Below, in pieces: positions 1 through 64,000 of a stretch of DNA of 64,000 nt. Origin of the DNA: Corallococcus macrosporus DSM 14697 (GTDB lineage: Bacteria > Myxococcota > Myxococcia > Myxococcales > Myxococcaceae); NCBI RefSeq assembly GCF_002305895.1, contig NZ_CP022203.1, positions 2,954,501 through 3,018,500 on the forward strand. Direction: 5' to 3'. Position numbers and translations under genes: made by a program. The notes beneath the pieces were generated by a model, which searched no databases, was not told where the DNA came from, and saw nothing but the letters and a program-made list of their open reading frames with translations. Each line of letters begins with the position of its first letter. The stretch's first letter is position 1.

Positions 1-696
1 AAGGGCGCCACGCTGGCCATGAACCTGCCCGTGGTGGGGCGCTGCCTGGTGCTGATGCTGGTGTTCACCACCGCCTTCGCGCAGATGGAAGGCACCTTCT
101 CCGTCTACCTGCTGACGCGCTTCCTGTCGTCCGGGCCGGTGCCGCTGCAGGACGGCGGGCTGTTCCTCCGGGCCGCGGTGACGGACCTGGACGTGCTGCG
201 CGAGGCCAGCCTGCGCTCGGGGTGGCTCTTCGCGGCGGTGGGGGTGATTTCCGCGGCGGTGCAGGGCGGGCTGGTGCGGAGGCTGACGGGCGGGCCCGGG
301 AGCAGGCCGGGGCGCGAGGCGCTGCTGGCCACGGCGGGCTTCGGCTTGACGGCCGCGGGGCTGGGGCTGTTGCCCGTGGCGCCGGACTATGCGTGGCTCT
401 TCCCGGTGATGGGGCTGTTGGCGGTGGGCTCGGCGCTGGTGACGCCGTGTCTGTCCGCCCTGGTATCACTGCATGCCCCGCCGGAGCGGCTGGGGGCGGT
501 GCTGGGGGCGTACCAGGCCTTCGGCTCGCTGGGGCGGATCCTGGGGCCGGCCCTGGGCGGCTGGCTCTTCACCCGGCTGGGGCCCGCGGCCCCGTACGGG
601 ACGGCGGCGGGGATGGTGGCGTTGTCGGGTCTCCTGGGGCTGGCCCTGGTGGCCCAGGCGAGAATGGCAGGCGCGGGGGCCGAGCAAAGGTCCTAA
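1..696 (+). CDS. MFS transporter, C-terminal half (5' end outside window)
   Basis: The frame is open from the first base, so the gene begins upstream; 231 residues are visible. The protein is a run of hydrophobic Gly/Ala-rich segments, consistent with about six transmembrane helices, i.e. the second half of a 12-helix major facilitator superfamily carrier in the inner membrane. The stretch QMEGTFSVYLLTRF near the visible start and PPERLGAVLGAYQAFGSLGR further on resemble the helix 7 and helix 11 regions of drug/sugar antiporter-like MFS proteins. The gene stops one base before the plsX start, so the two may be cotranscribed. Substrate cannot be inferred from what is visible. Confidence 0.8.
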   Translation, partial: KGATLAMNLPVVGRCLVLMLVFTTAFAQMEGTFSVYLLTRFLSSGPVPLQDGGLFLRAAVTDLDVLREASLRSGWLFAAVGVISAAVQGGLVRRLTGGPGSRPGREALLATAGFGLTAAGLGLLPVAPDYAWLFPVMGLLAVGSALVTPCLSALVSLHAPPERLGAVLGAYQAFGSLGRILGPALGGWLFTRLGPAAPYGTAAGMVALSGLLGLALVAQARMAGAGAEQRS

Positions 697-697
697 G

Positions 698-1744
698 ATG
701 GAGGACATGGTGGGGACGCAGCCGCAGCCGGTGACGATTGCTTTCGATGTCATGGGGACGGACCACGGCCCGGCGGAGGTGGTCCGGGGAGCGGCGATGC
801 TGTCGCTCGAGTCCCCCCACATCCACACGCTCCTGGTGGGGGACCGCACCCTCATCGACGACGCGCTGGCGGAGACGAAGCACAACGGCGAGCGCATCTC
901 CGTGCAGCACGCCGCGGACTTCATCGGCATGGACGAGAAGCCCGGCGAGGCGCTGGCGCGCAAGCCGAACGCGTCCGTCGCCGTGGCCGCGCGGCTGGTG
1001 GCGGAGGGCGAGGCGCAGGCGCTGGTGTCCGCGGGCAACACGGGCGCGGGCGTGCTGGCGTGTGCCCGGCACTTCCAGCTCATCCCCGGGGTGCGGCGCG
1101 CGGCGCTGGCCACCGTGTACCCCACGCGCTCGGTGCGCGGCGCGAAGGGGGACCCCTTCTCCCTCATCCTGGACGTGGGCGCCACGGTGGAGGCCACCGC
1201 GGATGACCTGGTGACCTTCGCGGTGATGGGCTCCGCCTACGCGCGCATCATCTCCCAGAACGAGCGGCCCAAGGTGGCGCTCCTGTCCAACGGGATTGAG
1301 CCGCAGAAGGGGCCGCCCCGCGTGGTGGAGGCGCACGCCCGCCTGTCGGAGATGAAGGACATCCACTTCATCGGGAACGTGGAGGGCATCGACATCCCCA
1401 AGGGCACCGCGGACGTCATCGTCACCGACGGCTTCGTGGGCAACGTGTGTCTGAAGATGCTGGAGGGCGTCCACGACACGGTGGTGGAGCTGGCCCAGTA
1501 CGCCTACAAGGAGAGCCTGCGCTGGCGCGCGGGGCTGGCCATGCTGTCCAGCGGCATCCAGCGCATCAAGGACATCACCGACTGGAACCAGTACGGTGGG
1601 GCGCCCATCCTCGGGTTCGACAAAATCTTCATCAAGGCGCACGGGCGCTCGAAGTCACGGGCCATCGCCAACGCGGGCAAGGTGGCGGCGAAGGTGGTGT
1701 CCAACAACCTGGGCGCCGCCATCCGGGAAGGCCTGAAGACGTGA
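698..1744 (+). CDS. plsX: Phosphate acyltransferase PlsX
   Basis: Makes acyl-phosphate from acyl-ACP, the first step of phosphatidic acid synthesis in the PlsX/PlsY route; a peripheral membrane enzyme. The 348-residue product has the family landmarks: an N-terminal AFDVMGTDHGPAEVV (usual form VDAMGGDHAP), SAGNTGAG around residue 111, and TDGFVGNVCLKMLEG around residue 241. Length fits the family (about 330-350). The ATG at 698 is chosen because it lies just after the upstream stop and just before the conserved N-terminus. The 3' end overlaps the next gene by 4 bases (GTGA). In many bacteria plsX sits with fab genes; here it is followed instead by a HAD phosphatase. Confidence 0.93.
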   Translation: MEDMVGTQPQPVTIAFDVMGTDHGPAEVVRGAAMLSLESPHIHTLLVGDRTLIDDALAETKHNGERISVQHAADFIGMDEKPGEALARKPNASVAVAARLVAEGEAQALVSAGNTGAGVLACARHFQLIPGVRRAALATVYPTRSVRGAKGDPFSLILDVGATVEATADDLVTFAVMGSAYARIISQNERPKVALLSNGIEPQKGPPRVVEAHARLSEMKDIHFIGNVEGIDIPKGTADVIVTDGFVGNVCLKMLEGVHDTVVELAQYAYKESLRWRAGLAMLSSGIQRIKDITDWNQYGGAPILGFDKIFIKAHGRSKSRAIANAGKVAAKVVSNNLGAAIREGLKT

Positions 1745-2781
1745 GTCTGCCGGACCGCATCGACCCGCGTCCGCCCCGGCGCATCTACCGCTGGGACCTG
1801 GACAAGACGTACCTCCAGACGGAGTTCGACTCGCTGCGTGACCTGGTGCGGACGGCGTTCCAGAAGGCCCACCAGAAGGTGGCCGTCCCGGGGGCCAGCG
1901 CGCTCATCCGCGAGCTGTCGGAGAACGGGGACTCGCGGCTGTGCATCGTCTCCGGCAGCCCCAAGCAGATGCGGGCCGTGCTGGAGGAGAAGCTCAAGCT
2001 GGACGGGGTGCGGTGGGACGAGTTCGTCCTCAAGGACAACGTGGGCAACCTGCTGCGCGGCCGCTTCCGGGCCCTGCGCGGGCAGGTGGGCTACAAGCTG
2101 CCGGCCATCCTGGAGAGCCGGGTCCACGCGCCGGTGGAGGCGGAGGAGGTCCTCTTCGGTGACGACGCGGAGGCGGACGCGTTCATCTATTCGCTCTTCG
2201 CGGACCTGGTGGCGGGCCGCGTGGACGAGCGCGTGCTGTCCCAGGTGCTGGAGGCGGGCGGGGTGTACCCGGACGACGCGGAGCGGGTGCGCGAGGCCTG
2301 GAAGAAGATTCCGGTGGGTGACCCGGTGCGCCGCATCTTCATCCACCTGGACCGGCTGACGCCGCCCGCGCACTTCACGCCGTATGGCCCGCGCGTGGTG
2401 CCCATCTTCAACTACTTCCAGGCGGCGCTGGTGCTGCTGGCGGACGGCCACCTGACGGCGCCGCAGGTGCTGAAGATCGCCGTGGAGATGGTGCAGACGG
2501 CGGGCCACAACATCATCACCCTGTCCAACTCGTTCCAGGACCTGCTGCGGCGCGGCCTGCCGCTCCAGCAGGCGGCGGTGGCGCTGTCCCAGGCCCTGGA
2601 GGGGCCCAACAAGCTGCTGGCGGCGATGCGGCCCATGCCGGACATCCTGGCCGCCTTCAGCAAGCGCCTGGCCGCGCTGGGCACGCCGCCGCCACCCCCG
2701 CCGGTGCAGGCGGTGGACTACGTGTCCCTCATCCACCACGCGCTGCCCCGGAACCACAAGGGCCGCTCCAAGCCCCAGTAG
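1741..2781 (+). CDS. App1-like HAD phosphatase (DUF2183 type)
   Basis: Predicted HAD-fold phosphatase of 346 residues. Visible motifs: D19-L-D21-K-T (HAD motif I, DxDxT), IVSGSPKQM with S71 (motif II), a Lys in GYKLPAIL (motif III) and FGDDAEAD near residue 140 (motif IV acidic). The layout resembles the catalytic domain of App1-type phosphatidate phosphatases, but the C-terminal 200 residues are unassigned. The GTG start overlaps the plsX stop (GTGA), implying translational coupling and hinting at phospholipid metabolism, since PlsX makes the precursor of phosphatidate. That substrate is inference. The C-terminus is Pro-rich then basic. Confidence 0.7.
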   Translation: MSLPDRIDPRPPRRIYRWDLDKTYLQTEFDSLRDLVRTAFQKAHQKVAVPGASALIRELSENGDSRLCIVSGSPKQMRAVLEEKLKLDGVRWDEFVLKDNVGNLLRGRFRALRGQVGYKLPAILESRVHAPVEAEEVLFGDDAEADAFIYSLFADLVAGRVDERVLSQVLEAGGVYPDDAERVREAWKKIPVGDPVRRIFIHLDRLTPPAHFTPYGPRVVPIFNYFQAALVLLADGHLTAPQVLKIAVEMVQTAGHNIITLSNSFQDLLRRGLPLQQAAVALSQALEGPNKLLAAMRPMPDILAAFSKRLAALGTPPPPPPVQAVDYVSLIHHALPRNHKGRSKPQ

Positions 2782-3190
2782 GCGGTGGCCGCCCGGCTGC
2801 CCCACGGGAGGCCCGGCGGTCCCCGCGCGGGCCGTCCCCAGAACGTTTCTGGCGGACGAGGGTGTTGATACAGGACAGAGGCTCAGGGGCCCCGCGGCCG
2901 CGCGCGAGCGGCGTGTCCTGTTCCCAGGGGGGAGCAGGGAGGCGGGCGGGGTGACCTTGGCCCGGAGACATCCGACAACCATGTCGTCTCGCTACTCCCT
3001 ACCCGGCGGATGCGGTATAGACGGCAGGCCTACAGGCGCCCCGAAGGGGCGTCCATGGCTGATGACGCGAGATTCGACTGAGACGCCGCCTGCCGGCGGT
3101 CTGCTGCCACCTGCGCCCGAGAATGACGCGCGCGAGGGTGCCTCTCCCGAGGCGGCAGGGACTTCCGAGCGCGGCGAACAAGAGGTCCCC
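2782..3190 (+). other. Intergenic leader region upstream of pcnB
   Basis: 409 bases without a convincing gene if pcnB starts at 3191. It holds a GC-rich inverted repeat (GGCGCCCC gaa GGGGCGTC, about 3036-3053) and a possible 8-codon frame ATG 3055 to TGA 3081. The pcnB frame stays open back to 2951, so a longer N-terminus cannot be excluded. Promoter position not determinable by eye. Confidence 0.4.
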
Positions 3191-4918
3191 ATGAATTCCA
3201 ACCTGGAGCTGTCGGCGCCCCCTGAAGAGGACAGCGCCGCCAAGCCCGTGGCCGCAGACGAGCAGGCCGCGACCGAGACGCCCACGATTCAAACCGCCCC
3301 TGCCTCCGTGCCGGCTCCGGAGCCGGCGTCGCCGCCCGCTCGCGCGGACGCCGAGGACGAGGACGACGAGGAGGAAGACGACGACGAGGCCGACCCGGCC
3401 GAGGCGGGCCTGGATGAAGCCGTCCTGGGCGCCGAGGCCGCGCTGGCCGCCGCCGAGGCGGAGGACGCCGCCGAGGCCCGGGGCGAGGAGGTGGAGGAGG
3501 TCCCCACCATCCTGGAGCCGGAACCGGAGCCCACGCCCGACGAGCGCGCGCTGCACGCGCCCCACGTGCGGCCCACGGGGGAGCCGGCGGAAATCGACCC
3601 GGACGAGCTGGACCCGGACGCGCTCAAGGTGGTGCTCCGGCTGCACCAGCACGGCCATCAGGCGTACATGGTGGGCGGCTGCGTGCGGGATTTGCTGCTG
3701 GGGCGCAAGCCGAAGGACTTCGACATCGCGACCAGCGCGACGCCCAACGAGGTGCGCGGCATCTTCCGCAACTGCCGCCTCATTGGCCGGCGCTTCCGGC
3801 TGGCGCACGTCTACTTCAAGGGCGGGAAGATCATCGAGGTCTCCACCTTCCGCGCCAACCCGACGGAGCTGGAGGCCGCGGCCAACGGCGGCGAGGACGA
3901 CGGGGAGGGTGAGGACCTGCTCATCACCCACGACAACGTCTTCGGCACCGCGCAGCAGGACGCGCGCCGCCGTGACTTCACCATCAACGGCCTGTTCTAC
4001 GACGTGGCCGAAGGGCGAGTCATTGACTACGTCCGCGGCCGCCGCGACCTGGACGAGCGCTTCATCCGCACCATTGGCGACCCGGAGGTGCGCATGCGCG
4101 AGGACCCGGTGCGCATCCTGCGCGCCGTGCGCTTCGCGGCGAAGCTGGAGCTGGACATCGAGTCGCGGACGTACGCGGCCATGGAAGGCGCGGTGGAGGA
4201 CTTGCCCCGCTGTGCGCCCGCGCGCCTGCTGGAGGAGACGTTCCGCCTCATCCGCGGCGGCGTGTCCGCGCCGGCGCTCAAGCTGCTGGACGCGCTGGAC
4301 GCGCTGAAGATTCTCCTGCCGCCCGTCAACGCGTACCTCAAGCAGCACGGCAAGGAAGGGGAGAAGACCTTCTACGCCTTCGCCGAGGCGCTGGACCGGC
4401 GCGTGTCAGCGGGCGAGCCGCTGGATGACGCCATCCTCCTGGCGATGCTGCTGATTCCCATCAGCCGCTCCACCGGCCCGGAGGAGTCGCAGGACGGCGG
4501 CCGCCCGTCCGTGTCGCAGGTGGTGGAGGACCTGCTCGCGGACTTCGTGCAGTCCGCGCGGCTGCCGCGGCGCATCGCCGAGCGCTGCCGGATGCTGCTG
4601 CTGGCGCAGCGCACGCTGACGGGTGAGCGCCGCCGCCGCAGCGCCGCCTTCAAGCGGCACCCGCTCTTCAGCGAGGCCCTCACCGTGTTCGAGATGACGG
4701 TGGAGGCCACGGGCGAGAATCGCGAGCAGTTGGAGGCCTGGAAGGCCGGTGAGGTGCCGCAGCCTCGCGCCGCCGCCGCGGACGGCGAGGAGTCCGACGC
4801 GGGGGGCCAGCGCAAGCGCCGCCGTCGTCGCCGCCGTCGCCGTCCCTCGGCGAATGGGGGCTCCGGCGAGGGCGCCGGGTCGTCCTCGGAGTCGGGCTCG
4901 GACGCGGGCGACGCCTGA
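3191..4918 (+). CDS. pcnB: Poly(A) polymerase I / class II nucleotidyltransferase (PcnB)
   Basis: Template-independent nucleotidyltransferase expected to add A-tails to RNA; CCA-adding activity is the alternative in this superfamily. The core shows GGCVRDLLLG (about residue 161), the metal-binding pair in DFDIATSA (about 176), FRNCRLIGRRFRLAHVYF and RRRDFTINGLFYD (about 259). The FRNCR-LIGRRFRLAH block is characteristic of PcnB rather than CCA enzymes. About 150 acidic, Pro/Ala-rich residues precede the core (a run of Asp/Glu near residues 54-68), and the C-terminus carries a run of about ten Arg followed by a Gly/Ser tail. Start at 3191 chosen for the AGAGGT ribosome site 5 bases upstream. 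Length 575 residues versus about 430-460 for typical PcnB. Confidence 0.85.
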   Translation: MNSNLELSAPPEEDSAAKPVAADEQAATETPTIQTAPASVPAPEPASPPARADAEDEDDEEEDDDEADPAEAGLDEAVLGAEAALAAAEAEDAAEARGEEVEEVPTILEPEPEPTPDERALHAPHVRPTGEPAEIDPDELDPDALKVVLRLHQHGHQAYMVGGCVRDLLLGRKPKDFDIATSATPNEVRGIFRNCRLIGRRFRLAHVYFKGGKIIEVSTFRANPTELEAAANGGEDDGEGEDLLITHDNVFGTAQQDARRRDFTINGLFYDVAEGRVIDYVRGRRDLDERFIRTIGDPEVRMREDPVRILRAVRFAAKLELDIESRTYAAMEGAVEDLPRCAPARLLEETFRLIRGGVSAPALKLLDALDALKILLPPVNAYLKQHGKEGEKTFYAFAEALDRRVSAGEPLDDAILLAMLLIPISRSTGPEESQDGGRPSVSQVVEDLLADFVQSARLPRRIAERCRMLLLAQRTLTGERRRRSAAFKRHPLFSEALTVFEMTVEATGENREQLEAWKAGEVPQPRAAAADGEESDAGGQRKRRRRRRRRRPSANGGSGEGAGSSSESGSDAGDA

Positions 4919-4928
4919 GTCGCTTGAG

Positions 4929-5062
4929 TCGCCGCCCCGGGGCGTCCGCTGGTTCAGCGGGGGCCGGGGCGGGCTCGGGCCGGGCGGCGCCTGATTCGCC
5001 GCCCCGATGCGTCCGCTGGTTCAGCGGAGGCCGGGGCGGGCTCGGGGCCGGGCGGAGCCGGG
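4929..5062. repeat. Two-copy 67-bp tandem repeat with internal palindrome
   Basis: Two adjacent copies (4929-4995 and 4996-5062), differing at only a few bases, fill the space between the convergent ends of pcnB and dinB. Each copy contains a perfect hairpin CCGCTG-GTT-CAGCGG followed by a GC-rich tract. It may act as a bidirectional terminator; there is no T-tract. Confidence 0.8.
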
Positions 5063-5064
5063 CC

Positions 5065-6273
5065 TCAGGACTTGGGGCCGCCCTTGTCCACCGGACGCTC
5101 GGAGCGGTGCTCCGCGCTGTCCGTCGCCTCACTGCCGGCGATGTCCGCGGTGGTGATGGCCTTGCTGCCGAACCGCTCCGCGATCTTGTCCAGCGCCGCG
5201 TTCAGCTTCGCGGTGCGCGGCGCCGCGGCGGGGAACAGGCCGAGCTGCGGCTGCTCCTCGTCCAACTGCACGCTGACGCCGGTGAGCCGCAGCGGCTTGC
5301 CCTGGTGCGCCTTCTCCATCAGCTCCAGCGCCGCGCGATAGAGCGTCTGCCCGTCATCCGTGGCCTCGCGCAGCGTGGTCCGCCGGGTGATGAGCGTGAA
5401 GTCCGCGAACTTCAGCTTGAGCTGCACCACGCGGCCCTTCAGCGCCGCCCGCCGCAGCCGCCGGGCCACGCGCAGGGCCTGGGCGTGCACGTGCGGCTTG
5501 AGCGCGTCCATGCCCACGAGGTCCTCGTCGAACGTGTCCTCCGCGCCCACGCTCTTGGCCGCCCGGTCCGGCACCACCTCGCGCGTGTCGATGCCCTGGG
5601 ACAGCTCCCACAGGTGCCGCCCGCTGGAGCCCAGCCTGTCCTCCAGCCAGTCCAACTCCCGGGCCGCCACGTCGCCAATCGTCTTCAGCCCGGCGAGCCT
5701 CAGGGCCTCCTCCGTCTTCGGCCCCACCCCCCACAGGCGCGACACCGGCAGGCCCGCGAGGAAGGCCACCGTCTCCTCAGCCCGCACCTCCCGCTGGCCG
5801 TTGGGCTTGGCGAGGTCGGAGGCAATCTTCGCCACGAACTTCACCGTGGCCACGCCCGCGGAGGAGGGCAGGCCCAGCTCGTCGGCAATCTCCTTGCGGA
5901 TGCGCCGGGCGATGTCCGCGGGCGTGCCGAAGAGGCCCACCGAGGCCGTCACGTCGAGGAAGGCTTCGTCCAGGGACAGCGGCTCGATGAGCGGCGTGTA
6001 GCGCTCGAAGATGGCGAAGACGTGCTCGCTGGCCTCGGCATACGCGGAGAAGCGGGGCTTCACGACGAGCGCATGGGGCGCGGCCTTCATCGCCCGCGCC
6101 ATGGGCATGGCGCTGCGCACCCCGAAGGGGCGCACCTCGTAGGAGGCGGCGACCACCACGCCACGCTGGGCATGCCCGCCCACGATGAGCGGCTTGCCCC
6201 GCAGGGCCGGGTTGTCCCGCTGCTCTACGGATGCATAGAAGGCATCCATGTCCACATGGATGATGGCTCGCAT
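5065..6273 (-). CDS. dinB: DNA polymerase IV (Y family, DinB)
   Basis: Error-prone translesion polymerase. The 402-residue protein begins MRAIIHVDMDAFYASVE, with catalytic Asp8 in HVDMDAF, and carries SLDEAFLD at residues 100-107, with the Asp102-Glu103 catalytic pair. Palm, fingers, thumb (helix-hairpin-helix around LWGVGPKTEEAL) and a little-finger domain are all present, and length fits the family (about 350-410). ATG 6273 matches the canonical family start; an in-frame GTG at 6285 is an alternative. No beta-clamp QLSLF-like motif is obvious, although QPQLGLFP about 50 residues from the C-terminus is a plausible clamp-binding peptide. No LexA box was recognised upstream. The 5' end abuts a YjbQ remnant. 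Confidence 0.92.
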   Translation of the reverse strand: MRAIIHVDMDAFYASVEQRDNPALRGKPLIVGGHAQRGVVVAASYEVRPFGVRSAMPMARAMKAAPHALVVKPRFSAYAEASEHVFAIFERYTPLIEPLSLDEAFLDVTASVGLFGTPADIARRIRKEIADELGLPSSAGVATVKFVAKIASDLAKPNGQREVRAEETVAFLAGLPVSRLWGVGPKTEEALRLAGLKTIGDVAARELDWLEDRLGSSGRHLWELSQGIDTREVVPDRAAKSVGAEDTFDEDLVGMDALKPHVHAQALRVARRLRRAALKGRVVQLKLKFADFTLITRRTTLREATDDGQTLYRAALELMEKAHQGKPLRLTGVSVQLDEEQPQLGLFPAAAPRTAKLNAALDKIAERFGSKAITTADIAGSEATDSAEHRSERPVDKGGPKS

Positions 6274-6296
6274 GGTGTGAGTCACTTTAACGGGGC

Positions 6297-6506
6297 ACTC
6301 TGACGCCCGCCGGCCCCGACTACCGCCACCACCGCACGGGCGAGGACAACGGGGACGCCCACCTGAAGTCCTTGCTCGTCCACCACCAGGTCATCATCCC
6401 CGTCACCGCGGGGAAGCTCGACCTGGGGCCCTGGCAGCAGGTGTTCTACGCCGAGTTCGACGGCCAGCGCCGCAAGCGCGTCATCGTCAAGGTGATGGGC
6501 GCCTGG
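6297..6506 (+). pseudogene. 5'-truncated remnant of a YjbQ/UPF0047 family gene
   Basis: Reading from 6297 in the plus direction gives about 70 residues matching the C-terminal half of the UPF0047 (YjbQ, secondary thiamine-phosphate synthase) family: [11 protein letters not shown], then [33 protein letters not shown] and KRVIVKVMG. The frame is closed by a stop at 6288, just before the similarity starts, so the N-terminal half including any start codon is gone. Beyond VMG the frame runs into antisense of the pseudouridine synthase without the family's normal end. It is squeezed between the divergent starts/ends of dinB and the rlu gene, suggesting a deletion joined dinB to this fragment. Family similarity is from memory of the consensus. 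Confidence 0.72.
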
Positions 6507-6517
6507 CGGAAACCCCC

Positions 6518-7468
6518 TCAGCTCCGTTGCTCGCCGCGGGGCAGGGGGAGCCCGTGCCGCTCCAGCTCGGCGCGCAGCTCCGGTGGAAGGGGACTGTGGA
6601 CGGTCATGGCCCGCTTCGTCTGCGGATGCGTCAGGCCCAGGGAGCGGGCGTGCAGGAAGAAGCGGCCCAGCTCGGGGGCCTCGCGTCCGCCGTAGAGGCT
6701 GTCGCCGACGATGGGCGCGCCCACGCCCGCCAGGTGCGCGCGCACCTGGTGCAGCACGCCGGTGAGGATCTTCACCTCCACCACGCTGAACTCGCCGGAG
6801 CGGGACAGCACGGTGAACTTCGACACCGCCTCCCGGGCGTCCGCGGCGCCGGAGGGGGCGGGCTCCACGCGGTCCGGGTGGCGCGGGTGGTGGCGCAGCG
6901 GGAGGTCGATGTCGCCCTCGTCCGCCAGCGGCCCCGTCACCAACGCCAGGTAGCGCTTGTCCACGGCGCGGCCGCCAAAGGCCTCGCGCACGGCGTTCCA
7001 CGCGTCCCGCGTCCTGGCGGCCACGACGACGCCGGAGGTCTCCACGTCCAGGCGGTGGCACAGGCCGCCCTCGCGCGCGTCCACGGAGGCCTGGGCGCAC
7101 TCGGGATAGCGGGCCACCAGCGCGTTGGCCACCGTGCCCGTCTCCCCGGACTGCAGGGGGTGGGACGGCCGGCCCGCGGGCTTGTCCACGAAGACGAGCG
7201 AGTCGTCCTCGTGCAGCACGGTGAGCGGGAAGTCCGCGTCGGGCACGGCCTCGCGCGACTCCTCCTCCACCTCCACGGCGATGTGCTGCCCGGCGGTGAG
7301 CGTGAGGCCCTTCTTCGCGGGGCGGCCGTTCACCTTCACGGCGCCGGCCTCGAACAGGCGCTTGAGGCGCGCGCGGGACAGGCCCAGCGCTTCACCGACG
7401 AAGAGGTCCACCCGCTGGCCCGCCTTGTCGGCGTCCACGGTGAGGGTGTGCAGCTTGGAGGGGTTCAC
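6518..7468 (-). CDS. RluA/RluD-type RNA pseudouridine synthase
   Basis: Converts specific uridines in rRNA or tRNA to pseudouridine. An N-terminal S4 RNA-binding domain (about residues 18-68, [19 protein letters not shown]) is followed by the synthase domain with the HRLD motif, catalytic Asp141 in [12 protein letters not shown], and the RluA-family blocks VFVDKPAG and [22 protein letters not shown]. 316 residues, normal for RluD-like enzymes. The GTG start overlaps the stop of the upstream kinase by 4 bases, so the two are probably translated from one mRNA. Which RNA position it modifies cannot be told from the sequence. Confidence 0.9.
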
Positions 7469-8604
7469 TCGGACAGGGCCTCGTAGACTTCCTCGGCCGT
7501 CTGGAACCGGTCGTCCGGCTCCTTGCGGATGAGGCGGTGGGCGACGCGCGCGAGCTGCGGGTCCCCGTGAAGGTTCAGCGCCAGCACGGGGGGCGGCTCC
7601 GTCTCCAGCACCTGGCGCCAGAGCTCGTGCGGCGTCTTCGCGTCGAAGGGGGGCCGCCCGCTGAGCAGCTCATAGAGGATGACCCCCAGGCTGTACAGGT
7701 CGGAGCGTCCGTCCAGCGGCTCGCCCAGAATCTGCTCCGGCGCCATGTAGCGGTAGGTGCCCACCAGCTTGCCGGCCTCGGTGATGGCCGCGTCGTCCGC
7801 CAGGAACTTGGCGAGCCCGAAGTCCATCAGCCGTACCTGCCGGTCATCGTCCACCATGATGTTGGACGGCTTGAGGTCGCGGTGCACCAGGCCGTGGCCG
7901 TGGATGTAGGCCAGCGCCTCGCAAATCTGGAGCATGGCGTCCTTGAGACGTCCCATGCGCTCGGGCCGGTTGAGGTCCTCCGCGCGGAGGAGGCGGTCCG
8001 GCTCCTCGGGCGGCAGTGTGCGCGGCAGGGGAGGCACCAGGTCGAAGCCCTCCATCGAGTCATCCGAGCCGATGCCCGCGTGCGGGCTGAAGCCGGAGGC
8101 GAAGCTCTCCAGGTCCTCGCTGGGGGCCTCCTCCGCGAAGGCCTCCAGGCCGAAGGTGCCCTCGTGCGGGCTGGCGTCCGAGTCGTCCATGGAGTCGGAG
8201 AAGTCCCGGTTCAGGGGGCCGAAGTCATCATCCGCGGTCCGCAGGACGGAGAGGGGGCTGCGGGGCGTGTGGCTCCCCGGATGGGGGGGGCGCTCGCCGC
8301 TCCCCAGGTCCAGGTAGTGGCGGAGGGTGAGGCCCTCGATGAGCTCCATGGCCAGGTACGGCACGCCCTGGTGGACGCCGGACTCGAACACCTTCACGAC
8401 GTTGGGGTGAGACAGGTCCACGAGCGTGTCGAACTCGCGGGCGAGCCTCCGCGCGGCACGCGCATCCCGTGCGGGGCCCGCTGAAAGCAGCTTCAGCGCG
8501 ACCTCGTCAGTGGTGCGGCGGTCCAGGGCCCGGTACACGGTTCCTGCCCCGCCACTGCCAAGCGTCTCCAGAACGCGGTAGGGACCGATGACCTTCGGGG
8601 GCAT
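7465..8604 (-). CDS. Ser/Thr protein kinase with large insert in the catalytic domain
   Basis: Hanks-type kinase of 379 residues with no transmembrane segment. N-lobe: GSGGAG loop at 16-21, ATP-anchoring K38 in VALKLL, hinge AMELIEG at 85-91. C-lobe: [10 protein letters not shown] at 241-250 (Asp243), DFGLAK at 261-266, APEQ and an Arg-rich helical end. Between hinge and helix E (about residues 100-213) lies an acidic, Ser/Pro-rich insertion of about 110 residues that is absent from ordinary kinases. The ATG at 8604 is just before the conserved [10 protein letters not shown]. It diverges from another kinase at 8733 and is coupled (4-base overlap) to the downstream pseudouridine synthase. Confidence 0.9.
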
Positions 8605-8732
8605 GGGGTGCGGAAATCCTACGGACCACGTCGTGTCAGGGTCAACGCTGACAGCGCCTGATTGCTCGGCGCCCGGCAGAACGGGCGGCAAGCGGTTTTA
8701 CTTTTCCGACAAACCTGGGAGAACCGGAGTCA

Positions 8733-10898
8733 ATGCAAATCGGGAAGTACCAACTGGTGCGAAAGCTTGCGTCAGGCGGCATGGCCGAGGTCTTCCTGGC
8801 GAAGGCCGCGGGGCCACGCGGCTTCGAGAAGACGCTCGTGCTCAAGCGCATTCTTCCGCACCTGGCGGAGGACCCGGCCTTCGTGGAGATGTTCCTGGGC
8901 GAGGCGCGGCTGGCGGCGCAGCTCGAGCATCCGAACATCGTGCAGATTTTCGACTTCGGTGAGGCCGAGGGCAGCTTCTTCCTGGCCATGGAGTTCATCG
9001 ACGGGCCGAACCTGCGCAAGCTGGTGAAGCGGGCCCAGGAGGAGGCGCTGCCGACCGCCTTCTGCGCGAAGGTGGTGGCGGCCGCGGCGGAGGGCCTGGC
9101 GTACGCGCACGAGTTCCGCGACCCGGAGACGGGTGAGCCGCTGGGGTTGATTCACCGGGACGTGAGCCCGGACAACATCCTGGTGTCGCGACAGGGCGCG
9201 GTGAAGGTGGTGGATTTCGGCATCGCGAAGGTGGCGGGGCAGGGGCACCGGACGCTGACAGGCGTGGTGAAGGGCAAGGTGGCGTACATGCCGCCCGAGC
9301 AGCTCCAGGCCAGGGGCATGGACCGGCGGGTGGATGTCTACGCGCTGGGGGTGGTGCTGTATGAGCTGCTCACGGGGAAGCGTCCGTTCGACGCGACGAC
9401 GGACGTGAGCGTGATGCAGGCGATTCTGTTCGAATCATTCATCCCGGTGTCTCAGCGACGCCCCGATGTGCCGGCCGCGTTGCAGCAGGTCCTGGAACGG
9501 GCGCTCGCGAAGGAGCGGGAGCGACGCTACCCGGACTGTCGTGCGCTTCAGGACGACTTGGAGCGGTTCGTGCTGTCCACCGGCGAGCCAGTGGGCGCGT
9601 ATCAGATTGCCCAGCACATCGCGCAGTGGGTGCCGGAGGTGGCCGCGGTTCCGGCGACGACGCCGTCACAGGGCGCCAGCAAGGGGGCCGTGGCACCGCA
9701 GTCGAAGCCGGAAGGGCGTGTCCCGTTCAGCGCGCCTCCGGTGGAGGCGCCCGTGGATTCGACGTCACCGACGACGCCGATGCCCGGGTCGTTGGTCTCG
9801 CCGGTGGATTCGACGTCACCGACAACGCCCATGCCACGGGCCATCGCGGGGGTGGTGCAGGCGTTGGAGCCGCGTTCCACTCCAGAGCGGGACACACTTC
9901 AGTCGTATCCGGTGGTCGTGAAGGCGCCCTCGCGTCGGGCGGACGGCCCGGGGCGTGAGCCCCGGAGAACGCAGCGCGAGCGTGGGGCGCTCCGGCCGAG
10001 AGACATGGCCCGGGCTTCGAGGGCGGAGGAGCAGGCGCCGCATGCGCGCGACGACGCGGCGGTGGCGATGGCCGTTGCCTCCTCGCCGTCACCAGGGGGC
10101 CCTTCGCCGTCGCCCACGGCGCCCGTGGATGCGGAAGACGCGGTGCACACACGGAGCACGGAGTACGTCGCGACCGGGACTCCAAGGCCATCAGGGGGAC
10201 GGATTGCCGTCATCGTGGGGGCCGTGGTCGCGCTGTCGGTGGGGGGCGCCGTCACTTGGATGCGCGGTGATGATTCAGAGGGCACACCCGCTCAGGTGAG
10301 TCCACGGCCGCTCACGACGTCGCCGAGCGCTCCCGCGACGCCGAGCGCTCCCGCGACGCCGAGCCCAGGCGACAGGACCGTGCCGCACGCGCAAGCGGCC
10401 GCGGGCGAGACGGCGGAGGCCCAGGATTCGAGTGGCAAGGCCGCGCCGAAGCCGCAGGCCCCCGCGGACGTGCCTGTGGCGCCGCAGGTCGCGCGGGAGG
10501 TCGCCTCTCCTGAAGCGGAACCTCCTCAGGCGAAGGAGACGCTGCCTGGGAGTGGCGGAGCGGCTGCAAAGGAGGGGAATGCCGTCGTCGCGAAGCGTGA
10601 GCCCGTGAAGGCGCCTGGGAACCCGGAGCCGAAGCCGCCCCGGGCCCGTGAAAAGGCGCCGGTACAGAAAGTGGCGCCTGTTGCGAAGGGACGCTTGGAG
10701 TTCCGCGTTCGTCCGTATGCCGTGGTTTCGTTGGGCGGGAAGGTGCTGGGGCAAACGCCCTTCGCGGCGGTTGAGGTTCCCGCGGGGCGCCACACCGTTC
10801 GGCTCGTCAACAAGGAGCTGGGAAAGGACGTGACCCGCACGGTCGACGTGAAGGCGGGGCAGTCCAATGTGTTCAAGCTGAACCTTGAAATGGACTGA
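8733..10898 (+). CDS. Membrane Ser/Thr protein kinase with C-terminal PEGA domain
   Basis: Kinase domain at about residues 6-275: ASGGMAEV loop, K38 in [17 protein letters not shown] at 141-150, DFGIAK at 161-166, MPPEQ in place of APEQ. The catalytic loop has Ser where most kinases have Lys (HRDLKxxN). A long Pro/Thr/Ser-rich linker follows, including a 51-bp tandem duplication coding [11 protein letters not shown] twice (about 9754-9836) and an 18-bp repeat coding SAPATP (about 10325-10365). One transmembrane helix lies near residues 490-510, and a PEGA domain (about 653-721, LGQTPF...[11 protein letters not shown]) is predicted on the periplasmic side. 721 residues. Likely a sensor kinase; the ligand is unknown. 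Confidence 0.92.
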
Positions 10899-10908
10899 GC
10901 CGCGCCAG

Positions 10909-10939
10909 CACCGAGGCCACGTGACGGATGGCCTCGGTG
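10909..10939. terminator. Hairpin between convergent genes
   Basis: Perfect 10-bp stem CACCGAGGCC / GGCCTCGGTG with an 11-base loop, 10 bases after the kinase stop and 10 bases before the stop of the convergent lipoprotein gene. No T-tract, so probably a bidirectional GC-only terminator. Confidence 0.7.
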
Positions 10940-10949
10940 GATGGCGTCA

Positions 10950-13082
10950 CTATTGGGGCCAGTGGAGAATCTGGCCGTTGCTCCCCGCGACCCAGAGGTC
11001 AGCGGGGCTGGTCCCCGCGATGTCGTTGAGGCGGATGGCCGTGTTCTCGTAGATGATCTGCCACCCCGTGACGTCGTACCGGTAGATGCGGCCGTCGTAG
11101 GCCGTGACGTAGACGGAGTTGGCTCCGAAAGCGACGACGGACGTCAGTGTTTCAATGTGCGTTGTCGGAAACGGCATTCTGCTCCAAGTGCTGCCGTTCC
11201 ATCGGAGGACGGTGTTCATGCCGTCCAGGGCCTCACCCACCGCGAAGGCGAGGTCGTCGCTCACCACCCAGACGCCTCGGAGTCGACCCAGGCCGGGGAT
11301 GGCGTCTTGCAGCAGTCCCACTTCCCATTGAGGAATGAGGCTGTTGAATCGGTAGATTCTGCCCTGCGAGCTTCCTGTCTCGACGCCACCGACCGCGAAT
11401 AGCGCCGACCGGGAGCGGCCGTGGATGTCGTACAGATGCGCCACTGGGTTGTTACCGAAGTTGAGCGCGGCGGCGCCCGACGTGCCATTCCAGATGAACG
11501 TCAACCCCTGGTTGACTGTGCCAGATGTTGATGTGACTCCATGAATCTCCAAGGTCCCTTCATGACGAATGCCGATGAGTCCTCGAACCCATCGTCCGAA
11601 ATTGTGCGTTTCGGTGCATGCATTCTGGGCCCTATCCAGGAAGCTGAGGCTTCCTGCCGAAGAGCCAATGTATGCGCGGCCCTGGTTGGACATGTCCGTC
11701 CAGACGGCGTTCCAGCCTCTGGTGCTGTTGCCGCAGTTGCTGGCGTTGGTTTGGAACGAGGTGGCCCCCGGAGCGAGCACCGCGGTGCCTCCTTGATTGC
11801 CCACGACAGTCACATCACCTGGGACTTCCGTGAAAATGGAGCGCCATTCCTGGGTGGCCGCGCCCACCGTCCTCGGTACCCAGTTTCCAGCGCTTCCCGG
11901 GCAGGCGGCAGGGCCTTCAGTGCTCCCGTCGCAGTCGTTGTCCAGACCGTCGCATAGCTCCGGTGCGCCCGGATGGGTGAACGGGTTGCCGTCGTTGCAG
12001 TCGCCGCTGGAGGTCACGTACCTCGCGCCGGGCGAGACGCAGGATGACACGGCTGTGTCAACACCAAACCCATCTCCGTCATCGTCCAGGTACCAGTGGG
12101 TGGATGTCTGCGTGGCCTGGCAGGTGGTCGCGATGCCCGAGGCGTCGCAGACGTAGACGCCTGCGCACTGGGCTGCCGCGGTGCAGGCGGTGTTGAGTTC
12201 GGGGAACGCTTCGTCAATCTGGTCGTTGCAGTTGTCGTCCACGCCGTTGCAAAGCTCTGTCGCGCCCGGTCGGATACTGGCGTTGTTGTCGTTGCAGTCG
12301 TCCGCGGGGCTCACGACGTAGCCCGGTGGGACACCGGCACAGAAGGCGACGGGCGTGACGCTCCGGTCGCCGTGGCCATCCTGGTCCACGTCGGGGGAGG
12401 CATACACGGCCAGCGGCATGCTACAGACAACGGTTCCATTGACGTCACATGTGCGAGTTCCTTCACACCCCGCTGCCTCTGTGCAGTGCTGGCCCAGGCT
12501 CAGTTCGACCTCGTCAGACACACCGTTGCAGTTGTCGTCAACGTCGTTGCAGCGCTCGGTCGCGCCCGGGTGGATGTCCGGGGTGTCGTCGTCGCAGTCC
12601 GTGCCGCCCGTGAGCACGGCGACATACCCGTCGCCGTCCGCATCCGTCGCACGCAGGTCGAGTTCCACTCTGGTGACCCCCTCCTTCACGCCCGGGAGAC
12701 GCACTGCATGCGTTGCCACGGGAGCTGCGTTGCAGCTTTGCTCGAATGCACGAGCCTCCACCTGGACCGCATCGTCCCAGTCCTTCGGCACGACCACGCT
12801 GATGGCGAGCAGGTCTCCTGAGGGGACGTCCTCGCCGGAGAGTTCGGCGGTGAGCGCCTGCTCGCTGGCCTCGTCGTGGGCACCGACGCGGACGCAGCCG
12901 GGGCGGAAGCCTGCTGCATGGATCTTCACCTGGATGACCCTGCATGTCGGCTGGTCACCCAGGACTGCGTCGACAGGGGCTCCAATGAGGCTCGGGAGGT
13001 CGCATGGGTGGAGCTCGTCGAGGCTGGGCACGGTGCAGGCCATGCCGGACAGAACCAGGCATGCCAGATAGAGGCGGTTCAT
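10950..13082 (-). CDS. Secreted lipoprotein with three MopE-type metal-binding repeats
   Basis: 710 residues. Signal peptide ends in a lipobox, LSGMAC with Cys16, so it should be a lipoprotein. Three repeats follow (about residues 145-190, 225-285 and 330-385) with the pattern DxDGDG...DCDDxxxxIxPGAxExCxxxDxNCxG, the putative metal-binding motif first noted in the copper protein MopE; the Asp-rich loops could instead bind calcium. The last 300 residues have WNG/W-rich repeats that look like beta-propeller blades. ATG overlaps the stop of the upstream TPR-like gene by 4 bases, so they form a two-gene unit. Ends facing a kinase gene across a hairpin. Function unknown. Confidence 0.8.
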   Translation of the reverse strand: MNRLYLACLVLSGMACTVPSLDELHPCDLPSLIGAPVDAVLGDQPTCRVIQVKIHAAGFRPGCVRVGAHDEASEQALTAELSGEDVPSGDLLAISVVVPKDWDDAVQVEARAFEQSCNAAPVATHAVRLPGVKEGVTRVELDLRATDADGDGYVAVLTGGTDCDDDTPDIHPGATERCNDVDDNCNGVSDEVELSLGQHCTEAAGCEGTRTCDVNGTVVCSMPLAVYASPDVDQDGHGDRSVTPVAFCAGVPPGYVVSPADDCNDNNASIRPGATELCNGVDDNCNDQIDEAFPELNTACTAAAQCAGVYVCDASGIATTCQATQTSTHWYLDDDGDGFGVDTAVSSCVSPGARYVTSSGDCNDGNPFTHPGAPELCDGLDNDCDGSTEGPAACPGSAGNWVPRTVGAATQEWRSIFTEVPGDVTVVGNQGGTAVLAPGATSFQTNASNCGNSTRGWNAVWTDMSNQGRAYIGSSAGSLSFLDRAQNACTETHNFGRWVRGLIGIRHEGTLEIHGVTSTSGTVNQGLTFIWNGTSGAAALNFGNNPVAHLYDIHGRSRSALFAVGGVETGSSQGRIYRFNSLIPQWEVGLLQDAIPGLGRLRGVWVVSDDLAFAVGEALDGMNTVLRWNGSTWSRMPFPTTHIETLTSVVAFGANSVYVTAYDGRIYRYDVTGWQIIYENTAIRLNDIAGTSPADLWVAGSNGQILHWPQ

Positions 13083-13936
13083 GGCGCCTCCCGCTGGCTC
13101 GTGGCGCCGTCACCCAGCAAATAGGTGATGACCGCACCCGCCGCCGCCGTCGCCGCGACACCGAACAAGATGTTGGCGCCGAGTGCCTTGCCGCGAGCTG
13201 AGTCCAGGTGGCCCATCTGCTCCTCGACATCGAAGGTGTCGCGCGCGCTCTGGATGTCGCTCCGGGAACTCAGACCGAAGTAGCTCCCAATGCCCCCCGC
13301 CAGCACCCCCGCGCCGAGCAATGCCACGGGGAGGGGCCGGATGCGGAGGCCTCCTTGCTCAGTCGTCACGAGCCTGTCTTCAGGGGCGGCGATGAGGGGG
13401 GCGGTTGGGGCTGGATGCGTGGAGAGGGCGACCGCTGATGCTTCGGTCTCCGGCTCCAGGACAGGCCGGTCTTGCGAAGTGGCTGGCGACGTTGGCGCCA
13501 CGGGTGACACGGCCACGCGTTCGCTCTGAACCCTCTTGCGTACCTCGTCGAAGTCCCGGGCCACCTTGGGGGACACCCTGACGGGGAGCTGCGATTCGGG
13601 TTCAAGCAAGAGCGCTTCACGGAAGGCCCGCAGGGACTGCGAGCGCTTCCCAAGGTCGGCGAGGACGATGGCCTCGTACATCGCGGCGTCCGCCCGCTCC
13701 GCGTCGGTCGTTGCAATGGCCTTGGCTCGGGTGAGCGCCTTCAGCGCCGACTCGTACTCGAGCTCTTCATAGAGCTGAGCCGCTGCCTTCAGCCGGGAGC
13801 GAAACGCGGAGTCGCGCGTGCCAGCCTGTGCCGCCTTGGACGTTACGGATTGTCCAAACGCCAATCCTGGCAGCAGGAGCGCATGGCTCAGCACCCAGGC
13901 TCTGAACGGTGCTTTCTTGAGAATGGAGCTTTTCAT
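13079..13936 (-). CDS. Exported TPR-like protein with C-terminal membrane helices
   Basis: 285 residues from ATG 13936; a further in-frame ATG lies at 13960. An N-terminal signal sequence (WVLSHALLLPGLAFG, cleavage before QS) is followed by helix-turn-helix repeats rich in Ala/Leu/Tyr (about 45-115, ALKALTRAKAI, AFREALLLEPES) resembling tetratricopeptide repeats, a Pro/Thr-rich linker, and two hydrophobic segments near the C-terminus separated by a polar stretch. Such proteins are common next to kinases and lipoproteins in myxobacteria. Its stop overlaps the start of the MopE-repeat lipoprotein (ATGA), which argues that the two products work together. No enzymatic motif is visible. Confidence 0.65.
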   Translation of the reverse strand: MKSSILKKAPFRAWVLSHALLLPGLAFGQSVTSKAAQAGTRDSAFRSRLKAAAQLYEELEYESALKALTRAKAIATTDAERADAAMYEAIVLADLGKRSQSLRAFREALLLEPESQLPVRVSPKVARDFDEVRKRVQSERVAVSPVAPTSPATSQDRPVLEPETEASAVALSTHPAPTAPLIAAPEDRLVTTEQGGLRIRPLPVALLGAGVLAGGIGSYFGLSSRSDIQSARDTFDVEEQMGHLDSARGKALGANILFGVAATAAAGAVITYLLGDGATSQREAP

Positions 13937-14090
13937 GATTGGAAAAGCTACCACGCTCATTCCTGCGTCTAGGTAAGGGCCCGTGAATCGTCTGGTTCGC
14001 CCTGACGGCGCAGTGTGGCAATCGTGGATGACAGGTGTCCCGCCACTCCGCCAACCCTTTCAGCCCCGTGGCAGTCCAAGTGCTCCAGCC

Positions 14091-14124
14091 GGGCGAGGCG
14101 TGCCCATTCGCACACGCCTCGCCC
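14091..14124 (-). terminator. Hairpin downstream of the 14134-16614 lipoprotein gene
   Basis: Perfect 12-bp stem GGGCGAGGCGTG / CACGCCTCGCCC with a 10-base loop, starting 10 bases beyond the stop codon at 14134. No T-tract follows. Confidence 0.7.
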
Positions 14125-14133
14125 AGCGGCACA

Positions 14134-16614
14134 TCAAGGTGCGGCAGCGCGCCTGCGGAAGTGCGCCATGCCCACGGTGGGCAGGAGGTTTTCGCCACGC
14201 CCGGCTTCCGCGATGTTGCCGCCCAGCCAGATTCCATCCGGTGTCAGGGCGATGTCATCCATGGTGAGAGCGCTGACGCCGCCGCCAATGGGCAGGAACC
14301 GCTCGCCGTTGAAGACGTACGCATGCGTCGGTCCGCCATCCGCGGGGAAGATCGTTCCCACGACGACGAGGTCCGTCCCCGCGAAGGCGAGCTTCCGGAA
14401 GCTGTGGACGCCGCCTTGCTCCTCATTCAAGGGGCCAGGCATCCCATTCTCGGGCGTCGCCAGTTCGCGCCACGCGGTCCCATCCCAATGGCCAAGCATG
14501 AGGCGTCCCTGGACAGGGTTCCCGTCCATGTCCTGCTCATGGTTCGTGCTCGCGAAGATGCCGTTCGGTCCGTAGGCCGCCGTGATGGGGGAGGTCGTCA
14601 AGCCATCGCCCAGCGCTTCGAACGTGGTGCCGTTCCAGTGGGCGATGCGCCGCGCCGGAACCTCGCCTGCGTGGGTGAACTCTCCCGCGACGACGAAGGC
14701 GGGGCGGTCCGGGTCGTCGTTCTCGGGACGAAGCGCCAGCGCGAACACGGGACCGTCGAGACCGTCCGCGACCAGCTCGAACTGCGTCCCCGTCCAGCGG
14801 ACCACGCGCGAGGTGGACTCCACCATGCTGGTCAGCCACGGGCGCCCGAGCGAATCCAGCGTCAGCTTGGAGATGAACCCGTGAGCGCTCAGGTCGCCAA
14901 GCGACGTCCATTCGGTTCCGCTCCAGGTGAGCAGCTGGGACTGGACCGAATCCCAGTCGATGCAGGCGACATAGATGTCCCCTTGGGCATTCACCGCCAG
15001 GTCAAGGCACTCCATGTCCGGCAGCTCGCCGAGCGCCTGCCAGCCCGCGTCGGTGAACTGCAGCACCGTGCGCGGAACGGCCGCTCCACCCGCATGGGAG
15101 ATGTCGCCCAGCGCATGCACCGTGCATTGTTCTCCGCCCACAGCCAGCATTTGAGCGCCACCGCTCAGGCCGTGGCCGGGTTCCGCGCCTTCGGCCCGCC
15201 ACTGGCCGCCTTCGTAGGAGACGATGCTCTGCGACGCGGCGCCGTCGATGCTGGGGAGGGTGCCCGCGACATAGATGCGGTCTCCGTCGAGCAGGAAGCG
15301 CTGGATGGGGACCTCCCACACCGCGAACGTGACGGGCGGCTCATCCCCGCAGAAGCTCGGCGCGTACCAGACGGTCCGGTTGGGGCTGATGGCTTGGGGC
15401 CAGTTCTCCCAGCCCGACTCGGGCGACCACAGCGCCAGGGCATTGGCTTGGAGCGCCAGCGGATTGCCGTAGCCCTGGCCGTTGACGAAGTTGAAGCAAC
15501 CGCCCACGTGGAGCTTGCCCTGGTTGAACACGAGGTCCGTCACCACGCCCGGATAGAAGCCGGTGCTGACGCCGCCATCGAGCATCTCCCAGCGAACGCC
15601 GTTCCACCGCGCGATGGAGCCCACCCCGTCCGCGTTGAAGTCGTAGGCGAACGTGCCTCCCGCGTAGAGCGTTCCGTCATCACCCAGCGTGAGCGCGTAG
15701 ACCCCGTTGCCTGCGATGGGGAAGTTGTAGGACTCCCACCTGCTCCCGTTCCATTTGGCGACCTTGTTGCTGGAGATGCCGCCCACCCGGGTGAAGGCGC
15801 CGCCCACCCAGACGTCGTCACCCTGGAGCATCAGCTCGTAGACGGAGCCGTCCGCGGGGCCGCCCGGAGGAAGCTTCCACGCGGTGCCATCCCAGATGGC
15901 GAGCCCGATGGCGCCGTTCTCCTCGAGCTGGAACTGGCCCGCGACCCAGAGCTCATCACGGACGTACGCCATGGTGCGAACAAGGCCGGTGAAGTGGCCA
16001 ATGACCTGAACACCGTCAGGCGACTGAATCCAGACCTCGCCGCCGCGGTCGCCGAAGGTGTCGTTGGTCGCCAGCGCGAGCGTGGTGTCGTCCTTCGCGG
16101 CGACGGCGGAGAAGCCCGCCCCGCCGGGAATCTCCTGGGACCAGGTCCTGGGCTCGGGCCGCCACTGCCCGTCCTGATGGCGGATGAGCGGCGTCGACGC
16201 CTGCGCGCCGAACCAGCGGAAGTAACCCGTGGCCAGCAGGTCACCCGAGGGCGTCTTGGCGAGGTCGTAGATGTGCGGGACGTGCCCATCCATGCCGGAT
16301 ACGCCCCCGATGGAGAAGCGAGGGTCCCACTCGCCGTTGTCGAGGAGATCGGTCACCGATGACGGCTCGCAGGACGTGCCCGCGTCCGGCTCGCCGCCAT
16401 CGCCGGAGCCCGCGTCGGGTTCGTTGTCGCCGGCGTCGGGCACGCCCGCGTCATCCGAGCCCGCATCCACTTCAGTGCCTGCATCCACTTCAGTGCCCGC
16501 ATCCGGCACAGGCGCCGGGTCGGGCGAGTCATCACCACAAGCGGTGAAGACGACGCCTACGACGAGAAATGCTGCGATGCGATAGGTCCAGGTGTCTCTC
16601 AAGGGTGTGCGCAT
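14134..16614 (-). CDS. Large lipoprotein with Asp-Ala-Gly linker and beta-propeller-like repeats
   Basis: 826 residues from ATG 16614. Signal peptide with lipobox VFTAC (Cys26), then a low-complexity spacer of repeated DAG units (VDAGTEVDAG encoded by a perfect 18-bp repeat), typical of myxobacterial surface lipoproteins. The rest is a series of about ten repeats with alternating hydrophobic strands, WNG, GG.F and LALG/LTLGDDGTLYAGG motifs, consistent with one or two beta-propellers; similar repeats occur in Delta-60-type proteins. No catalytic motif was recognised. Probably exposed in the outer membrane or periplasm. Stands alone, followed by its own hairpin. An upstream in-frame start at 16635 is less likely because the signal peptide begins properly at MRTPLRDTW. 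Confidence 0.75.
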   Translation of the reverse strand: MRTPLRDTWTYRIAAFLVVGVVFTACGDDSPDPAPVPDAGTEVDAGTEVDAGSDDAGVPDAGDNEPDAGSGDGGEPDAGTSCEPSSVTDLLDNGEWDPRFSIGGVSGMDGHVPHIYDLAKTPSGDLLATGYFRWFGAQASTPLIRHQDGQWRPEPRTWSQEIPGGAGFSAVAAKDDTTLALATNDTFGDRGGEVWIQSPDGVQVIGHFTGLVRTMAYVRDELWVAGQFQLEENGAIGLAIWDGTAWKLPPGGPADGSVYELMLQGDDVWVGGAFTRVGGISSNKVAKWNGSRWESYNFPIAGNGVYALTLGDDGTLYAGGTFAYDFNADGVGSIARWNGVRWEMLDGGVSTGFYPGVVTDLVFNQGKLHVGGCFNFVNGQGYGNPLALQANALALWSPESGWENWPQAISPNRTVWYAPSFCGDEPPVTFAVWEVPIQRFLLDGDRIYVAGTLPSIDGAASQSIVSYEGGQWRAEGAEPGHGLSGGAQMLAVGGEQCTVHALGDISHAGGAAVPRTVLQFTDAGWQALGELPDMECLDLAVNAQGDIYVACIDWDSVQSQLLTWSGTEWTSLGDLSAHGFISKLTLDSLGRPWLTSMVESTSRVVRWTGTQFELVADGLDGPVFALALRPENDDPDRPAFVVAGEFTHAGEVPARRIAHWNGTTFEALGDGLTTSPITAAYGPNGIFASTNHEQDMDGNPVQGRLMLGHWDGTAWRELATPENGMPGPLNEEQGGVHSFRKLAFAGTDLVVVGTIFPADGGPTHAYVFNGERFLPIGGGVSALTMDDIALTPDGIWLGGNIAEAGRGENLLPTVGMAHFRRRAAAP

Positions 16615-16733
16615 AGGGACGGCACACGGCTGCAATCGATGGACCTGTTGAGCGACGAAGCGATGTCGAATGCTTGGGGCGTCACCGATGTGCTGGCGAG
16701 GGACATCGCGGTCCTTCGCGGGCGGTGATGCTC

Positions 16734-17771
16734 TCAGTAATCTGATGGCGGATGTGCGCGTGCGCGTGCGCGGGTGTGCCGCGCGGACGCACGCTTTGCC
16801 GCGTCGTCTCCATGCGAGTCAAGGAGGCTGGTCGCGAGCTTCATAAGCCGCATCCGGAGGAATTCGGGCGCGAGCACCTCGAAGCCCGCGCCGACGTCAC
16901 AGAGCTGGCTGAACGCGATCGATTCCCGCTCGAAGTCCACGATGACCGTCTTGTGTCCATCCGCTTCGGGAGGCGCGGCCGCCAGCCGTGCACCCTCCGC
17001 GCGTGGCCGAATCTTGCGCAGTGCCTCCAGCGCCTCTGGCGTCAACCGCAGCGTGACTTCGTACCGCGCGCGCTTCTCCGCGAAGCGGGCACACCACGCC
17101 TTCCAGAACGCCGGCAGGTCGAAGCGCGCCTGCCGCACGAAGGTCTCCGGGCGAAGCCTCGCGCCTTCCACGCGCGAGCCTCGGTACACGCGGGGCTCGT
17201 CCGCGCCCGTGCGCGCGACGAGGTACCAGCGGTCCGCCTTGATGACGAGCGCGTACGGGTCCACCACCTTGCGGCTCGGCGTGCCTTCGAAGTCCCGGTA
17301 CGTCAGCGACACGCGGCGGTCCTGCCAGACGGCGTCACGCAGCGTCGCCAGATGTGGCACGGGCTCGCGCTCGGCGAACCAGGAGGACGCATCCACGTGC
17401 AGCCGCTGCCGCGCGTACTCCAACGCGGGTTGCTGGAGCGCGGGGAGGGACGCGGCCAGCTTCACCAGGCCCGAGCGGAGCGCCGACGTCAGGCCCAGGT
17501 CATCCAGGGCGCCCGGTGCCGCCACGGCCGCCAGGGCATGGAGCTCCGTTCGCGTGAAGCCCGTGAGTTGCGTCCGCCAGCCTTCCATCAACGCCACGCC
17601 GCCCGCGGCGCCCCGCGTGGCGTACACCGGCACGCCCGCGCCGGAGAGCGCGTCCAGGTCCCGATGGATGGTCCTTTCGGAGACCTGGAGCTCCCGTGCC
17701 AGCTCGCCCGCCGTCATCTTCGGGCGCGTCTGCAGGAGCAAGGTCAGGCTGACGAGTCGGTCGGCGCGCAT
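16734..17771 (-). CDS. HTH-WYL domain transcriptional regulator (YafY family)
   Basis: 345 residues. The N-terminus is a winged helix-turn-helix (MTAGELARELQVSERTIHRD at 19-38, then the wing YATRGAAGGVAL), followed by a WYL domain with VSLTYRD, KVVDPYALVIKADRWYLVAR and a C-terminal extension that completes the fold. WYL domains sense ligands, often nucleotides or nucleic acid ends, and such regulators control DNA damage, defence or metabolic genes. No obvious target gene is adjacent: it is flanked by a lipoprotein on the same strand and by divergent uppS. Autoregulation from the region upstream is possible. Confidence 0.9.
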   Translation of the reverse strand: MRADRLVSLTLLLQTRPKMTAGELARELQVSERTIHRDLDALSGAGVPVYATRGAAGGVALMEGWRTQLTGFTRTELHALAAVAAPGALDDLGLTSALRSGLVKLAASLPALQQPALEYARQRLHVDASSWFAEREPVPHLATLRDAVWQDRRVSLTYRDFEGTPSRKVVDPYALVIKADRWYLVARTGADEPRVYRGSRVEGARLRPETFVRQARFDLPAFWKAWCARFAEKRARYEVTLRLTPEALEALRKIRPRAEGARLAAAPPEADGHKTVIVDFERESIAFSQLCDVGAGFEVLAPEFLRMRLMKLATSLLDSHGDDAAKRASARHTRARARAHPPSDY

Positions 17772-18097
17772 GGTCAGGTTCCAAAGCGGAGTCTAGGCGG
17801 GGAATCATGACAGCCGCTGTCAGGATTGCCTCCGGAGGGTGCGGACACGAACCCAGTGGAGCCTCGCGGACGCTCCACGTCCTGGCGCGCCCGCCGCATG
17901 GCGCTGGCGAGCCCCGATGGGCCCCTGGCGCAGGAGGCCTTCAGGCAGGGGAGGCCCACCTCGGCCTACATGGCGCGCCTCCTCGGACGGGGAGTGGCCA
18001 CCCACCGTCACCGGGCGACCGGTCAGGGGCCGACCGTGACGGTTGGGGCACGCGCCCGTGGACGGCGCGCGGCGGCATCGCTAGGGTGCGCGGCTTC
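17772..18097. other. Divergent intergenic region between WYL regulator and uppS
   Basis: 326 bases. Short open frames exist on both strands but none has a ribosome site and recognisable product. It should hold the promoters of the WYL regulator and of uppS. The only clear structure is the stem-loop at 18004-18043. Confidence 0.5.
18004..18043 (+). promoter_or_regulatory. Bulged stem-loop 54 bases upstream of uppS
   Basis: The 3' arm GACCGTGACGGT pairs with ACCGTCA and CGGTC in the 5' arm, which are separated by a 9-base bulge; loop AGGGGCC. Position in the uppS leader suggests a transcript structure or protein-binding dyad. Role unknown. Confidence 0.4.
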
Positions 18098-18889
18098 ATG
18101 GAACGCCCTTCAGTGATTTCCACCCTGGAACAAGCCGTCAAGGCCCGGCCGATGCCGCGCCACGTGGGCATCATCATGGACGGCAACGGGCGGTGGGCGG
18201 AGTCCCGGGGGCTGCCCCGGTTGGAGGGGCACCGGGAGGCGACGTCGAGCGTGCGCGAAGTGACGCGCACCGCGCGCCGCCTGGGCATCCAGGCGCTGAC
18301 GCTCTACGCGTTCTCGTCCCAGAACTGGGCGCGTCCGGCGGAAGAGGTCGCCGGGTTGATGGAGCTGCTCCGGGAGTACCTGGAGCGTGAGCGCGCTGAA
18401 ATCCTGGACAACGGCATCCGCCTCAACGCCATTGGAGACGTGGACCGGCTGCCGCGCTACGTGCGCGAGCCGCTGGACCGGCTCCGGGCCGACTCCGCGC
18501 ACAACACCGGCATGGTGCTGTCGCTGGCGTTGTCCTACGGCGGGCGGGAGGAGATCCTCCAGGCGGCGCGGCGGCTGGCCGAGGCCGTGGAGCGTGGAGA
18601 GCTGGCGGCGGGACGGTTGGAGGAGAGCGACTTCGAGCAGTTCCTCTGGACGCAGGGACTGCCCCCGTTGGACCTGATGGTGAGGACCAGCGGCGAGCTG
18701 CGCGTGTCCAACTTCCTGCTCTGGCAGATGGCGTACGCGGAGATGTGCTTCACCGACGCCTTGTGGCCGGACTTCCGTACTGACGAGTTCCTCCGCTGCG
18801 TGTCGCAGTACCAGCAGCGTGAGCGCCGCTTCGGCCTCACGTCCGCGCAGGTGCAGCGGGAGGACGCTCCTCAGCAGGCCAAGGCGTGA
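18098..18889 (+). CDS. uppS: Isoprenyl transferase (undecaprenyl diphosphate synthase)
   Basis: cis-Prenyltransferase that condenses isopentenyl diphosphate units into the C55 carrier lipid used for peptidoglycan and O-antigen. Family motifs: HVGIIMDGNGRWAESRG with catalytic Asp28, LTLYAFSSQNWARP, LALSYGGREEI, and DLMVRTSGELRVSNFLLWQMAYAE with the Arg/Glu substrate contacts. 263 residues from ATG 18098, normal for the family. The start overlaps nothing upstream; the 3' end overlaps cdsA by 4 bases (GTGA). Begins the uppS-cdsA-rseP envelope cluster seen widely in bacteria, here without dxr between cdsA and rseP. Confidence 0.95.
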   Translation: MERPSVISTLEQAVKARPMPRHVGIIMDGNGRWAESRGLPRLEGHREATSSVREVTRTARRLGIQALTLYAFSSQNWARPAEEVAGLMELLREYLERERAEILDNGIRLNAIGDVDRLPRYVREPLDRLRADSAHNTGMVLSLALSYGGREEILQAARRLAEAVERGELAAGRLEESDFEQFLWTQGLPPLDLMVRTSGELRVSNFLLWQMAYAEMCFTDALWPDFRTDEFLRCVSQYQQRERRFGLTSAQVQREDAPQQAKA

Positions 18890-19716
18890 ACGACAAGAAC
18901 CGAAACCTCGTCATCCGCGTGGTCTCCGCGGTGACGCTGCTGCCGCTGGTCATCCTGCTGCTGTTCCTCGGTGGATACTGGAGCGCCGCGCTGCTCGGCG
19001 CCGCCGCCGCCGCGTGCGTGGGGGAGTACTACCTCATCGTCCAGAAGCGGCTGACGGTGGCCTCCTGGGTGGGGCTGGCCTTCGCCGCGGTGATGCCCTT
19101 CCTGCCGCTGCGGGACGCGGCGCGCACCGGTGAGACGGCCTTCTGGCTCACCGTCGTCTTCGCGTTCTTCGCGTGGATCTACCACCTCTTCAAGGGGCCG
19201 CTGGCGGAGGCGCCCACCCGCACGGCGCACCTGGTCAACGGCTTCCTGTACGGCGCGGTGGGGCTCACGGCCATGTCCGCGCTGCGCCTGTTGCCCGACC
19301 ACGGCATGGCCTGGGTCATCTGTGCGCTGGTCATCACCTGGGCCAATGACACCGCCGCCTACTTCTTCGGGCGGTTCCTGGGGAAGCACAAGCTCTACCC
19401 CGAGGTGAGCCCCAACAAGACGTGGGAAGGCTTCTTCGGGGGCATGCTGGGCTCGGTGGGCGGCATGTTCATTGCCCGGCAGTTCTTCTTCCCCGTGTTC
19501 ACCGTGTGGGACTGCGTGCTGCTGGGCATCGCGGGAGGCATCCTGGGGCCGGTGGGGGACCTGTGTGAGTCCATGCTCAAGCGGGCCTACGGGGTGAAGG
19601 ACTCGGGCTTCCTCATCCCCGGGCACGGCGGCGTGCTGGACCGCATCGACGCGCTCCTGTTCAACGCGCCCCTGGTGTTCGTCTACGTGCAGTTCGTCCG
19701 GGACCTGCTGCCCTAG
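18886..19716 (+). CDS. cdsA: Phosphatidate cytidylyltransferase CdsA
   Basis: Inner-membrane enzyme forming CDP-diacylglycerol from CTP and phosphatidic acid. 276 residues with about eight hydrophobic helices. The C-terminal signature is intact: SPNKTWEGFFGG, then GDLCESMLKRAYGVKDSG and PGHGGVLDRID, the metal-binding Asp being in the last block. The GTG start overlaps the uppS stop, so the two are translationally coupled. Supplies the precursor for phosphatidylethanolamine and phosphatidylglycerol. Confidence 0.95.
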   Translation: MNDKNRNLVIRVVSAVTLLPLVILLLFLGGYWSAALLGAAAAACVGEYYLIVQKRLTVASWVGLAFAAVMPFLPLRDAARTGETAFWLTVVFAFFAWIYHLFKGPLAEAPTRTAHLVNGFLYGAVGLTAMSALRLLPDHGMAWVICALVITWANDTAAYFFGRFLGKHKLYPEVSPNKTWEGFFGGMLGSVGGMFIARQFFFPVFTVWDCVLLGIAGGILGPVGDLCESMLKRAYGVKDSGFLIPGHGGVLDRIDALLFNAPLVFVYVQFVRDLLP

Positions 19717-19800
19717 AGAGCGCCCCTTCCGGCTGCCCGTCTGCTCGGCGGGCCCGGTTGCGCGTTGTCCGCCTGGGCGCCCACGATTACTGTTGCGCCC

Positions 19801-21432
19801 ATGCTCCAAAACATCGGGTTCTTCGTCATTCTGCTCGGCGTGCTCGTCACGGTGCACGAGCTCGGCCACTTCCTGGTGGCGAAGGCCTGTGGTGTGAAGG
19901 TCCTGAAGTTCTCCATCGGCTTCGGGCCCAAGCTGATCGGCTTCACCAAGGGCGAGACGGAGTACCAGATTGCCCTGCTGCCCCTGGGCGGCTACGTGAA
20001 GATGGCGGGGGACATGCCCCACGAGGAGCTCAGCCCGGAGGAGGCCAGCCGGGGCTTCCTGGCGCAGCCGCCGTGGAAGCGCGGCCTCATCGTCCTGGCG
20101 GGGCCGGCCTTCAACCTCATCTTCCCCATCCTCGTCTATTTCTTCGTCTTCCTCGGCCCGCACCAGGCCACCTCCACCTACGTGGGCTCGGTGAGCGAGG
20201 GCATGCCCGCGCAGGCCGCTGGCATCCGCCCGGGTGACCGCATCCTGTCCGTGGATGGCGAGCCGGTGCGCACATTCAACGACATGCGGGAGGCGTTCGT
20301 CGGCCGCTTCGAGCGGCCCATCCCCATCGGGCTGGAGCGCAACGGCCAGAAGCTGACGCTGGACGTGACGCCCACGAAGCAGGTGGAGACGTCCCCCATC
20401 GACACGGTGGAGCGCGGCTCCATCGGTGTGGAAGCGGTGTCGAAGCCGCCCATCATGGGCGTGCCGCCGGGCTCGGTGGCGGAGCAGGCCGGACTGCGGA
20501 CCTTCGACCGCATCCTGGCCGTCAACGGCGTGAGCGTGGAGACCGAGGCGCGCTTCCAGCAGGAGCTGGACAAGCACGCGGAGGGCGCGCCCCTGGAGCT
20601 GACGCTGCGGCGCATGGAGCCGGTGGCGGCGGGCGCGGTGACGGGGCGGGTGCCGTCCGTGCTGAAGCTCACCGTGCCGAAGCAGCCGGGCGAGGGCCTG
20701 GCGGCGGTGGGCGCGGAGACGTCCGACCTGTACCTGGCCACGGTGGCGCCGGGGAGCGCGGCCGAGAAGGGCGGCCTGCGTCCTGGAGATCGCATCATCG
20801 CCCTGGATGGCGAGAAGCCGGAGTCCTTCGTCAAGTTCTCCTCGAAGCTGAACGCGCTCAAGGAGCGCTCCTTCCAGTTGACGTGGCGGGGCGCGGACGG
20901 CGAGCGCACGAAGACGCTGGCGCAGGCGCCGCTGAAGACGGAGGACGAGCTGGGCACGGCGACCTCTCCCATCGTCCTGGGTGTGCGGCCCTGGGTGCTC
21001 TCCGCCGCGGACATGCCGGTGCTGGATGAGGTGACGGTGCACCTGGGCCCGGGTGACGCGCTGAAGCAGGCCGCGCTCATCGTCCCGAAGATTGTGGGGC
21101 AGATGGTGCGCGTCCTCGGCGGCCTGGTGACGGGCTCGGTGCCGATGAACACCGTGGGCGGCCCCATCATGATGTACCAGCTCGCGTCCAAGAGCGCGGA
21201 GCAGGGCCTGGACAGCTTCCTCCACCTGATGGCGCTCATCTCCATCAACCTGGGCGTGATGAACCTGCTGCCCATCCCGGTGCTGGACGGGTTCCACCTG
21301 CTCTCCGCCGCCTGGGAGGGAATTCGCCGCCGCCCCATCCCTGTTCGCGTCCGCGAGGTGGCCAACATGGTGGGGCTCGCGCTGCTCGTCCTGCTGATGC
21401 TGCTGGCCGTGACCAACGACATCACCCGCTAG
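19801..21432 (+). CDS. rseP: Site-2 protease RseP (M50 family) with two PDZ domains
   Basis: Intramembrane zinc protease for regulated cleavage of anti-sigma factors and signal peptide remnants. 543 residues from ATG 19801. Zinc ligands are in TVHELGHF (His19, Glu20, His23) in the first helix, with the third ligand in NLLPIPVLDG near residue 488-497. LGGYVKMAGD and the NLIFPILVYF helix follow the RseP pattern. Two PDZ domains lie between helices, around residues 125-210 and 215-380, the second being interrupted or duplicated (three GDRI-type carboxylate loops are visible: RPGDRILSVDG, RTFDRILAVNG, RPGDRIIALDG). Thus it may carry three PDZ domains. A second M50 protease is encoded at 30357-31547. 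Confidence 0.93.
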   Translation: MLQNIGFFVILLGVLVTVHELGHFLVAKACGVKVLKFSIGFGPKLIGFTKGETEYQIALLPLGGYVKMAGDMPHEELSPEEASRGFLAQPPWKRGLIVLAGPAFNLIFPILVYFFVFLGPHQATSTYVGSVSEGMPAQAAGIRPGDRILSVDGEPVRTFNDMREAFVGRFERPIPIGLERNGQKLTLDVTPTKQVETSPIDTVERGSIGVEAVSKPPIMGVPPGSVAEQAGLRTFDRILAVNGVSVETEARFQQELDKHAEGAPLELTLRRMEPVAAGAVTGRVPSVLKLTVPKQPGEGLAAVGAETSDLYLATVAPGSAAEKGGLRPGDRIIALDGEKPESFVKFSSKLNALKERSFQLTWRGADGERTKTLAQAPLKTEDELGTATSPIVLGVRPWVLSAADMPVLDEVTVHLGPGDALKQAALIVPKIVGQMVRVLGGLVTGSVPMNTVGGPIMMYQLASKSAEQGLDSFLHLMALISINLGVMNLLPIPVLDGFHLLSAAWEGIRRRPIPVRVREVANMVGLALLVLLMLLAVTNDITR

Positions 21433-21439
21433 AGGTCGC

Positions 21440-21943
21440 ATGCGAGGATTCGCCGTTGCCGGACTGCTCTGTCTGGGTTTCACCTCCGCGTGCGCCTCGC
21501 GCGCGGCGAAGCCGGACCCGGTGGAGGCGCCCCCCCGTTCGTCGAAGTCGCCGAAGCCCCGCGGTGGCGCGCCCGGCGTGACGAAGCGCCCGAAGATGCC
21601 GCGCTCGTACCTGGGGGAAGGGCTGGCCTCGTTCTACGGCCCCGGCCTGCACGGGCGCCCCACCGCCAGCGGCGAGCGCTTCGACCAGGAGGCGATGACG
21701 GCCGCGCACCGCAAGCTGCGCTTCGGCTCGTGCCTGCGCGTGGTGAACATGGAGAACGGCCGCGCGGTGAAGGTGCGCGTGAATGACCGGGGCCCCTTCA
21801 TCGACGGGCGCATCGTGGACCTGTCCAAGGGCGCCGCCCGGAAGCTGGACATGCTGGACAAGGGCGTGGTGCGCGTCCGGCTGTACCGCTGCGATGACCG
21901 CCTGTCGGAGATTCCGCAGGCAATGTGGGCCGCGCCGGTGTAG
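21440..21943 (+). CDS. rlpA: RlpA-like double-psi beta-barrel lipoprotein
   Basis: 167 residues, lipobox FTSAC (Cys18), then a Pro/Lys-rich linker and one RlpA-type double-psi beta-barrel (about 60-150): GLASFYGPGLHGRPTASGE, TAAHRKLRFG, VRVNDRGPF, DLSKGAARKL. The residues matching the catalytic Glu, His and Asp of Pseudomonas RlpA, a lytic transglycosylase acting on peptidoglycan lacking stem peptides, are present (GE, AAH, ND). The C-terminal SPOR domain that targets RlpA to septal denuded glycan is absent. It starts 7 bases after rseP and probably shares its transcript. Confidence 0.88.
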   Translation: MRGFAVAGLLCLGFTSACASRAAKPDPVEAPPRSSKSPKPRGGAPGVTKRPKMPRSYLGEGLASFYGPGLHGRPTASGERFDQEAMTAAHRKLRFGSCLRVVNMENGRAVKVRVNDRGPFIDGRIVDLSKGAARKLDMLDKGVVRVRLYRCDDRLSEIPQAMWAAPV

Positions 21944-21954
21944 TGAGCCGTCCC

Positions 21955-22692
21955 ATGTTCCTCGCGCTGGACACCTCGACGTTGACCTTGTCGCTGGCCC
22001 TGGTGGAGCGCGCGCCGGATGGCGCGCCGCGCACGCTGGAGCACGTGGTGGTGGGCCCGCCGCGCAAGCAGAGCGAGCTGCTGCCCGGCATCGTCGGGGA
22101 GCTGCTGGCGCGGCACGGCGCCACGCTGCCGGGCCTGGAGGGGCTGGTGGTGGGGCTGGGGCCGGGCTCCTTCACGGGGCTGCGCATCGGCCTGGCGACG
22201 GCGAAGTCGCTGGCGTACGCGGCGAAGCTGAAGGTGGCCGGGGCCTCGTCGCTGGCGGCGGTGGCGCTGGAGGGGCCCGAGGACGTGCCGCTGTACTGCC
22301 TGGCGGTGGCGCGCAAGGACGACCTGTACCTGGGGGCCTACGTGCGCCGGGGCGGGGCGGTGGAGCCGCTGGCGCCGGAGACGGCCATGTCGCCCGCGGA
22401 GGTGGCCGCGAGGATGGCCGCCGAGCCCCGGGCCGTGGCGCTGGGGCCCGCGCTGGTGGACTACCGCGCTGCCCTGGAGTCGCACGGGGTGGCGCCGCAC
22501 CGGCTGCTGGCGGCGCCGGCCTTCCCGTCCGCGGTGGCGCTGGCGCGGCTCGCGCGCTTCCCGGAGACGCAGACGCTGGAGGCGCTCTTCGCCATGGAGC
22601 CGCACTACGTGCGGGCCTCGGAGCCGGAGCGCAACCCGAAGTTCCCCCCGCTGCCCGGGCCGGCGCCCACGGCGCGGTTGAAGGAAGACTGA
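21955..22692 (+). CDS. tsaB: tRNA threonylcarbamoyladenosine biosynthesis protein TsaB
   Basis: Partner of TsaD and TsaE in making the t6A37 modification of tRNAs that read ANN codons. 245 residues with the ASKHA-type start MFLALDTSTLTLSLAL and the family block GLGPGSFTGLRIGLATAKSL near residue 65-85. The C-terminal half is variable, as usual. An in-frame GTG at 21943, overlapping the rlpA stop, is an alternative start; ATG 21955 matches the conserved N-terminus. tsaD is not in the window. Confidence 0.9.
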   Translation: MFLALDTSTLTLSLALVERAPDGAPRTLEHVVVGPPRKQSELLPGIVGELLARHGATLPGLEGLVVGLGPGSFTGLRIGLATAKSLAYAAKLKVAGASSLAAVALEGPEDVPLYCLAVARKDDLYLGAYVRRGGAVEPLAPETAMSPAEVAARMAAEPRAVALGPALVDYRAALESHGVAPHRLLAAPAFPSAVALARLARFPETQTLEALFAMEPHYVRASEPERNPKFPPLPGPAPTARLKED

Positions 22693-22744
22693 GCCGCCTC
22701 GTGGTGCTCGCGCTCCCGGCCTCCGGTGGCGTAAAGGACGCGCC

Positions 22745-23779
22745 ATGAGAGACGACTTGACGATTGGCGTGGTGGGCGCGACGGGCGTGGTGGGCCGCGA
22801 GGTGCTCGCCGCGCTGTACGCGCAGGACGTGCCCGCCGAACAGGTGCGCGTCTTCGGCTCCGAGCGCTCCAAGGGCATGGAGGTGGAGTACGGCGAGGAC
22901 TCGCTCGAGGTGGAGCACGCGACGCCGGACGCCTTCCGGGGCGTGAAGCTGGTGCTGCTGGCCACGCCCGCGGAGGCCTCTCGCACGCTGGCCGCGGCCG
23001 CGCAGGCGGCGGGCGCGTGGGTGGTGGACGCCAGCAACGCCTTCCGGGGGGACGGCAACGTCCCCATGGTGCTGCCGGGCTTCAACGCGGACGTGCTGGG
23101 CGCGGGCTTCACCTTCAAGGGGCGCATCGTGTGCCTGCCGGGCGCCGTCACCACGGCCGCGGTGCACGTGGTGGAGCCGCTGCGGAAGGCCTTTGGCGTG
23201 ACGCGCGCGCAGGTGACGGCGCTGATGGCGGCGTCCAGCGCGGGGGTGCGCGGGGTGGCGGAGCTGGAGAAGCAGACGGCGGACCTGCTGTCGGGCCGCG
23301 AGCCGGAGCCGCACGCCTTCCCCCACCGCGTGGGCTTCAACCTGGTGCCCCAGGTGGGTGGCTTCATGGTGAACTCGCCGTGGACGGAGGAGGAGGGCGG
23401 CTGGACGCTGGAGGCGGCCCGGCTCTTCTCGTCCAAGGGGGACGTGCCCGTCATCGCCGGGACGGCGGTGCAGGTGCCCACCTTCTACGGCCACGGGCTC
23501 ACCCTGAACGTGCAGCTCAAGAAGCCGGGCCCGGTGGAGCAGGTGCGCGCGGCCCTCAAGACGTCCGGGGCCTTGAAGGTGCTGGATGTGCCGGGCGAGC
23601 GCGTGTACCCCATGCCGATGCTCGTCACGTCGGACCCGGCGGTGCATGTGGGCCGGGTGCGCGCATTCCCACAGGCGCCGGAGTGGGTGACGCTCTTCGC
23701 CTCGGTGGACAACGCCAGCCGGGGCGCCGCCCTCAACCTGGTGGAGGCCGGATTCCGGCTGGCCGAGCGCCCCGCCTGA
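22745..23779 (+). CDS. USG-1-like aspartate-semialdehyde dehydrogenase homologue lacking the catalytic Cys
   Basis: 344 residues, NAD(P)-binding GATGVVGREV at 11-20 and the ASADH dimerisation domain with FNLVPQVGGF and VQVPTFYGHGLTLNV. In true aspartate-semialdehyde dehydrogenases the nucleophile is in PNC(S/T)T; here the aligned residues are P132-G133-A134-V-T-T, so the Cys is Ala. The nearby Cys130 is four residues off. The Arg of the usual RVPV..GH motif is Gln. The segment TALMAASSAGVRGV and the VPTFYGH block closely resemble E. coli USG-1 (usg), a paralogue also without the Cys whose role is unclear. A good ribosome site (AAAGGA, 7 bases before ATG 22745) supports expression. Automated pipelines would call this asd; I doubt it makes aspartate semialdehyde. 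Confidence 0.8.
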   Translation: MRDDLTIGVVGATGVVGREVLAALYAQDVPAEQVRVFGSERSKGMEVEYGEDSLEVEHATPDAFRGVKLVLLATPAEASRTLAAAAQAAGAWVVDASNAFRGDGNVPMVLPGFNADVLGAGFTFKGRIVCLPGAVTTAAVHVVEPLRKAFGVTRAQVTALMAASSAGVRGVAELEKQTADLLSGREPEPHAFPHRVGFNLVPQVGGFMVNSPWTEEEGGWTLEAARLFSSKGDVPVIAGTAVQVPTFYGHGLTLNVQLKKPGPVEQVRAALKTSGALKVLDVPGERVYPMPMLVTSDPAVHVGRVRAFPQAPEWVTLFASVDNASRGAALNLVEAGFRLAERPA

Positions 23780-23798
23780 CAATTTGGCAAAGCCCCCG

Positions 23799-23834
23799 GG
23801 GCCGTCCTGCCTGTTTGGCGCGGCGGGACGGCCC
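23799..23834 (+). terminator. Terminator-like hairpin after the USG-1-like gene
   Basis: Arms GGGCCGTCC (23799-23807) and GGACGGCCC (23826-23834) with an 18-base loop that can pair further (GCC/GGC). A GGGTTTT stretch follows at about 23843. Confidence 0.6.
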
Positions 23835-23904
23835 GCGCGGAGGGTTTTCCAGCGGACGGGAAGGCCTTTCCTGTGGCCTCCCGCTTGCTAGCCTGGGCGT
23901 ACCC

Positions 23905-24807
23905 ATGCGCCTCATTCTTGTTGGCCTCTTGCTCTTCGCGTCGACTGCCCTGGGGCAGAGCGTGACGTTCGCCGCCGCGGGCGACATCCTGCAGGGCGAA
24001 GATATCGTCGTCTCCCGGGAAGACTGTGACCTGGACCGTACCGTCAACTGGACGCGTACCGCCGGCAACTGCGACGTGCTCCATCTCTGGCTCTCGGACG
24101 ATTCGAGCTGCTCAGGCGAGCCTGGGGAGGGCGACCTGTCGCTCGCTGAGATTGCGGTTTCGGACGCGCAACTGACGGGGGCGGTGACCTTCAACGCAGC
24201 CGAGGCGCTGGCGGCGGGCGGAGCGACCTGCGAGTCGCAGACGGCCTCCAAGACGTTCCGGCTCTGCGCGACCACCAAGCGCCTGGTGGTGGTGACGAAT
24301 ACATGCGACGACTCGTTCGTTTCGATTGGGACGCCCACCTACAAGCTCGTCTATGACCCGGAGCCGCCCGCGGTGCCGGAGGCGCCAACCGTCACGGGGC
24401 TGGATGCCGCGCTGAGTGTCTCCGTCAAGGTGCCGAGCGACGCGACCAGCATGGAAGTTCAGGTGCTTCAGCTCACCTCGGGCGAGGATGGTGGCTCGGG
24501 CACGGGCGAGGTGATTACGGCGAAGACGCAGGTCGCGGCGAACACGGTCTTCCGCATGGAGGGAGGACTCGAGAATGGCGTCGAGTATGCCGTTCGGGCG
24601 ATCGCCATCGACAGGGCGGGCAATCAAAGCGAGCCTTCGGCCATCGCGACCGGGGCGCCCGTTGCGAGCAGCGGGTTCTATCAGGGGTACCTTGACGCTG
24701 GCGGCGCCGAGACGGGTGGCTGCGCCGCGGCGGGTGGTGGCATCACGGGGTGCGCGGTGCTGGCGTCCCTCGGAATCTGGCTGTCGTCGAGGAGGAAGCG
24801 GTCATGA
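23905..24807 (+). CDS. Secreted protein with MYXO-CTERM-like anchor (MXAN_2561-like)
   Basis: 300 residues. Signal peptide MRLILVGLLLFASTALG, then a Cys-rich domain of about 110 residues (pairs of Cys suggest disulfides), a fibronectin-III-like domain (about 155-255, ending in VEYAVRAIAIDRAGNQSEPS) and a C-terminal tail with GGCAAAGG, a short hydrophobic helix and RRKRS. That tail matches the MYXO-CTERM sorting pattern (Gly-Cys motif, helix, Arg cluster) for surface attachment. From memory this resembles the MXAN_2561 family, which sits beside MXAN_2562-type barrels, as here. The stop overlaps the next start (ATGA). Function unknown. Confidence 0.78.
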   Translation: MRLILVGLLLFASTALGQSVTFAAAGDILQGEDIVVSREDCDLDRTVNWTRTAGNCDVLHLWLSDDSSCSGEPGEGDLSLAEIAVSDAQLTGAVTFNAAEALAAGGATCESQTASKTFRLCATTKRLVVVTNTCDDSFVSIGTPTYKLVYDPEPPAVPEAPTVTGLDAALSVSVKVPSDATSMEVQVLQLTSGEDGGSGTGEVITAKTQVAANTVFRMEGGLENGVEYAVRAIAIDRAGNQSEPSAIATGAPVASSGFYQGYLDAGGAETGGCAAAGGGITGCAVLASLGIWLSSRRKRS

Positions 24808-25532
24808 GTCGGGCATCGGCCCTGGGGTTCGTGGCGCTGCTCGCTACGCTGCCCGCCTGGGGACAGGACACGGTAGTGGTGGAGGAGGAAGTCTCGCTGC
24901 GGTCGCCTCGCACGGGCGGCATCCAGTTCCGCATGGGCGGCTACAAGCCCCTCATCGACGAAGAGCCGGGGCTCAGCGGTACGCCGTACAAGGACTACTT
25001 CGGCGATGAGTCGCTGCTGACGTTCGAGGTGGAGCTCCAGCGCTACTTCTACCAGGGCGTGGGCACCGCGGGCGTGGGCTTCTCCGCCGGCTACGGCGAG
25101 AAGTACGGCTCGGCGAAGCTGGCCTCGGGAGTGGCCGCGGCGGAGCGCACGGCGCTGCGCTTGATTCCCCTGAGCTTCAACGCCTTCTACAAGTTCGACT
25201 ACGCCGCCTTCGAGTGGGGCATCCCGCTGGTGCCCTACGGCAAGCTGGGGCTCATCTACACGCCCTGGTGGATCACCAAGGGCACGGGCACCGAGACGGC
25301 GGACGGCGGCCGGGGCTCGGGTGGCCGCTGGGGCTGGGGCGCGACGGGCGGCGTGGCCTTCCTCCTGGACGTGCTGGAGCCGCGCTTCGCGCGCGACTTC
25401 GACTCCGACATGGGGGTGAACCACAGCTACGTGTTCGCCGAGTACACCTATGCGGATGTGGACAACTTCGGCGGCCCGGGGCTGAACCTTTCGAACCGCC
25501 GCTGGATGTTCGGGTTGGCGCTGGACTACTAA
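24804..25532 (+). CDS. Outer membrane beta-barrel protein (MXAN_2562-like)
   Basis: 242 residues. A signal peptide (FVALLATLPAWG, cleavage before QDTV) is followed by alternating strands with aromatic girdles (QRYFYQGVGTAGVGFSAGYG, FNAFYKFDYAAF, KLGLIYTPWW) and a C-terminal strand ending in GLALDY, all typical of a small outer-membrane barrel. From memory it matches the MXAN_2562 family of myxobacterial barrels. A GGAGGAAG ribosome site inside the end of the upstream gene and the 4-base overlap indicate coupled translation. It may assemble with the anchored protein encoded before it. Confidence 0.8.
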   Translation: MSRASALGFVALLATLPAWGQDTVVVEEEVSLRSPRTGGIQFRMGGYKPLIDEEPGLSGTPYKDYFGDESLLTFEVELQRYFYQGVGTAGVGFSAGYGEKYGSAKLASGVAAAERTALRLIPLSFNAFYKFDYAAFEWGIPLVPYGKLGLIYTPWWITKGTGTETADGGRGSGGRWGWGATGGVAFLLDVLEPRFARDFDSDMGVNHSYVFAEYTYADVDNFGGPGLNLSNRRWMFGLALDY

Positions 25533-25539
25533 GCGGCTC

Positions 25540-27363
25540 ATGCCGCTCATTCCGCGCCGCCCCAGGTCTCTTGTCGCGCTCCTCTTGTTGACGGCCGCCG
25601 TGGGCCCCTGGGCCTCCGGCTGCCGCCGCGTGGTGCGGCCGGACCTGGGGCAGGACCGGACGGTGGAGGCGGGCGTGCCGGTGGACCTCGGCTCGCAGCG
25701 CGAGGACGCCACCGCCGTCACCTGGGACTTCGGTGATGGCAGCGACGCCCAGACGGCCCCGTGGGTGTCCCACGCCTTCTCCCGCACGGGCGCCTATACC
25801 GTGCGCGCCCTGCATGAGGGAGAAGAGGTCGGCCGCGTCCAGTTGACGGTGGTGCCCCGGCCGGTGCTGCGCGCGGTGCCCGCCAGCGCGCGCACCGTCA
25901 TGTGGCTGCCCGAGCTGCGTGGCCACGTGGACCGGCTGATGGACTTCTACGCGCGGCTCGTGGGGCCGGAGAACGCGCGGCAGGCCGTGGAGGCCTCTCC
26001 GCTGCTGCCGCTGCTCTTCGCGGACCTGGAGGGCGACGCCGGGACGGTGGTGGACGCCGACGAGGGCTTCGGCTTCTTCCTGCTCCCGGACTTCGACGGA
26101 GTCGTGACGCTGCTGGGCATCACCGAGCCCGAGGCGGCGATGAGCGCCGTCGCGAGCGAGCTGGAGCGCGCGGGGCATGGCGTGATGCCGCGGCCGGACG
26201 GCTCCGTCACGGTGGAGCCCGCGGCGGGTGGGCCACCGATGCTCCTCTTCGAGGACCGCGGCTACCTCTACCTCGCCGTGCCGGAGGGCTTGGAGGAGCC
26301 CGAGGACGGTGAGCCCCGCCAGGCCCAGGTGCTGGCCATCCCCGACGCGGAGGTGGCGCGCCAGGCGGTGCGGGGCCTCACGGGGCCGGGACTCGCGGAG
26401 GACCCGCTGCTGACCGAGCTCCGCCCGAAGGTGGCGGACGGCAGCGTGTATCTCTTCTCCGCGCAGCAGCCCGGCGCGGCGGAGGACACCCACCCGATTC
26501 GAGGCTTCGCCGCGTCGCTGGCGGTGATGCCGGAGCGGGTGGACCTGGACGGCTTCCTGTCCTCCACGACGCCCCTGTTCCAGGGCGCCCGCGCGCCTGC
26601 GTCGGCGCTGCTGAAGGACGCGGAGCTGGGGCCCATCGCCGCGGCGCAGATTTCCGTGCCGCCCGAGGAGTTGGCGCGGCTGGTCTTCGGTGCGCCCGGC
26701 TCCGAGCGCCGCGAGCGGGTGGTGGCGTCCTGGCGTCGCGAGGGCCTGGACGTGGAGGCGCTGCTCCAGTCGCTGCGAGGGGACGTGGTGCTGCGCGCGT
26801 ACTTCGACATCCCGGCCTTCTTCCGCAACTTCCTCCGCAACAAGCGGCCCGACCCCAAGGGGACCCTCGTGGTGGAGGCCGGCCTGACGGCGTCGGAGCC
26901 CGTCCGGGCGCTCGTGCAGAAGCACCTGGAGGACTCCCCGCTGCGCTACACGACGCAGCAGGAGCCGGACGGCACGCTGTTCCGGACGCGCATCCGGGAG
27001 CAGCCGGTGGAGCTGCGAATCCTGCCCGAGCGCGCCAGCCTGCTCGCGGGAGAGGTGCTGGACGGGCGTCCTCGCGGGGATGTGGGCGCCGAGCTGCGGG
27101 AGCGCTTCGGTGGCGAGGCCTTCAGCACCGGCCACGTGTCGCTGATGGTGGACCTGGGCCGGCTGCGCGCGGACCTGCGGACGGCGGAGAAGGTCCCCGG
27201 CGTGCCCAGCGCCTTGCTGGGCGCGACGAAGGCGCTCTCCGGGGCGCTGCTGGACAGGATTACGCCGCTGGACTCGGGCTTCCTCGACTTCGCCCCGGTG
27301 GAGGGCGGCGGCCGGCTCAAGGGGCGCCTGTCCCTGCGCGCGGAGCAGGAGGCCTCGCGTTGA
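25540..27363 (+). CDS. PKD-domain lipoprotein
   Basis: 607 residues. Signal peptide with lipobox WASGC (Cys28), a PKD domain at about 40-107 (VTWDFGDGS and HAFSRTGAYTVRA), then about 490 residues of alpha/beta sequence without recognised domain, rich in Leu/Glu/Arg. The body has no catalytic motif I can name; it has the look of the large uncharacterised DUF-type surface proteins of myxobacteria. It starts 7 bases after the barrel gene and its stop overlaps the moaD-moaE start (TTGA), so the three surface proteins and the fusion gene are likely cotranscribed. Confidence 0.72.
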   Translation: MPLIPRRPRSLVALLLLTAAVGPWASGCRRVVRPDLGQDRTVEAGVPVDLGSQREDATAVTWDFGDGSDAQTAPWVSHAFSRTGAYTVRALHEGEEVGRVQLTVVPRPVLRAVPASARTVMWLPELRGHVDRLMDFYARLVGPENARQAVEASPLLPLLFADLEGDAGTVVDADEGFGFFLLPDFDGVVTLLGITEPEAAMSAVASELERAGHGVMPRPDGSVTVEPAAGGPPMLLFEDRGYLYLAVPEGLEEPEDGEPRQAQVLAIPDAEVARQAVRGLTGPGLAEDPLLTELRPKVADGSVYLFSAQQPGAAEDTHPIRGFAASLAVMPERVDLDGFLSSTTPLFQGARAPASALLKDAELGPIAAAQISVPPEELARLVFGAPGSERRERVVASWRREGLDVEALLQSLRGDVVLRAYFDIPAFFRNFLRNKRPDPKGTLVVEAGLTASEPVRALVQKHLEDSPLRYTTQQEPDGTLFRTRIREQPVELRILPERASLLAGEVLDGRPRGDVGAELRERFGGEAFSTGHVSLMVDLGRLRADLRTAEKVPGVPSALLGATKALSGALLDRITPLDSGFLDFAPVEGGGRLKGRLSLRAEQEASR

Positions 27364-28031
27364 GCGCCCCGCGCGTCACCGTCCTCTACTTCGCCGCCGC
27401 GCGCGAGCGCACCGGCCAGACGCGTGAGTCCCTGGAGGTGCCCGCGGGCGCGCAGGTGCGCGACGTGCTGCGGCAGCTGACCGAGCGGCACCCCGCGCTG
27501 GCGCCGCTCCTGCCGCACCTTCGCGTGGCCGTGAACCAGGCGTTCGTCGGGCCGGACGCCCCTGTGGGTGACGGGGCGGAGGTGGCGCTGATTCCCCCGG
27601 TGGCGGGCGGCGCGCCGGAGCGGTTCCGGGTGGTGGACCGGCCCCTGCGGCTGGAAGAGGTGGTGGAGGCCGTCAGCGGCGAGGCCTGCGGCGGGCTGGT
27701 GACGTTCAGCGGTTCCGTGCGCAACCAGACGAAGGGCCGGCGGGTGTTGCGCCTGGAGTACGAGGCCTACGCGCCCATGGCGGAGAAGAAGCTGGCGGAG
27801 ATTGGCGCGGAGGCCGCGGCGAAGTTCCCCGGCGTGCGCCTGTCCATCATCCACCGCGTGGGCACGCTGGTGCCCGGGGAGCTGGCCGTCGTCATCGCCG
27901 CGGCGTCGCCTCACCGGAAGGAGGCGTTCGGCGGCTGTGAGTACGCCATCGAGCGGCTCAAGCAGGACGTCCCCATCTGGAAGAAGGAGTTCTTCGAGGA
28001 TGGGGAGGTCTGGGTCGGCCTGGGGCCCTGA
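27360..28031 (+). CDS. MoaD-MoaE fusion: molybdopterin synthase
   Basis: Both subunits of molybdopterin synthase in one 223-residue chain. Residues 1-84 are a MoaD ubiquitin-like fold ending in IPPVAGG (Gly83-Gly84); about 88-223 are MoaE, with GSVRNQTKGRRVLRLEYEAY, HRVGTLVPGE, RKEAFGGCEYAIERLKQ and VPIWKKEFFEDG. MoaD normally needs a free C-terminal Gly-Gly to carry the thiocarboxylate. Here it is internal, so cleavage after Gly84 is expected, as known for mycobacterial MoaX. TTG start overlapping the previous stop; no better start is seen. The activating MoeB-type enzyme is plausibly the one at 54530-55696. Confidence 0.92.
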   Translation: MSAPRVTVLYFAAARERTGQTRESLEVPAGAQVRDVLRQLTERHPALAPLLPHLRVAVNQAFVGPDAPVGDGAEVALIPPVAGGAPERFRVVDRPLRLEEVVEAVSGEACGGLVTFSGSVRNQTKGRRVLRLEYEAYAPMAEKKLAEIGAEAAAKFPGVRLSIIHRVGTLVPGELAVVIAAASPHRKEAFGGCEYAIERLKQDVPIWKKEFFEDGEVWVGLGP

Positions 28032-28045
28032 GCCGAGGGCTCCGC

Positions 28046-28729
28046 TCAGCGAACGCGCAGGAAGGCGGGAACCGTGACGTCGTCACCGGCGTCGCTCTTC
28101 GCCTCGCGCTCGGCGTCGGTGAGGGGCCGCATCGGCGTGTCCAGGCCCATGGCCTTGCGGCGCTCGGCCTCCTTTTCAGCCGCCAGCCTCATGGCGCGGA
28201 CCTTGGACTCCTCCATGCGCTGAGGGGTGGGGCCCGCGATGAGGAAGCCCACCGGCAGGCTGAGGAAGAGCATGCTCACGACCACGAGCCAGCCGAAGTC
28301 CTTCCACCGGAGCCGGTTCACCTGCTCCTTCACGACGGAGCCCTGGAGGCGCAGGGAGAGCTGGCCCTCGGAGATGCGCAGCGTCATGCCCTCGGCGAGG
28401 TCGATGGTGGCGCGGCCCTCGTGCTGGCGCAGGTCCGTCGCAGGCACGGCGGCGTAGCTGTCGCCCTTGAGGGCGCGCTCGGCACGGGCGGCGGGGGGCA
28501 GGTGGATGCGCCAGCCCTGGGCGGTGCGCTCCGCGAGCAGGAACGGCTCTTCGGGCAGCGTGAAGCCATAGAGCGGCAGGGGGGCCGTCTCGTCCGGCGC
28601 CGCGTGGACGTTCGCTCGCTCCGGCCCGTAGCTCCACGCCTCGGACAGATTGTCGCCCCAGTACAGCTCACAGAAGAGTCCACCGCCTGCCTTGGTGTTC
28701 ATCGCGGGGGGAAGCATAGGACCTTGCAT
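28046..28729 (-). CDS. Single-pass membrane protein with FHA-like/AgmX-type N-terminal region
   Basis: 227 residues. The cytoplasmic N-terminus (LFCELYWGDNLSEAWSYG, then short beta strands up to about residue 130) resembles the region before the transmembrane helix of the AgmX/GltG/GltJ-type motility proteins of myxobacteria, but the periplasmic part typical of those is missing. One transmembrane helix lies at about 146-166 (LVVVSMLFLSLPVGFLIAG), followed by a charged tail with the Glu/Lys/Arg-rich helix MRLAAEKEAERRKAM. ATG 28729 chosen for the AAGGAG ribosome site 9 bases upstream. Convergent with the moaD-moaE fusion. The motility link is weak; treat as uncharacterised. Confidence 0.5.
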   Translation of the reverse strand: MQGPMLPPAMNTKAGGGLFCELYWGDNLSEAWSYGPERANVHAAPDETAPLPLYGFTLPEEPFLLAERTAQGWRIHLPPAARAERALKGDSYAAVPATDLRQHEGRATIDLAEGMTLRISEGQLSLRLQGSVVKEQVNRLRWKDFGWLVVVSMLFLSLPVGFLIAGPTPQRMEESKVRAMRLAAEKEAERRKAMGLDTPMRPLTDAEREAKSDAGDDVTVPAFLRVR

Positions 28730-28845
28730 GGCTCGCTGCTCCTTGAACGACCGGGAGACGTCGACCGAAAGACGGCCGACGCCCGGCTGGCTCCTGGACA
28801 GCCAGGGGGCATGGGAGGTTCCGTCCCCCGGGACATGGGCCTTCG

Positions 28846-28878
28846 CCGCTCCGTGAGGGGAGGGCCCTCACGGAGCGG
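28846..28878 (-). terminator. Strong hairpin downstream of the CmlA-like gene
   Basis: Perfect 14-bp stem CCGCTCCGTGAGGG / CCCTCACGGAGCGG around a GAGGG loop, just after the stop at 28898. No T-tract on either side. Confidence 0.75.
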
Positions 28879-28897
28879 GGAGGGGCGCGCGGACGGG

Positions 28898-30160
28898 CTA
28901 GGTGGCGCCAGCGTCCGTGGCGGGCGTGGGTTCCTGCTGGGCGCCTGGGCAGCTCCTGAGGCGCTGGAGGGCGGTCAACGTCACCAGGGCCATCAGCGTC
29001 GCGTATCCCACCAGGGGCCACGCCGTGTCGCCGTTCAGCACGACGACCATCAGCGTGCCCAGGAGGCCGACGATGAGGCTCTGGATGCAGAAGTAGAGCG
29101 CGACGGCCGTGCCCGCCACATCGCCAAAGGCCTGGAGTGCGCCATTCGCGGTGACGGAGACGGAGAACACGATGCCCGCGGCGATGAGCCACATGGGCGC
29201 GACGAAGGTCCAGAAGGACGGCGCCATCAGGAGCTGCCCCGCCGTCAGGAGCGCCGCGCCGAGCAGCAGCAGGCCCATGCCTCGGGTGAGGCTTCCCGCC
29301 AGCCCCCACTCCGCCACGAAGCGCTTCGCGAAGCGGGTCGTCAGAATCATCGCGAGCGCGGCGGTGGCGAAGGCGAGGCTGAACTCGAGCTCCGAGAGCC
29401 CCACCTGGCCGATGAGCACCCGGGGCGCGGTGGAGAAGAACACGAAGAACGAGCCCATGGCCGCGCTGAAGCCCAGGGTGTACGTCCAGAACGGGGCGCT
29501 GCTCAGGAGGTGCCGGAGCGCGGGCCTGCGTTGGAGCCCCTGGGGTGGGCGCGTTTCATGCCACCGGGGCAAGGCTTGCAGCAGCGCCGCCGCCGACAGG
29601 AGGCCGAGCGTGATGAAGATGGCTCGCCATCCGAAGCGTTGCATGAGCAGCGCCCCCGCGATGGGGCCGAGCGCCGGGACGAAGGCCAGCAGGGTGCTGA
29701 ACAGGCTGTAGATGACGGCGCTCTCGGGGCGCTCCGCATAGACATCGCGGACCGTCGCGAACGTGGCGACGAGCGCCGCGGACGCTCCCATGGCCTGGAG
29801 GAGCCGGAGGCCCACGAACAGCGCGGCATCCGAGGTGAGCGCGAGCAGGAAGGACGTGACGGCGAACAGGAGGGCGCCGGTCAACAGCACGCGGCGCCGG
29901 CCGATACGGTCGGAGATGGGGCCGAACACCATCTGCCCGAGCCCGAGCACCGCCATGTACAGGCTCAGGGTGAGCTGGACGATGGCGGGGGAGGTGTCGA
30001 GGACGCCAGGCAGCGTCGGAACGGCAGGCAGGTAGATGTCCATGGCCAACGAGGCCAGGAGGTCGAAGGGCGCCATCAGCAACAGCGCTGCTGGCACGGA
30101 GTGATTCCACGACAGGGATTTTGAGTCAGGCACGATTGCATCCGCACAAATGAGGAACAT
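28898..30160 (-). CDS. MFS exporter of the CmlA/FloR (Bcr/CflA) type
   Basis: Twelve-helix drug:H+ antiporter; 420 residues from ATG 30160, almost the length of CmlA (419). Matches to CmlA/FloR (from memory) run along the whole chain: PFDLLASLAMDIYLPAVP in helix 1, the MFS signature FGPISDRIGRRRVLL, ALVATFATVRDVYAERPES, MGSFFVFFSTAPRV and NGALQAFGDVAGTAVALYFC. In CmlA/FloR the substrate is chloramphenicol/florfenicol. An N-terminal extension is open to 30220; GTG 30133 is a shorter alternative. No mobile element is nearby and base composition matches the neighbours, so it looks chromosomal and native. Substrate by homology only. Confidence 0.85.
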   Translation of the reverse strand: MFLICADAIVPDSKSLSWNHSVPAALLLMAPFDLLASLAMDIYLPAVPTLPGVLDTSPAIVQLTLSLYMAVLGLGQMVFGPISDRIGRRRVLLTGALLFAVTSFLLALTSDAALFVGLRLLQAMGASAALVATFATVRDVYAERPESAVIYSLFSTLLAFVPALGPIAGALLMQRFGWRAIFITLGLLSAAALLQALPRWHETRPPQGLQRRPALRHLLSSAPFWTYTLGFSAAMGSFFVFFSTAPRVLIGQVGLSELEFSLAFATAALAMILTTRFAKRFVAEWGLAGSLTRGMGLLLLGAALLTAGQLLMAPSFWTFVAPMWLIAAGIVFSVSVTANGALQAFGDVAGTAVALYFCIQSLIVGLLGTLMVVVLNGDTAWPLVGYATLMALVTLTALQRLRSCPGAQQEPTPATDAGAT

Positions 30161-30356
30161 CTGGCGGCGCTCTGCCTCTCCACGGGGACCGGGATGGGCT
30201 GGGGCAGATGGCCGCGGCAACGGTTGACGTGTCGCCGCGGCTCACTCATCTGCGGATTCGGCGCTTCCCATCTCGCTGGCTCCCGCAGGACAATCGCCCG
30301 CCGTGGCCAGACGGGACGTCGCCGTCGCGGGCCCCTGACGCGCGGCACGCGGGCTG

Positions 30357-31547
30357 TCAGGGCGAAGGCGCCACGGCACCCGCGGGCGAGGTGTTCGAGG
30401 TGGACGGCGGAGCCTCGGCGCTGGAAGGCGCCTGGGGCGAACCCGTGGGCGCCGCGCCGGTCGTGGTCCGCGGAGGCTGTGCCACCCCCGCATCCGGGGC
30501 CGGCGCTTCCTCCATGCCCAGCCGCGCCGGCAGCGCACGGCGAATCTCCGCGGTCGCCATCATGACCACCGCCACGGCGATGCCCAGGAACCCCACCGTC
30601 TGCGCCACCGTCTCCACGCGAGGTGGGACGCGCCGGCCGCTCGCCGCCTCGACAAGCAGCAGCAGCACGCGGCCTCCGTCCAGGCCGGGCACGGGCAGCA
30701 GCGTCAACAGCGCCAGCACCACGGACGCGGCCACCAGCGTCCGCAGCAGGGCGTCCGTCCCTGACGCCATCGCGTCCGCGGACTCCTGCCGCACCAGCGC
30801 GCCGGGACTCGCCGCGTCCGGGCTCTCCAGGTCGTCCAGCATCCGCTTCAGCAGCGCCACGCCCTCCGAGGCCACGTTCACGGTGTGCGTGAACGAATGG
30901 CTCAGCGCCTCACCCGCGCCATGCGCCTTGTAGACGTACTGCTGGCTCACCCCGATGCGGCCCGTGCCGCGCTCATCCGGCCGGGGCCGGACCACCACGG
31001 CGCGCCGCTCTCCGCCACGCTCCACCTCCAGCTCCAGGGGAGCGCCCGGCGCCGCGCCCACCTTCTCCACGAACTCCGACCAGCTCCGCGGCGGCTGTCC
31101 GGAGACCTGGACGATGCGGTCCCCGGGCAGCAGTTGCGCGCGCGCCGCCTCGGAGCCCGGCTGCACCGTCCCCACCGTCAGCGGCACCACCACGTGCGTG
31201 CCCGACGTGTACAGCGCGAACAGCACGCCCAACGCGAGCGCGTAGTTGGCCAGCGGCCCCGCCAGGATGATGAGGATGCGCAGCAGCGGCCCGCGCGAGG
31301 CGAAGCCCGCGGCCTCCTCCGTGTCCGCGCGGTGCGGGTTCATCCCCTGCAGGTGCGCCGTGGCGCCCAGGGGCACCGCCGCCACCACGTACTGCGTCCC
31401 CCACAGGCGGAAGGACACCAGCGGCGGGCCGAACCCGAACACGAAGCGGGGCACCCGCACGCCGAGCAGCCGCGCGGCGACGAGGTGCCCCAGCTCGTGG
31501 AAGGTCAGCAGGCCGCCCAGGGCGAGCAGGACGAGCGCGTAATGCAT
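30357..31547 (-). CDS. Second site-2 protease (M50 family)
   Basis: Intramembrane metalloprotease paralogous to the RseP at 19801. 396 residues: zinc motif TFHELGHL (His17, Glu18, His21) in the first helix, one PDZ domain (about 120-190, LLPGDRIVQVSGQPP), and LLTLLPVPGLDGGRVLLLL carrying the third ligand, with a Pro/Ala/Ser-rich tail of about 50 residues. The substrate is unknown; a paralogue count of two in 64 kb fits myxobacteria, which have many extracytoplasmic-function sigma factors. Lies next to a NUDIX hydrolase (15 bases apart) on the same strand. Confidence 0.88.
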   Translation of the reverse strand: MHYALVLLALGGLLTFHELGHLVAARLLGVRVPRFVFGFGPPLVSFRLWGTQYVVAAVPLGATAHLQGMNPHRADTEEAAGFASRGPLLRILIILAGPLANYALALGVLFALYTSGTHVVVPLTVGTVQPGSEAARAQLLPGDRIVQVSGQPPRSWSEFVEKVGAAPGAPLELEVERGGERRAVVVRPRPDERGTGRIGVSQQYVYKAHGAGEALSHSFTHTVNVASEGVALLKRMLDDLESPDAASPGALVRQESADAMASGTDALLRTLVAASVVLALLTLLPVPGLDGGRVLLLLVEAASGRRVPPRVETVAQTVGFLGIAVAVVMMATAEIRRALPARLGMEEAPAPDAGVAQPPRTTTGAAPTGSPQAPSSAEAPPSTSNTSPAGAVAPSP

Positions 31548-31562
31548 CCTCTCGCGCCGCTC

Positions 31563-31985
31563 CTACAGCTTCCGCCGCTGGCCGGTCCGCTTGTACGTCA
31601 CGTAGTCGGACAGGATGGTGTCGTGGTCGAAGCACAAGTCCCGCGGCAGGGCGTCCAGCCGGAAGGCCCGGGCCTCGGCCGCGTCGTCAGCGCCCTTCGG
31701 CTCACCGTCGGCCGAGCCGATGTAGACGGTGGAGATGTTGTGCTGGCGCGGATCCCTCCGAGGGTCCGAGTACGTGAAGAACTGCTCCGACAGCTTCACG
31801 TGCAGTCCCGTCTCCTCCAGGACCTCGCGCACGGCGGCGGCGTCCAGCGGCTCGCCTTCGTCCACGAAGCCCCCCGGCAGCGCCCAGCCCACAGGCGGAT
31901 TCGCGCGCCGGATGAGGACGATGCGTTCACCGGGCAGCTCGATGATGCAGTCCACGGTGGGCTTGGGGTTGCGGTATTCGGGCAT
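31563..31985 (-). CDS. NUDIX hydrolase
   Basis: 140 residues. The Nudix box is intact: [19 protein letters not shown] then EETGL, fitting Gx5Ex7REUxEExGU. It hydrolyses a nucleoside diphosphate linked to some moiety; substrate not predictable. ATG 31985 ([12 protein letters not shown]) chosen because the fold starts there; an upstream in-frame start at 32012 is possible. Probably cotranscribed with the downstream M50 protease gene. Divergent from a lipoprotein gene at 32044. Confidence 0.9.
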
Positions 31986-32043
31986 GACCTCCAGTCTACC
32001 CGCTGCCGTCACGCTCGCACTTCCTAGATGCGGGCCCTGGGGT

Positions 32044-32541
32044 ATGGTGCCCGCCGTGTCGACTCCGAGACGCCATCGCCTCGTCCTCCCTGGTCTGCTC
32101 CTGGCTTGCCTGGCGGGCTGCCTGCCCCGCGTCCAGGAGCCGGGTGACTACGTGTTCGAGCCCGTCGAGGTGCTCCGCGACGACTGCGGCCTGCTGGAGG
32201 CCAACCGCAATCAGCTCTACGGCACCCTTCAAATCAGCGGACGGGTCGTCCGCCTGGACTTCGGTTTCCTGGACAGCCACCTCGTGGGCTACTTCCTGGA
32301 GGACGGCGACCACTTCTCCATCGACGGGAGCGTGGTGAAGGCCGCCGCCGAGGTGAACGGCCAGGAGTGCCTCCTGGACCAGATCAACATCCACATCGAC
32401 GGTACGACGCAGTGCGAAACGCAGTTCGACGGCGTGCTGCGGGTCCGCTACGACACGCGCCGCCCCGACGAGTGCGTCTGCGAGATGTGGCTCCGCTACG
32501 AGGCCGTCAAGGATTCGAAGCGCTGCGACACAGAAGGTTGA
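32044..32541 (+). CDS. Small lipoprotein, uncharacterised
   Basis: 165 residues; signal peptide with lipobox LACLAGC. The mature part is acidic with six Cys ([19 protein letters not shown] and others) and alternating strands, suggesting a small disulfide-stabilised beta domain. GTG 32056 is an alternative start. No domain is recognised. It lies 55 bases upstream of the acetyl-CoA synthetase gene in the same direction. Confidence 0.6.
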
Positions 32542-32596
32542 GCCCCGCGTCGCGCGTTCCTAGAACAGGGTGGCATTGTCCACGCTGGAGGAACGC

Positions 32597-34552
32597 ATGG
32601 CGGATTCGAAGCATGAGATTCACTCGGTCCTGACGGAAGCACGCGTCTTTCCGCCTCCAGAGGCGTTCGCCCAGCGCGCGCACATCCGGAGCATGGCGCA
32701 GTACCAGCAGCTCTGGGACGAGGCCGCCAGGGACCCGGACAGGTACTGGGGCGAGCGGGCCCGCGAGGAGCTGTACTGGAAGGAGCCCTTCCAGACGGTG
32801 CTCGACTGGAAGCCGCCGCACGCGCGGTGGTTCGTCGAGGGCAAGACGAACCTGGCCTACAACTGCCTGGACCGGCACCTGGCCACCCGCGGGGACAAGC
32901 CCGCAATCCTCTTCGAGGGCGAGCCCGGTGACCGCCGCAGCGTCACGTTCGCTGAGCTGGCCGCCGAGGTGAACAAGCTGGCCAACGCGCTCAAGTCGCT
33001 GGGCGTGCGGAAGGGGGACCGCGTGGGCATCTACCTGCCCATGGTGCCCGAGGCCGCGGTGGCCATGCTGGCGTGCGCGCGCATCGGCGCGGTGCACTCC
33101 GTGGTGTTCGGCGGCTTCTCCGCGGAGGCGCTCCAGGAGCGCATGAACGACGCGGGCGCCAAGGTGCTGCTCACCGCGGACGGCGGCTGGCGCAAGGGCG
33201 CGGTGGTGCCGCTCTTGAAGAACGTGGAGGCCGCGCTGCCCCACATGGCCTCCATGGAGAAGGTGGTGGTGCTCCGCCGCACGGGCGACGCGCTGGCGCT
33301 GTCCGGCCCCAAGCTGGTGGCGTGGGACACGCTGGTGAACGGCCAGTCCGCGGAGTGTGCGCCGGAGTGGGTGGAGAGCGAGCACCCGCTGTTCATCCTC
33401 TACACGTCGGGCTCCACCGGGAAGCCCAAGGGCGTGCTGCACACCACGGGCGGCTACGCGGTGGGCGCGTCGCTCACCACGCGCTGGGTGTTCGACCTGC
33501 GCGACGACGACGTCTACTGGTGCACCGCCGACGTGGGCTGGGTGACGGGGCACACGTACGTCGTCTACGGCCCGCTGATGAACGGCGTCACCACCGTCCT
33601 CTACGAGGGCGCGCCCACTCAGCCGGGGCCGGACCGCTTCTGGGACATCATCGAGCGGTACAAGGCCACCATCCTCTACACCGCGCCCACCGCCATCCGC
33701 GCCTTCATGCGCCTGGGCGAGGAGCCCGTGCGCAAGCATGATTTGTCCTCGCTGCGCCTGCTGGGCAGCGTGGGCGAGCCCATCAACCCCGAGGCGTGGA
33801 TGTGGTACCGCGACGTCATCGGCGGCGGCCGCTGCCCCGTGGTGGACACCTGGTGGCAGACGGAGACGGGCGGCATCATGGTGTCGCCGCTGCCGGGGGC
33901 CACGCCGACGAAGCCCGGCTCGGCCACGCTGCCGCTGCCCGGCATCCACGCGGAGATTCTGGACCGCGAGGGCAACAAGGTGCCGCGAGGGCAGGGCGGA
34001 CTGCTCTTCGTCACGCGCCCCTGGCCCTCCATGCTGCGCACCGTGTACGGCGACCCGGACCGCTACGTGCGCACCTACTTCAACGAACTGCCCGGCATGT
34101 ACTTCACCGGCGACGGCGCCCGCACCGACGCGGACGGCTACCTCTGGCTGATGGGCCGCGTGGATGACGTGGTCAACGTCGCCGGCCACCGCCTGGGCAC
34201 CGCCGAGGTGGAGAGCGCGCTGGTGTCCCATGAAACCGTCGCCGAGGCCGCCGTGGTGGGCCGGCCGGATGACTTGAAGGGCACCGCGCTGGTGGCCTTC
34301 GTCACCTTGAAGCAGGGCAACACGCCGTCCGACGCGCTGAAGAAGACGCTGGCCTCCCACGTGGGCCGCGAGATTGGCGCCATCGCCCGGCCGGATGAAA
34401 TCCGCTTCGCGGAGGCCCTGCCGAAGACGCGCTCGGGGAAGATCATGCGCCGGCTGCTGCGCGACGTGGCCGCGGGCAAGCAGGCCTCCGGGGACACCAC
34501 CACCCTGGAAGACCTCAACGTCCTGGCGGCCCTGCGGCAGAACGACGACTGA
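32597..34552 (+). CDS. acs: Acetyl-CoA synthetase (AMP-forming)
   Basis: Activates acetate to acetyl-CoA via acetyl-AMP. 651 residues, the usual length. Motifs: [18 protein letters not shown], adenylate-binding [12 protein letters not shown] (about 269-280), the TWWQTETGG motif, [17 protein letters not shown], the hinge [15 protein letters not shown], and C-terminal [11 protein letters not shown] with Lys615, the site usually acetylated to switch Acs off. ATG 32597 is preceded by GGAGGAACGC. Isolated gene followed by an imperfect hairpin. Confidence 0.95.
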
Positions 34553-34571
34553 CGGACACTCGCTCGTACCT

Positions 34572-34607
34572 CAGGGCAGGGGCCGCCGAAAATGGCCGCT
34601 GTCCTGG
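34572..34607 (+). terminator. Imperfect hairpin after acs
   Basis: Arms CAGGgCAGgGGCC and GGCCgCTGtCCTG around a gccgaaaat loop, starting 20 bases after the acs stop. No T-tract. Confidence 0.5.
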
Positions 34608-34744
34608 GGTGAAAGAGCTGGATTCATTGCTTTCGCCTCACGGAAAACGAGGCTGTCTGGTTGCCTTGCGCCTGTTTCAGCCTACGCCGCACATCCGGTT
34701 GAATCGCAACAAACGAATACAGCAGAGCCGTCAGAGTAGGCGGG

Positions 34745-34774
34745 TTGACACTGAAAAGATGCAGAGGCATTAAA
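34745..34774 (+). promoter_or_regulatory. Candidate sigma-70-type promoter for the oxoamine synthase gene
   Basis: A perfect TTGACA (34745-34750) is followed after 18 bases by ATTAAA (34769-34774) inside an unusually AT-rich patch; the gene's chosen start is 75 bases further on. The 296-base gap between acs and this gene otherwise holds only the hairpin at 34572-34607. Confidence 0.5.
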
Positions 34775-34848
34775 TGCGCCGCTCGCTCCCCTCCCCGAGC
34801 GCCGCGCCTCTCGTTGACAGCGCGACCTTCCCCCCCTGGACGTGCTCC

Positions 34849-36201
34849 ATGGATTTCCGAGCTCAACTCGACTCGCCGCTCTTCACCCACTTCATCTCCC
34901 ATTACTCGCAGCCGACGGGGCCTGACCTGCTGGGTCGGACGGAGCCCTTCTTCGAGTGGCAGGAGTCGCGGCGGCAGACGGGGCTGTGGCCGTACTCGCG
35001 GAGCCTGGAGGCGGCACCGAAGCCGGAGTGTGGTGTCCGCAGCGAGACGGGGGCGGCGCGCCAGGGGCTCAACTTCGGCTCGCAGGACTACCTGTCCCTG
35101 TCCACGCACCCGGCGGTGGTGGAGGCCGCGCAGCGGGCCATCCAGGAGTATGGGTTGCACAGCGCGGGCTCGGCGATGCTGGGGGGCAACACGGCGCCGT
35201 CGCTGCTGTTGGAGAAGGCGCTCGCGGAGCACCTGCAGACGCCGCACGTGGCGCTGTTCTCCACCGGCTGGGGCGCGGGCTTCGGCGTCATCGCCGGGCT
35301 GGTGCGTCCGGATGACCACGTGGTGTTGGACGCGCTGTCGCATGCGTGCCTCCAGCAGGGCGCCGCCGCCGCGACGATGAACGTCAGCCGCGTGCCGCAC
35401 CTCAACAACCGCGCCATGCGGCGCAAGCTCCAGGAGATTCGCGCCCGCGACACGAAGAACGCGGTGCTCGTCGTCACCGAGGGCCTGTTCTCCATGGACT
35501 CGGACGTGCCGCGAATCGAGGAGCTGCAGGCCATCTGCCGCGAGTACGGCGCGGCGCTGCTGGTGGACGTGGCGCATGACCTGGGCGCGCTGGGCCCCCG
35601 GGGCACGGGCAGCCTGGGCGTGCAGGGGCTGCTGGGGAAGGTGGACCTGGTGGTGGGCGCCTTCTCCAAGACGTTCGGCACGAATGGCGGCTTCGTGGCC
35701 ACGCGCTCGCCGGCGGTGCGTCAGTTCATCCGCATCATGGGCGGGCCCCACATCTTCTCCAACGCGCTGCTGCCCATGCAGGCCGCGGTGGTGCTGGAGT
35801 CGCTGCGCATCGTCCGCTCGGAAGAGGGCGACGCGCTGCGCGCCAAGGCGCGGGAGAACATCCTGGCGCTGCGCGAGGCCTTCCAGGCGCGGGGCGTGAA
35901 GTGCCTGGGCGAGCCGTCCAACGTCGTCCCCGTCCAGGTGGGCGACGCGAAGGTGGCGCGGCTGGCCGCGAAGAAGGTGTTCGACCGCGGCATCTTCGCC
36001 AACCTGGTGGAGTACCCCGCCGTCCGCGTGCGCGAGACGCGCTTCCGCATGCAGGTGATGGCGGCCCACACGCTGGAGCAGGTGGAGCGGGCCGCCGCCG
36101 GGGTGTGCGACGCCATCGACGAGGCCCGCGCGGAGCTGGAGGTCCGTCCGGCCACCGCCCGGGTGGCGCGCCGCGACGAGCGCCCCCACGCGGAGCTGTA
36201 G
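34849..36201 (+). CDS. PLP-dependent alpha-oxoamine synthase family enzyme
   Basis: 450 residues. Fold-type I PLP enzyme like 8-amino-7-oxononanoate synthase, 2-amino-3-ketobutyrate CoA ligase and serine palmitoyltransferase. Evidence: LNFGSQDYLSLSTHPAVVEAA, SAGSAMLGGNT, LDALSHACLQQGA, DVAHDLGALGPRG and the Schiff-base lysine K274 in GAFSKTFGTNGGF (usual SKAFGxxGG). About 50 extra residues precede the core. Condenses an amino acid with an acyl-CoA; the specific pair is not determinable. The absence of bioF neighbours argues against biotin synthesis, and a sphingolipid or modified-lipid role is possible. An in-frame ATG at 34774 would add 25 poorly conserved residues. Confidence 0.82.
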   Translation: MDFRAQLDSPLFTHFISHYSQPTGPDLLGRTEPFFEWQESRRQTGLWPYSRSLEAAPKPECGVRSETGAARQGLNFGSQDYLSLSTHPAVVEAAQRAIQEYGLHSAGSAMLGGNTAPSLLLEKALAEHLQTPHVALFSTGWGAGFGVIAGLVRPDDHVVLDALSHACLQQGAAAATMNVSRVPHLNNRAMRRKLQEIRARDTKNAVLVVTEGLFSMDSDVPRIEELQAICREYGAALLVDVAHDLGALGPRGTGSLGVQGLLGKVDLVVGAFSKTFGTNGGFVATRSPAVRQFIRIMGGPHIFSNALLPMQAAVVLESLRIVRSEEGDALRAKARENILALREAFQARGVKCLGEPSNVVPVQVGDAKVARLAAKKVFDRGIFANLVEYPAVRVRETRFRMQVMAAHTLEQVERAAAGVCDAIDEARAELEVRPATARVARRDERPHAEL

Positions 36202-36209
36202 CCGCGGAT

Positions 36210-36231
36210 GAGCGCCCGCGGCCCGGCGCTC
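36210..36231. terminator. Small hairpin between convergent genes
   Basis: Stem GAGCGCC / GGCGCTC with an 8-base loop between the oxoamine synthase stop (36201) and the convergent histidine phosphatase, overlapping the latter's stop codon. GC-only. Confidence 0.55.
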
Positions 36232-36859
36232 AGGTGTCGTCGAGGCTGGTGGCGCGCAGGTGGGTGACGTCCCCCCACGTCACCAGCCGAAATGTGCCCT
36301 CGTGGTAGTCGAACTGGTTCCACCCGGCGTTGAGCACGGAGAAGGTGCGCGGCGCCGCGGGCGGAATCCCCAGGCTGTGGCGGAACAGGAGGCTGAGCAC
36401 GCCTCCGTGTGTCACCACCACCAGCCGCTCGCCGCGGTGGCGCGTGCCCAGCTCCTCCAGGCACTCCACCGCGTGGCGCAGCCGCTGGGCCGTGCTCTCT
36501 CCGCCGGGGACGACGTAGTCCGGCGCGCCCCCCGCGTACGCCGCGAAGACGTCCGGGTGCGTCTGGCGCGCCTCGTCCCGGGTGAGGCCCTCCAGGATGC
36601 CCAGGCCCCGCTCGCGCAGCCGCGCATCCGGCTGGACGGCGTGGCCCGTCAGCGCGGCGATGCGCTGCGCCGTCTGCCGGGCCCGCCCCAAGTCACTGCA
36701 ATAGAGCGCGGAGAAGCGGACGGGCACCAGGCGCGCGGCCAGGGCGTCCGCCTGGCGCAGCCCGGCCTGACTCAGACGGCTGTCCTGGTGTCCCTGGAGG
36801 CGGCCCAGGGAGTTCCACTCCGTCTCTCCGTGGCGGAGCAGGATGAACTCGGTCGTCAT
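36230..36859 (-). CDS. Histidine phosphatase family protein
   Basis: 209 residues of the phosphoglycerate mutase superfamily. Catalytic LLRHGETEWN (phospho-acceptor His10), Arg in YCSDLGRARQTA, ERGLGILEG for the Glu, and VVVTHGGVLSLL with the second His. Substrate unclear: candidates are alpha-ribazole phosphatase, 2,3-bisphosphoglycerate-independent-like activity or a general phosphatase; no cobalamin genes are present nearby. ATG 36859. Separated by 41 bases from an upstream gene of unknown function on the same strand. Confidence 0.88.
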   Translation of the reverse strand: MTTEFILLRHGETEWNSLGRLQGHQDSRLSQAGLRQADALAARLVPVRFSALYCSDLGRARQTAQRIAALTGHAVQPDARLRERGLGILEGLTRDEARQTHPDVFAAYAGGAPDYVVPGGESTAQRLRHAVECLEELGTRHRGERLVVVTHGGVLSLLFRHSLGIPPAAPRTFSVLNAGWNQFDYHEGTFRLVTWGDVTHLRATSLDDT

Positions 36860-36900
36860 GGCCCCGAGCGTCGCTTCGGGGCGGCGCCCGAGTCCAGCAC

Positions 36901-37536
36901 TCAGCGCGTCCGCTCCAGGTGGGTGATGCCCTCCTCCAACAGCGCCGCCACCCCGCGCTTCACCACGTGCACCACCTTGCGGCTGTAGGCCGGCCCGCCG
37001 TTCGTGTAGTGGCCGCTGACCTTGTGGTGCAGCTCCGTGGCGCCCCACACCAGCACCAGGTCCGCCCAGTCCAGGTCGCTGCGGGCGCGGTCCGCCGTGC
37101 GGCGCTCCGTGCCGTCCACCATCCGCAGGTCAATCTGGTGGCCCAGCTTCGCCTCCAGCTCCTCGCGGACCGCCGGCGAGCCGCCCACCACCACCACGCG
37201 GCGCACGCCGTAGCGCTGGCACGTTTCGACGAAGGCCACCTCCGCGCGGCGGTTGGCCGAGCCGCCACACCGCGCGCAGTGCAGCCTCGGCTCGACGCGA
37301 ATCGGCTCGCGCCCGCTGGCCTGCGCCACCTTGAGGCACGCGGCGTCCGCGCACACCGGGAAGAAGCGCTCGGCCACCACGTCCGCCGCCTTGAGCAGCT
37401 TGGGCTCGCTCATGCGCTGCTTGCCGGGGCGGGTGAGGCCCACCTCCTCCAGCACCGCGCGGGCGCGGGCCCTGGCCTCGGGCAGGGTGAGGCCGCGCGC
37501 GGCCATCCACTCGTCGATGTCCCGGTCGGCGCTCAT
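36901..37536 (-). CDS. Uncharacterised protein with Cys-rich centre and Rossmann-like C-terminus
   Basis: 211 residues. The N-terminal 75 residues are helical and charged; in the middle two Cys pairs occur (CADAACLK and HCARCGG), suggesting a metal site. The second half, [23 protein letters not shown] then [19 protein letters not shown], alternates strands and helices around a GG turn, as in DUF2325-type proteins. ATG 37536 overlaps the rnhB stop (ATGA), so it is translated with RNase HII. The function is unknown. Confidence 0.65.
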
Positions 37537-38414
37537 GACTTCACCGCCGTTCGGGGCTCGGCCGCGGGGAACAGCTCCGCCTGCCGTGCGTCGGGTGATG
37601 GCGTGGTGGGCAGGCCCAGGGCCTCGCGCACCGGCGCGAAGCTGCGCCGGTGGATGGGCAGCACGCCCTTCTCCTTGAGCGCCTGCAGATGGTGCGGCGT
37701 GGGGTAGCCCTTGTGCGCGGCGAGCCCGTAGCCCGGGTACCGGGCATCCAGCTCCGTCATCCAGCGGTCCCGCGTCGTCTTCGCCAGGATGGAGGCCGCG
37801 GCGATGCTCAGGGACAGCGCGTCCCCCTTGATGATGCCCTGCTGCGGCACGGAGCACTCCGGCACCGTGCGCGCGTCCACCAGCAGGTGGTCCGGCTTCA
37901 CCGCCAGCCCCTCCACCGCGCGGCGCATGGCCAGCAGCCCCGCGTGGTAGATGTTGATGCGGTCGATCTCCTCGACCTCCGCGCGGCCCACGGCCCAGGC
38001 CACCGCTTCTCGCTTGATGGCCACGGCCAGCGCCTCGCGCTTGTCGGCGTCCAGGATCTTCTTCGAGTCGTCCAGCCCCTTGAGCTTGAAGCCCTTGGGC
38101 AGCACGGCCGCGGCGGCGACCACCGGCCCCGCGAGCGGCGCCATGCCCGCCTCGTCCACGCCCGCGATGTGCGTGTGGCCCTGCGCCCACAGCTCCGTCT
38201 CGTAGCGGAGCAGGCGGCGCAGGCGCTGGCCCTCGGCGCGGTTCTTCTCCTGGCGCGAACGGATGCGCCGGGCGAGCGCCTGGGCTCCCGCGCGCGGGTC
38301 CGCGTCCAACGCCTCCAGCAGGCCGGCGGGGACGGGGTTCGCCTGGGTGACGTAGCGCGCGGTCAGCTCGGACAGCGCGCACTGGAGCAACTGTTCCACG
38401 GTGTCTGCGGACAT
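37533..38414 (-). CDS. rnhB: Ribonuclease HII with N-terminal extension and altered GRG motif
   Basis: Removes ribonucleotides embedded in DNA. 293 residues; the core begins at about residue 82 after a helical 80-residue extension. Catalytic D87-E88 in [14 protein letters not shown] are kept, but the canonical DEAGRG is DEAGMA. The third Asp is in LLVDARTVP, and [21 protein letters not shown] and [18 protein letters not shown] match the family. The GRG motif contacts the ribose at the RNA-DNA junction, so the change may alter substrate choice. Coupled to the downstream Cys-rich gene by a 4-base overlap. Confidence 0.87.
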
Positions 38415-38657
38415 GGCGGGCCCGGACCTACCTGGAACGTGTGCTCAGCGGGCTCCTCGCGCAGGTGACGCGCGCGCAGCGGCAACACGTCCCCGAGGCC
38501 CCGAGCATGGAGGAAGCCGACTGGGAGGCCTCCCGGGTCGCAGGGAGGGCCAGACGCGGGGAAGGCTGACGAGCGTCACGCATGCCAGCAGCCGTACTCC
38601 ATGGGGAGGGTGGAGCACAACCTCCCTCGCGTCCATTCGATGGAATCCGGCGCGGGC

Positions 38658-39041
38658 TTACGGATTGAGCTGGAGTTGAAGGGTGGCCGGCTCTGGCTGG
38701 CAGTTGCAGGAATCACACAACCACTCCACCTGCTGGGGCGGAGACACCTTGGCGCCCGCCGTGGCCACCACCCGCACCGCGCTGGGCGCGAGCGATTCGT
38801 TGATGGCGGTGCTGATGCCCTGGTCATCCGTCACGCCGGTGATGCTCACGTTGGAGCTCACGTTGGTGCCGGTGACGGTGGCCCCGCGCACGCGCGCGCC
38901 GTCCGCGGACAGCACCTCCACCTTCAGCGACACCAGCTCCGCCTGGCAGTCGTCTCCCGCGCGCTCCATGCGGGGTGCCTGGTCACATGCCGCGAGGAAA
39001 CCGAAACCGATGAGCCACGAGAACCAGCGTGCGCGAACCAT
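38658..39041 (-). CDS. Small lipoprotein with Ig-like/carboxypeptidase-regulatory-like domain
   Basis: 127 residues from ATG 39041; lipobox FLAAC. The mature part looks like a single beta-sandwich (LKVEVLSADGARVRGATVTGTN, SNVSITGVTDDQGISTA), as in carboxypeptidase-regulatory or Ig-like domains, ending with CDSCNC, which may form disulfides or bind metal. An upstream in-frame ATG at 39077 is less likely as the signal peptide starts at MVRARWF. Isolated; the 243 bases between it and rnhB hold nothing I recognise. Confidence 0.65.
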   Translation of the reverse strand: MVRARWFSWLIGFGFLAACDQAPRMERAGDDCQAELVSLKVEVLSADGARVRGATVTGTNVSSNVSITGVTDDQGISTAINESLAPSAVRVVATAGAKVSPPQQVEWLCDSCNCQPEPATLQLQLNP

Positions 39042-39085
39042 GCCGTGAAGGGTGATGCTGGCATGCGAGCGCGGCAACGTCTGTA

Positions 39086-40552
39086 TCAGTCGGAAGTCGG
39101 GGCCACCCGTTCACTCGCGAAGCGCGCCGCTGCCGTGTCTGGGTATCGGTGGAGCACGTAGCGGTAGACTTCTTCCGCGCGTGAGGTGTCGTGCATCCGC
39201 TCGCCCAGGACTCGCGCCAGGAGGACCAACGCCTTGGGCGCGGTGGGGTCATCCGGTGCCACATCCGCCGCGGATTCCAACGCCGCTACCGCCAGTGGGT
39301 AGTTTCCTTCCACGGCCGCGGCCTGCCCGACGAACAGGTGGTGCTCGGGCGGCACACGCAGCCGCGGCTGCTGCCGCGCGGTGGCATACAGCGACATCGC
39401 GAGCGGAACGTCACGGGCCTGCACGGCGGCCGCCAGTGCCTCCGCTGAGTCATGTTCGGGCGTGCGCGCCTCGGCGGTGGTGGCCACCGCTTCCGCTCCG
39501 AAAAGGGGCGCGTTCTCTCGGATGGGCGGGGCCTCGCGGCTCGGCCCGGCGTCGCCCAGGACGGGGACCAGGTAGTCCTGCTCCACGCCATACCCCAGCA
39601 CGTCGCCCCGCGTGTAGAGCAGCAGCCCCAGCACGTGCGCGGCGGTGAAGGGGATGACCAGCGTGACGGCTTCCGCCAGCACGCGGGAGACGAGGAAGAT
39701 GTCCAGCACGCGCAGCACCACCGCCACCCCGTGCGTCACCAGGTGGAGGACGCCCAGGAGCATCAGCACCGCCGTGACTCGCGTGTAGTCCGAGCCCAGG
39801 CGGCGGACGATGCGAAAGGTCGCGGGCACGTTGAACAGGGTCAGCATGGGCTGGCGCGCGGCGGTGATGAGGAGCGCGGCGGGGAGCCAGAGCGCGCCGA
39901 GCAGCAGCAGGAAGACGAGCACCGGGTCCACGTCCAGCAGCCCGGGCGTGTCCTGGCTCCGGAGCCACGCGCCGAGCGCCGAGGTCCCCACCTCCAGCAG
40001 CGGGCGCAGCACCGTGACGTAGAGGAACGCGGGCATCCAGACGATGGCGAAGGTCACCACGCCCCGCAGGCCGGGGAGGATGGCGTCATGGAAGTAGTCG
40101 CGGAAGTCGGGCGACTGCAGGGTCGTCTCGCCGCGGGCCGAGCCCTGCGCCAGCGTGAAGAAGGTGCCCCAGAAGATGCCGCCGTAGATTGTCAGCGGGA
40201 TGAGGGCCGAGAAGGAGATGGCAAGCTCCATCAGCCACCGGAACACGGCCAGGAAGAGGCTGACGGCCACCAGGACCTGGAGGCCGGACTGGGAGAAGAC
40301 GTAGCGCCACGCGCACTGGAGGCGCCGCGCCATGGGCACCCGGCTGCGAGGGGTGAGCAGGGGCTGCGCCACGTCACCGCATTGCTCGCACGCAATCAGC
40401 TCCACCGTGTGGGCCCGCCGCCCCACCACGCAGTCAGGGCAGCGCGACGCGTCGCACCGGCCGCAGCGCCACCCCGCCACGGCGTTCCGGTGCCGCGTGC
40501 AGCGGGGCAGGGGCGCTTCCAGTGGGATGACGTTGGGCGACGCGGGGTCCAT
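39086..40552 (-). CDS. Membrane protein with N-terminal zinc-finger and C-terminal TPR-like repeats
   Basis: 488 residues. The N-terminus has a B-box-like Cys/His cluster (RCTRHRNAVAGWRCGRCDASRCPDC would span it; Cys pairs at about 16-75). About six hydrophobic helices follow (about 90-350), then helical repeats in the last 110 residues (PLAVAALESAADVAPDDP, EVYRYVLHRYPDTAAARF) like TPRs. It resembles the tail-less YIP1/DUF-type membrane proteins with rubredoxin-like fingers found in myxobacteria. ATG 40552 sits 11 bases after the upstream M61 peptidase stop, so the two probably form an operon. Function unknown. Confidence 0.65.
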   Translation of the reverse strand: MDPASPNVIPLEAPLPRCTRHRNAVAGWRCGRCDASRCPDCVVGRRAHTVELIACEQCGDVAQPLLTPRSRVPMARRLQCAWRYVFSQSGLQVLVAVSLFLAVFRWLMELAISFSALIPLTIYGGIFWGTFFTLAQGSARGETTLQSPDFRDYFHDAILPGLRGVVTFAIVWMPAFLYVTVLRPLLEVGTSALGAWLRSQDTPGLLDVDPVLVFLLLLGALWLPAALLITAARQPMLTLFNVPATFRIVRRLGSDYTRVTAVLMLLGVLHLVTHGVAVVLRVLDIFLVSRVLAEAVTLVIPFTAAHVLGLLLYTRGDVLGYGVEQDYLVPVLGDAGPSREAPPIRENAPLFGAEAVATTAEARTPEHDSAEALAAAVQARDVPLAMSLYATARQQPRLRVPPEHHLFVGQAAAVEGNYPLAVAALESAADVAPDDPTAPKALVLLARVLGERMHDTSRAEEVYRYVLHRYPDTAAARFASERVAPTSD

Positions 40553-40563
40553 GGCCCCGGAGC

Positions 40564-42342
40564 CTACGACGCCCCGGGTGTCTCTTCCCAGGGCACGCCG
40601 AGCCACGCCTGATACGCGGCCTTCTGGGCGTCCGTGGGCCGCTCCACGCGGGACAGCCACGCGGCCTCCGCGGGCTTCGTCCCCAGCACCACCGGGATTT
40701 CCACCAGGCGGTCGCGTCGGAACACGGTGAGGCGCACCGTCTCGCCGGGCCGCCGCTCCTCGCAGCGGGCCAGCAGGTTGGCGCCGTCCACCTTCCAGCC
40801 ATCCAGCGCGACCAGGTCGTCCTCCACGTAGAGCCCGGCGTCCTGCGCGGGCGAGCCATCCATCACCACGGAGATGGTGCCGCTGCCCCGCGTGGTGACG
40901 CCCAGCCAGCCCCGGGGCCTGCCTTCTCCGGCCCGGCCTCGCGGCGGCGGCGTGCCGCCCTTGTCGCTGGCGGACTCGCGGGGACGGAAGTTCAGCTCCA
41001 GCCCCACGTGCGCGAAGACGCCGTAGTCCAGCGGCGCCGTGGTGCGCAGGGCCCGGTCGAAGAAGGGCGTGAGGTCCACGCCCGCCACCTCGCTCGCCAC
41101 GGCCTCCACGCCGTCCTCGGGGACGCCGGAGCCGTCGCCGTAACGCTCCCACAAGAGGCGCATGACGTCGTCCAGGCTCCGGGCGTCACCGGTGGCGCGG
41201 CGAAGCTCCAGGTCGAGCAGCGCGGAGACGACCTCGCCCTTGAGGTAGTAGGAGATGGCGCTGTTGGGCGAGTTCTCGTCGGGGCGGTAGTGCTTCACCC
41301 AGCTCACGAGGGACGCCTCCGTCAGCGTCTGCACGCGGCGCCCCGGCGTGGCGTGCAGCGCGGTGAGCGTCTCGCCCAGGCGCGTGAGGTAGCGCTGCGC
41401 GGACATCAGCCCGGCGCGCCGCACGAAGAGGTTGTCGTAGTAGGCCGTGGAGCCCTCGAAGGCCCACAGCAGCGAGGTGTAGTTCTCCTTCGCGTAGTCG
41501 AAGGGCACCAGCGCGCGCGGCTTCACCCGCTTGATGAACCACAGGTGGAAGTACTCGTGCGCCACCAGGGTGAGCAGGTCCTCCCAGCCGCGGTTGCTGG
41601 CGAGGCCCGCGCGCGGGAAGAGCAGCGCGGTGCTGGCCTTGTGCTCCAGGCCGCCGCGGCCTCGCTCCGTCAGGTACAGCAAGATGAGGTAGCGCGGCAT
41701 GGGGAGCCCGCCGAACACCCGGGCCTGGCATTCACAGACGCGCCGCAGGTCCGCGCACAGGCGCTCCGGGTCCTGCACCGTGTCGCCCCACACCACGACT
41801 TCATGCGGCACGCCCTCCACGGTGAAGGTGAGGGGCGAGTGGGGGCCGACCTCGAAGGGGCTGTCCACCAGCTCGTCGTAGTCCTGGGCCACGAAGGCGC
41901 CGGCCCGCTGGCCCAGCGCGCAGAAGGTCCGCCAGCCCTGGGGCGCGTCCACCGTGACGTGATGCTCCAGCCCGCGCGTGGCCTCCGTGTAGAGGAACGT
42001 GGCGGCGCCGTTGAAGTAGGCGTGGGAGCCGTCCAGGTGGTTGGTGCGCACCGTCAGCTCATGGGCATAGACGCGGTAGCGCAGCGTCACGGCCGCGCCC
42101 TTCGCGTCCACCCGCCAGGTGCGCTTGTCGGTGCGCCGCACCGGCAGGGGCGCGCCGTCTGGCGCGTGGGCCGTCACGTCCTGCACCTGCCGCGCGAACT
42201 CCCGCACCAGGTAGCTGCCGGGCGTCCACACCGGCAGCACGGCGTCCAGCTCGCTGGCGCCCCCCGGAAAGGAGGCTTCCACCTCCAGCAGGTGCGTGTG
42301 CGGCCGGGGCATGGAGACGCGGTAGCGGACAGCAGGGTGCAT
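40564..42342 (-). CDS. M61 family peptidase with PDZ domain
   Basis: Glycyl aminopeptidase-like metallopeptidase, 592 residues. N-terminal beta domain (ELDAVLPVWTPGSYLVREFARQV), catalytic zinc motif TLVAHEYFHLWFIKR with the third ligand in the following EGSTAYYDNL, and a C-terminal PDZ domain (about 490-560, DAGLYVEDDLVALDGWKV). All fit the M61 family. No signal peptide, so probably cytoplasmic. A near neighbour of the membrane gene downstream (11 bases) and the methyltransferase upstream (31 bases). Confidence 0.92.
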   Translation of the reverse strand: MHPAVRYRVSMPRPHTHLLEVEASFPGGASELDAVLPVWTPGSYLVREFARQVQDVTAHAPDGAPLPVRRTDKRTWRVDAKGAAVTLRYRVYAHELTVRTNHLDGSHAYFNGAATFLYTEATRGLEHHVTVDAPQGWRTFCALGQRAGAFVAQDYDELVDSPFEVGPHSPLTFTVEGVPHEVVVWGDTVQDPERLCADLRRVCECQARVFGGLPMPRYLILLYLTERGRGGLEHKASTALLFPRAGLASNRGWEDLLTLVAHEYFHLWFIKRVKPRALVPFDYAKENYTSLLWAFEGSTAYYDNLFVRRAGLMSAQRYLTRLGETLTALHATPGRRVQTLTEASLVSWVKHYRPDENSPNSAISYYLKGEVVSALLDLELRRATGDARSLDDVMRLLWERYGDGSGVPEDGVEAVASEVAGVDLTPFFDRALRTTAPLDYGVFAHVGLELNFRPRESASDKGGTPPPRGRAGEGRPRGWLGVTTRGSGTISVVMDGSPAQDAGLYVEDDLVALDGWKVDGANLLARCEERRPGETVRLTVFRRDRLVEIPVVLGTKPAEAAWLSRVERPTDAQKAAYQAWLGVPWEETPGAS

Positions 42343-42373
42343 GAGCGGTGTCCCTCTCTCCCCCGGAGGTAGG

Positions 42374-43792
42374 TTACTTCGCGCGGACGAGGACGGCGCC
42401 GAAGAAGCCGTCCGTCCCGTGGGTGTGGGGCGCCAGCCGGAGGTAGGGGCCGGCGCCGACCTTCTCACCCAGCTCCGGGCCCAGCAGCTCCGCCACCGGC
42501 TTCACCGTGAAGTCGGGGTGCCTGGCGAGGAAGTCCTCCACGACGCCCTCGTTCTCCTCGCGCAGCACGCTGCACGTGCCGTAGATGAGCCGGCCGCCGG
42601 GCTTCACCAGCGTGGCGAAGCGCGCCAGCAGGGCCTTCTGCCGGCCCACGTGCATCTCCAAATCCTCGGGCGTGAGGCGGTAGCGCGCGTCCGGCTTGCG
42701 GCGGAAGGTGCCGGTGCCGCTGCACGGCGCGTCCACAAGCACCCGGTCCGCCTTGCCCTTGAGGGGCGTCAGCGCGGCGTCCGCCTCCGGGCCCTCGTGG
42801 GGGATGAGCTGGGTGCGCACGTTGTGCACGCCCGCGCGGCGCGCGCGCTTCTTCAGGTCCTCCATGCGGCGCTCATCCACGTCCAGGGCGTGCAAATCTC
42901 CCCGGTTCTTCATCTGCGCGGCGAGCTGCAGCGTCTTGCCGCCCGCGCCCGCGCACGCGTCCACCACGCGGGTGGGCGGCGCGTCCACGAGCATGCCGAG
43001 CAACTGGCTGCCCTCGTCCTGGAGCTCCAGCAGGCCGGCGCGGAAGCTCTCCAGCGAGAAGGCGTTGATGCGCGTCTCCAGCACCAGACCCAGGGGCGAC
43101 AGCGGCGTGGGCTTCACGTCCACCTTCTCCGCCGTCAGCCGCTGCGCCAGCGCGTCGCGGTCGCCCTTGAGGAGGTTGGCGCGGGCGACCAGCGGGGCGC
43201 GCTCGTTCATCGCCTCCGCGGCGCGCGCGGCGTCCCGGCCGAAGGTCTGGAGGAAGCGGTCCGCGAGGAAGTCCGGCAGGGACGCGGCGATGGGGAAGCG
43301 CTCCTTGGCGGGCAGGGCCTCCAGCGCGGCGGCGGCCTCGGGGAGCGCGGCCAGGGCCTGGGCGTCCGGGGGCGTCAGCGCGGACTGACGGGCCACCAGG
43401 CCGTGGGGCTCGCCGTAGAGGACGCGCGAGGCGGCCAGCCGGAGGACGTCCTGCCGCGAGGTCTCCAGGCCGCCGAAGCGCGGGTGGGCCCGCGACAGCA
43501 GGAAGTCCACCGTGCGCTGGCGGCGCAGCAGGCCATAGACGCGCTCGGCCACGGCGCGGCGCTCGTTGGAGTAGAGGTTGGCCTTGCGGCGCAGGGTGAA
43601 GTCCAGGGCCCGGTCCGCCATGCGGCCCTCGTGCCGGACCGAGCCGTACGCCTCCAGGCAGGCCTGGAGGACCAGGTCCTCTCGCAGGGGCCGCTCGGGG
43701 CGCTCGGAGGGTGCGGGCTTCTTCCCGGCCTGGGCGCCGGACTTCTTCGGGGCCGACCGCGAGTGCGGGCGGGACTTGCGTTGGGTGGCCAT
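42374..43792 (-). CDS. RsmB/NOP-type RNA m5C methyltransferase
   Basis: 472 residues. An N-terminal NusB-like helical domain (about 40-140) and a PUA-like/linker region precede a Rossmann methyltransferase with SAM motif DACAGAGGKTLQLA, DAPCSGTGTFRR (catalytic region motif IV, Pro-Cys) and YGTCSVLREENE (motif VI, Thr-Cys). Both cysteines required for m5C formation are present. The basic N-terminal tail (residues 1-35) is Lys/Arg/Ser-rich. Most likely methylates 16S rRNA (C967-type) but another NOP2/RsmF-like target is possible. Confidence 0.9.
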   Translation of the reverse strand: MATQRKSRPHSRSAPKKSGAQAGKKPAPSERPERPLREDLVLQACLEAYGSVRHEGRMADRALDFTLRRKANLYSNERRAVAERVYGLLRRQRTVDFLLSRAHPRFGGLETSRQDVLRLAASRVLYGEPHGLVARQSALTPPDAQALAALPEAAAALEALPAKERFPIAASLPDFLADRFLQTFGRDAARAAEAMNERAPLVARANLLKGDRDALAQRLTAEKVDVKPTPLSPLGLVLETRINAFSLESFRAGLLELQDEGSQLLGMLVDAPPTRVVDACAGAGGKTLQLAAQMKNRGDLHALDVDERRMEDLKKRARRAGVHNVRTQLIPHEGPEADAALTPLKGKADRVLVDAPCSGTGTFRRKPDARYRLTPEDLEMHVGRQKALLARFATLVKPGGRLIYGTCSVLREENEGVVEDFLARHPDFTVKPVAELLGPELGEKVGAGPYLRLAPHTHGTDGFFGAVLVRAK

Positions 43793-43893
43793 GACGGAAT
43801 GCGGCTTTGCATTCCCCGGGCCGGGTTGACAAGCGCGGAAAGCAAATCCGCCCTGGCGGGGCCCGGGCATGGCCCCCGTGGCGCTTACCTGCC

Positions 43894-45534
43894 CTACTTC
43901 CGGCGGCGGTAGAGCAGGCCCGCGGCCAGCAGGGCCAGGGAGGCAGGGAGGAGGGTGGCGGTGGGCCCGGCGGCGCAACCTCCGCTGGACGCGCTCAGCC
44001 CGTCATCCGGGTCCTCCGGCGAGTCCGGCAGCCCCGGGCGGGGCGACGGCGAGCCCGTGTCCGGCGTGCCCGGGTCGGGCGTCTGCGGCTCCTCGCCAGG
44101 GGACTCCGCCTCGGCCACCTGGACGAGCGCGGTGGCCGTCTGCTTCACCGCGCCCTGGGTGGCGGTGGCCGTCACCGTGTACTGACCGGGGAGGGCGAAG
44201 ACGTGCTCCACCGCCTCGCCCTCGGCCGCGCCGCCGTCCCCGAAGTCCCAGGTCACCGCCGCGCCGGTCAGGGTCGGGGTGGCCCTGAAGAGGGCGCGGT
44301 GGGGGGCCACGCCGCGCTCACCCTCGACGACGAGCGCCAGCTCGCCCTCGGGGAGCGGCTCCTGGGGCGGCAGGTCCTTCTGCAGCGTGAAGCGGTCCGC
44401 GGTGGTGCCGTCATGGCCCATCAGCTCCGCGGTGAGCGTGCCGTCCACCACCGTCACGTCGAGGAAGCCGTAGGTCTGGTTGTCGCGGATGACGCTCCAG
44501 TCCGGCTTGCTGCCCGGGAGCTGCCGCAGCGTCGCGCCGCCGCCGCCCACCACGAGGTAGGGGATGCCCTGCTCGCCGTCCGCGGCGATGCCGTCACCCT
44601 TCATGGGCTTGCTGCGCTCGTAGTTGTGGTCATGCCCGGTGAGCACCAGGTCCACGCCGTACTTCTCCATGATGGGGCCGAAGTGGCGCCGCATGGAGAG
44701 CTGCGAGCCGTGCTCGCCGCTGGACCAGGGCGGGTGGTGGAAGAAGACAATCTTCCAGGGCTGCGTCGAGCCCGCGAGGTCCCGCTCCAGCCACGTCTTC
44801 TGCGCGTCGCGCGTGCAGCGGTCCGCCGACGCCAGGCCCACGGCGCAGTTGGAGTCGAGCGCCACGAAGTGCACATGGCCCCAGTCGAACGAGTAGTAGC
44901 GCTCGGTGCCTTCCGGGTTGTTGGAGGGCAGGTAGAGGTTGTCCAGGTAGGGCTGCCCCTGGTTCGTCACGTACTCATGGTTGCCCAGCGCCGCGAAGAA
45001 GGGCACCTGGGCCAGCAGGGCCTCCATGGGCACGAAGAGGTTGTTCTGGATCTCCGCCTCGGTCCCGTCGGCGTACGCGTTGTCCCCCAGCGCGACGAAC
45101 AGCTCCGCGTTCCGCTTCACCATGGCCGAGACGACCTTGCGCTGGTTCGAGCCGCCCGTGCCGAAGTCGCCCACCGTGATGAAGTGCACGCTGCGCGTCC
45201 CGGGCACGGGCGCGGTGCGGAAGCGGTTGAGCGGCGTGCGCAGGCCACAGGCCGACACCTCGTACGTGTACTCGGTGCCGGGCTTCAGGCCGGTCAGCAC
45301 CACCGCGTGCGCCTTCCCGCTGTCCTGGGAGACGGCGGACTGGTCGGCTGCCCCCTCGCCGTAACGCACCTCGGCCTGGCAGTTGGCCGCCAGCCGGAAC
45401 GCCACGGTCGCCGTGTCGGGGCCGACCTTCTGCAGGTAGGGGTCCCGGTACAGCGTGCCCGCGCTCGCGGTGCTGGCCAGCAGCGTCAGGGAGGCCGCCA
45501 GGGTGGCAAGGTGAAGGGGGGTCTTCCGGTGCAT
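43894..45534 (-). CDS. Secreted purple-acid-type metallophosphatase with PKD domain and MYXO-CTERM-like anchor
   Basis: 546 residues. Signal peptide, then a purple acid phosphatase N-terminal fibronectin-like domain (about 26-110, YRDPYLQKVGPDTATVAF), calcineurin-like phosphatase domain with the metal motifs VGDFGTG, GDNAYADG, GNHEY, FFHHPPW and GHDHNYER, a PKD domain (about 410-480, VTWDFGDG), a Pro/Asp/Ser-rich linker, and a tail GGCAAG, helix, YRRRK resembling the MYXO-CTERM anchor. Exported phosphatase that could release phosphate from extracellular esters. It follows the lipoprotein at 45664 by 129 bases on the same strand, at the end of the VTC/DUF4956 gene run. Confidence 0.85.
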   Translation of the reverse strand: MHRKTPLHLATLAASLTLLASTASAGTLYRDPYLQKVGPDTATVAFRLAANCQAEVRYGEGAADQSAVSQDSGKAHAVVLTGLKPGTEYTYEVSACGLRTPLNRFRTAPVPGTRSVHFITVGDFGTGGSNQRKVVSAMVKRNAELFVALGDNAYADGTEAEIQNNLFVPMEALLAQVPFFAALGNHEYVTNQGQPYLDNLYLPSNNPEGTERYYSFDWGHVHFVALDSNCAVGLASADRCTRDAQKTWLERDLAGSTQPWKIVFFHHPPWSSGEHGSQLSMRRHFGPIMEKYGVDLVLTGHDHNYERSKPMKGDGIAADGEQGIPYLVVGGGGATLRQLPGSKPDWSVIRDNQTYGFLDVTVVDGTLTAELMGHDGTTADRFTLQKDLPPQEPLPEGELALVVEGERGVAPHRALFRATPTLTGAAVTWDFGDGGAAEGEAVEHVFALPGQYTVTATATQGAVKQTATALVQVAEAESPGEEPQTPDPGTPDTGSPSPRPGLPDSPEDPDDGLSASSGGCAAGPTATLLPASLALLAAGLLYRRRK

Positions 45535-45663
45535 GGGGCCTCCTCCCGAACAAGCTCGGGGTAGAGGCGCAACCGTTCAACCGCTGACCTTCATCCTGCC
45601 CCCACCCGGAGTAGGAGGCGGCGGAGCGGGGCCCCGTGTCTCCGCCTCCCCTCCGGACAGGCT

Positions 45664-46449
45664 TCACGGCTTGATGTCGTACGAGGCCAGGTCCTCCGTG
45701 CGCTCCCCTTCCTCGCGCACCTTCCCGATGCCGGGAACGAGCCAGTAGAAGCGCGTCTTGTCCTGCTTCACCTCGCCGTTGTCGTTGACCTTGTCGCGCT
45801 GAATCTTGACCGCGTTGGTGAAGGTCCCGGCCTTCGTCGTCACCGTCACGCCCGTCTCGAGCACCTTCCAGATGTACGTCGGGCTCTTCTCGTCCCGGGA
45901 TCCGTCGCCCAGGATGATGTGCTCCAGCACGTCGCTCTTGTACGTCCAGGGCAGGGCGTCCGGAACGCGCGCCACGGACTTCACCGTGGCGGGGGACCAG
46001 GTGGTGGAGCGGACCTGCTGGCCGTCGCGGTGGTCGTCCTCGCGCAGGCGCACGACGAGCCCGTTGGTGAGCTCCACCTGCCACGAATACTCCTCGTAGA
46101 GGACGTTGTTGAGGACGCGGTCCTGGCGGCTGTGCACCTGGACGGCGTTGATGCCGGGCTGGCCGGGGACCTCGCCGGGGCCCACCACCGTCACCTGCTT
46201 CTGGAAGTTGCCCTCGACGGGGTCCTGGATGTCATAGACCCAGGTGCTGCCCGTGGTCAGCGGCCACAGCGTCTGCGTCCCCGTGGGCTCCTCCCCGTTG
46301 CCCTGTCCACCCGGGCCGCCCGGGTTCACGGGTTCTCCCGGCAGGCCTCCTCCAGGCGTGGGGTCCTGCGCATCACCCGCGGGCAGGCTGTTGCCGCCAC
46401 ACGCCACCAACCACCCCGCCGCGAACACGGCCACCCAGCTCCGCCTCAT
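45664..46449 (-). CDS. Lipoprotein, member of the VTC/DUF4956 gene run
   Basis: 261 residues; lipobox WLVAC, a Gly/Pro-rich spacer (about 20-55), then a domain starting LWPLTTGSTWVYDIQDP, a pattern seen in uncharacterised lipoproteins whose domains begin with a PL..GS.W.Y motif. No catalytic motif. GGAGGAGCGGGT ribosome site before ATG 46449. Its start overlaps the DUF4956 gene's stop by 4 bases. Possibly the outer-membrane or periplasmic component of that module. Confidence 0.65.
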   Translation of the reverse strand: MRRSWVAVFAAGWLVACGGNSLPAGDAQDPTPGGGLPGEPVNPGGPGGQGNGEEPTGTQTLWPLTTGSTWVYDIQDPVEGNFQKQVTVVGPGEVPGQPGINAVQVHSRQDRVLNNVLYEEYSWQVELTNGLVVRLREDDHRDGQQVRSTTWSPATVKSVARVPDALPWTYKSDVLEHIILGDGSRDEKSPTYIWKVLETGVTVTTKAGTFTNAVKIQRDKVNDNGEVKQDKTRFYWLVPGIGKVREEGERTEDLASYDIKP

Positions 46450-47153
46450 ACCCGCTCCTCCCGTGTGCTCTTCGGATTCACCGCCGTCCACCGCAAGCCG
46501 CGCAGGGCCGCCCCTTCCGTGCGGCCCAGGGCCGCGGCGAGGGAGCCCGGCTCCGGCTCCTCCACTTCCAGCTCCAGCCGCCGCCCGTCGAAGTCGAGCG
46601 CGCAGCTCTTCACCATGACGTTCCGCTCACCCAGCGCCCGGCGCAGCGTGGCCTCCGCGCCCACCAGGTCGTCCGACTGCGCGGACAGCACCAGCCGCTG
46701 CTTCACCGCGGCGGGCGCCTCCTCGCGGTTGAAGCAGTCCAGCACGAAGAGCAGGGCCATCACGAACAGCGTCCCGACGAAGGCCAGCCCCAGGCTGCCA
46801 TGTCCGCACGCCATGCCCAGGCCAATCATCAGGAAGAGGATGGCCGCGTCGCGCGGGTCCTTGAGGCCGGAGCGGAAGCGCACGAAGCCGCCCAGGCCCA
46901 CCAGCCCGAAGGCCTTCGCCAGGCTGTCGCCGATGACGGCGGTGATGACCGCCGCCGCCGCGCACAGCAGCACCTGGGCCTGAATCATGTCCGCCTTGGG
47001 CAGCGCGCGCTTCATGAGCAGGCGCCAGGGCCGCAGCGAGAGCAGCGTGCCGATGAGCGCCGCGGCCAGCATCCGCGGAAGTATCGCGGTGATGGACAGC
47101 GCGCTGAACTCCGCCTTCGCGCCTTCGAACAGCGCCGAGAATGGGGCGTCCAT
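46446..47153 (-). CDS. DUF4956-type membrane protein
   Basis: 235 residues with about four to five helices (30-140), including ITAVIGDSLAKAFGLVGLGGFVRFRSGLKDPRD, here cited only by position (about 75-105), which is the family's conserved block, followed by LGLAFVGTLFVMALLFVLD and a soluble C-terminal alpha/beta domain (about 150-235). DUF4956 proteins often occur beside VTC-type polyphosphate polymerase domains and CotH kinases. Here the VTC gene is two genes upstream. A transport or regulatory role in polyphosphate synthesis is an inference. The stop overlaps the next start. Confidence 0.75.
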   Translation of the reverse strand: MDAPFSALFEGAKAEFSALSITAILPRMLAAALIGTLLSLRPWRLLMKRALPKADMIQAQVLLCAAAAVITAVIGDSLAKAFGLVGLGGFVRFRSGLKDPRDAAILFLMIGLGMACGHGSLGLAFVGTLFVMALLFVLDCFNREEAPAAVKQRLVLSAQSDDLVGAEATLRRALGERNVMVKSCALDFDGRRLELEVEEPEPGSLAAALGRTEGAALRGLRWTAVNPKSTREERV

Positions 47154-47162
47154 GGTTGGAAC

Positions 47163-48863
47163 CTAGACCTCCACCCGGGCCGTGGCGTCCACGCGGACCG
47201 CGCGCCCGGGCTGCGGCGCGAGCGTCCGGGCCGTGGCGACCACGGCATAGGCATTGCGCAGCACCGGCAGCCGGTCCGGATGCTCCGCCAGGACGCGCTC
47301 GACGAGCGCTTGCGCATGCGGCCCCAGGGGCAGCCCCTTCAGGGAGGACACCGCGGTGGTGGGCCACCGGCCCAGGTGCTCCACGCGCAGCTTCCAGGCC
47401 CGCGTGACATCCATGCCATCCACCGAGTCCAGGGCCTCCTTCGTCAGCGGCGCGCCGCGCTCGCGCAGGGCCCAGGCCTCCTCGGTGTCCAGCCCCGTCA
47501 GCGAGCGGAGCACCAGCTTCAGGGCCTTGCCCGCCAGGGCCTCCCGCAGCCCGCGAGCCACCGCCGTGTCCAGGCCCAGGGTGCTGCGCAGCACCGCGAG
47601 CCGGTCGTGGGGCAGCAGCACCTCGCGCAGCGCGTCCGCCCGGGCGCCCGGGACGCCGGTGAGGCTGCGCGCCACCTCCGCGAACAGCTTGCGCTGCATG
47701 CCCGCCTCGCGCACCACCCAGGACTCCTCGCAGTCCTGACCGGCGAGCCCGGCCAGGACCTCGGCGAGCCGCCCGTCCCGCATCGCGCGCTCACGCAGGG
47801 CCCAGGCCGGGGCCGAGCCGTCATGCCTGAGGCTCGCCAGCACCTCCGCCGGGGCCTGCGCGTACAGCCGCTGGCGCAGCATGGCCGCGCGCGAGTCCGT
47901 GCGGCCCGTGAGGCTGAAGGCCACCTCGGCCGGCGCCAGGTCCGCCAGCACCTCCCGCAGGTCCATGGCCGGCGCGTCGTCCAGGCCCGCCATGCCGCGC
48001 GCCGTGAGGCCCGGGAAGCGCTCCGCGAAGGCCAGTCGCTGCTGGTGCGCGGGCAGGCCCGGCACGCCGCTCAGCATCCACACCGCCAGCGCCGGTTCGC
48101 GCTGCTCCACGGCGTCCAGCGTCTGGAAGAAGCGCTCCTCCACGTTCTGGAGGGTGGTGGGGCCCGCCGGACGGGGCCGGGCAGGGGCCGGGACGATTCG
48201 CTGCACCTGCTGCTCGCGGCCCTCCAGCCGGGCCACCACCGCGTCCACCAGCCGCTGCTCCAGCACGCGCAGCGGCACGTCGTTGTTCTCCAGGATGAGC
48301 CAGCGCTGCGGGTCCTTGCGCGCCATCTCCAGGAAGGACTCGCGCACCCGCACCGCCAGGCCGGCGCCGGCGAGCCCCTTCCGGCTGTCCCCGTCACTGA
48401 CGCGCTTGCTCTGGAGCTTGCCCAGGCGCTTGCGCAGCCGCGCCAGGTCCGGATCCACGTCCACCAGGATGACCAGGTCCGGCCACAGGCCCTGCGAGGC
48501 CAGCTCGCACGCGGGCCGCAGCTCCTCCATGGGCAGGCCGCGGCCGCCGCCGCTGAGCGCGAGCTGTGAATACAGGTAGCGGTCGGTGATGCACACCTCG
48601 CCCCGGGACAGCGCGGGCGCCACCACTTCATCCAACTGCTGGGCGTCCCGCGCCAGGTTGAGGAAGAACTCCGCGCGGGGCGACATCTCCATCAGCCGCG
48701 AGTCGCGCGTCAGCTCCCGGATGCGCCGCGCCGTGGGGGCTTTCAACTCGCCGCCCTCCCGGGCGTGCGACACCCGGTAGCCCAGCCGCTTCAGCTTCGC
48801 GGCCAGCAGGTTGGAGAGCGTCGTCTTGCCGCTGCCGTCAATGCCTTCAAAGTCGATGAACAC
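47163..48863 (-). CDS. Thymidylate-kinase-like protein fused to a helical repeat domain
   Basis: 566 residues. Residues 1-215 are a TMK-type P-loop kinase: FEGIDGSGKTT (Walker A, Lys13), CITDRYLYSQLAL (DRY motif), PDLVILVDVDPDLA. The normal TMK REPGGT segment is degenerate (AREGGELKAPT). Residues about 230-566 are Ala/Leu/Arg-rich repeats of roughly 30 residues with a recurring SLTGLDTEEAWALRE-type pattern, likely an alpha-solenoid. TMK is about 210 residues, so the extra 350 are unusual. Lies 6 bases after the VTC gene and 9 bases before the DUF4956 gene. May be a divergent nucleotide kinase rather than the cell's dTMP kinase. Confidence 0.82.
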   Translation of the reverse strand: MFIDFEGIDGSGKTTLSNLLAAKLKRLGYRVSHAREGGELKAPTARRIRELTRDSRLMEMSPRAEFFLNLARDAQQLDEVVAPALSRGEVCITDRYLYSQLALSGGGRGLPMEELRPACELASQGLWPDLVILVDVDPDLARLRKRLGKLQSKRVSDGDSRKGLAGAGLAVRVRESFLEMARKDPQRWLILENNDVPLRVLEQRLVDAVVARLEGREQQVQRIVPAPARPRPAGPTTLQNVEERFFQTLDAVEQREPALAVWMLSGVPGLPAHQQRLAFAERFPGLTARGMAGLDDAPAMDLREVLADLAPAEVAFSLTGRTDSRAAMLRQRLYAQAPAEVLASLRHDGSAPAWALRERAMRDGRLAEVLAGLAGQDCEESWVVREAGMQRKLFAEVARSLTGVPGARADALREVLLPHDRLAVLRSTLGLDTAVARGLREALAGKALKLVLRSLTGLDTEEAWALRERGAPLTKEALDSVDGMDVTRAWKLRVEHLGRWPTTAVSSLKGLPLGPHAQALVERVLAEHPDRLPVLRNAYAVVATARTLAPQPGRAVRVDATARVEV

Positions 48864-48869
48864 TGTGCC

Positions 48870-49583
48870 CTATCCCCCTGCGACGCCATCCGCGGCGAAA
48901 GCGTGGACCTTCGCCATTCCCTCTGCGAACTTGCTGTAGGCCGGCCCTCCGCCCGGATTGAGCGACGCCAGCCACTCGGGCAATTCGTGCCCGAGGTGCT
49001 TCACCTCCACCACCACTCGCGGCTCCACCCACTGCGCGGGCTCCAGCCGCTCCACCGACAGCGCAAGCTGTGACAGCGCCTGCTCCGGCGCAATCCGGTG
49101 GTAGCGAATGTCGCGATCCACCGTCACCCGCCACGCCTGCGAGGACTGGTACACGTGGCGCGTGTACGTCACCGCCAGCACCGGGCTGAGGCTGCCACCC
49201 GCGATGAGCGGCAGCAGGCTGGCGCCGCCGCGCAGCACGCGGCCCAGGTCGGAGCGCGGCACCCACACCCGGCGCTTCTGCGTGAGGCCGCGCCGCTCCC
49301 GCTTCACCTCCAGCACCACGCGCGGCGCGCCGCCCGCGCCCAGGTCGGGCGCGTACTCCTTCGTCCGGACCTTGAGACAGTCGTCCGGCGTGCGCATGGC
49401 CCGCGCCGCCAGCGGACCACCCGGCCGGTCGAAGTAGACGGACACGATGCGCGTGGGAGGGGGCAGGTGCCCCTCCAGCTCCAGCGTGAGGCGCGTGCCC
49501 AGCGCCGCCGCCGTCTTCTCTGCCAGCACCAGCTTGAATTCCCGCCGGAGCTTGGTGACTTCTCCTTCCGCGAAGGACAGCAT
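48870..49583 (-). CDS. VTC-domain (polyphosphate polymerase-like) protein
   Basis: 237 residues of the VTC superfamily, whose yeast member Vtc4 makes polyphosphate from ATP. Basic and acidic tunnel residues are conserved: RREFKLVL (13-20), SVYFD (48-52), LKVRTKEY (70-77; K71, R73, K75), VVLEVKRE (89-96; E92, K94), QKRRVW (102-107), TYTRHVYQ (139-146), WRVTVDRDIRYHR (151-163), VVVEVKHLG (190-198; E193, K195) and the terminal SKF (217-219). This is the soluble catalytic domain alone with no transmembrane helix. It sits in the gene run porin, VTC, kinase, DUF4956, lipoprotein, phosphatase. Confidence 0.88.
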   Translation of the reverse strand: MLSFAEGEVTKLRREFKLVLAEKTAAALGTRLTLELEGHLPPPTRIVSVYFDRPGGPLAARAMRTPDDCLKVRTKEYAPDLGAGGAPRVVLEVKRERRGLTQKRRVWVPRSDLGRVLRGGASLLPLIAGGSLSPVLAVTYTRHVYQSSQAWRVTVDRDIRYHRIAPEQALSQLALSVERLEPAQWVEPRVVVEVKHLGHELPEWLASLNPGGGPAYSKFAEGMAKVHAFAADGVAGG

Positions 49584-49599
49584 CGTTGAGTCTCCGTGC

Positions 49600-50910
49600 C
49601 TAGAAGCGTGCGCCAAGTTCGATGGAGTGCTGCAGGCCCGGGAACTCGTCGCCAGGCCGCAGCGCGCGCTCCGTCTGGAGCTGGGCCCGGAAGCGGGTTC
49701 CGAGCAGCACGTTGAAGCCGCCCACCAGCGAGTGTCCGTCTCCTCGCACCGTGTCACCGCGAAGCTGCAGGGCCTCCACGCCCGCCACGGGCTGGATGGC
49801 CCACTCGTCACCCACGTGGATGAGGTACTGGGCCAGCAGCATCTGCGCCGTGAAGGGGCCCATGGGCAGCCGGCCGGAGATGGCCTCGCCGGTGATGACG
49901 AAGCCCGCGAGCTTCAGCTCCGCGTCCGCCGCCACCGCGTGCTTGCGCGCCAGGTCCATTGCTTCGGACACGTAGGTGCTGACGCCCACGGTGAGCGGCT
50001 TGAAGTTGAAGGGCCGCACGCTCACGCGCGCCGCGGCGTCCTCCTTCAGCCGGGCCCCCGCCTCATCGACGGCGCCCTGGAAGAACCCGGCGGAGATCTT
50101 GAGCTTCCAGACGTTCTTCAGCCGGACTTCACCCATCAAACCCATGCGGCGGCCGCCCATCTGATGGGTCTCCGTGATGTACTCCTCCACCAGGCCGCGG
50201 GACTGGATGGGCAGATCCCACGACGACTCCAGGGAGCGCTGGAGGAAGGGCGTCTTGAACTGGCCGCCGTAGAGGCGGAAGCGCTTGTTGTCATCCGCCA
50301 GGCGCACGAAGGCGTCCTTGAGCATCTGCGAGTCCGCCAGGTCCGCCGTCACCTCCGCTTCCAGGTTGGCCAGCGACGTGCTCACGCCCACGCGCGCGTC
50401 GGCGATGGACAGCCGGCGCTGGAACTGGTTGCGCTCGTCGGCGCGGGCCCGCGCGGATACGCGGCCGATGACGCGGATGGTCTGCACCTCGCTCTTGGGC
50501 TTGTCGTCGAGGGCGTCCGGGTTCTCGCCCAGCGAGTCATCCTGGGGCTGTCCGGGCCGCTGCTGCTGCTGGCGCTTCTCCGCGTCCCGCCGCTCCTTCT
50601 CCGCGTCAGCCTCACCGGGGAGGGGATTCACGGATGGCGGCTGCGCCCCAGGCGCCGCCGGAGGCGGCAGCGCCTGGGCCATGGCACCCTCGAGCGACGA
50701 CGACGCGGCGTCGTCCTCCTCCGGAAGCAGCAGCTCGGGAGGCTCCACCCCGTCCACCACGCCGCCTGACAGCAGGTCATCCTCCGCCTGCGTGGCGCGT
50801 TCCTCCGTCCGCGGGCCAGTCGTGCCGGCATTCACGGACGCCGGAATGCCCAGCAAGATTGCGACGAGCAGGCCTCGCCTCGTCCGTTCATCCACCCGCC
50901 ACCCACCCAT
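49600..50910 (-). CDS. Porin-like outer membrane protein (phosphate-selective type possible)
   Basis: 436 residues from ATG 50910 (GGAGGC ribosome site 8-9 bases upstream; GTG 50916 is an alternative). Signal peptide RRGLLVAILLGIPASVNA, a charged Glu/Gln-rich, Pro-containing stretch (about 25-135), then about 300 residues of amphipathic strands with FKTPFLQRSLESSW, KLKISAGFFQGAV and C-terminal LQHSIELGARF ending in Phe, as in OprP/OprO-type porins. First gene of the VTC run, 16 bases before the VTC gene. Phosphate selectivity is inferred only from context and shape. Confidence 0.7.
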   Translation of the reverse strand: MGGWRVDERTRRGLLVAILLGIPASVNAGTTGPRTEERATQAEDDLLSGGVVDGVEPPELLLPEEDDAASSSLEGAMAQALPPPAAPGAQPPSVNPLPGEADAEKERRDAEKRQQQQRPGQPQDDSLGENPDALDDKPKSEVQTIRVIGRVSARARADERNQFQRRLSIADARVGVSTSLANLEAEVTADLADSQMLKDAFVRLADDNKRFRLYGGQFKTPFLQRSLESSWDLPIQSRGLVEEYITETHQMGGRRMGLMGEVRLKNVWKLKISAGFFQGAVDEAGARLKEDAAARVSVRPFNFKPLTVGVSTYVSEAMDLARKHAVAADAELKLAGFVITGEAISGRLPMGPFTAQMLLAQYLIHVGDEWAIQPVAGVEALQLRGDTVRGDGHSLVGGFNVLLGTRFRAQLQTERALRPGDEFPGLQHSIELGARF

Positions 50911-51064
50911 GTCCACGCCTCCCCGACCGCCACCTGCTGCGCGTCCACTGCAACACGGGTGCCCGTTCGATGAGCGGACGTGGAGGGCTGGGGGAGGTCC
51001 GGTTCCGGACGGATGGAGGGCCTGACGGTGTAGAAAACGTGTGACCCGGCCGTCACGTTGCCGT

Positions 51065-51090
51065 GACAGGGAACGAAAGTTCCCACTGTC
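51065..51090. terminator. GAAA-tetraloop hairpin upstream of the porin gene
   Basis: Stem GGGAAC-GAAA-GTTCCC extended by GACA/TGTC with a one-base bulge, between the stop of the 51133 gene and the start of the porin gene. A second dyad, GTCACG-TTGC-CGTGAC, lies just before it (about 51051-51066). Likely terminator or operator. Confidence 0.55.
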
Positions 51091-51132
51091 GCGGCAGGCG
51101 ACCCTGTACGAATGCCCGTCGGCTGGAAGGAG

Positions 51133-51822
51133 TTACTGCCTGGACGGCGGATCCGACGGCGGGGTGGGGTCCGCGCCCAGGCCCGGCGGCGCGGGCGCCT
51201 CCGGTGGGGTTGGGGGCGCCGCCGTGGGGAGCTCCCCCGTGGATCCGGACGCCTTCACGCGCCGCAGCACGTTGCGCAGGCCCAGGAACAGCGCCGTGCC
51301 CGCGCCCACGAGAATCAAGCCCCAGCCCATGCCTCGGGGAAGGGGCGTGCTCGCCACGGCGAAGCGCGCGGTGATCACCTTGAGATGGGTGTTGCGGTAC
51401 CTCACCTCCAGGTCCCACGGCCCGGGCGTGTCCGGGGTGAACTCGGTGTGCCAGTTGACCCCGTCCCGCGTCAGCGTTTTCGTTTGCTGGGAGGGAGCGC
51501 CAGTGGGATGGAAGGTGAGGGTGAGCGGCCCGTCGAACTCGGGACCCTCGAAGGTGCCTACATGCAACGACACGGAGATGGGCTCTCCCTCGCGAGGCAT
51601 GGCGGGGTGGAGGGTGCCCTGGAGGCGCTCCTCGGCGTCCGCCCAGCGCAGCTCGAGGACGTCTCCGCGCCGTTCAATGCGAATCTGATCGTTCGCTGGG
51701 GCCGCAACCGTGGTAGTTGCAACCAGGAGGCCGGCGAGCAGTGCCCAGCCGGACTTCGAAACCGGCCGCCTTTGCCTCTGACGCGGCTGTCCTCTAAGAT
51801 GCGCTGCCCTGCTGCATTCCAC
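51133..51822 (-). CDS. Exported protein with C-terminal membrane helix, uncharacterised
   Basis: About 229 residues from GTG 51822; ATG 51870 would overlap the divergent kinase start. Signal peptide (WALLAGLLVATTTVA) is followed by a beta-rich domain of about 120 residues (RLQGTLHPAMPREGEP, VSLHVGTFEGPEFDGPLTL, GPWDLEVRYRNTHLK) like an exported FixG/CopC-type or Ig-like fold, then a transmembrane helix (MGWGLILVGAGTALFLG) and a Pro-rich tail. No motif identifies it. Only about 30 bases separate it from the kinase at 51855, so the two share a divergent promoter region. Confidence 0.6.
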   Translation of the reverse strand: MECSRAAHLRGQPRQRQRRPVSKSGWALLAGLLVATTTVAAPANDQIRIERRGDVLELRWADAEERLQGTLHPAMPREGEPISVSLHVGTFEGPEFDGPLTLTFHPTGAPSQQTKTLTRDGVNWHTEFTPDTPGPWDLEVRYRNTHLKVITARFAVASTPLPRGMGWGLILVGAGTALFLGLRNVLRRVKASGSTGELPTAAPPTPPEAPAPPGLGADPTPPSDPPSRQ

Positions 51823-51854
51823 CTGAGCCTGCTCCCCGCCGGCAATGTCCCGGG

Positions 51855-54161
51855 ATGAACCCTCAATCATTCGGGAAATATCAGCTTCTTAAGAAGCTCG
51901 CCACGGGCGGCATGGCCGAAGTCTGGCTGGCGCGCCAGACGGGCATCGAGGGGTTCCACAAGAACCTCGTGGTGAAGCGCATCCTCCCGCACCTCGCGGA
52001 AGACCGTGAGTTCGTGGAGATGTTCCGGAACGAGGCGCTGATCGCCGCGCGCTTCAACCACCCGAACATCGCCCAGGTCTACGAGTTCGGCGAGGCCAAC
52101 GGCACCTATTACATCGCCATGGAGTTCATCCACGGCGAGGACCTGGGCCGGGTGATGCGCAAGGCGGCCAGCACGGGCCAGTGGGTGGCCCGGCCGCTGG
52201 CCATCCGCATCGTGGCCGCCGCGTGCGAGGGCCTGTTCTATGCCCACAGCCGCACGGACGACGCGGGCCGGCCCCTGCGCGTGGTGCACCGCGACATCTC
52301 GCCGCAGAACATCCTGATCAGCTTCGACGGCTCGGTGAAGCTGGTGGACTTCGGCATCGCCAAGGCGGCGGATCAGGCGTCGCTCACGAAGTCCGGCGCC
52401 ATCAAGGGCAAGTTCGCGTACATGGCCCCGGAGCAGGCCGCCGGCAAGCCGCTGGACGGGCGCGCGGACATCTTCGCCATCGGCCTGGTGCTCTACGAGC
52501 TGCTCACGGGCGTGCGTCCGTTGAAGCGGGACTCGGAGCTGGCCACGCTGCAGGCCGCCATGGAGTGCGCCATCGCCGCGCCTTCTCAGGTGGCGGACGT
52601 GCCGGAAGAGATGGATCCGGTGGTGATGCGGGCCATCGCGAAGAACGCGGACGACCGCTACCGGGACGCGCGCCAGTTCCAGATGTCGCTGGAGGAGATC
52701 CTCGTCGGGCAGCGCTGGGTGGCGGGCTCGGTGCAGATCTCCGAGCTGATGGAGACGCTCTTCGCCGAGCGCCTGGCCGAGGAGAAGGCCCAGGGGCAGG
52801 TGGTGCCCGTGGGAGAGGACTCCGCGAACTCCGGCACGCCCATGCCGCCCACGCCTCCGCCGCAGGAGCGGGGCCGCAGCCGCACCTCCGCCGCGGCGGA
52901 CATGAACTGGGAGGCGCCTCCGGGCGAGGCCTCGGTGCGCGAGCGCCCGCGGGGCTCGTCTCCCTCCCGCACGTCCATGGCGCCCCGGCGCACCTCGGCC
53001 GCCGTGCCCGCGGTGGAGCCGGATGAGCAGGGGGAGTGGGAGGCGCCGTCCGGTATCGAAGAGGCCCCGCCGCGCCGGAGCCGGACGTCCGCGGAGCTGC
53101 GCCGCCCCTCCAACCCGAACTCCACGCAGATTGCGCGGACGAGCTCGCGGTCGGACCTGAGCCGGACGGGCGCGGGGGATTTGCCGCCGCCTCGCCGCAC
53201 CGCCACGCGCGCCGCGCCCATCGTCGAAGATCCGGGGCCGCCGCCTCCGTCCCGCTCGCGCGCGAGCATGGCGGCGGTGGATGAGCGCACCCGCATGGAG
53301 GACGAGGAGCTCGACGACGAGCGGACCATGCTGCCGCCGCCGGAGCCCGCGCCGCCTCCGCGCCGTCGCACGGGGATTCAGTCCGGCATCCACCCCGCCG
53401 AGGCCCCGCCGCGCCGCCGCACGTCGAGCCGCGCGGAGATGCCGAACGCGCCGCCGCGTTCACGCACGTCGAGCGTGGCCCTGGCCCGCTCGCGCGCCGA
53501 GGACGCCGAGGTGGACCGCGCGCTGGAGAAGTCCGCGCGGAGCGCGCGCGCGGGCAATGCCAGGCGCAACATCGCCACGGTGGGCTTCATCGTGGGCCTG
53601 GTGGCCGTGGGCCTGGTGTTCCACAAGCCCATCCTCGCGGTGCTCAACAGCCGCGCGTCCGACGGGCAGTCGGTGACGCTGTCGGTCAACACCAATGAAA
53701 AGGTGAAGGTCTCGGTGCGGCACACCGAGCGCTGCGGCAGCCCGCAGCCGGTGACGGAGCTGGGCGAGACGCCCATCGTCAACGCGTCGGGCGTCCACCT
53801 CCAGGACACGCTCATCCTGGTGAATGAGCAGCAGGGCATCTACAAGGAGGAGAGTGAAACGCTCGCCTTCGGTGAGCCCGGTCAGGCCAAGTCCTACACC
53901 TACGAGTTCCGCCGGGGCCAGCTCCAGCTCACCCTGAAGCCGGACGGCCTGCGCGGCATCTCCGTGAAGCGCAACGGCCAGGACATGGGCACCTACCTGG
54001 GCAACAACAAGGGCATGGGCATGAAGATCGAGCTCATGGAGGGGCGCCACAAGCTGGAGCTGCAGGGCGGCCCGCTGAAGGAGCCCTTCATGTTCGAGGT
54101 CGACATCAAGCCCGGCCTCATCAACAAGCAGACCGAGGACCTGTCCGCCTTCGTGGGCTAG
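51855..54161 (+). CDS. Membrane Ser/Thr protein kinase with RTS-rich linker
   Basis: 768 residues. Kinase domain (about 8-280): ATGGMAEVWLA loop, VVKRILPHL with the ATP Lys, HRDISPQNILI (Ser in place of the usual Lys), DFGIAK, MAPEQ. A disordered linker (about 310-570) contains at least ten short motifs of the form R-x-R-T/S-S (RSRTSA, PRRTSA, RRRTSS and similar) among Pro and acidic stretches. A transmembrane helix (about 575-597) precedes a periplasmic beta domain (about 600-768) without a recognised family. Paralogous to the kinases at 8733 and 62017 (shared [10 protein letters not shown]). Convergent with a rhodanese gene. Confidence 0.9.
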   Translation: MNPQSFGKYQLLKKLATGGMAEVWLARQTGIEGFHKNLVVKRILPHLAEDREFVEMFRNEALIAARFNHPNIAQVYEFGEANGTYYIAMEFIHGEDLGRVMRKAASTGQWVARPLAIRIVAAACEGLFYAHSRTDDAGRPLRVVHRDISPQNILISFDGSVKLVDFGIAKAADQASLTKSGAIKGKFAYMAPEQAAGKPLDGRADIFAIGLVLYELLTGVRPLKRDSELATLQAAMECAIAAPSQVADVPEEMDPVVMRAIAKNADDRYRDARQFQMSLEEILVGQRWVAGSVQISELMETLFAERLAEEKAQGQVVPVGEDSANSGTPMPPTPPPQERGRSRTSAAADMNWEAPPGEASVRERPRGSSPSRTSMAPRRTSAAVPAVEPDEQGEWEAPSGIEEAPPRRSRTSAELRRPSNPNSTQIARTSSRSDLSRTGAGDLPPPRRTATRAAPIVEDPGPPPPSRSRASMAAVDERTRMEDEELDDERTMLPPPEPAPPPRRRTGIQSGIHPAEAPPRRRTSSRAEMPNAPPRSRTSSVALARSRAEDAEVDRALEKSARSARAGNARRNIATVGFIVGLVAVGLVFHKPILAVLNSRASDGQSVTLSVNTNEKVKVSVRHTERCGSPQPVTELGETPIVNASGVHLQDTLILVNEQQGIYKEESETLAFGEPGQAKSYTYEFRRGQLQLTLKPDGLRGISVKRNGQDMGTYLGNNKGMGMKIELMEGRHKLELQGGPLKEPFMFEVDIKPGLINKQTEDLSAFVG

Positions 54162-54177
54162 CCGTGCGCCGCCGTCG

Positions 54178-54510
54178 TCAGTAGCGGGACAGCGTGGGGT
54201 CCACCTGCCGGGCGTAGAGGTCGATGCCGCCTCGCAGCGACACGGCGTCGATGCCCAGCGACATCAGGTAGGCCGCGCCGTCCAGGCTGCGCACGCCGTG
54301 GTGGCAGTAGACGACCACGGACCGGCCGCGCAGGGGCTCCAGTTCGTCCGCGCGCTCCTCCAGCTCGGGCAGGGGAATCAGCAGCGAGTCCGGCAGCGCC
54401 ACCCAGGCATGCTCATGGGGAAAGCGGACGTCGAGCAGCGCGGGGCGGGACTCCGCGGGGCCGGCGAGCAGCTCGGCGAGGCGGGCGGGGGCAATCTCGG
54501 GGATGGGCAT
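54178..54510 (-). CDS. Single-domain rhodanese
   Basis: 110 residues. Rhodanese fold with active-site loop YCHHGVRSL (Cys69) and LLDVRFPHEH for the N-terminal strand. Transfers sulfane sulfur or acts as a persulfide carrier. Directly downstream (same strand, 19 bases) of the rhodanese-ThiF fusion, suggesting a shared sulfur pathway. Cytoplasmic: no signal. Confidence 0.9.
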   Translation of the reverse strand: MPIPEIAPARLAELLAGPAESRPALLDVRFPHEHAWVALPDSLLIPLPELEERADELEPLRGRSVVVYCHHGVRSLDGAAYLMSLGIDAVSLRGGIDLYARQVDPTLSRY

Positions 54511-54529
54511 GGCGGGGCGTTTGCGTTCC

Positions 54530-55696
54530 TCAGGCAGGCGTGGGCGCGGCGCAGAAGCGCTCGTAGTCGATGAGCTCCACCTTCGCGCCCGGCGCGCACA
54601 CGGGGCACTGCGTGTCCCTGCGCAGCTTGAGCTCCTGGAAGCGGGTGCCCAGCGCGTCGAAGGTGAGCAGCCGGCCCACGAGCGGCTCGCCCTGGCCGAG
54701 GAGGAGCTTGAGGGCCTCGGTGGCCTGGAGCAGGCCGATGGTGCCGGGGAGCACGCCCAGGACGCCGGCCTCGGCGCACGAGGGCGCCAGCTCGGGCGGG
54801 GGCGGGGCGGGGTAGAGGCAGCGGTAGCAGGGGCCCTGTCCGGGGATGAAGGTCGTCACCTGGCCCTCGAAGCGGAAGATGGAGCCGTGGACGTTGGGCT
54901 TGCCGAGCATGACACACGCGTCATTGAGCAGGTAGCGCGTGGGGAAGTTGTCCCCGCCGTCCAGCACGAGGTCGAAGCCCTCCAGAATCTCCAGCACGTT
55001 GTGCGAGGTGAGGCGCTCCTCGAAGCCCACCACCTTCACGTCCGGGTTGAGGGCCTCGATGGCGGCCCGGGCGCTCGCCACCTTGGGCTGGCCCTGACGC
55101 TCCCGCGTGTGGATGACCTGCCGCTGGAGGTTGCTCAGGTCGACCACGTCCGAGTCGACGATGCCCAGCGTGCCCACGCCCGCGGCCGCCAGGTACAGCG
55201 CCGCCGGTGCGCCCAACCCGCCGGCCCCCAGCAGCAGGACGCGGGACTGGAGCAGCTTCGCCTGGCCCGCTTCCCCGACCTCCGGGAGGCTCAGGTGGCG
55301 GCGGTAGCGCTCCTTCTGCTCGGCGGAGAGGACGAAGGGCTTCTCCACGGGGAGGGCGGCGTCGCTCCAGCGGTTGTAGCCCCCCGCCAGGGAGGCCACC
55401 CGCTCGTACCCCAGCTCCTTGAGCGTCTTGGCGGCCAGGGCGGAGCGGGTGCCGCCGGCGCAGTAGACGACCAGCTCCTCGTCGCGCCGGAGCTGGCTCT
55501 CCACGCGCAGCTCCAGGTAACCCCTGGGAATGTGGAGGGCGCCGGGCAGCCGGCCGCCGGCGTACTCGTCCGACTCCCGGACGTCCAGCAGCCGCACGGG
55601 GGCCCGGGTGTCCAGCAGCCGCTTCACGTCCTCCACGGAGACCTCGCGAATCTCCTGTTTCACTCCGGCCAGCAGCGTCTGGAAGGTCCGAGCCAT
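54530..55696 (-). CDS. Rhodanese-ThiF/MoeB fusion (sulfur carrier adenylyltransferase)
   Basis: 388 residues from ATG 55696. Residues 1-115 are a rhodanese domain (LLDVRESDEY, active Cys79 in VVYCAGGTRS); 120-388 are a ThiF/MoeB/HesA E1-like adenylyltransferase with ATP-binding GAGGLGAP (157-164), DLSNLQRQ, and two zinc CxxC pairs (CYRC and CPVC). In MoeBR/MOCS3 proteins the rhodanese is usually C-terminal, so the order here is reversed. Adenylates and thiolates the Gly-Gly tail of a MoaD or ThiS-like carrier; the window's MoaD is fused to MoaE at 27360. Confidence 0.9.
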   Translation of the reverse strand: MARTFQTLLAGVKQEIREVSVEDVKRLLDTRAPVRLLDVRESDEYAGGRLPGALHIPRGYLELRVESQLRRDEELVVYCAGGTRSALAAKTLKELGYERVASLAGGYNRWSDAALPVEKPFVLSAEQKERYRRHLSLPEVGEAGQAKLLQSRVLLLGAGGLGAPAALYLAAAGVGTLGIVDSDVVDLSNLQRQVIHTRERQGQPKVASARAAIEALNPDVKVVGFEERLTSHNVLEILEGFDLVLDGGDNFPTRYLLNDACVMLGKPNVHGSIFRFEGQVTTFIPGQGPCYRCLYPAPPPPELAPSCAEAGVLGVLPGTIGLLQATEALKLLLGQGEPLVGRLLTFDALGTRFQELKLRRDTQCPVCAPGAKVELIDYERFCAAPTPA

Positions 55697-55777
55697 GTCG
55701 GATGCATATAACCCAGGGGCGGGGCCCATGGATTTTCCAGGGCCGGGCGTTATAAGTCCTCATCAGGAGACATGGAC

Positions 55778-56158
55778 ATGGACAGCACCCCCACGACTTC
55801 CGCCGCCTCGCCGACCCCCCAGGCCACTCCGGTGGCCGTGCGCCTGACCGACGCCGCCATCCAGCAGGTGAAGAGCGTCATCAAGGCGCAGGGCTTCGAG
55901 GGCTACTTCTTCTCCATCCGCGTGGTGCCCGCCGGCTGCAGCGGCCTGGGCTACGACTTGAACCTCGTCAAGGAGTCCAAGGCCGGTGACGCCGTCTGGG
56001 AGCAGGACGGCGTGAAGATCGCCAGCGACCCGATGAGCAGCCAGTACCTCGCGGGCACGGAGATTGACTATGTCTCCGCCATCACCGGCTCGGGCTTCAA
56101 GTTCAACAACCCGAACGCGAAGTCCTCCTGCGGCTGCGGCACGTCGTTCACGACCTGA
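55778..56158 (+). CDS. A-type iron-sulfur carrier (ErpA/IscA family)
   Basis: 126 residues. HesB-like fold with the three conserved cysteines: AGCSGLGYDL and SSCGCGTSF at the C-terminus. Carries Fe-S clusters between assembly scaffold and targets. An N-terminal Ser/Thr/Pro tail of about 20 residues precedes the core. ATG 55778 chosen because AGGAG ends 8 bases upstream; ATG 55772 would be only 2 bases from it. Divergent from the rhodanese-ThiF gene. Confidence 0.93.
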   Translation: MDSTPTTSAASPTPQATPVAVRLTDAAIQQVKSVIKAQGFEGYFFSIRVVPAGCSGLGYDLNLVKESKAGDAVWEQDGVKIASDPMSSQYLAGTEIDYVSAITGSGFKFNNPNAKSSCGCGTSFTT

Positions 56159-56179
56159 GCCGAGCCGCCCGTGGTTGGT

Positions 56180-56196
56180 GCCCGTCCATGACGGGC
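56180..56196. terminator. Hairpin between convergent genes
   Basis: GCCCGT-ccatg-ACGGGC stem-loop 21 bases after the Fe-S carrier stop, followed by another GC-rich dyad before the thioesterase stop. No T-tract. Confidence 0.5.
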
Positions 56197-56257
56197 CTCG
56201 AGGCCGGGACGGGGCGTGAGGCCTCGCCCGGCCTTCGTGCGTCCAAAGCCGCGCGTC

Positions 56258-56776
56258 TCAGGCGCCGGCGATGGGCTTCATCACCTGCAGCCAGGACTGG
56301 TTCTCCTTCTGCCGGGCCAGGCGCAGCGTCCGGCGCGCCTGGGCCTCCTGGAAGGCTGCGCGGTCCGCGTCCGTCTCCATCTGCAGCGGCGGCACCGGCA
56401 CGCGGTTGCCGTCCTTGTCGATGGCCACGAAGGTCAGCAGCGCGCTGGTGGTGAGGTGCCGCTCGCCGGTGAGCGGGTTCTCCGCGTGCACCGTGACGCC
56501 CACCTCCATGGAGGTGCGGAAGGCGGCCAGCACCCGGCCGTGCAGCAGCGCCACCCAGCCCACCTTGATGGGGGCGTGGAAGTGCAGGTCATCCATGGAG
56601 GCCGTCACGACCACCTGCCGGCAGTGACGCTGCGCGGCCACGGCGCCGCAGATGTCAATCCACTGCATCACCTTGCCGCCGAAGGCGGCATCCAGGTTGT
56701 TGGCGTCCGGAGGCAGGATGAGCTGGGTCATCACCACCTCCGTGTCCTTCGGGTTCTTCGCGCTCAGGTCGGTCAT
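56258..56776 (-). CDS. Hotdog-fold acyl-CoA thioesterase
   Basis: 172 residues, single hotdog domain: PPDANNLDAAFGGKVMQWIDICGAVAA with the conserved Asp region, SMDDLHFHAPIKVGWVALLHG and a following VHAENPLTGERHLTTSALLTFVAID. This pattern is typical of the YciA/BACH-type acyl-CoA thioesterases, which hydrolyse acyl-CoA to free acid. Good GAGGTG ribosome site. Isolated gene; physiological substrate unknown. Confidence 0.9.
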   Translation of the reverse strand: MTDLSAKNPKDTEVVMTQLILPPDANNLDAAFGGKVMQWIDICGAVAAQRHCRQVVVTASMDDLHFHAPIKVGWVALLHGRVLAAFRTSMEVGVTVHAENPLTGERHLTTSALLTFVAIDKDGNRVPVPPLQMETDADRAAFQEAQARRTLRLARQKENQSWLQVMKPIAGA

Positions 56777-56900
56777 CTCGCACCTCGGGTTGTCGGACGG
56801 AGCCTGCGGCGGGGCCGCGCCGGTTCATCCCGTGGATATCCCAAGCGCTGACGCGCTGGGCCAGACAAAGCGCCGCAGGTGACAGGCGCGGGAGCGGCGC

Positions 56901-57641
56901 TCAGGCCAGGAAGGTGGAGACGCGGTCGAGGAACTCCTCGCGGCCCCGGCCGCGCCGGATGTCCTGCTTCGACACGTCCATGATGAGGCAGTCCACGCCG
57001 TACTTCTCCTGCAGCACCAGGGGGAAGCTGGCGTAGTAGCCGTTGAGGCCTCGGAGGAACTGGTGGCGGATGCCCTTCTCCTCTTCGCGGCCGCGGGTGC
57101 GGATGCGCTGGAGGAGGACCTCCACGCTGCCCACCTCGAAGCAGATGACCTTGTCGGGCCGGATGATGTGGCGCGACAGCCGCTGGAAGTACTCGTAGTA
57201 GAGGTCCAGCTCCGCGTTCGTCATGTGCCCCAGGCCGTGGAGGTACTTGGCGAAGATTTCCGGGTCCTCGTACAGCGTGCGGTCCTGCACGCAGCTCCGG
57301 CGGTACGAATGGATGAGCTCGTGGTGCTCGACGCGCCGGATGAGGAACTCGAGCTGGAGCGTGAAGGACCAGCGCGTCATGTCCGCGTAGTAGTCACGCA
57401 GGAAGCGGTTGTCGATGACGGGCTCGTCGAACAGCTCGTAGCCGAAGGCCTGGCTGATCATCTTCGCCGCCGTCGTCTTGCCCGCCCCGATGTTGCCCGC
57501 CAGCGCCACGAAGCGCCGCGCCTTGGGCACCTTGACGCGCAGCGTGTTGCGGAGACGCGGGGCGGCGGCCGCGGGGGCCTCTTCCGGGGCGGGGGCGGCC
57601 GGGGCGGGCTTCGAGCGCGTACGAGCGGTGGTGCGAGGCAT
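56901..57641 (-). CDS. Deoxynucleoside kinase (dGK/dAK family)
   Basis: 246 residues. An Ala/Pro-rich N-terminal tail of about 30 residues, then ALAGNIGAGKTTAAKM (P-loop), FDEPVIDNRFLRDYYADMTRW, SCVQDRTLYEDPEIFAKYLHG (DRS/DRT motif for catalysis), and a lid with RIRTRGREEEKGI. Phosphorylates deoxynucleosides for salvage; deoxyadenosine/deoxyguanosine kinases share this pattern. The stop of the GDPD gene upstream lies 12 bases before its start. Confidence 0.88.
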   Translation of the reverse strand: MPRTTARTRSKPAPAAPAPEEAPAAAAPRLRNTLRVKVPKARRFVALAGNIGAGKTTAAKMISQAFGYELFDEPVIDNRFLRDYYADMTRWSFTLQLEFLIRRVEHHELIHSYRRSCVQDRTLYEDPEIFAKYLHGLGHMTNAELDLYYEYFQRLSRHIIRPDKVICFEVGSVEVLLQRIRTRGREEEKGIRHQFLRGLNGYYASFPLVLQEKYGVDCLIMDVSKQDIRRGRGREEFLDRVSTFLA

Positions 57642-57652
57642 GAATCCGGGGC

Positions 57653-58474
57653 TTATCCCGGCTTCGAGGGGGCGTCCATGATCTGCCTCAGGACGTCCGG
57701 CCGGTCGGTCATGATGCCGCCGACCCCTTCCGCCAGGAGCCGCCGCATCTCCCCCGGGTCGTCCACGGTCCAGACGTTGACCCACTTGCCTCGGGCCGCG
57801 CACTGCTGGAGGAAGTCCGTGTCCACCAGCCGGACGTCGCCGAAGTAGAGCGGCATGTCGAGCACGGTGTAGCGCGGGTCCTCCGGCGGCATCTCCCCGC
57901 TGCGCAGGGCGATGACGAAGGCGGCGAGCGCGTCCCGGGGGTAGAAGTGACAGGCCGAGGGCAGCCGCGCGGCCAGCCGTTCCGCCACGGTGTCCAGCTC
58001 GCTGCCCATGCAGACCCGCTCCAGGGCCCCTTCCTCCTGGAGCACCTGGGCGAAGGTGTCCTCGATGCCGGGGACGTCCGGCTTGAGCTCCACGTTGAGG
58101 CGCAGGCCTGGGAAGGCGCGCAGCAGCTCGCGGAAGCTGGGGATGCGCGCCCCCTGTCCCCGGAACGGGAAGGTGCGGCCCTCGTCCGGGGTGAAGTGGA
58201 ACCCGGCGTCCAGCCGCTGGAGCTCGGTCAGGGTGAGTGCGGCGAGGGGGCCGGTGCCGTCCGTGCAGCGCTCCAGCGTGGCGTCATGGGCGACGACGAG
58301 CTCCCCGTCCCGGGTCAGGTGGAGGTCGAGCTCCAGCATGTCCGTGCGGAAGCGCTCCACGGCCTGCCGGAAGGCCGCCAACGTGTTCTCCGGGGCCACG
58401 GCCGCACCTCCACGGTGGGCGATGTGCAGCGTGGGCCGCAGGCCCTGGAGAAAGGGGAGGGGAGAGGATGCCAT
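57653..58474 (-). CDS. Glycerophosphodiester phosphodiesterase
   Basis: 273 residues. GDPD family: AHRGGAAVAPENT (His and Glu of the active site), MLELDLHLTRDGELVVAHDATLERCT, then NVELKPD. Cleaves glycerophosphodiesters to sn-glycerol-3-phosphate and an alcohol. No signal peptide, so cytoplasmic, although the N-terminus is short. Probably cotranscribed with the deoxynucleoside kinase gene. Confidence 0.93.
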   Translation of the reverse strand: MASSPLPFLQGLRPTLHIAHRGGAAVAPENTLAAFRQAVERFRTDMLELDLHLTRDGELVVAHDATLERCTDGTGPLAALTLTELQRLDAGFHFTPDEGRTFPFRGQGARIPSFRELLRAFPGLRLNVELKPDVPGIEDTFAQVLQEEGALERVCMGSELDTVAERLAARLPSACHFYPRDALAAFVIALRSGEMPPEDPRYTVLDMPLYFGDVRLVDTDFLQQCAARGKWVNVWTVDDPGEMRRLLAEGVGGIMTDRPDVLRQIMDAPSKPG

Positions 58475-58508
58475 GCCACCAGTGTAGCGACTGGCGGCAT
58501 GGGGCTGG

Positions 58509-60347
58509 TCAGCGGTTGAAGCGGTAGACGAAGATTCGTGAGGGGCCGCCGTTGGCGCGGGCCTCACAGGCGACCCACGGGATGCCATCCGCGTCCACTT
58601 GGAGATGCAGGCTGTCCACCTGGGCGGCGTCTTCCACGGCGCTGGTGGACCCATGGACTGTTCTCCACTCTGAGCCCGTCCAGTGCCGGACATGAACGCG
58701 GTTCGTCGCGCCGTCGCTCTCTCTCCAGGCCACCAGCGGAGTGCCGTCGGGAGCCAGGGCAATGGAGGGGAAGTCGGCGGGGCTGTTTCCGGGCGTGGCA
58801 CTCAACCCACTTCCCAGAGAGACCCACTGGCTGCCATTCCACCTGGAGACGTAGATGTTGGACGGGGTGCCGTTGGGACCTTCTGGGGTCGACTCGGACC
58901 AGGCCACGAGCGGGTTGCCATCGTCATCCAACTGCAGGGCCACCTGACTGGCGCTGGTTCCGGACGGGTGGGCCTTGAGCGTGGGGCCCACGGGGACCCA
59001 TTCATTGGAGACGCGTCTCCAGACATGGATGCGGCCGTTGACGGGCCGATTGTACGCGTCCAGTTCGAACTCTGCCCACGCGAGGTAGGGCACTGCGGCG
59101 TGGAAGCGCAGAGACACGTCGTTGACCCTTCCAAGGGATGCAGTCACAGCCCGGAATGCACTGCCGACGTTCTCCCACTGGGTCCCGTTGTGTCGGCGGA
59201 CCAGGAGGCTGGTCGAGCCTTGCTCAGGACCCTCGTGGATGACGGCGAGCCACGGAGATGTCGCGGATCCGAACTGGACTGCCGGCTTGCCCGCGCCGAA
59301 CACCTCGTCGCCTACAGGTTGCCAGTCGCTGCCGGACCAGGAACGGACGTAGGCGGTGCCTCCGCCCTGCTCCTCCTCGGTCCAGCTCACGAATGGGGTG
59401 CCGTTGTGGCTGGTGACCACGGGTGGTGAGGCAAATACGTCGACACCGTTGGTGCGAACGTTGAGCGCACCACCCAAGGCGTTCCAATTTCCTTCCTGGA
59501 AGCTGCTGACCGCAATGGCATCGGAGGCCCTCCAGGTGAGCAGTGGTGCGGTGTCAGGGGCAAGATGAAGGTGGGGGGAGTTCGCACCGGAAGGGCTGGC
59601 CCCCGATGTAGGGCCGACGCTCAGCCAGGCGGGGACGCGCCAACTCCACGTTCCCTCCGCGATTTCGAGTGGGTTGCCGGCAAGGTCCGAAAGCGTGTCG
59701 GCCAAGGACAGCTCGAACTCGTGGGGAACGGGACCCGTCTCCGTGGGGAAAACCGTCAGGAGCATTCCGTCCTCCGTCAGTTCGACGGTGCGGTCGACGA
59801 GCACTCCTCCGAGCCGGAGTCGGACCGAGGTTCCGGTCAGGGTCGTGTTCAGCAGGGGCTCCGAAATGCGAACGCGAATGGGACGACCTGCGGCGACGGC
59901 GCTGTCGTCTGGGGCGGGCTCCCTGGAGATGATGGTGGGCGGGGTGCGGTCCACGACGAAATGCCGGGCCGCACTTGTTTCGACACGCTCTCCCTTCGTC
60001 ACTCGGGCGACCAGCGTGTGTGTCGTCTCGGGAAACGTGGTGGTGTTCCAGGTGTACGTGTAGGGGGGCTGCAGCGAGGCCAACGGTGCATCGTCGATGA
60101 AAAGCTCGACCTTGTCGGGTTGCTGCACGTTCGTGCTGATCTGGAGCGTGACGGAGTCTCGTACGTGTGTCACTCCATCGACGGCGGAGAGCGTGACCTG
60201 GAAGTCCGTCTGGCCGCCGTCTGGCTCGTTGATGCCACCGGCATCGGGTTCTCCGTCCACGACGTCGGGAACGTTGATGCAGGCCGTGAATAGCGATGTG
60301 AGGGTGACGTAGGGGAAAAGGGCGCGGAGGTTCATGGCGGTGCGCAT
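58509..60347 (-). CDS. Lipoprotein with Ig-like domains and WNG-repeat propeller
   Basis: 612 residues from ATG 60347 (ATG 60335 also possible). Lipobox LFTAC, an Asp/Gly-rich spacer, an Ig-like domain (about 40-125, DKVELFIDDAPLASLQPPYTYTWNTTTF), a second Ig-like domain typical of SbsA-Ig (about 130-230, PPTIISREPAPDDSAV), then at least six repeats of about 45-55 residues ending in WNG/WSG.W..VG (NGTQWENVG, NGSQWVSLG), suggesting a beta-propeller. No catalytic site recognised. Similar repeat logic to the lipoproteins at 10950 and 14134. Confidence 0.75.
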   Translation of the reverse strand: MRTAMNLRALFPYVTLTSLFTACINVPDVVDGEPDAGGINEPDGGQTDFQVTLSAVDGVTHVRDSVTLQISTNVQQPDKVELFIDDAPLASLQPPYTYTWNTTTFPETTHTLVARVTKGERVETSAARHFVVDRTPPTIISREPAPDDSAVAAGRPIRVRISEPLLNTTLTGTSVRLRLGGVLVDRTVELTEDGMLLTVFPTETGPVPHEFELSLADTLSDLAGNPLEIAEGTWSWRVPAWLSVGPTSGASPSGANSPHLHLAPDTAPLLTWRASDAIAVSSFQEGNWNALGGALNVRTNGVDVFASPPVVTSHNGTPFVSWTEEEQGGGTAYVRSWSGSDWQPVGDEVFGAGKPAVQFGSATSPWLAVIHEGPEQGSTSLLVRRHNGTQWENVGSAFRAVTASLGRVNDVSLRFHAAVPYLAWAEFELDAYNRPVNGRIHVWRRVSNEWVPVGPTLKAHPSGTSASQVALQLDDDGNPLVAWSESTPEGPNGTPSNIYVSRWNGSQWVSLGSGLSATPGNSPADFPSIALAPDGTPLVAWRESDGATNRVHVRHWTGSEWRTVHGSTSAVEDAAQVDSLHLQVDADGIPWVACEARANGGPSRIFVYRFNR

Positions 60348-60723
60348 CAGCAATCCCCGTTCCTGACCAATAGACAAGAGGCGGGCTGTGTCCACCTTTC
60401 TCGAATCGGCGACGGACCGTCCAATCCGATGGACCTCGCGCCCGGAGCAGGCTGCCTCCCCTGGAGTGGTCCCCATGACGCAAGTCCGCCTCGGCGGGCT
60501 GCCGACAGGAGGACCTTTCCCGGAATCCTGAGAGTGTCGAAGCTGGAGCCGGACCCAGTGTGGAATCCGGGACTCACGTGGCTTGAGTTCACGCTCGTGT
60601 CACCTGGGCCGTAGGCGGCTTCCTTGCCGGCTCCCTCGGGGCGCCGGTATAAGGCCCCATCCTCAGGCCGGCAGGCGTCGGCGTTGACGAATCGCGGCGC
60701 CGAAACGAATGGAGACTCAAAAG
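60348..60723. other. Divergent intergenic region
   Basis: 376 bases between the two lipoprotein genes. It should contain both promoters. The only structure noticed is the small dyad CCGCC-TC-GGCGG at 60486-60497. No gene with a ribosome site is visible. Confidence 0.5.
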
Positions 60724-61818
60724 ATGGAACTGCGCAAAACGCTGGGCGCCGCGGCGCTGCTCACCGCAGCGACGATGGCTTCCGTTGCTGGCTGCTCTGG
60801 CCGGGATGATGATGGGGATCCGGATCCGCTCCCGGATGCGGGCTGTATCGGTAACTGCGGCACGGACGCCGGGACCGATGCGGGCACGGACGCGGGGACC
60901 GACGCCGGCCCGAGGGTCTGCCCGGAGCCGGTAAATGGAAAGGGTCCTATTGGCCTGCTGCGTGAGAGTGGTGAGCGTGGCGAGGCGGTGACGCTGGACG
61001 AGGTCGTCGTGACGGCCGTCAGTCAGCTCACGCGCGGCAACCAGGGCGACTACACCGCTCGTTTCTGGGTCGTGGATTCGTGCTTCCCGACGGAAGGCAT
61101 CTTCGTCGACAAGTTCTACACGGACGAGACCAAGGCCTATGGGCCCGTTGTTGGTGACGTGCTGCGCGTGCAGGGGCTGTTCCGCAAGTTCAATGCGCAG
61201 GCGACGGACAACGCCCCCAATATGCGTGAGGCGTACCGCCCGGTCATCAAGAGCGATTTCCGCCTGGACGTGACGGGGGCCACGGGCAGCCTGATCATCA
61301 CGAAAAAGGCGGATGGGACGCCGTTGCCGGACAACGACGTTCCGGCAGAATTTGGCAACGCCGAGGGTGGTGCGGCGACTCCGAATCCGGAGCTGGGTGG
61401 CACTCGTGTCTACATCCCGGGCCCGCTGACCATTACGAACGCGTCGCCAGCGGCGATGAAGCAGCGCCCCAACGAGCCGGAGCACGAGACATACCTGGGC
61501 TTCGAAGTGACGGGTGGCATCCTCGTGGCCAACTACAAGACCTACAACGTGGAGGGTTGCGACTGGCGCGCCGTCGCCGCGGACGGCGGCACGGTGACGT
61601 TCGAGAACGGTCTCCGCGGTGTGTGGGACACGTACTCGAACGTGGTCTGCACGGACGGCGGGACCACGACGACCGCCGACGGCGGCTCGTCCTTCCAGTG
61701 CAATGAGTACGCGGATGGCGTCGTCCCCGGCACCACGAACCCGTACACCTACGTCCTGATCCCGACGGACTGCACGACGGACATGGTGGGAACGGTCACC
61801 CCGGTTGAACCGGAGTAA
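60724..61818 (+). CDS. Lipoprotein with (TDAG)n linker, uncharacterised
   Basis: 364 residues from ATG 60724, which has GGAG 9 bases upstream; ATG 60709 is an alternative. Lipobox SVAGC. A short acidic spacer contains four tandem TDAG units encoded by an imperfect 12-bp repeat (about 60860-60910). The rest is a globular beta-rich domain with several Cys (VVDSCFPTEGIFV, GCDWRA, VVCTDGG). It resembles secreted OB-fold-like proteins (EAVTLDEVVVTAV...GDVLRVQGLF), but I cannot name the family. Followed by a strong intrinsic terminator. Confidence 0.68.
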   Translation: MELRKTLGAAALLTAATMASVAGCSGRDDDGDPDPLPDAGCIGNCGTDAGTDAGTDAGTDAGPRVCPEPVNGKGPIGLLRESGERGEAVTLDEVVVTAVSQLTRGNQGDYTARFWVVDSCFPTEGIFVDKFYTDETKAYGPVVGDVLRVQGLFRKFNAQATDNAPNMREAYRPVIKSDFRLDVTGATGSLIITKKADGTPLPDNDVPAEFGNAEGGAATPNPELGGTRVYIPGPLTITNASPAAMKQRPNEPEHETYLGFEVTGGILVANYKTYNVEGCDWRAVAADGGTVTFENGLRGVWDTYSNVVCTDGGTTTTADGGSSFQCNEYADGVVPGTTNPYTYVLIPTDCTTDMVGTVTPVEPE

Positions 61819-61849
61819 CGGCCCGCCTTCCTAGCGCTGGTTCGTAACG

Positions 61850-61888
61850 AGCCGCCCCTCGCCCACACGGGGAGGGGCGGCTTCTTTT
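61850..61888 (+). terminator. Strong intrinsic (rho-independent) terminator
   Basis: Perfect 11-bp stem AGCCGCCCCTC / GAGGGGCGGCT with an 11-base loop, followed by TCTTTTT. It ends the lipoprotein transcript 31 bases after the stop. This is the only clear T-tract terminator seen in the window. Confidence 0.93.
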
Positions 61889-62016
61889 TGGGCCGGGAAG
61901 GCGAGGTGGGTGTCCGGAACCCACCGAAGCGGGTCCCTGGCTCCCAGGAGCCGGTGATTGTGGGTAAGCTCCGGAAAAGTCCAGCCCATTCACCTTCAGA
62001 CAGACGGCCTTTCTTC

Positions 62017-64000
<1,984 letters not shown>

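Follow-up and report, generated by a model that had tools for sequence, protein, structure and literature searches.

A conserved myxobacterial gene cluster encoding a porin, a VTC-domain protein and a TMK fusion: a candidate sigma-54-controlled phosphate and polyphosphate module

Introduction

Among the described systems closest to the locus studied here is the yeast VTC complex, which is inactivated by mutating R264, R266 and E426 (PMC9911596). Bacterial VTC proteins are widespread, and the literature searched here yielded neither a tested function for them nor a biochemical demonstration that any of them is a polymerase. In bacteria, VTC proteins are often encoded in CotH-VTC-DUF4956 clusters. 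Further points of comparison are the OprO/OprP phosphate porins, the dTMP kinase Tmk, and PPK2, which shares a common ancestry with TMK-like kinases (PMC8776046).

In this study, we analysed a stretch of 64,000 nucleotides of the Corallococcus macrosporus DSM 14697 genome, referred to as the window, in which VTC and DUF4956 are encoded together as in the bacterial CotH-VTC-DUF4956 clusters. In contrast to these, the locus lacks CotH, and a porin, a TMK fusion protein (TMKf), a lipoprotein and a putative sigma-54 promoter are added. A VTC protein is thus paired with a phosphate-type porin, a lineage-specific kinase, the promoter and, in distant versions, a Na+/Pi cotransporter. As such partners are found in organisms that, judging from their kin, are close to the genetically tractable Myxococcus xanthus, the role of a bacterial VTC protein is directly testable.

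Results and discussion

Gene order and conservation of the cluster

The run consists of six genes, all on the minus strand, with gaps of 16, 6, 9, -4 and 129 bases from the porin to the phosphatase gene (Table 1), in agreement with the initial annotation of this DNA. The core, porin-VTC-TMKf-DUF4956-lipoprotein, is kept across myxobacterial families, and since the same order is found again in numerous genera, belonging to three or more families, the run is not due to chance. Synteny had been named beforehand as a test that could refute a functional module, and as the order is conserved beyond close relatives, the module reading is not refuted by it.

Table 1. Features of the cluster and its upstream region; positions are those of the window.
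Feature	Position	Strand	Basis
Outer-membrane porin, Porin_O_P-like, 436 aa	49600..50910	-	ATG at 50910, GGGGAGG ahead of start
VTC-domain protein, predicted polyphosphate-polymerase-type tunnel enzyme, 237 aa	48870..49583	-	PF09359 4e-16
TMK fusion (TMKf), 566 aa, GTG start	47163..48863	-	PF02223 9e-26; TIGR00041 over cut-off
TMKf kinase domain, residues 1-213, altered acceptor pocket	48225..48863	-	VIA-align Z 26 to 3uwo; pocket comparison
TMKf alpha-solenoid, residues 241-548	47220..48143	-	About 10 repeats of 27-28 aa
DUF4956 inner-membrane protein	46446..47153	-	PF16316 6e-11; MgtC weak, 1e-3
Lipoprotein, DUF3108-like, 261 aa, lipobox LVAC	45664..46449	-	Homologues in main and most distant clusters
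Purple-acid-phosphatase-like exported protein, associated neighbour	43894..45534	-	Metallophos 4e-17, PKD
Sigma-54 (-24/-12) promoter motif GGCAC-CCGTG-TTGCA	50949..50963	-	No other perfect match to GGCACN5TTGCW within the 64 kb window
Inverted repeat GGGAACtttcGTTCCC, candidate activator (EBP) site	51069..51084	no strand	About 110 bp upstream of promoter motif

A VTC gene adjoins 92 of the 97 TMKf copies, 89 of which lie at most 2.04 kb from it, while three were recovered with our own profile; the VTC genes missed by Pfam in genomes G072, G036 and G081 were recovered with our own profiles. The five copies without an adjacent VTC gene are those of G073, G188, G121, G166 C7 and G119. The copies in G073 and G188 are located at contig ends, G121 has a second VTC gene on a different contig, without TMKf there, and G119 carries a lone TMKf gene. 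A search for 16S sequences to place the distant genomes recovered none from TMKf carriers. One other sampled genome gave a 16S sequence, which looked Bacteroidota-like and is possibly a contamination.

The initial annotation was right that CotH is missing from the main cluster; four CotH matches are present elsewhere in the genome, the closest among the matches listed being about 180 kb away. It had also been suggested that the kinase fusion takes the place of CotH. This is ruled out by a second, paralogous cluster with the order CotH-VTC-porin-TMKf-DUF4956, in which both co-occur (L055-L058, L060, L061 and L073), and also by families f2 (L051, L062, L161 and L162) and f3 (L052), where CotH and TMKf are found together, with CotH encoded divergently in the former and downstream in the latter. 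It is therefore more likely that CotH has been lost from the main cluster, and because the paralogous cluster holds both proteins, TMKf extends the known CotH-VTC-DUF4956 set and is not a substitute for CotH. No TMK gene was found in 80 foreign DUF4956 loci with flanks of up to 10 kb, and TMKct gave no match in 50 foreign genomes in a search run without a positive control.

The exported phosphatase contains a PKD domain, a MYXO-CTERM-like tail and all five metal-motif patterns. Its gene is located on the same strand in family f1 and is divergent in f2, while neither the paralogous cluster nor the distant clusters yielded a copy. Counted earlier as a module member, the phosphatase is a frequent, associated neighbour and not part of the core. 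The intergenic hairpin preceding its gene is no more stable than shuffled sequences (z -1.2), which provides no support for a terminator at this position.

A sigma-54-type promoter motif upstream of the operon

A GG-N10-GC element of the -24/-12 type, not mentioned in the initial annotation, is present upstream of the operon, and the same motif precedes every main-cluster operon for which upstream sequence was available, in families f1, f2 and f3. A scan for sigma-70 promoters found none. The -24/-12 motif suggests that the operon is controlled by sigma-54 and that the promoter is in use. The core of the inverted repeat further upstream, GGAACN4GTTCC, is kept in 5/5 aligned members of the genus, has one match in the window and was not found in the other genera; it may serve as an EBP site. 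Sigma-54 control alone is no pointer to phosphate.

The VTC protein has a Vtc4-like tunnel

The VTC protein scores 59.6 bits with the Pfam profile (cut-off 23), and the profile of its family matches yeast Vtc4 (3g3q, E=1.9e-19) much better than Vtc2 (1.5e-10) or Vtc3 (6e-9 to 1.4e-8). Residues K200, R264, R266, E279, K281 and K294 of Vtc4 correspond to K17, R73, K75, E92, K94 and K103, and R361, R373, E426, K428, S457 and K458 to R142, R152, E193, K195, S217 and K218. The tunnel and catalytic residues, K458 included, are thus kept, with Lys in place of Arg at R266. The protein therefore resembles the yeast VTC complex in its tunnel fold, as judged from the sequence profile, its charged tunnel residues and the equivalent of the catalytic Lys458. 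It differs in that only the VTC domain is matched, with neither an SPX nor a fused membrane domain, and in that a separate DUF4956 protein or Na/Pi cotransporter adjoins VTC.

A further difference from Vtc4 is E15, which stands at the position of Thr198 and is invariant in 35/35 aligned VTC proteins. As Glu at this position is one of the four acidic-patch residues of tripolyphosphatases (PMC4641920), E15 counts against a polyphosphate-synthesizing module. The VTC protein might instead be a tripolyphosphatase or another triphosphate hydrolase, and the module, rather than making polyphosphate, might scavenge phosphate from polyphosphate and nucleotides outside the cell or in the periplasm; many of the tunnel enzymes are phosphatases (PMC4641920), and in families f1 and f2 an exported phosphatase often adjoins the cluster. 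However, R13 (R196 in Vtc4), K195 and K218 are kept as in the polymerase, whereas phosphatases carry Glu at the positions of R13 and K195 (PMC4641920). The acidic patch is hence polymerase-like at R13 and K195 and phosphatase-like at E15, the fourth site being mapped without confidence. In addition, the best profile match is the catalytic Vtc4, and we consider a hydrolase unlikely.

Envelope partners point to phosphate

The likeness to the OprO/OprP phosphate porins is found in the porin family, 16/24 members of which match Porin_O_P (PF07396) with E values no higher than 1 and a best value of 5.7e-14, whereas the porin of the window itself falls below the cut-off (14.6 bits, cut-off 20.9) and has no solved homologue by sequence. 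Profile searches of solved structures with the DUF4956 protein likewise found nothing, and its MgtC match (Table 1) is below the cut-off. The AlphaFold model of this protein (mean pLDDT 73, weak ACT-domain-like matches only) predicts a helical membrane part followed by a C-terminal ACT-like domain. In six distant loci without DUF4956 (L200, L201, L202, L216, L218 and L220), a Na_Pi_cotrans protein (PF02690, E 3e-15 to 1e-25) is encoded directly after VTC, and locus L002 has a NaPi-profile match 3' of VTC-DUF4956.

VTC and DUF4956 genes are also found in another context. Gram-positive pel operons are adjoined by CotH-polyphosphate polymerase-DUF4956 genes (PMC7112168), which speaks against a phosphate module, and the 80 foreign DUF4956 loci contain VTC in 65 and CotH-like genes in 60 cases. 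One might therefore envisage that the module serves a polysaccharide or matrix at the cell surface: VTC, DUF4956 and, elsewhere, CotH would regulate an exported polymer or decorate it, and phosphate acquisition would be secondary. In view of the Na/Pi cotransporters and the Porin_O_P porins, and as the main clusters examined contain no identified polysaccharide gene, we regard this as quite unlikely.

Based on the Na+/Pi cotransporter after VTC, the Porin_O_P relatives and the kept Vtc4 tunnel, we favour phosphate as the theme of the cluster, which probably represents a sigma-54-controlled, trans-envelope module for phosphate capture and polyphosphate. Phosphate, or else short polyphosphate, would cross the outer membrane via the porin, and VTC would act at the cytoplasmic face, transferring the gamma-phosphate of ATP onto the growing polyphosphate chain. 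The inner-membrane partner, DUF4956 or, in the distant versions, the Na+/Pi cotransporter, would couple VTC to the passage of phosphate across this membrane, presumably in the direction of capture. The lipoprotein would support the envelope part, and the arginine-ladder solenoid would dock TMKf to the VTC/polyphosphate machinery. The direction of the initial proposal, a trans-envelope phosphate/polyphosphate module, is thereby retained, without its CotH replacement and its phosphatase. The genome also encodes PPK1 and PPK2, an observation that counts against such a module.

TMKf is a TMK-like kinase with a changed acceptor pocket

TMKf, the AlphaFold model of which has a mean pLDDT of 91, shares the fold, the P-loop and the DR motif of its kinase domain with Tmk, but differs from it by the loss of the thymine-binding residues, a LID that is longer and carries more basic charge (net +7 versus +2.4) and the C-terminal solenoid. 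The thymine-contacting Phe, Arg, Tyr and Gln are present in 28, 30, 30 and 30 of 30 canonical TMK controls, the two exceptions having Tyr instead of Phe, whereas all four are replaced in 29/29 TMKf sequences. TMKf scores over the TIGR00041 dTMP-kinase cut-off and has kept the Walker-A Lys, which is Thr or His in 28/30 canonical Myxococcota TMKs, including that of the same genome. On these grounds TMKf could be a true dTMP kinase, in a main or a backup role, with the operon supplying nucleotides. Given the lost thymine contacts and the linkage to porin and VTC genes, this is highly improbable. Within the phylum, the majority of the 193 genomes searched also have no TMKf, and the Thr-type TMK is still present in genomes beyond the range of TMKf, so that this enzyme must work.

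The sequence comparisons suggest that the acceptor is not dTMP; TMKf would most likely act on a phosphate-rich acceptor or recycle nucleotides for VTC. PPK2 is likewise a P-loop kinase of TMK-like fold; however, TMKf has no match to PF03976 up to E 0.1, and a real PPK2 is encoded elsewhere in the genome. The predicted alpha-solenoid is a new repeat type of 27 residues, with one Arg per repeat, 99% conserved, in nine of about ten repeats; the fold matches listed for TMKf cover the kinase part only. TMKf would thus be a kinase that evolved from an essential nucleotide kinase and carries an undescribed arginine-ladder repeat. More speculatively, and with low probability, TMKf might be a new polyphosphate-handling kinase, in which the nine-Arg solenoid is a rail for the chain from VTC and the TMK domain with its basic LID moves phosphate between this chain and another acceptor, such as a nucleotide, resulting in a coupled two-enzyme machine across the envelope.

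Conservation and composition of the gene cluster

The window corresponds to C1:2954501-3018500 of a single-contig genome of 8,973,512 bases. The six genes lie on the minus strand, with the intergenic gaps initially described; the most likely start of the porin is the ATG at 50910, with GGGGAGG seven bases ahead. Pfam matches were obtained for VTC (4e-16), the thymidylate-kinase-like fusion protein TMKf (Thymidylate_kin, 9e-26) and DUF4956 (6e-11). The lipoprotein has the lipobox LVAC and weak DUF3108-like similarity, and the phosphatase matches Metallophos and PKD, contains 5/5 purple-acid-phosphatase metal-motif patterns and ends in a MYXO-CTERM tail scoring near the cut-off.

A VTC search across the phylum, followed by comparison of the regions around the matches, revealed that the order porin-VTC-TMKf-DUF4956-lipoprotein recurs in many genera of the same family (f1), with the phosphatase and an RsmB gene coming next in most loci. 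Families f2 and f3 keep the porin-VTC-TMKf-DUF4956 part, the order being unchanged at TMKf identities down to about 50%. Of 193 genomes, 75 contain the TMKf C-terminal domain, one further weak match being left out of this count, and all 75 genomes belong to the same order. A Pfam VTC match lies at most 2.04 kb from TMKf in 89/97 copies (median distance 757 bases), and in three more copies the neighbouring VTC escaped detection by Pfam. The module is genuine, ancient and coherent, and adds to the known VTC-DUF4956 gene sets as a previously undescribed variant; the phosphatase is a neighbour. A lone TMK fusion without VTC, porin or DUF4956 adjoins the RsmB gene in one genome (G119, family f9), and two genes upstream of the operon are syntenic in most f1 loci (see table).

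It had also been proposed that the kinase fusion takes the place of CotH. CotH is indeed absent from the main f1 cluster, the window genome having four CotH genes elsewhere. Larger genomes contain a second, paralogous cluster, CotH-VTC-porin-TMKf-DUF4956 (L055-L058, L060, L061, L073), whose TMKf is about 40% identical. In f2, a divergent CotH gene and a phosphatase lie beside the porin, in f3 CotH follows DUF4956, and in other Myxococcota (L069, L070) CotH-type proteins are encoded between porin and VTC. The same gene set thus recurs rearranged, indicating that TMKf joined a CotH-VTC-DUF4956 set rather than replacing CotH. In the L069 protein, the CotH match is limited to residues 127-332 and the remainder resembles a beta-helix. 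Of 80 DUF4956 loci, almost all of them outside this phylum, 65 have VTC and 60 CotH-like genes, and none has TMK, this porin family or this lipoprotein. An association of CotH, polyphosphate polymerase and DUF4956 adjoining Gram-positive pel operons has been described (PMC7112168). DUF4956-CotH-like clusters, most also with VTC, occur in Pelagibacteraceae (L108, L113, L125, L132, L136, L138, L142), which is unexpected in genomes so small.

A sigma-54 element, GGCAC-N5-TTGCA, is located about 40 bases upstream of the porin ATG and is the sole such match in the 64-kb window (0.28 expected). The element ([GA]GGCA[CT]N5TTGCA) was present in 18/18 main-cluster operons first examined, with a score reached by at most 2/200 shuffles per operon, and likewise in L161, L162 and L165; these counts exclude three loci whose sequence has no upstream DNA (L042, L049, L166). 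The paralogous clusters do not carry it, and the promoter scan found no sigma-70-like site. Members of the genus also share an inverted repeat, GGGAACtttcGTTCCC, located about 110 bp upstream of the promoter, which may be the activator site.

Predicted functions of the encoded proteins

The VTC family profile matched yeast Vtc4 (3g3q, E 1.9e-19) better than Vtc2 or Vtc3. In this alignment, Vtc4 residues pair with residues of the window protein as follows (K200 to K17, R264 to R73, R266 to K75, Y268 to Y77, E279 to E92, K281 to K94, K294 to K103, R296 to R105, Y359 to Y140, R361 to R142, R373 to R152, E426 to E193, K428 to K195, S457 to S217, K458 to K218), and changes of R264, R266 and E426 inactivated yeast VTC (PMC9911596). 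All 35 aligned VTC proteins keep E15, Y50, D52, R73, Y77, E92, K94, R142, R152, D156, E193, K195 and K218. Tripolyphosphatases possess an acidic patch (AtTTM3 Glu-2, Glu-4, Glu-90, Glu-171), which Vtc4 lacks (PMC4641920). By position, the window protein is Vtc4-like at two of these sites (R13, K195) but has E15, as in tripolyphosphatases, at a third, so that polyphosphate synthesis is, judged from the alignment, likely though not certain.

The structure predicted for DUF4956 (mean pLDDT 73) combines about five helices of membrane-spanning length with a C-terminal ACT-like domain, the latter being absent in f2 and f3; an MgtC match was below threshold. We infer that DUF4956 is the membrane partner of VTC.

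The proposed phosphate direction is well supported. Searching around other centres revealed TMKf in 9/377 further genomes, including four found first. At six of these loci (L200, L201, L202, L216, L218, L220) a Na+/Pi cotransporter gene (660-710 aa, PF02690, E 3e-15 to 1e-25) lies directly 3' of VTC; the same gene run includes TMKf and usually also the porin and the lipoprotein, whereas DUF4956 was not found in these six. In L002, another Myxococcota locus, VTC-DUF4956 is followed by a NaPi-profile match, and 16/24 members of the porin family match Porin_O_P (best 5.7e-14). The cotransporters and Porin_O_P matches are phosphate links independent of the VTC name. In L044, L045, L071 and L072, VTC-DUF4956 clusters are followed by HlyD-like and outer-membrane efflux (OEP) genes, which suggests export of some product. 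Proteins of about 675-830 aa that share a PPDK_N (PEP synthase ATP-binding) domain form a family encoded beside VTC, DUF4956, CotH or TMKf genes.

The AlphaFold model of TMKf (mean pLDDT 91) comprises a TMK domain (residues 1-213; Z 26 against P. aeruginosa Tmk, VIA-align) and an alpha-solenoid (241-548). We compared 25 TMKf and four distant copies with 30 canonical Myxococcota TMKs, in which Phe (28/30), Arg, Tyr and Gln (each 30/30) occupy the positions that contact thymine in Tmk structures; in TMKf these are N/Y, D/E, L/H and S/A/T/G. TMKf retains the P-loop Lys and the DR motif, and has a new SRKGLAGAG-type LID motif, the LID being more basic (net +7.1 vs +2.4). As the thymine-contact positions are altered, the P-loop Lys and DR are kept and the genome encodes a separate TMK, TMKf is, by its sequence, very probably a functional kinase that acts on a different acceptor. 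PPK2 enzymes and TMK share a P-loop ancestor (PMC8776046), which makes a polyphosphate-linked role thinkable; TMKf gives no match to the PPK2 profile. In the solenoid, with repeats of 27-28 residues, the best-conserved column is the Arg at repeat position 7 (99%; next best column 84%; nine repeats, 25 sequences). This Arg ladder may bind polyanions or may be structural, as in HEAT repeats. The canonical Myxococcota thymidylate kinase, which should be essential, lacks the Walker-A lysine, with Thr in 24/30 and His in 4/30 genomes (GxDGxGTTTQ).

Coordinates of features in the window and at other loci
Feature	Locus	Position	Remark
Sigma-54 element	window	50949-50963	
245-aa protein gene	window	51133-51870	
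Ser/Thr kinase gene	window	51855-54161	divergent
Lone TMK fusion	L163	7109-9223	
CotH-like protein	L069	4384-7254	about 940-960 aa
CotH-like protein	L070	4640-7450	about 940-960 aa
CotH-DUF4956 pair	L219	3743-7020	convergent to porin-TMKf-lipoprotein; VTC not found there
PPDK_N family	L045	8820-10850	N-terminus lipoprotein-like
PPDK_N family	L070	21-2042	N-terminus lipoprotein-like
PPDK_N family	L203	3453-5948	
PPDK_N family	L217	4279-6309	
TMK lacking Walker-A Lys	L032	genome C1:4005856-4006419	
Canonical TMK, mostly lacking Walker-A Lys	L167-L195
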